Shown here one piece after another: positions 1 to 30,715 of a stretch of 30,715 nt of DNA. The position numbers and the translations under genes are program-made. This stretch comes from a virus. Under the pieces are notes generated by a model that was not told the DNA's origin, ran no database searches, and was given only the letters and a program-made list of their open reading frames with translations. Location: the IMG/VR virus record IMGVR_UViG_3300021957_000186, positions 1 through 30,715 of that record, one strand, 5' to 3'. The number at the start of each line of letters is the position of its first letter. The first letter of the stretch is position 1.

Positions 1-2769
1 AGGAGACGCCCACTCTTGTGAGTTGAAAATCGATTTGATAATCGTATCATAAGTAACTGTTGTTTGATTGATAACCTCAACGTCAATAACATGAGATCCT
101 TTTGAGAGAAATACTTTCTTGGTGTCTGGACTATTAGTTCTAAACCCACCAAGTCTTGGTTTTGTGCTATTAAATCCAAGACCGCCAGCTATTTGTTCAT
201 TACCGTCAATTAATATCCTTCCACCATTGTCTACAGTTCCTTTCAATCCATAGAACCCTTCAAATGGAACATCAATAGTCCAAGAATTTTGATATACAAT
301 TCCACCACCATCAGTCCCCTCTTGGGCCAATGGTTTGATTGGAGACATTGCATATCTATTTGTAAAATCAGACCAAGATCTTATATTACCTGGAAAAGAG
401 TGGGTTACTGGATACCATTGTTCTTTTGCACCAGAAGTTCTAGTTGTCCAGAGTGGATTAGGCGGGCATCTACCCTCCTGAACTGGAGGTGGTTCTTGGG
501 GAACAATTGGTTCGGGAGCATCAATGGTAAGTGATACGCCCATTGGGTTCTGATTCCAAGATTTGGGAGAGATTCTGGTTACATCTGTTCTACTACCAGT
601 AATTCTGATAGCAAGAGCCATTGGATTGGTTCCCTTAACACCAGTAAATCCAAACTTTCCTCCAGGAATTTGTAAAAGTTCTGTTCTAATTCGATACTTT
701 CCTTTTTTAAAGAAACGAGTATATGAGGATTTGCCAGTTGAATTATCGCTACTTGGTTTAAATCCTTTCTTATCAATGACTACCTCAGCACCTTCATCAT
801 TGCTGATATAAATTGTAACACTATCATCAACTTCAACTTCGATTTCGTAGTTGCCATCTGCGGGAAAATCAATACCATCCCACCGAATAACATGAGTTCC
901 TGCGTATGGATTATCTTCTAGTGTTCGGGAGGTGTCAAATGGACAGACACCATATTGATTTAGAAATCCACCTTTATTATATACATTTGTTCTCCACAGT
1001 TTTCTATCAGATCTACCAATCCAGTCAATTGTATTGAATACTTCAGTTGTAATAATATCAGTATCAGGACCTTTTACTACTTTCTTTGGTCTAGATTGTT
1101 GTTTGTTTGTAGTACTGAGAATTTCTACAGATGCATTTATATCATCACCATCCCTATCAAATAAGTTTATGATGCCATACTTAATAGAATCTTGTCCATA
1201 TGCCGTGTTTCTTTTTGCAAGTTTTGGTGTCTTGACAGAACCTTTGAATATGATTGGACCATATCCTTCTTCACTTCTGGCAAAAGTTTGAGAAGAACTG
1301 ACCTTTCCTTTTTCTTTCCAATTACGATCATCTTTTTGTCTAGTTAGAATAAGATCTGGTCTTCCTGGAGAGTTTGGAATTCTTATCTCAGTAGCTGCTG
1401 TGCCTGCATTGTTTGGATTATCATCATATTTAAATGAAAGGGCAACTTGTACATCATCGTTTCCACCAACGGTCATGTAAATGCCATCAGATTTTTGAAT
1501 GAAATCTACTCCAGCGACTTGTGTTTCATAAGCACTAATATTTGTGGTTTCATAAATTGGTTTGTTTAGTAGTTCAACCTTGACTGTATGCAATCCTTCT
1601 TCATAATACTTTTTGATTAGATTTCCACCGCTCTGGAAGTGACCAAGGTCAGCAATAAATTGATTATCTACATAGAGTTTTGCTACGTTATCCTTTACTC
1701 CTCTAAATTTATATTCACCAGTTGTTGGGAAGTCTAAGTTCCACTCAAAAGTAAATAGAGTTCCTGCAAAATCACTACCTCTCGCATTTGATGGTGGTTT
1801 GGGAGAGATAGCATACTTGTTCATAAAACTGCCCCAGCGAACAGCATTTGCAGGTATACCGTCTGGATAAGCCTTCTCTACAAATGTTTTATCAGTGACA
1901 TGATGATATCCACCGATAACATTCTGATCGCTTGAAGATATTCTAGATGGTTTGATCTTTCTTGTGTTGAAAAATCCACCCTCAAGAGCACGAACATCAC
2001 GTTGAAATTCTTGAACGTCTCTTAAAATTGGATCCGATCCACCAATAAAAGAAGTTGGTTTCCACTCTCCAAGATCCTCTCCATTAGGACCCCAAAGTCT
2101 GCCATAGGGGATTAACGTGCTGTCGCAGAGAAAATACTCTTCATAATCATCTGCACGATCATAGTATTGATAGATAAAGGTTTCATTTTTACCACGATAC
2201 CCACGAATAGTACCTGTCCTTGATTTTAAAGTTCTAGTAGTAGTGAAAGTTAATCCTTCCGTGACACTGGCGTCAGATACAATAACAATGTCGTCTCCTT
2301 CGACTACAAGTTCACCAAGAACTGCCGTAAGAACTGCACCACCACCATAGTCCGACTCATCATTGGCGCTGACTAGAGGTTGAAATACATAACCATTACC
2401 AGTTCGTACAATATCTACAGCAAGTAGAGAACCATCGCGTCCAATGATAGGGTTTCCTACTGCACCAACTCCACCACCACCTATAATTTCAATCTTTGGT
2501 GGTCCTACCTTTACCTTTTGATTTACTCCAGCACAACTTTCCTTTCTATTTAAAACATCATTAGTCGTGAGTTCGTTGACTTCATTGATGTTGAGGTACT
2601 TAAGTTTATTATCGCCCGACTTAAATATAAAAACTATTCCAGGATCTTTCTGGGCAATTTCATTTGCCTTACACACAGAAATCCCTTCAACGAAGCCGTT
2701 TTTGCTATCAATATATCCAACTCTAATATCAGAGTCTTTATTGAGAGGACCGAATAACTGACTACCCAT
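1..2769 (-). CDS. Large tail-fibre/baseplate-associated structural protein with three PA14-like repeats (3' end outside window)
   Basis: A single frame stays open from an ATG at 2769 to the window edge (923 codons, no stop), so the C-terminus is missing. I do not recognise a named T4 homologue. Three repeats share an aromatic motif of the type W-x-x-F-x-N-x-Y followed by a beta-strand pattern ending in G-x-(V)-D-(N)-x-x-x-(L/I)-x-(V/I)-D. They start near residues 306 (RWGSFMNKYAISP), 588 (LWRTNVYNKGGFLNQYG) and 796 (RSWSDFTNRYAMSP). The repeats resemble PA14/GLEYA-type carbohydrate-binding beta-sandwiches (inference from motif). A Gly-rich stretch (GGGGVGAVG) lies near residue 100. The gene directly follows gp5 and has its own late promoter motif overlapping the gp5 stop. 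It is probably a virion surface protein that contacts host glycans, but a structural baseplate role is equally possible. Confidence 0.75.
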   Translation of the reverse strand, partial: MGSQLFGPLNKDSDIRVGYIDSKNGFVEGISVCKANEIAQKDPGIVFIFKSGDNKLKYLNINEVNELTTNDVLNRKESCAGVNQKVKVGPPKIEIIGGGGVGAVGNPIIGRDGSLLAVDIVRTGNGYVFQPLVSANDESDYGGGAVLTAVLGELVVEGDDIVIVSDASVTEGLTFTTTRTLKSRTGTIRGYRGKNETFIYQYYDRADDYEEYFLCDSTLIPYGRLWGPNGEDLGEWKPTSFIGGSDPILRDVQEFQRDVRALEGGFFNTRKIKPSRISSSDQNVIGGYHHVTDKTFVEKAYPDGIPANAVRWGSFMNKYAISPKPPSNARGSDFAGTLFTFEWNLDFPTTGEYKFRGVKDNVAKLYVDNQFIADLGHFQSGGNLIKKYYEEGLHTVKVELLNKPIYETTNISAYETQVAGVDFIQKSDGIYMTVGGNDDVQVALSFKYDDNPNNAGTAATEIRIPNSPGRPDLILTRQKDDRNWKEKGKVSSSQTFARSEEGYGPIIFKGSVKTPKLAKRNTAYGQDSIKYGIINLFDRDGDDINASVEILSTTNKQQSRPKKVVKGPDTDIITTEVFNTIDWIGRSDRKLWRTNVYNKGGFLNQYGVCPFDTSRTLEDNPYAGTHVIRWDGIDFPADGNYEIEVEVDDSVTIYISNDEGAEVVIDKKGFKPSSDNSTGKSSYTRFFKKGKYRIRTELLQIPGGKFGFTGVKGTNPMALAIRITGSRTDVTRISPKSWNQNPMGVSLTIDAPEPIVPQEPPPVQEGRCPPNPLWTTRTSGAKEQWYPVTHSFPGNIRSWSDFTNRYAMSPIKPLAQEGTDGGGIVYQNSWTIDVPFEGFYGLKGTVDNGGRILIDGNEQIAGGLGFNSTKPRLGGFRTNSPDTKKVFLSKGSHVIDVEVINQTTVTYDTIIKSIFNSQEWASP

Positions 2770-2789
2770 TTTCTATATCTGCGTAACTA

Positions 2790-2797
2790 TATTTATG
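2790..2797 (-). promoter_or_regulatory. T4-type late promoter motif CATAAATA
   Basis: The minus strand reads CATAAATA, matching the gp55-type late promoter core, 21 nt upstream of the ATG of the giant fibre-like gene. The TAA inside the motif is also the stop codon of gp5. The assignment rests on motif and position only. Confidence 0.55.
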
Positions 2798-4586
2798 ACG
2801 ACTCTGCCGATCCTGCTTTTTCAAGATCAACGTCTGCTGAATCTCTTGGTGGTGTTGCAAATGGTTTAGATTCTTGCGGAGTTACACTTGCATCAGTGCC
2901 AGATGCCTTCTCAGCAACAGCATTGATGTTGGGATTCTCTGATTGTGATTGCCCACCTGAACCACGGGCAAATTGATAGAAGTCACTGATAGAGGGTTTT
3001 GGAATAACATCACAACCAAAAACACTGAACTGTATATTCTCAAAGGATAATGCTGATGCCATATTACCAGCAATACCATCAATAGATGGAACAGCATTAG
3101 AGATATCAGTCAATCCACTCTTAACCGCGTTCAATTGCTTACTGACTTCTTCCAAGAATGAACCAACCTTATCGATAATGTCATCTACCGTGTTAGTAAT
3201 TTCTTTTTTGTTTGCAGAGATTGAGTCTCCAGTCAATGATTCAACATAACAAATAGGCACCTTAGGGACTCTATCGTTTGGTGTAATAGTATTGGTATCT
3301 AACTTTTCAAGGAAGTCACCAACATTTCCACTGTTATTACCGGCACCTATCATACCCAATCCTTTCTTAAGGATACTGCATAGTTGTTCTTGTAACATGC
3401 CAATGATCTTTTCAAATAAGCATGTGATCACTTTTGTGATTTGCTCTTTGAGATCAGAAACTGTGTTCCTCATATTGGGGAACATAAGATTTACTGTGGG
3501 TGCTATTGTTTTATGAACTTCCTTGAGAATAAACTCAAGCATCTTATCATAAATGGGTTTCATATACTTTGCAAGTTTAGCACAAGCAGAATTGATTATA
3601 CTCTCAATACTAGAAAGAACACTGGTAGCTGCGTCAACATATGATAGAGCAGTTTCCAAAACTTTATTAATATCATTGGTAAGATTATTCAAGATAATCT
3701 GAATATTCTTTAATGAAGAATTAATAGAATCATAAGGATTGTCAAGAGGAATCTTTCTGATTTGCCTTTCATGCTTCTTGACATCAGCGACTGCTTGCTG
3801 ATGAACAGCATCAGCACTCTCTTTTGTTGCTCCTGGTTGTGAAGGTGCAGCAGGACTCTCTGCTGCTGATTTTCTTGCAGCAATGCCGTCAGCGACGGCC
3901 TTCATTACAAAGTTTTCTTTTTCTTGTCCTTGAAGGCCCTTTTCTTCTGCTTCTGCTCTTGCGTTTTTTGCATCCGCTAACTGCTCTTTAGTTAGAGCTT
4001 TGTCTGATCTTAACCCGTACTTATTAAGTTTGACTCCTGGTGGTGCAGGGTCAGTATCTGCTACTTGCTCAGGAGTCTTTGGTTTAGTGATTACAAGGTC
4101 AGAATCAGGAACTGTTCTGTTAGGATCAGTTTCTCCTTTACTTGACTCTGCAAATCCACTGGTGGGGCCAAAGTTAGAATCAGTTGTTCCTGTTTTAGTC
4201 TTGAGTGCAGTCTGAGCATTGTTGCCCAAGACACCCATAATAACAGGAACTTGCATGTCTTGCCCATCCAAGAAGAAACCGAAGACAAAGTTGCCCTGTC
4301 TTAAGTTTGTTGTTTGAGATGAACTGCCTTGTCCACCACCAGCAGTGGTGGGATACATGATTTGCGCCCAAGGAAGTTGATCTGAAGGGATCGTTTCTTC
4401 TTGTTGATCATGATAACCAATGATACGGACTTTAAATCTTCTAGAGTGTCCTGGGACTTGTGAAGCGGATTCGTGCTTTCCCGCAGCAGTATTATCGCGC
4501 CAGGTTGCATCATCTGCAATCTGCCCGACCCACCAATTAAAATGAGATCCTGCGAACCCTGAAGTGAAAAGCGATCCGTTCTCCAT
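2793..4586 (-). CDS. 5: Baseplate central hub protein gp5 (OB-fold spike base, no lysozyme domain)
   Basis: The N-terminal 130 residues match the gp5 OB-fold: FNWWVGQI near residue 17, FKVRIIGYH near 51, a LPWAQIMYP motif, and GNFVFGFFLDGQDMQVPVIMGVLG at about 98-121. In T4, gp5 sits on the gp27 trimer at the tip of the tail tube. After this the 597-aa protein (T4: 575) departs from the model. There is no recognisable T4-lysozyme domain (no E...D...T catalytic arrangement) and none of the VEGN-type octapeptide repeats of the needle beta-helix. Instead there is a Lys/Glu/Ala-rich linker (about 190-270), a long helical region with hydrophobic heptads (about 290-400), and a polar tail. It lies 6 nt downstream of CP12, with the gp27-like gene just before that, recalling the gp27-gp5 partnership. 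Confident for gp5 by the OB-fold; the role of the C-terminal part is unknown. Confidence 0.85.
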   Translation of the reverse strand: MENGSLFTSGFAGSHFNWWVGQIADDATWRDNTAAGKHESASQVPGHSRRFKVRIIGYHDQQEETIPSDQLPWAQIMYPTTAGGGQGSSSQTTNLRQGNFVFGFFLDGQDMQVPVIMGVLGNNAQTALKTKTGTTDSNFGPTSGFAESSKGETDPNRTVPDSDLVITKPKTPEQVADTDPAPPGVKLNKYGLRSDKALTKEQLADAKNARAEAEEKGLQGQEKENFVMKAVADGIAARKSAAESPAAPSQPGATKESADAVHQQAVADVKKHERQIRKIPLDNPYDSINSSLKNIQIILNNLTNDINKVLETALSYVDAATSVLSSIESIINSACAKLAKYMKPIYDKMLEFILKEVHKTIAPTVNLMFPNMRNTVSDLKEQITKVITCLFEKIIGMLQEQLCSILKKGLGMIGAGNNSGNVGDFLEKLDTNTITPNDRVPKVPICYVESLTGDSISANKKEITNTVDDIIDKVGSFLEEVSKQLNAVKSGLTDISNAVPSIDGIAGNMASALSFENIQFSVFGCDVIPKPSISDFYQFARGSGGQSQSENPNINAVAEKASGTDASVTPQESKPFATPPRDSADVDLEKAGSAESS

Positions 4587-4592
4587 TAGTTA

Positions 4593-4829
4593 TTAATCAT
4601 CGTAAATTAAACATTCTGGTTCTGATGGATTTGCATCACAAAATAGTTCTAGTGGTGAAGGATCGTGATGATCTCCTGCTTCAATTTCTTTTTTGTGATG
4701 CTCTACATAATCTTTTAACTCATGCAATTCACCTTCGATATGACGACGCTGCTGAGGTGATATAGTTGGATTGTCTAAGATTTTATAATCTTCTTCGACA
4801 TGTTCTTCGATTGTTCTTTTTTCTGACAT
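4593..4829 (-). CDS. cp12: CP12 Calvin-cycle regulatory protein (auxiliary metabolic gene)
   Basis: The 78-aa protein ends in ELFCDANPSEPECLIYDD, the diagnostic CP12 C-terminus: Cys-x8-Cys with the pattern FCDxNPxxxEC followed by YDD. In cyanobacteria and plants this end binds GAPDH and, with phosphoribulokinase, forms an inactive complex that stops carbon fixation in the dark. Cyanophage CP12 is a known auxiliary gene thought to shift carbon from the Calvin cycle to the pentose phosphate pathway. The N-terminal half here is a charged helix (EEHVEEDYKILDNPTISPQQ and on to residue 48) with no cysteines, so the N-terminal redox Cys pair of plant-type CP12 is absent. The gene sits between the gp27-like gene (1-nt gap) and gp5 (6-nt gap) with no promoter of its own that I can see, so it is probably expressed late with the baseplate genes. 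Confidence 0.9.
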   Translation of the reverse strand: MSEKRTIEEHVEEDYKILDNPTISPQQRRHIEGELHELKDYVEHHKKEIEAGDHHDPSPLELFCDANPSEPECLIYDD

Positions 4830-4830
4830 T

Positions 4831-6135
4831 TTAGTTTACCCTCCTTCCATAAGAATCTCTAATAAGATTTAATTGTGTAAGACAACGACTAGGCGTAACG
4901 TAGTGACATAAATCCGATATAATATATAGTCCACCAGTTTCAGAGTTTGGTTTTTGATTCTTTTTATCTTTATCTGCTGCTGGTATATCCACAAAAATCA
5001 TGTCCCCTGCGTTAAGCGTGAAGTCTCCTGATATTGTAATAGATTTCTGCAAAGTAAACAACTGATTGTATCTCATAAGTGATTGATTCAAGATATTCTC
5101 AGGATCAAAGTTTGCTTCTTTTGATTTTTCAATTTGTTCATCTGTTGTTCCCGATGGCAATGATCCTTTATCAATCAACATGTATGTTGTTCTTGAAAAT
5201 TTACCGACTGCCTCATCAAATTCGCTATTGAGTACGGGCAATTCTTTACCAGCCAAACTCAAATCACTTTCTGTTTGCCCTACATTCTTTTCAAGAACTC
5301 TATATTGACAGTTGAATGGATCGAACAGAACTACTCTAGTTGAATATGATCCACTTTCAAGTTTGCTTTGCACATTGATAGAATTATCACTATTCAATCT
5401 CAAAACTTTACCATCATATCCCTCAGGAATATTAGCACCTTTAGCATCAGGTGTCTCATTAAAAATAAGTTTTCTTTTTTGTTTTTGTTCTAAGAGTTTA
5501 TCAATCGACTTAAAATTATATCCTTTACTAGTTTCAAAGAAAAAATAACCTGCGGTTTTGCCTGGAGATTTTGAACTAGGAATACCTTTTTTAGCCAACC
5601 AAGTACAAATGTAGAATGGTTTTTTATTATTTCCGAAGAAGTTATAGTTATTCTGAGTCTCTTCGATATCAAGAGTTTTATCAGTACCAATAAAACCCTT
5701 TAGAATATCATTCACATGGTCAGATAACTTTCCGTCATATCTTTTATTAACTCTGATTACTTGATTACGAATGTGTTCTTTAGAAACTAAGTTTAAAGAA
5801 ACCATAGTCTTTTTGGCATCTTCAATAATTGGATCAACACTATTAACATATAAGGTTACTTCAAGTTTGTTCTTATTAGTATCCTTCATTTTAATCACAG
5901 CCTTCTCAGTTCCAACTAGAGGGAGACCTTCAAGGACAGATTTATCTTTAACAGAATTGCCAGTATCAACAAAAGACACACTCATTCTGATAGTCGATTC
6001 TCTAATACTCTCATAATATCTCAGTTCAATGACAGCCGAATTGATGTCGATACTTCCATCCTTGTTAGAAATAATGGAAAAACTATCAATACTACTAGCT
6101 CTTGCTTTACCCGAATCTAGTATTTCTTCTGCCAT
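4831..6135 (-). CDS. 27: Baseplate hub subunit, gp27-like
   Basis: The 434-aa protein is mainly beta-strand in character with an internal section YNFFGNNKKPFYICTWLAKKG (near residues 167-187) followed by GYFFFETSKGYNFKSIDKLL. The arrangement 'F.F.E...GY.F.SID.L' is typical of gp27/gpD-family tail hub proteins, which form the trimeric torus under the tail tube and hold gp5. A C-terminal section (GDFTLNAGDMIFVDIP... then GGLYIISDLCHYV) resembles the closing beta-barrel of hub proteins. T4 gp27 is 391 aa. Position supports the call: only CP12 separates it from gp5. A late promoter motif lies 21 nt upstream of its ATG. Homology is inferred from motif and synteny, not a direct alignment. Confidence 0.65.
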   Translation of the reverse strand: MAEEILDSGKARASSIDSFSIISNKDGSIDINSAVIELRYYESIRESTIRMSVSFVDTGNSVKDKSVLEGLPLVGTEKAVIKMKDTNKNKLEVTLYVNSVDPIIEDAKKTMVSLNLVSKEHIRNQVIRVNKRYDGKLSDHVNDILKGFIGTDKTLDIEETQNNYNFFGNNKKPFYICTWLAKKGIPSSKSPGKTAGYFFFETSKGYNFKSIDKLLEQKQKRKLIFNETPDAKGANIPEGYDGKVLRLNSDNSINVQSKLESGSYSTRVVLFDPFNCQYRVLEKNVGQTESDLSLAGKELPVLNSEFDEAVGKFSRTTYMLIDKGSLPSGTTDEQIEKSKEANFDPENILNQSLMRYNQLFTLQKSITISGDFTLNAGDMIFVDIPAADKDKKNQKPNSETGGLYIISDLCHYVTPSRCLTQLNLIRDSYGRRVN

Positions 6136-6155
6136 AATACTTCTTGGTTATATAT

Positions 6156-6163
6156 TATTTATT
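6156..6163 (-). promoter_or_regulatory. T4-type late promoter motif AATAAATA
   Basis: The minus strand reads AATAAATA, 21 nt upstream of the gp27-like ATG. Its TAA is the stop codon of the preceding 1072-aa gene (CAA-TAA-ATA). It would drive the gp27-like gene, CP12 and gp5. Motif and position only. Confidence 0.55.
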
Positions 6164-9100
6164 GTCCCGCAGCAAGGGCATCTGAATAGTCATCCATTCC
6201 ACCACCACTACCAACAGAGACTGGAACCATTTTAGTAGAAGATTTGGATTGTGATACGATATTGTTTATAACAGTAACTGGAACTACTGCATTCTCACCA
6301 GCACCAGATTCATAAGATGCATAGTTTCTAAGAACACCGATTGCAGCATCATACTTTGCATGATTCAAGGCATCTAAGAAACCAGGGAACTTATCCTCTA
6401 GTGCTTGAGTTGAATTGACATCCAGAATGAATTCACCATGAGTAAGCATCACAGGAATCATATCCTGACCTCTTCTACCAGACACTCTACCACCATAATA
6501 CATCCTATTCTTAATCATACTACGCAGAACTCCACCGCCACTCCCATCCTGCCCACTCTTAGTCAGTTTATGTAAGTCAGATCTTTCTCCATCACCATTC
6601 CAATAAGTTGGTCCATAGTTATCAGGATCTGTTGACGCACCTGCCATTGTTGGAGTATGTAATCCTAATCTACCGTCTTTACCTGATGCTGCTTCAGCAT
6701 GAGTCATCACGTTCTTTATATTAATATCACTGGGTTTCCAACCCCATGCTTTGGCGATTGTCGCAGCTTCAGTTGTCATAGCATTTAACTGCTTTTTCGT
6801 TGGAGCATATGACCAATTATAACCTTTCATAGCGGCAACTGCCAGTCCTATACCACGACTATTTCTATATGCGGTATGTCCCTCTTGAGTCCTAAAGTTG
6901 CTGTAGTCAGGATTTGATGGATACTTATTTCCATCTCCCGTAAAGAGAGCATGATACTTATTCCCAGCACCATAGGTGCTGTTATTACCCGCAGCGTTCC
7001 AGTGAAGATAAATCTCCCCCTTCTTGTTTATTTTTAACGCTGATGGATCAGTTGTTGCTTTACCGCCACCTGTGGGCCCTGATGTAGATCTTGTAACCTT
7101 TGCAGTTGCGCCAAAATTTGGAACTGCTGCTACTTTATTTTGAGTGTAATTATTATACCATCCAAAGTAATTATCACCAGGTTTTCTAGTCAATCCACCT
7201 TCAACACTATAACCTCTGAAATCTGTTCTTCCTTGTATAAATTCTCTTGCCTTGTCTTGAAGAGATGGATTTAAGATCGCAGCTGCGACAGATTTCATTG
7301 CGTTTTGAGACATTCCTGCAGCAGCCGCTGCTGTTGCAACATCCTTAATAGCAAACCATTCATCATTAGAATTGCCCCTACCTTTCTTTGCTCCATTAGG
7401 GAATTTCCAAGTAGGTTCATACTGCATCCTCCCAGTGACCAGTTCTTTGATTGTACTGCCACCATATGCACCAGATCCAAGTCTATTATAAATGGATTGT
7501 GCTACGTCTGCCCAGGATTGAGGTTCTCCATCCTCTCTAGATGCAACAGCAACCAGTGTCCAGAAGTCAGCATCTCCTCCACTAATATTGACTGTGCTAG
7601 TGGTTTTTTCACCATCACCATCAACACTAGGTCCAGTTCCACCAGTTGTTTGTTTCTTAAGACCAAGTTGCTTTCTCAGATCAGAGATAGCATTTGTGAC
7701 TTTACTTGATATGATACCTTCTATATTTTTAGTAAGTGATTGGGTCATGTTTTGACCCTTCATCAACATTTCAACATCAACTTCACCACCACCAGCCATT
7801 CTCATCTGAGAACTCTTGATATCAAAAGTATATCTAGTCCATCTATCAAGACCACCAGCAACATTTCTATAATCAGTAGAGTTTGCTTTGTCACCTAACA
7901 AAGTCTTATATGCTATACCGAAGAGTGGTCCAAGGAAAGGCATCGTTGACATTTCCTTATTCACATCTTCAATGTATGTCATTGGACTAACATTCTTAGA
8001 ATCCTTTGATTCTGGGAATATTTTTTTAACTTTCTTTTTGCCGCCAGTTTGAGATCCTACATTGATTTTAGTTTCTCTTGATTTTTCAGCATAAATTCTT
8101 GGCGGTTCTGATTTTTCTCTTTTGAGTGACCTACTAATAGCACCCATCTTTCTACCACCTCTGGTGATTCCACCAGAAGCATATTTGCTCATCATCTCTT
8201 TTTGAGCCTTATCATCTCCATAGATGTTTCCAAAGGAACCCTTACCCTTGAACAATTGTCCAAAGGTAACCATATTTAAACCTTCTCTTATATTCTCACG
8301 AACTCTAGAGTCAAGTTTAGCAAGATTTGTTGCTTGCTTCTTCTTATCTTTTGGACTTAAGAATGGATAACGAATTAGTTCAACTGCATATCTAAATGGA
8401 GCACCGACAATATCAAGCACACCTCCAACAATTCCAAGTTGAAGATTTAAAAATCTAGAACCTTGATACAATGCCCAGTCAATATACTTTCTTGGATCCC
8501 AGACTGCCTTTTTCTCCCATCTTTTCTTTGCGCCATCTTCAAGATCCTTTCCAGTTTTCTTCAGTTGGAAAGCACCTTCACCAATCGCAGAGGAGAGCAG
8601 ACCTACACCAGCAATAATTCCCGCTGCTGCTCCTGCACCAATTCCACCCGCTTGTGCTGCTGCACCACCGCCTTGAGTTGCTGCTGCTTGAACACCCTGT
8701 TGAGCTCCCCGCTGCATTAACCTATCACCAGCTACATCACCAATGGCGTCAATTATCCCACCCTTTCCACCAGCAGCCGCAGCAAAGATAAGAGTGGTAA
8801 TTACTGTTTCTACTGCACCCTCAAACTTTGAAAATGTATTAACTAAATTTTGACCTCCAAGATCATCAATAAATCCAATAGTCTTAGTTCTTAAATCATA
8901 CGCACCTTTGACAAAAGAACTAAGCGCATCAATGGTCCCTATACCAAAATTAGCAATCCAAGTTGCTGCACTATTAATTTTGGGCAAAAACGCGATCATC
9001 TGTGGCAGATAATCAATCATCTTGAAAGCGATGAATCCTAATAGAATCTTACCAATAAAAGATTTTATTCTATCAAGGAATCCAAGTTTCGGACCTTTCA

Positions 9101-9377
9101 GAAGTTTCTTTTTTCCCTTATTTTCGTCATCTTTTTTTGGTTTCTCTAACTTATCTTCTTGTTTTGCTCTAGACTTCTTCTCTTCTTGCTGCCCTGCTTT
9201 CTTTTTCTGCTTGGTATAAAGTTTATTTTGACGACCAAGTAGTTTCTCAATATTAATTACTCTAGATTTAACTGATACAAGTCCTTTGTGACCACTCTTT
9301 CCTTCGCCACTAACTGGTTTAACAGATATTTTTTTAGTCTGAGTTTGAATCGATGGTGCGGATGGAAGTAATTTCAT
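6159..9377 (-). CDS. Large tape-measure/hub-like structural protein with two cell-wall hydrolase-like domains
   Basis: 1072 aa. Order of parts: a Lys/Glu-rich coiled segment (about 40-95); a hydrophobic helix with SFIGKILLGFIAFKMIDYLP (about 106-125); an Ala/Gly-rich region (195-265); low-complexity linkers. A SleB-like cell-wall hydrolase domain spans about 604-741, starting DFWTLVAVASREDGEPQSWA with IYNRLGSGAYGG after it and DNYFGWYNN at its end. A possible amidase_2-type domain spans about 785-940, with candidate metal ligands H792 (IYLHWNAAGN), H893 (NVMTHAEAA) and D934/H936, plus KYHALFTGDG. A C-terminal motif GRRGQDMIPVMLTHGEFILD (968-987) is the 'VPAMLTPGEFV' signature common near the ends of tape-measure-type proteins. 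Because gp5 lacks lysozyme, this protein may supply the peptidoglycan-degrading activity for tail entry (inference). It starts 3 nt after the 666-aa gene. Confidence 0.7.
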   Translation of the reverse strand: MKLLPSAPSIQTQTKKISVKPVSGEGKSGHKGLVSVKSRVINIEKLLGRQNKLYTKQKKKAGQQEEKKSRAKQEDKLEKPKKDDENKGKKKLLKGPKLGFLDRIKSFIGKILLGFIAFKMIDYLPQMIAFLPKINSAATWIANFGIGTIDALSSFVKGAYDLRTKTIGFIDDLGGQNLVNTFSKFEGAVETVITTLIFAAAAGGKGGIIDAIGDVAGDRLMQRGAQQGVQAAATQGGGAAAQAGGIGAGAAAGIIAGVGLLSSAIGEGAFQLKKTGKDLEDGAKKRWEKKAVWDPRKYIDWALYQGSRFLNLQLGIVGGVLDIVGAPFRYAVELIRYPFLSPKDKKKQATNLAKLDSRVRENIREGLNMVTFGQLFKGKGSFGNIYGDDKAQKEMMSKYASGGITRGGRKMGAISRSLKREKSEPPRIYAEKSRETKINVGSQTGGKKKVKKIFPESKDSKNVSPMTYIEDVNKEMSTMPFLGPLFGIAYKTLLGDKANSTDYRNVAGGLDRWTRYTFDIKSSQMRMAGGGEVDVEMLMKGQNMTQSLTKNIEGIISSKVTNAISDLRKQLGLKKQTTGGTGPSVDGDGEKTTSTVNISGGDADFWTLVAVASREDGEPQSWADVAQSIYNRLGSGAYGGSTIKELVTGRMQYEPTWKFPNGAKKGRGNSNDEWFAIKDVATAAAAAGMSQNAMKSVAAAILNPSLQDKAREFIQGRTDFRGYSVEGGLTRKPGDNYFGWYNNYTQNKVAAVPNFGATAKVTRSTSGPTGGGKATTDPSALKINKKGEIYLHWNAAGNNSTYGAGNKYHALFTGDGNKYPSNPDYSNFRTQEGHTAYRNSRGIGLAVAAMKGYNWSYAPTKKQLNAMTTEAATIAKAWGWKPSDINIKNVMTHAEAASGKDGRLGLHTPTMAGASTDPDNYGPTYWNGDGERSDLHKLTKSGQDGSGGGVLRSMIKNRMYYGGRVSGRRGQDMIPVMLTHGEFILDVNSTQALEDKFPGFLDALNHAKYDAAIGVLRNYASYESGAGENAVVPVTVINNIVSQSKSSTKMVPVSVGSGGGMDDYSDALAAGQ

Positions 9378-9380
9378 GTT

Positions 9381-11381
9381 TTACGAAATACCCAAAATCT
9401 TAGAGTTTCTTACTTTATCCCTAGAACTAAAGGAAGCACTGAACGTTGGAATCTGCTCTACTTCCATTAAGGAATCGGATTCATAACCACCTCCACCAGT
9501 ATTCATAGAGACTGGTGGTTGAATAGTAACAGGAGGTCTAGACGGTGCCCCAGGTATGCTTACCTTTGCTTTCTTAGGTTGTAGTTGTGCAGTTGGTCTC
9601 ACAGATCCAGACTTTCCCACACTCTCTTGTTGCATATTATTAGCAACCATCATCATCATTGGCAAAACATTATTAACTCCCATAATCATATTACCACCAC
9701 CACCAAACATAGTACTATTAATATTTGGGGAGAAAACATTAAGAGAGTTGCCACCAAATGAAGCAAAGGTGTTTTTGCTTCCTCCAATATTCATCTTAGA
9801 ACTAAATGATGGGTTGACGGACGCCATATTCTTTCGGACAGATCCCCCACCAATTTTTATGTTTGTATTATTAGTGCCGCCAGAAGTTCCTCCACCCCCA
9901 CTCAAATTCACATTGACAGATGATGAGGGTTTTCCTCCTTCAGTTTCTGGTGGAGCAGGTTCAGAGTCTCCTTTTAATTTTCTTGGTTTTCCAATCATTC
10001 CACCGCCATGAGCCTTAATAACGTTCTGAACAATCTGTGGTCTGTTGGTTCCTCCTCCAGCAGCGTTCATTGATTCAAGAGCACCAACACCATACTTTTC
10101 AACAGCACCGCGAGACATTACAAACTCACCATCCGAAAGCATAGCAGGGACTTTATCAACACCCTTCTCACCACTAACGAATCCACCAAGAGTTCCATAG
10201 GTTCCAGCCAAAGACTTACCGAATTTGCCGACCATTCCCATCATACCGCCCATCATCTTACTGAAGACTCCTCCACCACCATCAAATTTTTGTAATGGAA
10301 CGACTGCTCCACCGCCATTATAATTGGTACTTGGTGCTTTGATGTCTGGTAGAGATTCAGGTTTGAATGTGTCCTCAATTTTATTCGAGAGCATCACACC
10401 ACTTCCAGCAACTGCTGCTGTTGTGATAAGACCAGTCAAGAGTTTTCCTTTACCCCCACCAAGGAATCTTGCTGCTCCACCCGCTTTTCCAATGCCTGCT
10501 CTTGCTGCTAATCCTAAAGCAGCCTTAGTTAATCCTACAGCACCTTTAACGAGTAGTCCTATCAAACCACGAACTAATCCACCAACACCAGTTCCAAATA
10601 ATAAAAATGCCGCTGCAAATTTAGGCCAATGGTCACTTAAAAATTGACCAAGTGCTTTTAGTTTATCTTGATTCTCTTTTTTAGCAAACCAATCAATTAA
10701 CTTGATTAAGAATTTGCCCAAGATAATTCCCATTATAAAGTCAATAATCTTTTGAAGGATACTCTTCACTGGTGCAACTATCTTCATAGCACCATCTACA
10801 TTCTTTTTAAATCCTTTCTCAAGATTATTTTCTAATTTTGATCTCTTTTCTTTCTCTTGTTTTTTTCTTTGTGCTTCAGCAGTATCTCTAATAAGAGTAT
10901 TTTGTTCCTTCAGTATTCCAATGATATTATCAAGAGACTTAATGATGTCTCCAATATAATCTTTATCATCTTCTTTTTCTTCCTTTGCAGCAGGTAAAAG
11001 TTTTGGTGCAGTAACTCCACCCAGTTTCTTCATGGGACTGGGTGAAGTAATATCTGCTGCTTTAATTTTTTTCTTCTTGACTTTAAATCTACCAGTCTTT
11101 CTCTTGATCTTCTTAAATTCTTCAGTCAGTATCTCTGTTTCTTCTGTAGGAATCTTACTATCTGCCATCCTACCAGCAGCCATCTTCTCTCTTAAGAGAG
11201 TTTTGTATGTAGCGTAGTCGATACCAATGGCATCATCAAGACCAAGAAGATTTAAGATTCTTTCATCTATTTCTTCATCAACCATCTTATCATCTGCATC
11301 CCCTTCGTACACGGCAAGGGCAGACTCTTTCTTTGCCTCGTCGCGTATAGAATTTATAAGATCGTCAAGATCAGATGCCAT
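9381..11381 (-). CDS. Tape-measure-like tail protein (gp29-position)
   Basis: 666 aa. An acidic N-terminus (1-110) is followed by a Lys/Glu coiled coil (about 130-195), a hydrophobic helix IIDFIMGIILGKFLIKLIDW (212-231), an Ala/Gly/Leu-rich membrane-like stretch (255-330), and Gly/Met-rich low complexity. GVDKVPAMLSDGEFVMSRGA sits at 407-426, a motif typical of phage tape-measure C-terminal regions. It occupies the place of the tape-measure gene: immediately after the tail-chaperone-like pair gp26 and the small overlapping frame. The 3' third is rich in Gly, Asn and Met (NNTNIKIGGGS, MMMMVANNMQQ). It shares architecture with the next gene (1072 aa), suggesting divergence from one ancestor. 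T4 gp29 is 590 aa. Direct homology to gp29 is not visible to me, so no symbol is given. The ATG at 11381 lies inside the end of the preceding small frame. Confidence 0.65.
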   Translation of the reverse strand: MASDLDDLINSIRDEAKKESALAVYEGDADDKMVDEEIDERILNLLGLDDAIGIDYATYKTLLREKMAAGRMADSKIPTEETEILTEEFKKIKRKTGRFKVKKKKIKAADITSPSPMKKLGGVTAPKLLPAAKEEKEDDKDYIGDIIKSLDNIIGILKEQNTLIRDTAEAQRKKQEKEKRSKLENNLEKGFKKNVDGAMKIVAPVKSILQKIIDFIMGIILGKFLIKLIDWFAKKENQDKLKALGQFLSDHWPKFAAAFLLFGTGVGGLVRGLIGLLVKGAVGLTKAALGLAARAGIGKAGGAARFLGGGKGKLLTGLITTAAVAGSGVMLSNKIEDTFKPESLPDIKAPSTNYNGGGAVVPLQKFDGGGGVFSKMMGGMMGMVGKFGKSLAGTYGTLGGFVSGEKGVDKVPAMLSDGEFVMSRGAVEKYGVGALESMNAAGGGTNRPQIVQNVIKAHGGGMIGKPRKLKGDSEPAPPETEGGKPSSSVNVNLSGGGGTSGGTNNTNIKIGGGSVRKNMASVNPSFSSKMNIGGSKNTFASFGGNSLNVFSPNINSTMFGGGGNMIMGVNNVLPMMMMVANNMQQESVGKSGSVRPTAQLQPKKAKVSIPGAPSRPPVTIQPPVSMNTGGGGYESDSLMEVEQIPTFSASFSSRDKVRNSKILGIS

Positions 11382-11541
11382 TTGCTTGCTGTTGTTTTAA
11401 TTTTTCTTCTTCAAGGTGTTGTTGGAGTAACGCAACATAGATGTCACGTTCCCAAGGCATCATATTTTCTATTTCTGTTAATGAGTATTTATGATACTGC
11501 ATTAAGGCAAAGTTTAATCTAAAGTATGACTCTAAGTCCAT
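11371..11541 (-). CDS. Small T-like frame: -1 frameshift extension of gp26 (or free-standing 56-aa protein)
   Basis: From ATG at 11541 the frame encodes 56 aa, including MMPWERDIYVALL then QQHLEEEKLKQQQ. The 'PWERDIxxxLLxxxLEEE' pattern is like the T segment of lambda-type G/GT tail assembly chaperones. The frame is -1 relative to gp26 and stays open upstream to the slippery site at 11559-11565, adding six residues (RVGLSH) before the Met. Frameshifting there gives a 300-aa fusion (238 + 62). It overlaps the 666-aa tape-measure-like gene by 11 nt. The candidate internal ATG lies in the loop of the frameshift hairpin and has no clear Shine-Dalgarno, so the fusion reading seems more likely than independent initiation. 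Confidence 0.75.
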   Translation of the reverse strand: MDLESYFRLNFALMQYHKYSLTEIENMMPWERDIYVALLQQHLEEEKLKQQQANGI

Positions 11542-11565
11542 ATGACTTAGACCTACCCGAAAAAA
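11531..11565 (-). promoter_or_regulatory. Programmed -1 ribosomal frameshift signal (slippery heptamer plus stem-loop)
   Basis: Read on the minus strand, the end of gp26 is AG T TTT TTC GGG TAG. T TTT TTC (11559-11565) is a canonical X XXY YYZ heptamer, in register with the gp26 codons. After a 7-nt spacer (GGGTAGG) follows a perfect 8-bp stem TCTAAGTC/GACTTAGA with a 5-nt loop ATATG (11531-11551). The gp26 stop follows the heptamer by one codon. The -1 frame runs without a stop into the downstream 56-aa frame. All elements are visible in the sequence; function is inferred. Confidence 0.8.
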
Positions 11566-12272
11566 CTTGCTAATCCCTCAAGCACAACCTCACTCTCAAC
11601 TTTAGTTTCAGGATTTATTACATTAACAGTATGAGAAAGTTTTGGCATAGTAGCATAAAAATTTTCAATCTGTTGGAACTGAGAAGAATTCATGGAATCA
11701 ATGAAATCTCTAATTTCCTTTTTAGTACAGTCAGCAGCAACCCAAACTTCATCAGAAGTGAAGATAGTATCAATACCTGAAGCAATCAATTCAAAAGATT
11801 GATCCATTTGATTGCCAGTTTCCAAATCAAAGTTGTTCTTGATGAACTCATCCAGTGAAGGATACTTCATCTGCATCATGATGCTATCGTCAAGTTTGAT
11901 CTTGTTAGTATGTTCATCATTCTTTTGAACTTGAATATCATCCAGATTGATTTGGATCTTGACTGGAGTCTTTTCATCATCAGGACAAACTATATTAACT
12001 TCAATCACTTCTCCGACAGACTTACCGCGAATATTCAAGAAGAGATATTCAATATCAAATGTAGGCAGTTGCTCTACCTTGATACCTTTAGTCAAAATAC
12101 AGTTTTTGATAACTGTTTTGATCGCTGTCGTGATTTGCTTTGAGTCTTCACTCTCCAATGCAATTACAAGAACCTTTTCTTCTTTTACTAAGAAAGGTCT
12201 GTACTTAACTTTTTCTCCTGTAGATGGCAACTCAAGTTCATAAGTTGGTGTAGAAATCTTTGGTAAAGGCAT
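11553..12272 (-). CDS. 26: Baseplate hub assembly protein gp26 / putative tail assembly chaperone
   Basis: The 239-aa protein starts MPLPKISTPTYELELPSTGE, with YRPFLVKEEKVLVIALESED (near 25-44) and a long acidic helical region. This is the T4 gp26-type 'base plate protein' family (T4 gp26 is 208 aa), which is widespread in T4-like phages. A short, acidic, alpha/beta protein just upstream of the tape measure, ending in a slippery site, is the classical picture of a G-type tail chaperone. The C-terminus EGLASFFG is encoded across the slippery heptamer. Ribosomes that do not slip stop after GGG. A late promoter motif overlaps the stop codon of the preceding gene gp54, 20 nt upstream of the ATG. 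Confidence 0.8.
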   Translation of the reverse strand: MPLPKISTPTYELELPSTGEKVKYRPFLVKEEKVLVIALESEDSKQITTAIKTVIKNCILTKGIKVEQLPTFDIEYLFLNIRGKSVGEVIEVNIVCPDDEKTPVKIQINLDDIQVQKNDEHTNKIKLDDSIMMQMKYPSLDEFIKNNFDLETGNQMDQSFELIASGIDTIFTSDEVWVAADCTKKEIRDFIDSMNSSQFQQIENFYATMPKLSHTVNVINPETKVESEVVLEGLASFFG

Positions 12273-12292
12273 AATAACTTATTCAGTATGAT

Positions 12293-12300
12293 TATTTAGA
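12293..12300 (-). promoter_or_regulatory. T4-type late promoter motif TCTAAATA
   Basis: The minus strand reads TCTAAATA, 20 nt upstream of the gp26 ATG. The TAA is also the gp54 stop codon (TTC-TAA-ATA). It likely drives gp26, the T-like frame and the tape-measure-like genes. Motif and position only. Confidence 0.5.
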
Positions 12301-13204
12301 AGGTTGTTGGAAAGCCTTCGAGATTTGAAGTAAGAGATGTATCAAAGGCTCCCGTTGGAGTATCAAAATTGAAGTCTCCGTATTTAACTCCAGTATCAAA
12401 CTTTGGTGGATTCAAGAATGAATTCTGAATGTCAGCTGCGGAGAGCGGATCTAGTGATCCAAACAATTGGGCAAGCATAGGATCAGTCTTTGATCCAGAA
12501 ACTGTATCAATAAAGTATCTTACATAAGAGAATGATACTGTACATTTCAAAAGATCGGATGAATCATAAGTCACTGGCATTGATGAAACAGAGATTGGAT
12601 ATGCATTTACAAAATTATACCTCAATACATTATTATTGTAATCTCTCTCATATTTTGTAATTGCTATTCCACCATAATACTCATTGGGGAATCTCATTCT
12701 GTATGACATGTTTGATTGAGCAACACTGTTATCACCTGTCTGAGACTCCATAGCAATATATTTTATCCAAGCCTCAAAGAACCTGATAGGTAAGTAACTG
12801 TTTGGAGATGGTTTAGGAAAGAATTTTTCAATGTAAGACTTCGCACCCATAATACTATTAGGGGTAGGCAAGGATTGATCTTGCATGACATAGAAAGTCA
12901 GATCAATACGATCATCAAATAATCTACGATATGCGTGTCTCTCTGTTACACCGGTAAAGTCATTATTAATTTCTGTAGTTGCCAGAGATGATCCTGGTAA
13001 AACAGTCTCAGAACAACATAGATGTAAAAAGTTTTGATCAAAACCAATTAACCCATTATCTGTTTTAAAATTATTCCAAGTATATCCGCTTGTTCCTGCG
13101 GGTTCTCTAATATGAACATCAAAATGTGAAGTCGTCGCAGGTCGCATCAAATTGGATTTAATGTCAGATAACGATCTCCTCTTTGGCCCTGGTGCGAATG
13201 TCAT
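12296..13204 (-). CDS. 54: Baseplate tail-tube initiator gp54-like
   Basis: 302 aa (T4 gp54: 320). The protein has a tail-tube-like fold pattern: GLIGFDQNFLHLCCSETVLPG (about 51-71), TERHAYRRLFDDRIDLTFYV (88-107), FFEAWIKYI (about 142), YYGGIAITKYERD, and NNVLRYNFVNAYPISVSSMP followed by a SFSYVRYF strand. Strands of this type ('AYPISVSSMPV', 'SFSYVRY') are shared by gp19-type tube proteins and by gp48/gp54, which cap the baseplate and start tube polymerisation. It is placed as gp54 because gp48 is separately identifiable on the plus strand at 14085. It is divergent from gp4 with 40 nt between the start codons. The closing residues (SNLEGFPTTF) end at a TAA that also forms a late promoter. 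Confidence 0.7.
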   Translation of the reverse strand: MTFAPGPKRRSLSDIKSNLMRPATTSHFDVHIREPAGTSGYTWNNFKTDNGLIGFDQNFLHLCCSETVLPGSSLATTEINNDFTGVTERHAYRRLFDDRIDLTFYVMQDQSLPTPNSIMGAKSYIEKFFPKPSPNSYLPIRFFEAWIKYIAMESQTGDNSVAQSNMSYRMRFPNEYYGGIAITKYERDYNNNVLRYNFVNAYPISVSSMPVTYDSSDLLKCTVSFSYVRYFIDTVSGSKTDPMLAQLFGSLDPLSAADIQNSFLNPPKFDTGVKYGDFNFDTPTGAFDTSLTSNLEGFPTTF

Positions 13205-13205
13205 C

Positions 13206-13213
13206 TATAAATA
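13206..13213 (+). promoter_or_regulatory. T4-type late promoter TATAAATA
   Basis: A perfect TATAAATA on the plus strand lies in the 40-nt divergent gap between gp54 and gp4, about 31 nt upstream of the gp4 ATG. It is the natural late promoter for gp4, the 128-aa gene, gp48 and gp53. The flanks make a small palindrome CTATAAATAG. Confidence 0.65.
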
Positions 13214-13244
13214 GATTTACGTTATATATTATGTAGCAGAGATA

Positions 13245-13688
13245 ATGGGGGAAACATATAAAAGTAGATACTATCCAGAATTCCCAAACAAATACAAAGG
13301 CAATGTCAACAACATTATATGCCGTAGTAGTTGGGAACGCAAGATGTGCCGCTGGTGTGATCTGAATGAAAATGTTCTTCAATGGGGCAGCGAAGAATTT
13401 TCAATTCCATATCTATCACCTATAGATAATAGAGTTCATAAGTATTTTCCAGACTTCCTTGTTAAACTAAAAGAAAATTCTGGTAGAGTTAAGACATATG
13501 TAATTGAAGTTAAACCTAAAAAGCAAACACGTCCACCAAAAACGCCAAAGAGACAAACAAAGTCATATATCTATGAGGCAACTGAGTATGCAAAGAACCA
13601 AGCAAAGTGGAAGGCTGCTCAAGAATTTTGTGATGACAGAAGAATTGAATTTAAAATTATAACAGAAGACGAACTAGGTATTAAGTAA
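13245..13688 (+). CDS. 4: Head completion protein gp4
   Basis: 147 aa (T4 gp4: 150). The PD-(D/E)XK nuclease-like pattern is visible: E31 in RSSWERKM, P69-D70 in HKYFPDFLV, and E88-x-K90 in YVIEVKP. Gp4 acts after DNA packaging to finish the head before tail joining; its biochemical role is not well defined, and the nuclease-like core is conserved in the family. The 3' end overlaps the next ATG by one base (TAATG). It is transcribed divergently from gp54 behind a TATAAATA late promoter. Confidence 0.88.
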   Translation: MGETYKSRYYPEFPNKYKGNVNNIICRSSWERKMCRWCDLNENVLQWGSEEFSIPYLSPIDNRVHKYFPDFLVKLKENSGRVKTYVIEVKPKKQTRPPKTPKRQTKSYIYEATEYAKNQAKWKAAQEFCDDRRIEFKIITEDELGIK

Positions 13689-14074
13689 TGCCAAGGAAGA
13701 CAATCAAGCAAAGACAACAAAGTAGTGGTATAGATAAAGGTCTTTCTATTAAGAAAAACTTAATTGGTAATGAAAGTCCTGATGATATTATGGAATTGAT
13801 TATGGAAACTTTTTCTGAAGAATTAGTTCCTGAAGTTGGTAGTTATTATACTTTTGTTTATAGTCCAACAACTCCAAACATACGGTATGACCAATATCCA
13901 TTAATAGCAATAACAGAAGTATTTGCTTGGGGGTTTCGTGGTATCAATTATCACTGGGGATCATTTAGAAACTATGGATGGGGAGAAGTTGTTGGTAAGT
14001 TTCATCCCGTAAATACTATGGAGTTGAAAACAATGAGATCCTTGCCTTATGCAAATTACCTCATAAATAACTAA
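13688..14074 (+). CDS. Conserved phage protein of unknown function (between gp4 and gp48)
   Basis: 128 aa. A basic N-terminus (MPRKTIKQRQQSS) and a helical section (DDIMELIMETFSEE) lead into an aromatic core YYTFVYSPTTPNIRYDQYPL followed by FAWGFRGINYHWGSFRNYGW. The pattern 'YxFxYxPxTP..xYDxYPL......GxNxHW' recurs in small proteins of the structural regions of T4-like phages, but I cannot assign it a function. It sits in a tight plus-strand late operon, one base overlapping gp4 and 10 nt before gp48, so a role in head completion or baseplate assembly is likely (inference). No Shine-Dalgarno is obvious. Confidence 0.75.
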   Translation: MPRKTIKQRQQSSGIDKGLSIKKNLIGNESPDDIMELIMETFSEELVPEVGSYYTFVYSPTTPNIRYDQYPLIAITEVFAWGFRGINYHWGSFRNYGWGEVVGKFHPVNTMELKTMRSLPYANYLINN

Positions 14075-14084
14075 AAAACATAAA

Positions 14085-15596
14085 ATGCCTATTCCAGAAG
14101 GTTGGAAACCACAGAGGGACGTAAAAGGATCAGAGAAGGCACCACTCTCGGAGTATTCTGCTATACTTCACAACCAACAGAAAAGAATTAACAGGGAAGA
14201 CTTCGATCTACCTCCAAAGATAGATAAAGGAAGTATTAGACTTGTCACCGATGCAAAGACTGGTGAGATGCAAATGTATGAAACCTATGGATTTTTGGGT
14301 GGTGGAGATAAGTTGATTGGAACATGGAGTCCTAGTAATGAAGATGGTTGGTCACCAAGTGAAGAAAATAAATCCATATTTGATTCATATTTTGGATCAG
14401 ATAATTCAAAAGGAAAAGAACAACTAAAACAGATCACCCAGTCTGGGAAAGCAAGAAACCTGGAAATTGCAACAGAACTTTCAACTTCAAAAGATCCAGA
14501 ACTTGTTAAGGCTGGAGTGACATCAGCAGATGTAGAAGCACTTAAAGAAAAACCTGGATTAGTATCAGTTAAGAATACAGAAGTTAAAGATCCAGTTTCA
14601 AATAAAGAACTAAAAGAACAAAGAAAAGCTGCGGAACAAGCAACGCAAGATACAGAAAATGGTGAGGCCTCAAATACTGATTCAACCGAAGATGATAATC
14701 CAAAGATTGGTCTTCCAAAAAGCCTGGAGGGGGTTCAACAAAGGGATAAATATAAGACGAATATGAGATATCCCACAACACTTCTAGATGAATTTCAAGA
14801 TTATCTGAAGATTCAAATGGTTGAATATAAACCAAGAGGTCTTGGTGCTCAAGGTGGATCATTTGCATTAGCTTCAAGATCTAATAATGCAGCTGCAGGT
14901 AGTAGAGAAATTTTATCTACAATTTTCCTTCCAATCCCTGGCGGAATCGCAGATAATAATACTGCTAATTGGTCTAAGGGGGATATGGGTATGTTATCTT
15001 CTATTCTTGCTGACACGGCCTTAAGTGCAATGGGAACTGGAGAAACATTCAAAAGTTCAGTAGATAGCACAAGTGCAGCCGTCGCAAATAATACTCAAGG
15101 TTTGAAGACTGCGGCCGGTTCTAAGATTGTTGAGAACCTTGCTAATGTAGATCCATTGAAAAGAAATCTTGGTGCTGTTCTTAATACCAATGCTGAGTTG
15201 TTATTCGATGGTCCTACCCTCAGACAATTTACTTTTACATATAAATTCGCACCCAGAAGTGATGATGAAGCAAAGGAAATAAGAAATATCATCAGAACCT
15301 TGAAACAAGGTATGAGTGCAAAGAAAGCAAATGAATTCCTATTCATCAAATCTCCGCACACATTCTTCCTAAGTTATCAACATAAAAATGAAGACCATCC
15401 TTACTTGAATAAATTTAAAGAGTGTGCTCTGACAGGATTAGCAGTTCAATATGCACCTGACGGTAACTATGCAACATATTACAGTGGTTCAATGGCTGCG
15501 TATCAAGTAACTATGTCATTCTCAGAACTTGAACCAGTATTTGATAGTGATTATGAAGGTGGTGGTAAAAATGGCGAGACATCAATAGGTTTCTAA
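14085..15596 (+). CDS. 48: Baseplate tail-tube cap protein gp48
   Basis: 503 aa (T4 gp48: 364). The C-terminal half carries the recognisable part: YLKIQMVEYKPRG (about 245), FLPIPGGIADNNTANWSKGD (281-300), GPTLRQFTFTYKFAPRSDDE (about 379-398), FLFIKSPHTFFLSY, and a closing strand AYQVTMSFSELEPVFD. This matches the T4-like cyanophage gp48 family, which caps the baseplate and seeds the tail tube with gp54. The N-terminal 200 residues are polar, Lys/Glu/Ser-rich and probably flexible, making the protein longer than in T4. It is followed one base later by gp53. Confidence 0.82.
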   Translation: MPIPEGWKPQRDVKGSEKAPLSEYSAILHNQQKRINREDFDLPPKIDKGSIRLVTDAKTGEMQMYETYGFLGGGDKLIGTWSPSNEDGWSPSEENKSIFDSYFGSDNSKGKEQLKQITQSGKARNLEIATELSTSKDPELVKAGVTSADVEALKEKPGLVSVKNTEVKDPVSNKELKEQRKAAEQATQDTENGEASNTDSTEDDNPKIGLPKSLEGVQQRDKYKTNMRYPTTLLDEFQDYLKIQMVEYKPRGLGAQGGSFALASRSNNAAAGSREILSTIFLPIPGGIADNNTANWSKGDMGMLSSILADTALSAMGTGETFKSSVDSTSAAVANNTQGLKTAAGSKIVENLANVDPLKRNLGAVLNTNAELLFDGPTLRQFTFTYKFAPRSDDEAKEIRNIIRTLKQGMSAKKANEFLFIKSPHTFFLSYQHKNEDHPYLNKFKECALTGLAVQYAPDGNYATYYSGSMAAYQVTMSFSELEPVFDSDYEGGGKNGETSIGF

Positions 15597-15597
15597 A

Positions 15598-16260
15598 ATG
15601 GGTTATTTCAATTACGTTCCAAACTTCAACTACGTTGATAGAAACTCTGGCGCAAAGATCGGAGACTATACAAAGGTCAAAAATCTTTCCAGAAGAATTA
15701 AATTAAGAGAAGATATTTTTCAAGAAGCAACTGTCTTTGAAAAATATACTATACGTGGAGATGATCGTCCAGATAATGTTGCCAATCAAATATATGGTGA
15801 TCCACAACTTGATTGGTTAGTTTTAATTTCAAACAATATCATAAACATTCAAACAGAATGGCCGATGCCACAATTTGCATTTGATTCATATCTTATCGAT
15901 AAGTATGGTTCTTATGAAAACTTGAACTCTACACATCACTACGAAACCAGAGAAGTATCAAACAGTCAGGGTGTTGTAATTGTCCCTAAAGGTTTGACTA
16001 TTGAATCGGGATCAAAATATACTTACTATGATGCTTTTGGGAGAATTGAAGTGAATACTGGGGACTTCACTATAGAGGTATCAAATAAAGAATATGAAGA
16101 AAAAATAGAGGAAGCAAAAAGAAACATCAGTCTAATCAAACCAAGATATCTTCCAATCATTCTTGACGATATTGAATCTACAATGGAATACAAAAAAGGT
16201 TCCTCTGATTACATCAGCGGAACCTTGAAGTCGTCGGATAATATTAGACTTACTACTTAA
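15598..16260 (+). CDS. 53: Baseplate wedge protein gp53
   Basis: 220 aa (T4 gp53: 196). The N-terminus MGYFNYVPNFNYV and the following FEKYTIRGDDRPDNVANQIY then GDPQLDWLVLISNNI and TEWPMPQFAFDSYL match gp53 closely: 'IYGDPxLxWxxLxxNNIxxxxxEWP' is the family core with LysM-like character. Gp53 joins wedge arms around the hub in baseplate assembly. It is the last gene of the plus-strand late operon and is convergent with gp32 across a 57-nt gap, where I see only a weak CTGCC/GGCAG inverted repeat. Confidence 0.9.
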   Translation: MGYFNYVPNFNYVDRNSGAKIGDYTKVKNLSRRIKLREDIFQEATVFEKYTIRGDDRPDNVANQIYGDPQLDWLVLISNNIINIQTEWPMPQFAFDSYLIDKYGSYENLNSTHHYETREVSNSQGVVIVPKGLTIESGSKYTYYDAFGRIEVNTGDFTIEVSNKEYEEKIEEAKRNISLIKPRYLPIILDDIESTMEYKKGSSDYISGTLKSSDNIRLTT

Positions 16261-16317
16261 ACAACAGATTGAAATATGCTGCCACAACTAATAAAGTGAG
16301 GCAGATTTGATTATACT

Positions 16318-17256
16318 TCACTCCTCAGCAAGTTTTTGGAAGTAGGAGAGAGCATCATCCTCATCTTCATCAGTCTTGGTAGGACTCAGGTTGCTGAGTT
16401 CTTCCTTCAGATTAGGGGGGATGGGCTTAGACTCTTGACGGGAGGAGAAGTCGGGGGCATAAGAACCACGATCATTATCCTCATTGTCAGTCTCTTCGTC
16501 AAAACGACGGTTGGCAGGTTTCTGCCCCAGAACCATCTTCAGACGCTTATCAAGATCATCATATGACTTGAACTGATCGGCAGCGACCAGTGCCTGCAGT
16601 GAATATTGCTTCTTCCACAGTGCCTCAAGGGCATCGTCATCATCAAGAAGAGGAGATGGTGCTGCAAACTCTGAAGAATCATAGTTCCAATAACCTGCAA
16701 CCTTCTTCAACTTCAGTTTGAAGTTTGCACCCTGCCAGAAGTCGAAGGGATTGATTGCAGTCTCATCTTCATACTCGGGTTGCATTGCTTCCATGACTTT
16801 ATCAAAGATCTTCTTGCCAAACTTATACAGGAAGACTTTACCTTCGTTCTGAGGATTTGCTTTGTCCTGCACAACATAGATGTTGGCATAGAAGGATAGT
16901 TTACGCTTCTGCTTACGGACAGTATCTTTGTCTGCATCGATACCACTGTTCCAGAGTTCACGGTTATACTCAGAGACAGGATCTTTGCCACCAGTAGTGG
17001 TCAGGGAGTTCTCAATATACCATCCACCAGGTCCCTGGAAAGCGTGAGCGTATAGTTTTACCCAAGGAAGGTCTTCACCATCAGGAGCAGGCAAGAAGCG
17101 GATTACAGCGTAGCCATTACCAGTCTTATCCATTTCTGGTTTCCAAAGGCGATCATCTCCACCGCCGCCAGAGTTGTTTTGTTTCTCAACTTCTTTGACA
17201 AGTTTAGCAGTCAGAGAACCAAGAGTAGATTGCTTTTTAAGATTCGCAAAAGACAT
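16318..17256 (-). CDS. 32: Single-stranded DNA-binding protein gp32
   Basis: 312 aa (T4: 301). N-terminal basic cooperativity region (FANLKKQSTLGSL, 3-15), then the OB-fold core with YAVIRFLPAPDGEDLPW (49-65), WYIENSLTTTGG (79-90), and SFYANIYVVQDKANPQNEGKVFLYKFGKKI, which aligns with T4 SYWANILVVKDP...ENEGKVFKYRFGKKI. It ends in the acidic tail (TDEDEDDALSYFQKLAEE) that recruits partners such as gp59. In T4 a zinc is held by one His and three Cys; here H71 remains in the equivalent LYAHAF position but the protein contains no cysteine, so the zinc site is lost. It is coded downstream of gp59 and DUF1825. The upstream leader has no Shine-Dalgarno. Confidence 0.95.
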   Translation of the reverse strand: MSFANLKKQSTLGSLTAKLVKEVEKQNNSGGGGDDRLWKPEMDKTGNGYAVIRFLPAPDGEDLPWVKLYAHAFQGPGGWYIENSLTTTGGKDPVSEYNRELWNSGIDADKDTVRKQKRKLSFYANIYVVQDKANPQNEGKVFLYKFGKKIFDKVMEAMQPEYEDETAINPFDFWQGANFKLKLKKVAGYWNYDSSEFAAPSPLLDDDDALEALWKKQYSLQALVAADQFKSYDDLDKRLKMVLGQKPANRRFDEETDNEDNDRGSYAPDFSSRQESKPIPPNLKEELSNLSPTKTDEDEDDALSYFQKLAEE

Positions 17257-17292
17257 AGGATTTTTAGATTTGTTAGATTTGGTTTTTGTGGA
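17257..17292 (-). promoter_or_regulatory. G-free gp32 leader with tandem 9-nt repeat (possible autogenous operator)
   Basis: The 36 nt before the gp32 ATG contain no G on the sense strand, so no Shine-Dalgarno is possible and little structure can form. Two exactly adjacent copies of CAAATCTAA lie at 17264-17281. In T4, gp32 represses its own translation by binding an unstructured A/U-rich leader, so this is a plausible gp32 operator (inference). Confidence 0.5.
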
Positions 17293-17302
17293 CTTCGTTA
17301 TT

Positions 17303-17647
17303 CTACAGGTCTAGGTCTGTATTGTCAATCTGCTGACGCATAGTGATTAAGAGACTGTTCATGTTGCTAAAGATAACACTCATGTCTACGTCTTTCGGCA
17401 TTCCCATAGCGACTGCCGATTCAGTGATGCGTCGTTTCATTTCGATTGCTTGAGGATCTTCAGACAAACTTAGTCGAGTATAAAGAGTTTGTTGTTTAGA
17501 CAACAATTTCTCCAACAACTCAACATGCCGAACCTTTTCAGCATTACTCATTGATGGAAACTTAAAAACGTTACCATAAACATCTTCTTGCAACTCTGAA
17601 ATTTCAACCATCTCAGAACGAACAAATTCAGAATCAAAGAAACTCAT
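17303..17647 (-). CDS. DUF1825 family protein (cyanobacterial-type)
   Basis: The 114-aa helical protein begins MSFFDSEFVRSEMVEISELQ and continues EDVYGNVFKFPSMSNAEK, LYTRLSLSEDPQA (about 57-69) and GMPKDVDMSVIFSNMNSLL. The opening 'FFDSE(I/V/F)V' and the 'FxxxMxxxLxxMxxQ(I/L)D' end fit the cyanobacterial DUF1825 family, whose function is unknown. It could be mistaken for gp33 because of size and place, but the true gp33 match is the gene at 18298. It sits between gp59 (ATGA overlap) and gp32, so it is probably expressed with replication genes. A link to host transcription or replication is a guess. Confidence 0.75.
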   Translation of the reverse strand: MSFFDSEFVRSEMVEISELQEDVYGNVFKFPSMSNAEKVRHVELLEKLLSKQQTLYTRLSLSEDPQAIEMKRRITESAVAMGMPKDVDMSVIFSNMNSLLITMRQQIDNTDLDL

Positions 17648-18243
17648 TTAACTTCTCCTAGAACAATCTCTTTCAGAATTTTTTTATAACGAAATACATC
17701 TATATGTAGGAAGGAAGAATATTTTCTAATTCTCAAACTTACGGTTTCCCACACTGGATCTGATAGATGTTGATCAAAGTCAATTCGATATCCAAGTATC
17801 TTATCAAGAATAATCATAGTCTCGATAGATACTTCACCTCTCAAATATGTTTTGAGAATTTCTGGATGACGTGTTCCATCCTTTGCAAACATAGCATCAA
17901 ACTTACCAGTGAATATACGTTCGATCTCTTCTCTGAACAGATAAGAGAGGGACTGGGTTCTCTTCTTCCAATCAGTGTATCGACACTCACCTTCGCGTAT
18001 CATTTCTCCTATCCAAAGCTTACCTGGATCAGTGCAAGTGATAAAATTAGATACAAAAAATTCAATTACCTCTTGATCTGATTTATTTCTTGCAAGTTTC
18101 TCAAACCAGAAGCGATCTTTTCTTTTATAAAAGGATTGTACAGTCGCACGACTTTTACCACAATACTTGTGGTAATCATACTTCTCTTTTGTAAAGTGAT
18201 TTTTCAGAGAGAGGTATTGTTTGTAGGCATCAAAAGGCATCAT
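17644..18243 (-). CDS. 59: Helicase loader gp59
   Basis: 199 aa (T4: 217). It starts MMPFDAYKQYLSLKNHFTKE and continues with KYDYHKYCGKSRATVQSFYK (about 21-40) and FYKRKDRFWFEKLARN, a nearly diagnostic gp59 N-terminus. FVSNFITCTDPGKLWIGEMI follows at about 63-82. Gp59 loads the gp41 helicase on gp32-coated forks. Its neighbours gp33 and gp32 match the T4 gene group 33-59-32. It overlaps the DUF1825 gene by four bases (ATGA). The start could be the first or second of two adjacent ATGs. Confidence 0.92.
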   Translation of the reverse strand: MMPFDAYKQYLSLKNHFTKEKYDYHKYCGKSRATVQSFYKRKDRFWFEKLARNKSDQEVIEFFVSNFITCTDPGKLWIGEMIREGECRYTDWKKRTQSLSYLFREEIERIFTGKFDAMFAKDGTRHPEILKTYLRGEVSIETMIILDKILGYRIDFDQHLSDPVWETVSLRIRKYSSFLHIDVFRYKKILKEIVLGEVK

Positions 18244-18297
18244 GAAAAAGTAACAGGGTCAAATTTTTGCCGGAATTTTTTTCAGACAAAAATGAAA

Positions 18298-18555
18298 TCA
18301 AATAGGCAATTTGGCTCGTGAACTTCGTTTTAGAAAATTAAGTTCCATTGCTTCACCCTTAATTTTTTCCTTCAAAGGTTTAGAGATTAGTTTTGATACA
18401 GATTCAACGTCAATATTATTCTTCTCGCAGAAAAATACTACCGCATCAATGTACGACATCTCAGGGTTGTCTAAAACAACATTCTCAATTTCTTGAGTGA
18501 ACCTAGATGGGCAGTAAAACTTTTTCTCTAGGACCTTTTCTAGATCATTCTCCAT
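18298..18555 (-). CDS. 33: Late promoter transcription accessory protein gp33
   Basis: 85 aa from ATG 18555 (MENDLEKVLEKKFYCP). The region EMSYIDAVVFFCEKNNIDVE followed by KLISKPLKEKIKGEAMELNF lines up with T4 gp33 (GMSYLEATTAFLEENSIPET... then IIEKIQSEAIDENLL). Gp33 binds the RNA polymerase beta flap and couples the sliding clamp to gp55-dependent late transcription, consistent with the late promoter motifs seen through the window. A longer reading would need a TTG start inside the previous gene; the ATG is preferred. It overlaps the end of the nuclease gene by 11 nt. T4 gp33 is 112 aa, so the phage form is shorter at the N-terminus. Confidence 0.85.
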   Translation of the reverse strand: MENDLEKVLEKKFYCPSRFTQEIENVVLDNPEMSYIDAVVFFCEKNNIDVESVSKLISKPLKEKIKGEAMELNFLKRSSRAKLPI

Positions 18556-19228
18556 CTCTCGTCCCAGTATTGTGATGTACAAATTCTTTAATATATCTCA
18601 CTAGAAGCTTAATATAGTCCCCTTTGTTACGTTTGTCAAATACATGAACCTCACCACCAGGGGTGACCATCATAGTGATGAGTTTTGTAATAGGAATACC
18701 TGTCATCTCATAATATGCAGAAGCATAAAACATTTCTTGAACAAAGTAGTTCTCACACCATGCTTCTGGTTTAATTTTTTCGGATGTTTTGAAGTCGATA
18801 ACTGCTAACTCCCCTTCGTACTCGGCAATACAATCAACTCGCCCAGCAAGCCCAAAGTATTCCGAGTAAAGAGTTCTTTCAATAGCATGTATATTATTTA
18901 TCTTATCCAATTCTGGTTTCAAATGATGAAACATAAACTTAGATAGTGGGCGATAGTCCTCCCAATTTAACTCTTTATTGAGAAGATAATCCTGGGCCAC
19001 TTCATGAAAGTCAGTACCACGGGCAGTTGCTCTTTTAGTAATACGATTTGCTTCTTCAATACCAATTCTCTTTCTCCACTTAACAAAAATTTGTCGATTG
19101 TAGAAAGAAGTCACAGACGTAATAGAAGGCACCCACTCTCCATTAGGTAAGTTATAGAGACGGATGCCATTCTTTTCTTTCTTTGTCAGTTCAATCTCAC
19201 CGAGATAATTATGATGAACAAAATTCAT
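18545..19228 (-). CDS. PD-(D/E)XK exonuclease (RecB/Cas4-like)
   Basis: The 227-aa protein has the ordered motifs of RecB-family nucleases: RGTDFHEVAQDYL (70-82), GRVDCIAEYEGELAVIDFKT (129-148) with catalytic D132, D145 and K147, and the QxxxYxxAY motif at Q164 (VQEMFYASAYYEMTG). The N-terminus PSITSVTSFYNRQIFVKWRK is the usual entry helix of the family. A role in DNA end processing, recombination or degradation of host DNA is likely. It overlaps PhoH upstream (ATGA) and gp33 downstream, within the replication and recombination block. Confidence 0.85.
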   Translation of the reverse strand: MNFVHHNYLGEIELTKKEKNGIRLYNLPNGEWVPSITSVTSFYNRQIFVKWRKRIGIEEANRITKRATARGTDFHEVAQDYLLNKELNWEDYRPLSKFMFHHLKPELDKINNIHAIERTLYSEYFGLAGRVDCIAEYEGELAVIDFKTSEKIKPEAWCENYFVQEMFYASAYYEMTGIPITKLITMMVTPGGEVHVFDKRNKGDYIKLLVRYIKEFVHHNTGTRDGE

Positions 19229-19977
19229 AAACCAAGATCCATTTTAGCAAGTAGATATTCTTTACAGAGGCCAGATCTAACAATGTCTTCGACACCAAAT
19301 TCGATGATATCTATTGAAGGCATTGATCTGAGAATATTCATAAAGTCAATGATGCCATTTCTCTCATTAGTTTTAATGAGGTCTGTCTGTGTGGCATCTC
19401 CACAGAACATAATCTTAGAGTCTTCACCAACACGAGTGATAATTGAATCTAATTCATGGAAATTTAAATTTTGGAATTCGTCAACAATGATGACTGCCTT
19501 ATCAAGAGTTGTACCACGAATAAAAGAAGTACTCCAGAAACTAATTGTATCCTGAGTTTTGAGATTTGCATAGAGCATCTCAAAGTCAGCATCACTTGGC
19601 ATCTGGAACATGTACTTTACCATGTTCTTGTATGGAATCTGGTAAAGCGAAGATTTATCTTCATGATCTCCAGGAAGAAAACCAATCTCCCTGGTTGCTA
19701 CCAGAGAACGAACGATATAGATCTTTTCATATGGAGTTGTCTGGTCAAGAACATCAGATAGTGCATTGTACAAGGTAATAAATGTTTTACCTGTACCAGC
19801 GCAACCATAAGCAACTACGTTCTGGTTTTTTTCATAACTATTAAATAATAATTTTTGATTGTCTGTTAGTGGATCAATGTCTCTTAGAAAGTCGCTATTG
19901 ATAGGTTTCTTTCTCTTCATCTGTTTAGCAGTCAATCCTACACCAATAGGTTGATCAGATTTTTTTCTTCTTGGCAT
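19225..19977 (-). CDS. phoH: PhoH-like P-loop ATPase
   Basis: 250 aa. Walker A GCAGTGKT (58-65), Walker B AVIIVDEFQN (161-170), and a sensor-like KIMFCGDATQTDL after it match the PhoH family. A basic N-terminus (MPRRKKSDQ) precedes the core. The downstream RSLVATREIGFLPGDHEDKS is the PhoH 'R.....(E)..GFLPG...EK' signature. PhoH is almost universal in marine cyanophages; its true role is unsettled (proposed RNA-linked helicase-like or stress ATPase). It forms an ATGA overlap with the nuclease. Confidence 0.94.
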   Translation of the reverse strand: MPRRKKSDQPIGVGLTAKQMKRKKPINSDFLRDIDPLTDNQKLLFNSYEKNQNVVAYGCAGTGKTFITLYNALSDVLDQTTPYEKIYIVRSLVATREIGFLPGDHEDKSSLYQIPYKNMVKYMFQMPSDADFEMLYANLKTQDTISFWSTSFIRGTTLDKAVIIVDEFQNLNFHELDSIITRVGEDSKIMFCGDATQTDLIKTNERNGIIDFMNILRSMPSIDIIEFGVEDIVRSGLCKEYLLAKMDLGL

Positions 19978-19983
19978 ATGAAA

Positions 19984-20232
19984 TTAGATGGGGCGAACAA
20001 TAGAGCGGGGGGCTTTAGATGCTTTATGAAGTACATCATTCCAACCTGGATGAGACTTCTTTAATTTGTCATAGACCTCTCCAATTTCACCACAACTAGG
20101 TGCAGTGGATGGATCACTCCAGTCTCTATCCCATTCAGGGTTATCTAATTTCCACTGATCCCATTCATGAACACTGAGAGTTACTTCTTTCTGTTCACCA
20201 GTTTCCTTGTTAACAACGGGGTATGTAGCCAT
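19984..20232 (-). CDS. Small conserved cyanophage protein (FmdB-like outline)
   Basis: 82 aa beginning MATYPVVNKETGEQKEVTLS with HEWDQWKLDNPEWDRDWSDP (27-46) and KKSHPGWNDVLHKASKAPRS. The layout 'xYPVxNxxTGE....S..E...W...NPEW....S....(GE).......K..PGWN.VL.KA' is a common small cyanophage protein that loosely resembles the FmdB regulatory family but keeps only one Cys, so the zinc ribbon is gone. Function unknown. A late promoter motif lies 23 nt upstream; it ends 6 nt before phoH. Confidence 0.75.
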   Translation of the reverse strand: MATYPVVNKETGEQKEVTLSVHEWDQWKLDNPEWDRDWSDPSTAPSCGEIGEVYDKLKKSHPGWNDVLHKASKAPRSIVRPI

Positions 20233-20254
20233 AAAATAATCTCAAGTGTGTGTT

Positions 20255-20262
20255 TATTTATT
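20255..20262 (-). promoter_or_regulatory. T4-type late promoter motif AATAAATA
   Basis: AATAAATA on the minus strand, 23 nt upstream of the ATG at 20232 and just after the thyX stop. It would serve the 82-aa gene and possibly phoH and beyond. Confidence 0.5.
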
Positions 20263-20270
20263 AAGGAGTG

Positions 20271-20915
20271 TCAAGTCCACTCCATTGCTTCTGCAACAGC
20301 AGGGAACTGTTCAATAAAGATCTTCTTAGCACCCAATGCAATGTCCATATGCTCCTTCTGTGTGCCATTTGCAGAGCGCAAATCAATATAATGGATCCAT
20401 GACCTCACAGAGCCTGTCATGTAGATCCTAGTAGGGCAGGCCAGGGGCAATACAAACCGGGCACACTCCTTTGCGATCGATGCATCAAGCATCTCCTGGT
20501 AGAGTTTCATTCCTTCTTCAAAGTGCTTCTGCATTTTGATCTGGAATTCTTGACGGACAAACGGGTCAATATCATCAATAGAATTCTGACGATTCTTGGT
20601 GTCTTGTCTGCGTAGTTCAGGTAGAGGGATCTTCTCCGCGAGTAGGGAAGAATCAGCATAGCGTTGTGAAAATTCTTGATATGTAAACGAACGGTGCCGA
20701 AGCACTTGGGCCGCAATACCGCGTGTGGTATTCAACTCCAAAGTCATATATGCTTGCTCAAAAATGCTCCAGTGCTGATGCTTAACACAATACTTGAGCA
20801 GACCAGAGAACTTTTCATTCTCTTGGTTGTTGGGGTTTGACACACGAGCACAGTATGCCATGTGCTTCTCTGCATCAGGAGTTGCGCTGATTAGTTTTAC
20901 GTTGTTCTCGCTCAT
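20271..20915 (-). CDS. thyX: Flavin-dependent thymidylate synthase ThyX
   Basis: 214 aa from ATG 20915 (MSENNVKLISATPDAEKHMA). The ThyX FAD/substrate motif RHRxxSxxxxSxRY appears as RHRSFTYQEFSQRY (about 73-86). The C-terminal TRIYMTGSVRSWIHYIDLRS followed by the NGTQKEH segment forms the dUMP-binding side. ThyX methylates dUMP to dTMP using FAD and methylene-tetrahydrofolate, feeding phage DNA synthesis. The canonical Ser of the motif is Thr and the usual Asn is Gln, as seen in some phage forms. The gene overlaps the upstream 63-aa gene by 41 nt, so translation may be coupled. Confidence 0.95.
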   Translation of the reverse strand: MSENNVKLISATPDAEKHMAYCARVSNPNNQENEKFSGLLKYCVKHQHWSIFEQAYMTLELNTTRGIAAQVLRHRSFTYQEFSQRYADSSLLAEKIPLPELRRQDTKNRQNSIDDIDPFVRQEFQIKMQKHFEEGMKLYQEMLDASIAKECARFVLPLACPTRIYMTGSVRSWIHYIDLRSANGTQKEHMDIALGAKKIFIEQFPAVAEAMEWT

Positions 20916-21066
20916 CAAGTGTCTCGTTAATAATGTCTTTTAATTCCTGTCTTTCTAAATCAGTAAAGACATTTCGTTTTGGTATTACCAATGGTGGATA
21001 GGATTTCTTTGATGATGTTTTACCACCACTATGAATACTCATCCCTTGTGTATCTATCTTATCCAT
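20875..21066 (-). CDS. Small hypothetical protein upstream of thyX
   Basis: 63 aa, starting MDKIDTQGMSIHSGGKTSSK. Start chosen at 21066 because GAGG lies 6 nt upstream and the ATG overlaps the previous stop (ATGGATAA). The C-terminal half is a charged helix (TDLERQELKDIINETLDERE). No known family recognised. It overlaps thyX by 41 nt and belongs to the unit driven by the promoter at 21258-21286. Confidence 0.65.
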   Translation of the reverse strand: MDKIDTQGMSIHSGGKTSSKKSYPPLVIPKRNVFTDLERQELKDIINETLDEREQRKTNQRNS

Positions 21067-21235
21067 CGTCATCCTCAAAAACTTCGTCGTAATCTACTAT
21101 GTAGTTAGAAGCAGGATCATCAAAATTTTCTTGCTTAGTCGTGTATACATCTACATCAGAAAATACTTCACTCTCCAATGCTTCCACAAGGAGTTTGAGA
21201 TTTCTCACTATCAACTTAAGTTTCTCTCGTTCCAT
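21059..21235 (-). CDS. Small acidic hypothetical protein
   Basis: 58 aa: an N-terminal helix MEREKLKLIVRNLKLLVEAL, then ESEVFSDVDVYTTKQENFDD, and an acidic tail (YIVDYDEVFEDDDG). First gene after the terminator-promoter element (about 23 nt from the -10 box), and its stop overlaps the next start. Conserved-looking small cyanophage protein, function unknown. The acidic tail could mimic DNA or bind a basic partner (speculation). Confidence 0.7.
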   Translation of the reverse strand: MEREKLKLIVRNLKLLVEALESEVFSDVDVYTTKQENFDDPASNYIVDYDEVFEDDDG

Positions 21236-21257
21236 GAGTATAAATTATGATATTTCA

Positions 21258-21286
21258 ATTCTACATTAAAAAAGGAGGGCAGTCAA
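21258..21286 (-). promoter_or_regulatory. Sigma70-type promoter with -35 in a terminator loop
   Basis: On the minus strand TTGACT (21281-21286), exactly 17 nt, then TAGAAT (21258-21263). The -35 hexamer lies in the loop of the terminator at 21268-21292. It is followed by the 58-aa, 63-aa and thyX genes, which look like an early or middle unit read by host-type RNA polymerase. Confidence 0.65.
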
Positions 21287-21292
21287 CCCTCC
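21268..21292 (-). terminator. Rho-independent terminator
   Basis: Minus strand GGAGGG-TTGACTG-CCCTCC followed by six T. It ends transcription of the gene at 21304-21486, whose stop is about 12 nt upstream. It overlaps the next promoter. Confidence 0.8.
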
Positions 21293-21303
21293 CTGCGATC
21301 AGA

Positions 21304-21486
21304 CTAAGTTAGCATCCTCCTACAAATTCTTTTACAGGTAACTTGGTCATCATCGCATTCTATAAGACAATTGTAATAATCGTTTATTAGATCTGATTCC
21401 TCCATAGAACGGTTTAATGTATTTGACAATTTCTCTACGCTTTGTTTCCACCCCGCCAATTGATTATAAGAAATTAAATTGTGCAT
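21304..21486 (-). CDS. Small Cys-containing hypothetical protein
   Basis: 60 aa, starting MHNLISYNQLAGWKQSVEKL, ending YYNCLIECDDDQVTCKRICR and RMLT. Start chosen at 21486 because GGAGGG lies 5 nt upstream; an earlier in-frame ATG is part of that ribosome site. Four Cys in the last 20 residues (C-x4-C-x6-C-x3-C) could form a disulfide or metal site. Unknown function; monocistronic, closed by the terminator at 21268-21292. Confidence 0.7.
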   Translation of the reverse strand: MHNLISYNQLAGWKQSVEKLSNTLNRSMEESDLINDYYNCLIECDDDQVTCKRICRRMLT

Positions 21487-21578
21487 AATGCCCTCCATTA
21501 TACTTTATATTAAGGACATAACAACATACCAAAAAAGTTTTGGTTACATACGCCATATCCTCTCAATTAATTCTACCA

Positions 21579-21586
21579 TATTTATG
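21579..21586 (-). promoter_or_regulatory. Late promoter-like motif CATAAATA
   Basis: CATAAATA on the minus strand about 93 nt upstream of the 60-aa gene, in the otherwise empty gap 21487-21651 between a terminator and that gene. It is the only promoter-like motif I see there besides a TATAAT touching the start codon region. Confidence 0.35.
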
Positions 21587-21651
21587 TTGAAAATTAAATA
21601 ATTTCAGTATCTTCATATACATTTCTTACAAATAAACATAAGTACAAAAAA

Positions 21652-21674
21652 AGAGAGGGTTTGTAGCCCTCTCT
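21652..21674 (-). terminator. Rho-independent terminator
   Basis: Minus strand AGAGAGGG-CTACAAA-CCCTCTCT followed by a T run (complement of the A run at 21646-21651). It ends about 20 nt after the DUF4278-like gene. Confidence 0.85.
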
Positions 21675-21694
21675 GTAAAGTAAGTTTGTCTAAT

Positions 21695-21862
21695 TCACTT
21701 AGTGTAAGTCTTACCACGATAGCAGAAAGTCCCGTGAGACTCTTTGCTTTCTACACAACGAGTAGAATACTCAACACCACGATATGAGGTGTGGGTAATC
21801 TGTGCGTCATGAATAGCAGATGCTTTGTTGATCTGCTTCTTGATCATGTTTAGTGTGTTCAT
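21695..21862 (-). CDS. DUF4278-like small protein
   Basis: 55 aa. It shows two YRG motifs: THTSYRGVEYS (24-34) and GTFCYRGKTY (44-53), the 'YRGvxY...YRGxxY' layout of the cyanobacterial DUF4278 family. The N-terminus is helical (MNTLNMIKKQINKASAIHDA). Good ribosome site AGGAGA about 7 nt upstream of ATG 21862. Function unknown, but the family is typical of cyanobacteria and their phages. It is the second gene of a two-gene unit that ends at the 21652 terminator. Confidence 0.7.
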   Translation of the reverse strand: MNTLNMIKKQINKASAIHDAQITHTSYRGVEYSTRCVESKESHGTFCYRGKTYTK

Positions 21863-21903
21863 TTATCAGTCTCCTGAAGTTAGGGTTTTTAATCCCCGTT
21901 CCT

Positions 21904-22065
21904 TCAGTCGTGTGCGTCCCATATACACTCAGGTGTAGATTCCTTTACGGTCTCTATCAACTCTACCTTAAAAGCATTTGAGATATTCTCATTTGCTTTC
22001 ATCCTCAGCATAATAGCATCGGCTTGTTGGCAGGTGAGTGATGAATAGAATAATAGTTCTAACAT
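21904..22065 (-). CDS. Small conserved cyanophage protein
   Basis: 53 aa: MLELLFYSSLTCQQADAIML then RMKANENISNAFKVELIETV and KESTPECIWDAHD. The N-terminal 20 residues are hydrophobic with a Cys, resembling a short lipoprotein-like or membrane-contacting helix, though no lipobox is clear. I do not know its function. No Shine-Dalgarno is visible before ATG 22065. A CTAAATA late motif and a hairpin lie upstream at 22155-22187. Confidence 0.6.
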   Translation of the reverse strand: MLELLFYSSLTCQQADAIMLRMKANENISNAFKVELIETVKESTPECIWDAHD

Positions 22066-22154
22066 GGAATCAACGGAACGGTTGCGCGACTTACTTGCGT
22101 CCTGCAGTGTCTTTATAAGCTATGTGCCTAGCGACTACCACTTGGATGAACGAT

Positions 22155-22172
22155 AGGTCTAATTATAGACCT
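22155..22172 (-). repeat. Inverted repeat in an untranslated leader
   Basis: AGGTCTA-TAAT-TAGACCT on the minus strand (7-bp perfect stem, 4-nt loop). It lies just downstream of the late promoter motif at 22180-22187 and about 90 nt before the 53-aa gene. The stretch 22066-22201 otherwise holds no minus-strand gene. There is no T run, so it is not an intrinsic terminator. A leader mRNA stabiliser or a small RNA structure is possible. Confidence 0.55.
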
Positions 22173-22179
22173 CATATCT

Positions 22180-22187
22180 TATTTAGT
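22180..22187 (-). promoter_or_regulatory. Late promoter-like motif ACTAAATA
   Basis: Minus strand ACTAAATA in the non-coding gap after the gene at 22202-22444. It would give a leader of about 110 nt for the two small genes at 21695-22065. Confidence 0.45.
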
Positions 22188-22201
22188 CAAGTGTCTTGGT
22201 A

Positions 22202-22444
22202 TTAACACGAACATATGTAATTATGTTTATTCAAATAATTCAAAGTCTCCTTGAGACCGCCACGATGCTTCAGTCCAATTGAGATTTGTGGATACTCTGC
22301 ATTGATACCAAACTCTGCATGAAACTGTTTATCTGTAAAGTCTTCATCCAAAAAGTATTCATGGAAATCTTCGTGAATACTTTTCAAGAGCATACCAGCC
22401 CGTTCACATTCTTGACTACCGTTACTGTAAATTACTGCTTGCAT
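22202..22444 (-). CDS. Glutaredoxin-like protein with altered active site
   Basis: 80 aa. Thioredoxin-fold outline: MQAVIYSNGSQECERAGMLL (1-20), then FLDEDFTDKQFHAEFGINAE, YPQISIGLKHRGGLKETLNYL. The cis-proline turn (YPQISIG) and the GG-helix (RGGLKETL) are as in glutaredoxins, but the CPYC centre is replaced by S-Q-E-C, leaving only the second Cys. Two further Cys end the chain (YICSC). A normal glutaredoxin is coded at 25087, so this one has probably taken another role. Family call is by pattern. Confidence 0.7.
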   Translation of the reverse strand: MQAVIYSNGSQECERAGMLLKSIHEDFHEYFLDEDFTDKQFHAEFGINAEYPQISIGLKHRGGLKETLNYLNKHNYICSC

Positions 22445-22459
22445 CTTGTTAGTTGATAC

Positions 22460-22759
22460 TTATAATGTTCTATTTAATCTATTCTCTGCTTGGTCTGGGA
22501 AGTCTCTTGGTCTGCTATCAGTAGCATTATCAGTTCTGGGTGAACCTTCATTTGCTTTCATCGTATGCTGAAAGTTTGCTCGTTTGTATCTTAATCCTAA
22601 TGGATCAGGCATCCAGTATGTTACTTGCCAATCTTGATCAGGACATAACTCAAGATGCTTCTCTACCGAGTGATTGAAGCTACCCATTTGAACATGTCCA
22701 TCATGAGTGATACATCTATCATTACCAATGCCAACTAGGAATAGCATCTTACTACTCAT
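22460..22759 (-). CDS. Hypothetical protein
   Basis: 99 aa starting MSSKMLFLVGIGNDRCITHD. Contains DQDWQVTYWMPDPLGLRYKR (about 41-60) and a polar, probably disordered end (SPRTDNATDSRPRDFPDQAE). No family recognised. Starts with an ATGA overlap on the preceding gene, and there is about 15 nt before the glutaredoxin-like gene. The aromatic, mixed alpha/beta core suggests a small folded domain. Confidence 0.65.
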   Translation of the reverse strand: MSSKMLFLVGIGNDRCITHDGHVQMGSFNHSVEKHLELCPDQDWQVTYWMPDPLGLRYKRANFQHTMKANEGSPRTDNATDSRPRDFPDQAENRLNRTL

Positions 22760-22911
22760 AGTAGTTCTTGCTCTGGGTTGAGATTTTTTACAAATTGCAC
22801 AGGATTTTTTTCAGACCTATGTACCCAATGGTACTGCATACGTTGAAAAATAGGGTTCCATGTTTGCACACAGAAATAATCAATCCCTTTGCCTCCAGTC
22901 AGAAATATCAT
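22756..22911 (-). CDS. Small hypothetical protein
   Basis: 51 aa from ATG 22911 (MIFLTGGKGIDYFCVQTWNP), then FQRMQYHWVHRSEKNPVQFV. The frame is open further upstream to 22983, but that would overlap the preceding gene by over 100 nt, so the later ATG is chosen; a GTG nearer the aromatic core is another option. The 'YFCVQTWNPIFQRMQYHWVH' core looks conserved, unlike a chance frame. Function unknown. Confidence 0.5.
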   Translation of the reverse strand: MIFLTGGKGIDYFCVQTWNPIFQRMQYHWVHRSEKNPVQFVKNLNPEQELL

Positions 22912-23194
22912 CCCTCTTAAACCAATTCTTAATGTCGTCAGCATCAGTAAATCCCGTTTTGTGATTGGATGGGTCGGGATCACCTAATCCCATCTTATTC
23001 AGAAAATCGTCGGTACTACCTTCCTCAATCTTATATGCGATTTGACGACGAGCCATTTTTAACATCTCATTAGCAGATGTATTTGCTTTGGCAAGTTTGT
23101 TTGCCCAAATCATATCAGACAATTTTACTTCTTCTCCATTTGCAATACATTTGCAAATAAATTCCAGTCGTAGTCTATACTGCGTGGAAAGCAT
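22880..23194 (-). CDS. Conserved cyanophage hypothetical protein
   Basis: 104 aa: MLSTQYRLRLEFICKCIANG, EEVKLSDMIWANKLAKANTS, then ANEMLKMARRQIAYKIEEGS and an acidic, Asp-rich end (TDADDIKNWFKRDDISDWRQ). The helical N-terminus with 'QYRLRLEFIC..IA.GEEV.L.DMIWA.KL.KAN' is a pattern I associate with small cyanophage proteins; no function is known to me. A late promoter motif lies about 23 nt upstream, overlapping the stop of the previous gene. Confidence 0.75.
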   Translation of the reverse strand: MLSTQYRLRLEFICKCIANGEEVKLSDMIWANKLAKANTSANEMLKMARRQIAYKIEEGSTDDFLNKMGLGDPDPSNHKTGFTDADDIKNWFKRDDISDWRQRD

Positions 23195-23216
23195 ATTTGG
23201 AACACTCCTACTGGTG

Positions 23217-23224
23217 TATTTATT
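23217..23224 (-). promoter_or_regulatory. T4-type late promoter motif AATAAATA
   Basis: Minus strand AATAAATA, about 23 nt before the ATG at 23194. Its TAA is the stop codon of the 73-aa gene (GAA-TAA-ATA). Confidence 0.5.
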
Positions 23225-23441
23225 CTATTGCTTTAGGATCGATACCATACTCATCTACTAATTTGTCGATGATGGTATCATTCCCAGAAAGTTTTTCAAT
23301 CTCATAAATTGAAGACTTTTGATATTTCTTTAATCCTTTATACTTTTTGATAATCTTATTGATTTCTTCTGAATTGATATTGAAGCGGATGTTTCCATCC
23401 TTATTCGGATCATCAGCAAAACCTTTAAATCCTGCGTTCAT
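23220..23441 (-). CDS. Small hypothetical protein
   Basis: 73 aa: MNAGFKGFADDPNKDGNIRF, NINSEEINKIIKKYKGLKKY, QKSSIYEIEKLSGNDTIIDK, ending LVDEYGIDPKAIE. Lys/Ile/Asn-rich and helical. No family recognised. ATGA overlap with the preceding 113-aa gene; part of a long run of tightly coupled minus-strand genes. Confidence 0.65.
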   Translation of the reverse strand: MNAGFKGFADDPNKDGNIRFNINSEEINKIIKKYKGLKKYQKSSIYEIEKLSGNDTIIDKLVDEYGIDPKAIE

Positions 23442-23779
23442 TTCTTCTTCTTAGTTTCTTTTGGTTTATTTCCCCACAACTTGGGGTTCATCTGGCCGAA
23501 TCCAAAATCAATCTTTTGGACTGCTCCAGCACCGTACTTATCATAGTACATATCAAATAATTCTACAGTCTTTCTACATCGAGTAAGGTCAATATGCTGA
23601 ACCCCATCAACAATGTAATAGACTAGTCTTGCATCATTTGGAAGTGACTTGTCATTCGCTGCTTCAATAGTTGTTTTCTCTTGTAGAATCTGACAACTAT
23701 AGTCTGAAGGATTTATATTCGGTTTGCCTGTACCAAACTCTGCCATTTGTTCTTCCTGTTCCTGTACAGCTGCTGTCAT
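23438..23779 (-). CDS. Conserved hypothetical protein
   Basis: 113 aa from ATG 23779 (MTAAVQEQEEQMAEFGTGKP). This start has GGAGG 6 nt upstream and an ATGA overlap with the previous gene, so it is favoured over a start six codons earlier. The core reads DARLVYYIVDGVQHIDLTRC, RKTVELFDMYYDKYGAGAVQ, and GFGQMNPKLWGNKPKETKKKK is the basic end. No known function. Late-type context with DUF6433-like and membrane genes. Confidence 0.72.
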   Translation of the reverse strand: MTAAVQEQEEQMAEFGTGKPNINPSDYSCQILQEKTTIEAANDKSLPNDARLVYYIVDGVQHIDLTRCRKTVELFDMYYDKYGAGAVQKIDFGFGQMNPKLWGNKPKETKKKK

Positions 23780-24354
23780 GAGCGACCTCCCCATTGAATA
23801 TCTGGATATGCATCCTTCACGTTTTGAAGAGTAACTTTATATTTTTTTTCTAGTGCCCTGTCCTTGATGAGGATAAGAACTTCTGCCTCTAGTGGATGAA
23901 GACCGCGAAGAAGATTGATAAACATCATCTCTCTACGGATATTATTGAGAGTATCATTACCACCTTTTACAAAGTGATAGAGACTATGCCACTCACGACG
24001 GAGAGAGGTCTTGCCTCGTCCATCCATATCTTGTCCAGTAGCAGACTCTCCACCCCTTGCTTCTTTAGCGATGTTCTCTGAGAGTGTTCCAGAATAGACT
24101 GATTGATCTTCCGCATCACCATAAGGAACCTCTCCCTTAGGAAGAAGACTAATTACAGTCTCATCATAATTAAAGATGAAAATACTTTTCAGAGAATCAT
24201 GTTCATACTTCTTGAGCACTTCCACCTTCTTAGCAGCAGAACGTTGCTTTGATGCAAGTTCTAATACTTCATACACAAAGGGATTGGGAGGAAGATCAGG
24301 GATCTTTGTAGGCGTTTTAGGATTCGTTGCCGCCTTCTTCTTCGTCGTGGTCAT
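23776..24354 (-). CDS. DUF6433-like conserved cyanophage protein
   Basis: 192 aa from ATG 24354 (MTTTKKKAATNPKTPTKIPD). After a basic/Pro-rich start come FVYEVLELASKQRSAAKKVE, VLKKYEHDSLKSIFIFNYDE, TVISLLPKGEVPY, then RREWHSLYHFVKGGNDTLNN and NIRREMMFINLLRGLHPLEA (about 142-165), LILIKDRALEKKYK. I associate this layout with the DUF6433 proteins of T4-like cyanophages; function unknown, possibly structural or DNA-binding. It overlaps the membrane gene upstream by 38 nt and the next gene by an ATGA. Confidence 0.75.
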   Translation of the reverse strand: MTTTKKKAATNPKTPTKIPDLPPNPFVYEVLELASKQRSAAKKVEVLKKYEHDSLKSIFIFNYDETVISLLPKGEVPYGDAEDQSVYSGTLSENIAKEARGGESATGQDMDGRGKTSLRREWHSLYHFVKGGNDTLNNIRREMMFINLLRGLHPLEAEVLILIKDRALEKKYKVTLQNVKDAYPDIQWGGRS

Positions 24355-24544
24355 AATCGTTTTCAAATCGTACTGCTAAAATTTCATCGGGTAGAATGTT
24401 ACCATTCTCATCAAACATCTCTGGGTGTGTATAAACTGGTTGAGTTTGGTAGAAATGTTCTTTTGCTAACCATCCTACCACACCTCCTACAAAAAAGAAC
24501 ATTATGGAAATTAATGTTCCAAACGTGAGAGCTACTGCTATCAT
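24317..24544 (-). CDS. Small membrane protein
   Basis: 75 aa. One transmembrane helix near the N-terminus (AVALTFGTLISIMFFFVGGV then VGWLA, residues 3-27), followed by a cytoplasmic or periplasmic acidic part with NGNILPDEILAVRFENDYDH and an EEEGG end. The 'NILPDEILAVRFEN' segment looks conserved among cyanophages. Its job is unknown; small phage membrane proteins are often linked with lysis or host takeover, but nothing here shows that. Confidence 0.75.
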   Translation of the reverse strand: MIAVALTFGTLISIMFFFVGGVVGWLAKEHFYQTQPVYTHPEMFDENGNILPDEILAVRFENDYDHDEEEGGNES

Positions 24545-24558
24545 CTTTCTACTCCAGA

Positions 24559-24768
24559 CTATTTTTTTCTAATGTCCAAATAGAAGTTTAAATGTAATAC
24601 AATCTCTTTTTGGAAAAAGGAGATCATTTTACCAAACTTTATTTGAAAAGTTTTGGGCTTCTCTGGGGATCTTCTCCTATTCCGTAGTAATAATTCCACA
24701 CCCCGATTTATATTCTGGGGATCTGACTTATTTAGTGCGCTTTTTTCGTCGTCCTGGTTTTCGGTCAT
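24559..24768 (-). CDS. Small hypothetical protein
   Basis: 69 aa from ATG 24768 (MTENQDDEKSALNKSDPQNI). GGAG lies 8 nt upstream of this ATG. Basic middle NRGVELLLRNRRRSPEKPKT and a hydrophobic/aromatic end FQIKFGKMISFFQKEIVLHL. Overlaps the preceding gene by 41 nt. No family recognised. The ending pattern alternates hydrophobic residues like beta strands. Confidence 0.55.
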   Translation of the reverse strand: MTENQDDEKSALNKSDPQNINRGVELLLRNRRRSPEKPKTFQIKFGKMISFFQKEIVLHLNFYLDIRKK

Positions 24769-25087
24769 CACTATATCTCCTAGCATCTTCAGTGATACTG
24801 AACAAATATGCTTTTATTTTTCTTGCTTGGGGTTTGGGAATGTGGCCATAACCCTCACGTAGTTGTTTATGAACATCATCAGAACCACCTTCTAGATATA
24901 CTTCAAGGTCTTCTATGAGTGAGAAGAGTTCCTTAATAGTTGTGCTATCGAGGAACTCGTCAATCTCATGTTTCTTTGTTTTTATACCTCTCAAGTAATC
25001 GTAGAACTTTAAGTTCATCTGTCCCCCAAAGGCATTGTCAATTGCGTGTTCGACTAAATCGTAGATGTCGTTGAGGTTTTGTTCCAT
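24728..25087 (-). CDS. Conserved hypothetical protein
   Basis: 119 aa: MEQNLNDIYDLVEHAIDNAF, GGQMNLKFYDYLRGIKTKKH, EIDEFLDSTTIKELFSLIED, LEVYLEGGSDDVHKQLREGY, then GHIPKPQARKIKAYLFSITE and a very basic end (RKPGRRKKRTK). Helical, with a nucleic-acid-like basic tail. Function unknown. Its ATG overlaps the glutaredoxin stop (TAATG) and its own stop overlaps a CTAAATA motif at 24729-24736. Confidence 0.75.
   Translation of the reverse strand: MEQNLNDIYDLVEHAIDNAFGGQMNLKFYDYLRGIKTKKHEIDEFLDSTTIKELFSLIEDLEVYLEGGSDDVHKQLREGYGHIPKPQARKIKAYLFSITEDARRYSDDRKPGRRKKRTK
24729..24736 (-). promoter_or_regulatory. Late promoter-like motif ACTAAATA
   Basis: Minus strand ACTAAATA at the 3' end of the 119-aa gene. 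It falls inside the next gene (24559-24768), so it could only serve genes further down, such as the membrane gene at 24544. Weak. Confidence 0.3.
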
Positions 25088-25320
25088 TAAACTAACTTAT
25101 GTTCCTTTAGATATTGAACTGTTTCCGTACATCCACCGATAAGAACATCATCTTTCAGAACTCTGGGAAAAGTTTGACCTTGGCCAAACTTTTCGTAGAA
25201 CTCTGGTCTCTCAAAGTCCCTACCTAATTTCTGAACCACATACTTAAGTTCTGCAAGTTGAAGAACTTGTTCTATTTTAGTGCAATAAGGGCACCCGTCG
25301 CGTGAATAAATCGTGTACAT
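25087..25320 (-). CDS. grx: Glutaredoxin
   Basis: 77 aa. Classic glutaredoxin: MYTIYSRDGCPYCTKIEQVL with the active site CPYC (10-13), cis-proline turn TFPRVLKDDVLIGG and the following GGCTETVQYL. It reduces disulfides with glutathione and would recycle ribonucleotide reductase during phage DNA synthesis (T4 NrdC plays such a role). A CTAAATA motif lies 12 nt upstream of the ATG. The usual length is about 80-85 residues. Confidence 0.93.
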   Translation of the reverse strand: MYTIYSRDGCPYCTKIEQVLQLAELKYVVQKLGRDFERPEFYEKFGQGQTFPRVLKDDVLIGGCTETVQYLKEHKLV

Positions 25321-25331
25321 ATTTTGAATTT

Positions 25332-25339
25332 TATTTAGG
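25332..25339 (-). promoter_or_regulatory. Late promoter-like motif CCTAAATA
   Basis: Minus strand CCTAAATA about 12 nt before the glutaredoxin ATG, in the 54-nt gap after the 122-aa gene. Closer to the start than the other late motifs, so the transcript leader would be very short. Confidence 0.4.
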
Positions 25340-25374
25340 GGTCAAATGTTTTTGAGTTAGAGGATGATAACTTT

Positions 25375-25743
25375 TTACTTACTGTAAGTATCATACATTT
25401 TTGTATCATCTTCTTTCTTGAGTTCGGCAGCAAGTTCTTTTTCAGTCTTGAGATGTTGAGGTTTGTGCTCTCTATCCATAGGTTTAGAAGGATCAAAGGG
25501 ATCTCTTGTGAGATTTTTGATAACAATGAATGCTTCTTTGTTATACTTACGAGTGCCAATAGGTGATTGCCATTTCTTGTTATAGACTTCACCGACATCA
25601 ATACCAGAAACTTGAGTTCCTGCCATCTCAACTACGATGTTATCTCCTTCTTCCCACCCATATTTTTGGGCAAGAGAAGAAATTTGTTCATAAACAGATG
25701 GAGCATCCATTACTCGATCTTCTGGTTCAAGATTTCCGAGCAT
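25375..25743 (-). CDS. Conserved hypothetical protein
   Basis: 122 aa: MLGNLEPEDRVMDAPSVYEQ (1-20), ISSLAQKYGWEEGDNIVVEM, AGTQVSGIDVGEVYNKKWQS, PIGTRKYNKEAFIVIKNLTR, then a polar Lys/Glu tail. A second in-frame Met at residue 12 could be the start. The beta-rich middle (GDNIVVEMAGTQVSGIDVGE) looks like a small barrel. Function unknown. It follows the microprotein gene after a gap containing one copy of a 13-bp repeat. Confidence 0.7.
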   Translation of the reverse strand: MLGNLEPEDRVMDAPSVYEQISSLAQKYGWEEGDNIVVEMAGTQVSGIDVGEVYNKKWQSPIGTRKYNKEAFIVIKNLTRDPFDPSKPMDREHKPQHLKTEKELAAELKKEDDTKMYDTYSK

Positions 25744-25750
25744 ATAAAAA

Positions 25751-25801
25751 GATCAACAGGCCTTTAGTATATCATACTTTTTTTCTTGGATCAACAGGCC
25801 T
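25751..25801. repeat. Direct repeat pair, 13 bp
   Basis: GATCAACAGGCCT occurs at 25751-25763 and again at 25789-25801, 38 bp apart. The second copy codes Pro-Val-Asp in the microprotein; the first lies in the gap before the 122-aa gene. It probably marks a short duplication or a deletion scar. Confidence 0.7.
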
Positions 25802-25846
25802 GAATGGACAATCGGAACATCCAGCACCACAACATCCTCTACTCAT
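25772..25846 (-). CDS. 24-residue Cys-rich microprotein
   Basis: MSRGCCGAGCSDCPFRPVDP then RKKV, stop. The ATG overlaps the purM stop as ATGA, a layout used throughout this operon for real genes. Four Cys in 9 residues (CC-x3-C-x2-C) resemble the 'CCGxGCxxCP' motif found in short metal-binding or oxidoreductase-like segments (DUF5522, PF09791 type). Far below normal gene-calling length, hence easily missed. Function unknown; metal binding is likely if expressed. Confidence 0.6.
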   Translation of the reverse strand: MSRGCCGAGCSDCPFRPVDPRKKV

Positions 25847-26772
25847 TTTACTTCTCCAATAACCCAAGATCTCATACCAAACGGAGTGTCAGCAATCAAA
25901 GTTTGAGTGTGCTCTACTACCTCTGGTGGGACAACTAAACAAAACCCAATACCAAGATTGAATACATTTTTCATTTCATCTTCAGAAATATCTCCTGCCT
26001 GCTGGATCTTGTTAAAGAGTTCTGGTCGTTCCCAAGCAGAGTAATCAACATCAACTGCAAGACCCTTTGGAAGGCATCGTGGGAGGTTCTCAGGCAGTCC
26101 TCCGCCTGTGATGTGTGCCATGCCTAGGATGGGAACTTCATCCAACAGGTGCTGAATGAGACGGGCATAGATGGTTGTTGGAACCAGCAGCTCAGGCATC
26201 TCCTTATAGTAAATGTAATTTCTGTTAAGCAAATAGTTAACAAGAGTATATCCATTACTATGAAGACCACTACTCTCAATGCCAATGACTACATCACCAG
26301 ATCGAATATTAGTTCCATCAACAATATCATGCTTCTCTACAACACCAGTACAGAAACCAGCAAGATCATAATCAGTTGCTCTAAAATGTTCGGCAGTTTC
26401 TCCACCTAGTAGTTCCATTCCTGCCATAGCACAACCGGTGGCAACTCCATGAACAATGTCACTGACGTTAGCATCAAGCGATTTGGTAGAAATATAGTCT
26501 AGAAAATATAATGGTTTAGCGCCAGAACATATAACGTCATTGACGCACATAGCAACGAGATCCTGACCAATAGTTGTGTAATCATTAGCAATCCTACAAA
26601 TGTTAATTTTAGTTCCGACACCATCAGCACCAGATACAAGTACAGGTTTCTCATATCCTGATGGCACTTCCATCATTCCATTGAACCCACCAATGTTAGG
26701 TGCCAGTGCTTTGATGTACTCTACAAAGGATCTACCCTTGATAATGTCAACACCAGAAGTTTTGTAGTCCAT
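25843..26772 (-). CDS. purM: Phosphoribosylformylglycinamidine cyclo-ligase (AIR synthetase) PurM
   Basis: 309 aa from ATG 26772 (MDYKTSGVDIIKGRSFVEYI); E. coli PurM is 345. Family motifs: SGADGVGTKI (ATP site), NDVICSGAKPLYFLDY, GGETAEHF, SSGLHSNGYTLV, AHITGGGLPENLPR. PurM closes FGAM to AIR in purine synthesis. With PurS and PurC here it supports nucleotide supply. The phage form lacks the usual 'MPGMY' after GGETAE. The ATG shares a base with the stop of the 89-aa gene. Confidence 0.97.
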   Translation of the reverse strand: MDYKTSGVDIIKGRSFVEYIKALAPNIGGFNGMMEVPSGYEKPVLVSGADGVGTKINICRIANDYTTIGQDLVAMCVNDVICSGAKPLYFLDYISTKSLDANVSDIVHGVATGCAMAGMELLGGETAEHFRATDYDLAGFCTGVVEKHDIVDGTNIRSGDVVIGIESSGLHSNGYTLVNYLLNRNYIYYKEMPELLVPTTIYARLIQHLLDEVPILGMAHITGGGLPENLPRCLPKGLAVDVDYSAWERPELFNKIQQAGDISEDEMKNVFNLGIGFCLVVPPEVVEHTQTLIADTPFGMRSWVIGEVK

Positions 26773-27041
26773 CAATAAATTTCTCCTTTAGCAATTTGTT
26801 CACGACGTTTTAGTTTCCATACAATATAATCCATTGTTGGGATACATATAGGGTTCCAACCAACAAAGGTGGTTGACTCTCCACTTGGTATCTTCCAACA
26901 CTCAGCATCATCATTCTCAAGGTCTAATGACTTACGATACTCATCCTCACCAAACATAACAACAGCTCGCTCTGCTTGGTTCAAACTTCTAAAGCAATCG
27001 AAACCAAGTTTTCTAATCTCATCAGGGATGTGGTGTTTCAT
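26772..27041 (-). CDS. Hypothetical protein in the purine operon
   Basis: 89 aa: MKHHIPDEIRKLGFDCFRSL, NQAERAVVMFGEDEYRKSLD, LENDDAECWKIPSGESTTFV, GWNPICIPTMDYIVWKLKRR. Unknown family. Tightly coupled on both sides (ATGA with the nuclease gene, TGATG with purM), so probably co-translated with the purine enzymes. Two small Trp-rich stretches suggest a compact fold. Confidence 0.7.
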   Translation of the reverse strand: MKHHIPDEIRKLGFDCFRSLNQAERAVVMFGEDEYRKSLDLENDDAECWKIPSGESTTFVGWNPICIPTMDYIVWKLKRREQIAKGEIY

Positions 27042-27448
27042 AATAATGCCTGCAGACCCTCATTTATTAGTCCCCTACTTTTTCGAGTAGGACATATACT
27101 AACAGATGTCGGCATTGTGTCATCATGTTTGAGTTTATCAACACTCACTACTATCATATCATCATTTGAAGTATTATGAACAATCAAGTAATCAAACTCT
27201 TCACCAGTATAGTTCCCAGTCCCCTTGTTTCTCTTTCTTCTAAGGTCAAGGGTATTGGGATTATATCTCTTATCTTGAGGGGTGAATCGTTTGATCTGCA
27301 ATCTCTTATTATTCTTCTCTACCATAAAATCCCAACCTTTATCAATAGTTGGTGATATGAGTTGGTACTGTTCATCATCAATGAATTCATACCATGCTTT
27401 TGCAAAAGCATATTCACTTGCCAAACCTCTCAATCTATGTGGTTTCAT
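27038..27448 (-). CDS. PD-(D/E)XK nuclease-like protein (PDDEXK_5 type outline)
   Basis: 136 aa. Candidate catalytic set: E12 in LASEYAFAKAW, D40 in DKGWDFMV, Q51-x-K53 in RLQIKRF. This order (Glu helix, Asp strand, Q/E-x-K strand) fits the PD-(D/E)XK fold, and the 'GxxxE.....A........xP..D.GWDFMV......RLQIK' layout is like the I-Ssp6803I/PDDEXK_5 group found in cyanobacteria. A basic patch follows (LDLRRKRNKGTGNY). It lies between purC and the 89-aa gene with ATGA overlaps. A homing, repair or host-DNA role cannot be told apart here. Confidence 0.65.
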   Translation of the reverse strand: MKPHRLRGLASEYAFAKAWYEFIDDEQYQLISPTIDKGWDFMVEKNNKRLQIKRFTPQDKRYNPNTLDLRRKRNKGTGNYTGEEFDYLIVHNTSNDDMIVVSVDKLKHDDTMPTSVSICPTRKSRGLINEGLQALL

Positions 27449-28143
27449 TGAATAGCAAGGGGTTGTAGTCGGTCAAGAATATAACGATAGGCAGGAACGA
27501 TATCTCCTTCGTCCTTTCTGAATAGATCTTTATCAAATCTTTCATCACTACCAATCTTCCAGAGCCTCATGCTATCGGGACTAATCTCATCGGCAAGTAG
27601 CAACTCACCATGAGCAGTATATCCATACTCGATTTTGAAATCTACAAGATCAATACCCATGATGTAGAACATCTGACGGAGATAATCATTGATACGCAAT
27701 GTCATCTCAACAAAGGGTTCAGGATCATATCCCATCAAACGCACACGGTCTGGTGTCAGTAAAGGGTCATGCTTACTATCATCTTTCAAGAAGAATTCTA
27801 CAATAGGATGAGGCAGAGGATAACCTTCCTTGAGAGTTGTCTCACGAACAATAGATCCAGCAGCACGATTACGACAGATGACTTCCAGAGGAACGATGTC
27901 TACACTCTTACAGATCATCTTGTTAGCACCAACCATATCAATATAATGGGTTGGGATAAATTCTTTGGAAAGTTTTTCAAAGATGATAGATGAGATGCTA
28001 CAGCAGAGAGATCCTTTTCCTAAAGGATGATCTTTCTTCTCTCCGTTCCCTGCAGTCACCTTATCATGATATTCAATGATTACACGGTCAGCATCATCTC
28101 CCTGATAAACAGTTTTGACCTTTCCTTCTACAATTACTTCCAT
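27445..28143 (-). CDS. purC: Phosphoribosylaminoimidazole-succinocarboxamide synthase PurC
   Basis: 232 aa (E. coli 237). Motifs: VEGKVKTVYQGDDADRVIIE (5-24), HDKVTAGNGEKKD, PLEVICRNRAAGSIVRET, VDFKIEYG and ADEISPDSMRLW. PurC joins aspartate to CAIR to give SAICAR. It overlaps the AbrB-like gene by 10 nt and the nuclease-like gene by an ATGA. Full length with all substrate motifs, so probably active. Confidence 0.97.
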   Translation of the reverse strand: MEVIVEGKVKTVYQGDDADRVIIEYHDKVTAGNGEKKDHPLGKGSLCCSISSIIFEKLSKEFIPTHYIDMVGANKMICKSVDIVPLEVICRNRAAGSIVRETTLKEGYPLPHPIVEFFLKDDSKHDPLLTPDRVRLMGYDPEPFVEMTLRINDYLRQMFYIMGIDLVDFKIEYGYTAHGELLLADEISPDSMRLWKIGSDERFDKDLFRKDEGDIVPAYRYILDRLQPLAIQ

Positions 28144-28493
28144 AATTTTTTTACTGTGAACGATCCATCTTTGTTATCTATCCATTCAACTTCATCACCT
28201 GGTTCCCAATTTAATTCAGTTAGAAGTTCCTTAGGTATGGTAATCACACCTTCATCTTCAACAGGAATATTATAAATCATTTTGCTTTCATCACACCCAG
28301 TCACCTCAGCTTTGTAAGTAATAGTAATTTGATTATATACTTCGTCTCGGTTATCGCTGTTGTATACATGACAACGTTCGATCTTAGCATCTAATATATT
28401 CACTACGTTATCTAGTTGATGTTCAACTATAAACTTTTTAAATCCATCATCCATCCAACTCTTGTTAGATCCTGGTATGTTAAATCCTTCCAT
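28134..28493 (-). CDS. Protein with C-terminal AbrB/SpoVT/MazE-like domain
   Basis: 119 aa. The last 40 residues read EGVITIPKELLTELNWEPGD then EVEWIDNKDGSFTVKKL: the swapped-hairpin DNA-binding pattern 'xITIPKEL...L.W.PGDEVE......G.....K'. The N-terminal 75 residues are a separate region with MDDGFKKFIVEHQLDNVVNI and a beta-rich stretch NQITITYKAEVTGCDESKMI. It is placed between purS and purC (overlaps with both). It could regulate the operon or act on host promoters (inference). Confidence 0.75.
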   Translation of the reverse strand: MEGFNIPGSNKSWMDDGFKKFIVEHQLDNVVNILDAKIERCHVYNSDNRDEVYNQITITYKAEVTGCDESKMIYNIPVEDEGVITIPKELLTELNWEPGDEVEWIDNKDGSFTVKKLWK

Positions 28494-28771
28494 TATTCAA
28501 TACCTTTAGGGAAACTTTCAATCTCAGTCAATTCATAATCCCAGTCTTCCATGACTGTATTGGCATAGAAACGATCAGAAAGCATTTCAATTTCTTTCAC
28601 TGCATACTCTCTGGTCGGTGCTTCCATCCAAATATCAATTACCTTACCAAGTCTAAGTTTCTTGATATTCAACTCAGACAATCGTCTACTACCATCTCTC
28701 ACAGCATTACCTGGAGAGTCATCAACCTGTGATCTCAGACGGATGAATACTAATGCTTTAAATTTAAGCAT
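28493..28771 (-). CDS. purS: Phosphoribosylformylglycinamidine synthase subunit PurS
   Basis: 92 aa. PurS signature: KALVFIRLRSQVDDSPGNAV (4-23), LNIKKLRLGKVIDIWMEAPT (about 34-53), and FYANTVMEDWDYELTEIE at the end, matching 'VxVxLxxxVxDPxGxAV...L......(V)R.GK.i.........A......LLxNPVxExxxxE'. PurS is the small subunit that bridges PurL and PurQ; neither is in this window. An intrinsic terminator lies directly before the ATG with its U run touching the start codon. The stop shares a base with the next ATG (TAATG). Confidence 0.9.
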   Translation of the reverse strand: MLKFKALVFIRLRSQVDDSPGNAVRDGSRRLSELNIKKLRLGKVIDIWMEAPTREYAVKEIEMLSDRFYANTVMEDWDYELTEIESFPKGIE

Positions 28772-28794
28772 AAAAAAGAGGGTGTTTAACCCTC
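28772..28794 (-). terminator. Rho-independent terminator abutting the purS start
   Basis: Minus strand GAGGGT-TAAAC-ACCCTC then TTTTTT directly followed by ATG of purS. It ends transcription of the 72-aa gene (stop at 28803) and may act as an attenuator for the pur operon. The only purine-rich stretch before purS (AGGAGGG) is in the hairpin. Confidence 0.8.
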
Positions 28795-28802
28795 CTAATA
28801 TA

Positions 28803-29021
28803 TCATTCTTCAGTTTGTTTGTAAAGGTCTTCCAGTTTTTCTCTGGATAGATCTACATACATCAACTCTTCACCTGCTTGTGGTGCCTCAGGATGCTTTG
28901 GTTTGGGAGGATTCCTCATCTCTATGTTAATAGATTGAATGTTAGCCCACATCATAGCGAAGGCACCACCGGCAATGAGAGCGAAGCATGTGAAATAAAG
29001 AAAGACTTCAAAACTATTCAT
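28803..29021 (-). CDS. Small membrane protein
   Basis: 72 aa from ATG 29021 (MNSFEVFLYFTCFALIAGGA). One transmembrane helix (about 5-27, continuing FAMMWANIQ), then a Pro-rich linker NPPKPKHPEAPQAGEELMYV and a helical acidic end (SREKLEDLYKQTEE). The start overlaps the stop of the next upstream gene (TAATG). A frame running further upstream would overlap that gene by 87 nt and is not believed. Function unknown; followed by the terminator at 28772. Confidence 0.75.
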   Translation of the reverse strand: MNSFEVFLYFTCFALIAGGAFAMMWANIQSINIEMRNPPKPKHPEAPQAGEELMYVDLSREKLEDLYKQTEE

Positions 29022-29266
29022 TATGCTTCCTGTAATGATTGAACTGTATTGTGAAGTTCTCCAATGTCTAGGAGACCTTCTGCACTGAACCAGGGAGCAT
29101 TCGCCCAACTAAACCCCTCACCCATTGTGCTATCGGGTGCTGTGATATACCAATGACATGCGGTGTCTGGTACATCTACTGCACATTTAGACCAATCGTC
29201 GCTCCACTGTGGGACTTGCACCCACATTAGAGCAGCAAACATAAAAGTGAATAGAGATTTAATCAT
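29021..29266 (-). CDS. Secreted or membrane-anchored small protein
   Basis: 81 aa. N-terminal signal-like segment MIKSLFTFMFAALMWVQVP (1-19), then WSDDWSKCAVDVPDTACHWY (21-40), ITAPDSTMGEGFSWANAPWF, ending in LGEL-type helix HNTVQSLQEA. Two Cys ten residues apart suggest a disulfide outside the cytoplasm. Rich in Trp. Unknown function; coupled to the membrane protein after it (TAATG), so the two may work together. Confidence 0.72.
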   Translation of the reverse strand: MIKSLFTFMFAALMWVQVPQWSDDWSKCAVDVPDTACHWYITAPDSTMGEGFSWANAPWFSAEGLLDIGELHNTVQSLQEA

Positions 29267-29289
29267 GTCTTATTAAAGGTTTTGCGTGG

Positions 29290-30180
29290 TCAAGAATTTG
29301 TCCTCAAACTGGCATAATCAAAAACTTTCTGAGGAATATTAATTCCTAATGATTCTTCAAATCCTTTGAATCCTGGAGCAGAATTTGCTTCACAGATTTT
29401 ATATCCGTCATCGTGAAATAATAAGTCAACCCCAGCAATATCAAGATCAAGAGCTTTTGCAACTTGAATACTAAGCATTTCCAATTCGTCATCCACATCG
29501 TATGCTTCCCCTTGACCTCCACGGGAAATATTGGCTTTAAATGAACCATCAGTAGATTTGCGTTGCATAGCACCAACAACTCTACCACCAATAACAATTA
29601 CCCTCAGATCTCTTCCTTCTGATTCTTTAATATATTCCTGAACAATCATAGAATTCTTAAAGTCAAGAGAAGAAATAAGTTCCGACAAATCTTCAAAATG
29701 TTTAGCGTCTTCACAAAGAAAAACACCATCTCCATGTGATCCAGTTATAACTTTCAGGACACAAGGAAATCCCACTACCTTTTCAACTAACTCAGATTTA
29801 CATGGAAATCTAGTCAGCATAGTTTTGGGAATAGGAAGTCCTGCTTGTGCCAAAATTTGATTGGCATGAAACTTATCCTTTGATGCTTCAATAGAAGCAG
29901 AATTAGGAAGAGTTTGGACATTCATTCTCTCGAATTGTCTGAGAACACTGAGATTAAAATAGTCAGTGCCACTCCCAGTACGAGCAAGTATGCCGTCAGG
30001 CAGAGAAACAATATCATTACAATGTCGAATAGATTTACGGTCATCTCTGGATACAATCAAATCAATTTCGTTAGCATAAACCAAACGAAGATCGATATTA
30101 TATTTATCTGATTCTTCAACAAATCTTTGTCTTTCATAGATCTCTGTGGTGAGACGATTACCAAGCATCCAGAGTTTCAT
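29290..30180 (-). CDS. rimK: RimK-family ATP-grasp ligase
   Basis: 296 aa. ATP-grasp features: K143 with TGSHGDGVFL (146-155), QEYI (181-184), GRDLRVIVIGGRVVGAMQRK (189-208), FKANISRGGQGE (214-225), and the metal-binding IAGVDLLFHDDGY then ICEANSAPGFKGFE (248-275). This is the RimK/LysX type, which joins amino acids (in E. coli, Glu to ribosomal protein S6 or free peptides). In a phage it may modify the host ribosome or another protein, or make a small peptide (inference). The last gene of the window's right end overlaps it at one base (30180). Confidence 0.85.
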   Translation of the reverse strand: MKLWMLGNRLTTEIYERQRFVEESDKYNIDLRLVYANEIDLIVSRDDRKSIRHCNDIVSLPDGILARTGSGTDYFNLSVLRQFERMNVQTLPNSASIEASKDKFHANQILAQAGLPIPKTMLTRFPCKSELVEKVVGFPCVLKVITGSHGDGVFLCEDAKHFEDLSELISSLDFKNSMIVQEYIKESEGRDLRVIVIGGRVVGAMQRKSTDGSFKANISRGGQGEAYDVDDELEMLSIQVAKALDLDIAGVDLLFHDDGYKICEANSAPGFKGFEESLGINIPQKVFDYASLRTNS

Positions 30181-30644
30181 CAGGCTACTCCATTAGCACT
30201 ATCTACATCTTCAGAATAAAGAGTATCATACATAGTTCTCATCTTCTTCAGGTCATTATCAGTATATTTGGCAAATCCTTCAAAACGACGATAGATTTGC
30301 CAGTAACGTTCTTCCCATGAAGGATGGTTTTTATTCTCCAGGTCTTCATCCATCGTGATCTCATATTCATCACAGATCTTACGCTGCTCTGCTTCAAGCA
30401 CCATATCATTGAAGACCAACGACATAGCACCAGAGCGAATGGAGCAGGGAGACATACCCACACAGAGCATGAACTTCTCAAACAGTTTGAAATACTGAGT
30501 GGCATTGAGATCAGCAGCAGGTGCAGTAATCACATAATGCTCTTCGGGAATGTAGTCATCAACAACAGTAGAACCAAATCCACTACCATAGGTGGGAGTG
30601 AAGGTAGCGTCAAACTTGAACTGAACTTCTGCTTCGTAGGTCAT
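30180..30644 (-). CDS. Conserved hypothetical protein
   Basis: 154 aa from ATG 30644 (MTYEAEVQFKFDATFTPTYG). A longer frame starts ten codons earlier but that start would fall too near the -10 box at 30666, so the inner ATG is preferred. Middle: HYVITAPAADLNATQYFKLF, then EKFMLCVGMSPCSIRSGAMS and LVFNDMVLEAEQRKICDEYE, WEERYWQIYRRFEGFAKY. No family recognised. First gene after a terminator-promoter element, so likely transcribed early; it is coupled to rimK. Confidence 0.75.
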   Translation of the reverse strand: MTYEAEVQFKFDATFTPTYGSGFGSTVVDDYIPEEHYVITAPAADLNATQYFKLFEKFMLCVGMSPCSIRSGAMSLVFNDMVLEAEQRKICDEYEITMDEDLENKNHPSWEERYWQIYRRFEGFAKYTDNDLKKMRTMYDTLYSEDVDSANGVA

Positions 30645-30665
30645 GTCTGTGATGTGTATGAGAGT

Positions 30666-30694
30666 ATTATACAATAAAAAACCACCCCCGTCAA
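30666..30694 (-). promoter_or_regulatory. Sigma70-type promoter with -35 in a terminator loop
   Basis: Minus strand TTGACG (30689-30694), 17 nt, TATAAT (30666-30671): near-consensus. The -35 hexamer spans the 5-nt hairpin loop plus one stem base. It lies 22 nt before the ATG at 30644. Confidence 0.75.
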
Positions 30695-30703
30695 GGGAGT
30701 GGT
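30676..30703 (-). terminator. Rho-independent terminator
   Basis: Minus strand ACCACTCCC-TTGAC-GGGGGTGGT then a T run: a 9-bp stem with one G-U pair. It ends a unit that enters from outside the window and overlaps the next promoter. Confidence 0.85.
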
Positions 30704-30715
30704 GACAGTTTAGAA

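Follow-up and report, generated by a model that had tools for sequence, protein, structure and literature searches.

Terminator hairpins with a putative −35 box in their loop form composite cassettes in T4-like cyanophages

Results and Discussion

T4-like cyanophages very probably carry composite terminator–promoter cassettes, in which the DNA encoding the loop of a terminator hairpin doubles as the −35 box of the promoter for the next gene. Two such sites, here called A and B, are found in the stretch of DNA analysed (the window; IMG/VR record IMGVR_UViG_3300021957_000186, positions 1 to 30,715), a 30.7-kb fragment of a T4-like cyanophage with genes for gp32, PhoH, ThyX, PurM, PurC, PurS and a RimK-like ligase. 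The records closest to the window are Synechococcus phages, for example S-RIM12 and S-CAM8. The elements of both sites and the genes around them are as follows.

21304..21498, minus strand: gene of a small phrog_665 protein, the unit upstream of site A and predicted to be ended by it
21272..21294, minus strand: site A intrinsic-terminator hairpin AGGGAGGG-TTGACT-G-CCCTCCTT, −35 in the loop
21281..21286, minus strand: site A −35 hexamer TTGACT, in the hairpin loop
21264..21280, minus strand: site A spacer, 17 nt
21268..21273, minus strand: site A T-tract TTTTTT
21258..21263, minus strand: site A −10 hexamer TAGAAT
21059..21235, minus strand: phrog_878 gene downstream of site A, 58-aa protein MEREKLKLIV..., no assigned function
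30681..30703, minus strand: site B intrinsic-terminator hairpin ACCACTCCC-TTGAC-GGGGGTGGT, −35 in the loop
30689..30694, minus strand: site B −35 hexamer TTGACG, in the loop
30666..30671, minus strand: site B −10 hexamer TATAAT, spacer exactly 17
30180..30644, minus strand: phrog_6458 gene downstream of site B, 154-aa protein MTYEAEVQ..., no assigned function

Anatomy of sites A and B

An earlier note on this DNA, which named no strand, had proposed that the loop of the hairpin at site A is the −35 hexamer of the next promoter, that the spacer is exactly 17 nt and that the same design returns at 30666-30703. The sequence anatomy agrees with all of this, and both sites lie on the minus strand. 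In full, site A reads AGGGAGGG-TTGACT-G-CCCTCC-TTTTTT-AATG-TAGAAT, with the stem arms GGGAGGG and CCCTCC around the loop and exactly 17 nt from TTGACT to TAGAAT, and site B, the second copy of the design (TTGACG-17-TATAAT), reads ACCACTCCC-TTGACG-GGGGTGGT-TTTTT-ATTG-TATAAT. By sequence both qualify as intrinsic terminators, having a stable G+C-rich hairpin (folding energy −14.4 kcal/mol, z −4.1 against shuffles for A; −15.2 kcal/mol, z −3.6 for B) with a run of T following at once, and both also qualify as sigma-70-type promoters with 10/12 (A) and 11/12 (B) matches at a spacer of 17. When the RNA of site A is folded, a closing U-G pair is made by the first U of UUGACU or by the base next to it, leaving UGACU as the strict loop; the −35 hexamer spans the loop even with this pair. 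Transcription is predicted to start near 21251 at site A and near 30659 at site B, which would give leaders of about 16 nt up to the ATG. When terminators were required to have a loop −35 matching at 5/6 or better and, 16–18 nt further on, a −10 of the same quality, the window gave these 2 composites, and 300 dinucleotide-preserving shuffles of it gave 0.

The phrog_665 gene upstream of site A probably starts at an internal ATG near 21486, since its first ATG is overlapped by a −10-like TATAAT (21502-21497) and the match to the family starts at residue 5. Further away, at 22155-22190, lies a strong promoter-like sequence, TTGACT-17-TATAAT, whose −10 falls within the palindrome AGGTCTATAATTAGACCT; this palindrome is possibly an operator or a hairpin.

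Recurrence in related viruses

The putative cassette recurs across T4-like cyanophages and was found in hundreds of related viral sequences; these are not independent of each other, so there are fewer separate origins than the counts suggest. For a set free of any pattern we took 160 viral loci found with gp32 and PurM as protein queries. Here TTGAC stands at the loop in 31 of 239 unique terminators, compared to 3 with its reverse complement GTCAA, and in 28 of these 31 a −10 matching at 5/6 or better follows at a spacer of 17, while each of the other spacers between 10 and 25 has such a −10 in at most 3 of the 31. A larger collection including six complete cyanophage genomes gave the same association between a TTGAC loop and a downstream −10 (33/128 versus 6/306, odds ratio 17, p 8e-14).

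A virus-wide scan of IMG/VR with the pattern CCC-TTGACN-GGG..T5..TATAAT and free gaps returned 111 stretches, compared to 6 for the control with the reversed loop, CCC-GTCAAN-GGG; for the GGG/CCC version of the pattern, the figures below refer to the matches listed. The gaps permit spacers of 12–22, and among the matches listed the spacer peaks at 17 (53/68 and 69/85). Kyanoviridae genomes were the closest by protein similarity for 217 of 227 loci, again among the matches listed. The earlier note had suggested scanning relatives for TTGAC loops with a −10 at 17 plus or minus 1 nt. Both the use of the loop as −35 and the recurrence of the design in related cyanophages are supported computationally.

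The cassettes account for a small part of the promoter-like sequences. Among 1285 promoter-like sites of at least 10/12 in the fetched loci and the window, 62 are of the loop type and 31 of the flush type described below, and the majority of the strong promoter-like sites of these genomes have no terminator beside them. Syn9 has no loop-type composite and the other complete genomes examined have none to a few; cultured cyanophages that do carry composites include Bellamy (near 184220) and S-SSM4 (near 152414). A literature search for mapped cyanophage transcription starts found none.

Loop identity, stem covariation and spread of the cassette

Among orthologous genes, loop identity tracks the room available for a promoter and not the gene or its need for a terminator. 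This could be seen from 48 unique regions upstream of phrog_878 genes, which were picked by protein similarity alone. In 13 of them the terminator lies 34–38 nt before the ATG; 12 of these 13 have a TTGAC loop, the 13th has the loop TTGCAA, and all 13 show a −10-like hexamer at 17–18 nt. In the other 35 the terminator touches the ATG, and none of these 35 has a TTGAC loop, their loops being GNNA or TATA. Relatives of site B carry mostly −35-like loops (TTGACG, TTGACT, TTTACA and TTCACA). A loop varying at random across homologous terminators, which the earlier note had named as evidence against its idea, was not seen, the exceptions being some relatives of site B with TTGCAC or TTCG as loop and an intact −10.

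We also compared 228 unique composites, 194 of them with a spacer of 17, all chosen for having the loop and the −10. Stem positions change jointly, with GC, CG, AT and TA all occurring at the same pair, and this includes pairs outside the bases fixed by the pattern. As an example, one stem pair is CG in 51, GC in 41, AT in 23 and TA in 6 composites, and Watson–Crick in 121/128 compared to a shuffled mean of 42. Loop and −10 are constant among the composites, a set selected for both. With covarying stems and an unchanging loop and −10, hairpin and promoter both appear to be maintained under selection. About 18 gene families are preceded by one and the same version of the cassette, GGGGTGGTTTTTTATTGTATAAT plus its hairpin, a spread as expected of a mobile regulatory cassette. 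Common ancestry alone is a weakened explanation, because stems, downstream genes and registers differ.

A second register

When all strong promoters around 471 cyanophage terminators were plotted by their register, two peaks appeared with little elsewhere: the −35 in the loop (type I, 49 cases) and the −10 flush with the hairpin (type II, 33 cases). Random positions would give about 0.7 and 1.2, respectively, by hand arithmetic. The window has one type II composite, located before purS.

28797..28825, minus strand: type II promoter TTTACA-17-TATATT, −10 flush with the hairpin
28776..28796, minus strand: type II hairpin AGGAGGG-TTAAACA-CCCTCTT, directly after the −10
28493..28771, minus strand: purS (PF02700), the gene behind the type II composite

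The T-tract of this hairpin runs into the purS ATG (28771), and in type II composites generally the T-tract mostly runs into the ATG. The predicted start falls into the 5' arm or the loop in 38/38 cases, therefore RNA made from the promoter is not expected to fold the hairpin; for RNA from the predicted start the folding energy changes from −11.2 to −0.3 kcal/mol. No Shine–Dalgarno sequence was seen in type II leaders. Four downstream gene families switch between type I and type II from genome to genome. At two loci (L091 and L148) a loop-type and a flush-type terminator flank one shared −10, and a single promoter there lies within two hairpins.

Proposed mechanism and alternatives

In the mechanism that we propose, RNA polymerase coming from the upstream gene would make the hairpin RNA and leave at the T-tract, shortly before the −10. 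The DNA bases encoding the loop would be bound as −35 by host polymerase of the sigma-70 type, with the −10 17 nt further on, and the new transcript would begin downstream of the hairpin and could not terminate itself, because its start lies behind it. The downstream gene would gain a promoter of its own and be insulated from read-through within about 50 bp, and the cassette could be placed before different genes. Type II would be a sister solution: with the −10 directly against the hairpin, transcription would begin within the 5' arm, and folding would be left to read-through RNA alone. From these patterns we infer active promoters, which probably fire early, working terminators, and insulation as the benefit; the reading that the sequences support best is a promoter insulated within a minimum of space.

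That ordinary terminators meet promoter-like sequences by chance is extremely improbable. These AT-rich genomes are indeed rich in promoter-like matches (72 found versus 60 expected), but chance overlap was rejected by the 0 composites in 300 shuffles, the reversed-loop control with 6 versus 111 stretches, the spacing peak at 17 and the comparison of orthologous genes. It is very improbable, too, that the loop is kept for a reason at the level of the RNA, such as an antitermination factor or another protein at UUGAC, with the −10 being incidental. A loop that keeps its identity while the stems change is what RNA–protein sites show, but such a role leaves unexplained the −10 at exactly 17 nt, the occurrence of TTGAC only where a −10 has room while abutting terminators of the same gene have GNNA or TATA, and variants such as TTTACA and TTCACA, which are near the −35 consensus and in register.

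Somewhat less remote, yet decidedly unlikely, is a role of the hairpin as an attenuator that tunes read-through into the downstream gene according to the stage of infection. Type II hairpins abutting start codons do resemble the leaders of T4 genes e, soc and 49 (PMC3014915). Against this stand the simple strong hairpin with its T-tract, for which no alternative antiterminator helix was noticed, and the type I downstream transcript, which carries no hairpin. The remaining explanation, doubtful but worth considering, goes beyond insulation: host polymerase released at the T-tract might stay on the DNA and re-initiate at the overlapping promoter. Such a hand-off is conceivable because E. coli polymerase in vitro usually remains DNA-bound once it has terminated at an intrinsic terminator, diffuses and is able to start again at promoters close by (PMC6978380, PMC6978322), and at sites A and B the predicted RNA release point is only about 17–19 nt upstream of the predicted start. 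However, re-initiation needs sigma, the restarts in PMC6978322 are usually antisense, and a polymerase paused at the T-tract would sit on the new promoter and might keep it from firing, which makes occlusion equally possible. Moreover, type II puts the promoter before the hairpin, so the overlap does not require a hand-off.

With the insulated promoter as the preferred reading, the cassettes represent a conserved DNA design across abundant marine viruses, in which the same bases would serve for stopping and for starting transcription and two alternative registers are swapped at the same gene. This suggests how cyanophages could regulate small genes one by one without spending much space on it. 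The cassettes could also be natural templates for asking whether a terminated polymerase passes to the next promoter; if a hand-off were true, the result would be a run of separately started, physically linked transcripts.

Comparison with known systems

A derivation of the design from the host was rejected: searching one genome per species from 84,980 bacterial and archaeal species with the loop pattern gave 41 stretches, and 0 of these 41 are labelled as cyanobacterium. The 41 are mostly of the Clostridia type with spacers of 16–17. About a dozen of the Clostridia-type composites (L593-L633) are followed by a GTTCTAT-GAAC palindrome, which may be a regulator site.

Type II can be compared with the leader hairpins of T4 gene e, soc, 49 and I-TevI, which carry internal late promoters (PMC3014915). 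In both, the promoter is at the 5' side of the hairpin and only read-through RNA folds. They differ in that the hairpin of the gene e type hides the ribosome-binding site and its promoter is a T4 late promoter, whereas the type II hairpin is terminator-like with a T-tract and its promoter is of the sigma-70 type.

A composite of the KVP40 type, GGGTTGAC-TACG-GTCAACCC-TTTCTTGTATTAT, shares with the cyanophage sites a −35 that overlaps the terminator hairpin. Its TTGAC belongs to the stem, in the 5' arm, and its spacer is 18, in contrast to the loop and the spacer of 17 in cyanophages. The Comeau 2014 study reportedly treats KVP40 and nt-1 and may already include this composite.

The closest known system is the PeSL (promoter-early stem-loop) cassette, as far as the sources describe it a composite promoter–terminator motif of T4-like phages (Arbiol 2010 and Comeau 2014, as cited in PMC4503421), and the loop serving as −35 would be a new arrangement of that kind. 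Like the PeSLs of these accounts, the cyanophage composites combine a short terminator hairpin and a putative promoter of the early, sigma-70 type in one short intergenic element that stands before different genes, and PeSLs are tied there to gene shuffling. Identity with the PeSLs of T4 and RB49 was rejected: in T4, RB49 and phi1 the −35 is located about 30 nt downstream of the loop and outside the hairpin (register about +30), unlike the register of 0 in cyanophages. Reading the RB49 sites as promoters is supported by the mapped 5' ends of RB49 early promoters (PMC1524935). For the cyanophage S-PM2, the analysis reported in PMC4503421 gives few PeSL-like elements. The composites described here would extend the gene-shuffling idea of the PeSLs to cyanophages, where such cassettes, going by that account, were thought to be rare.
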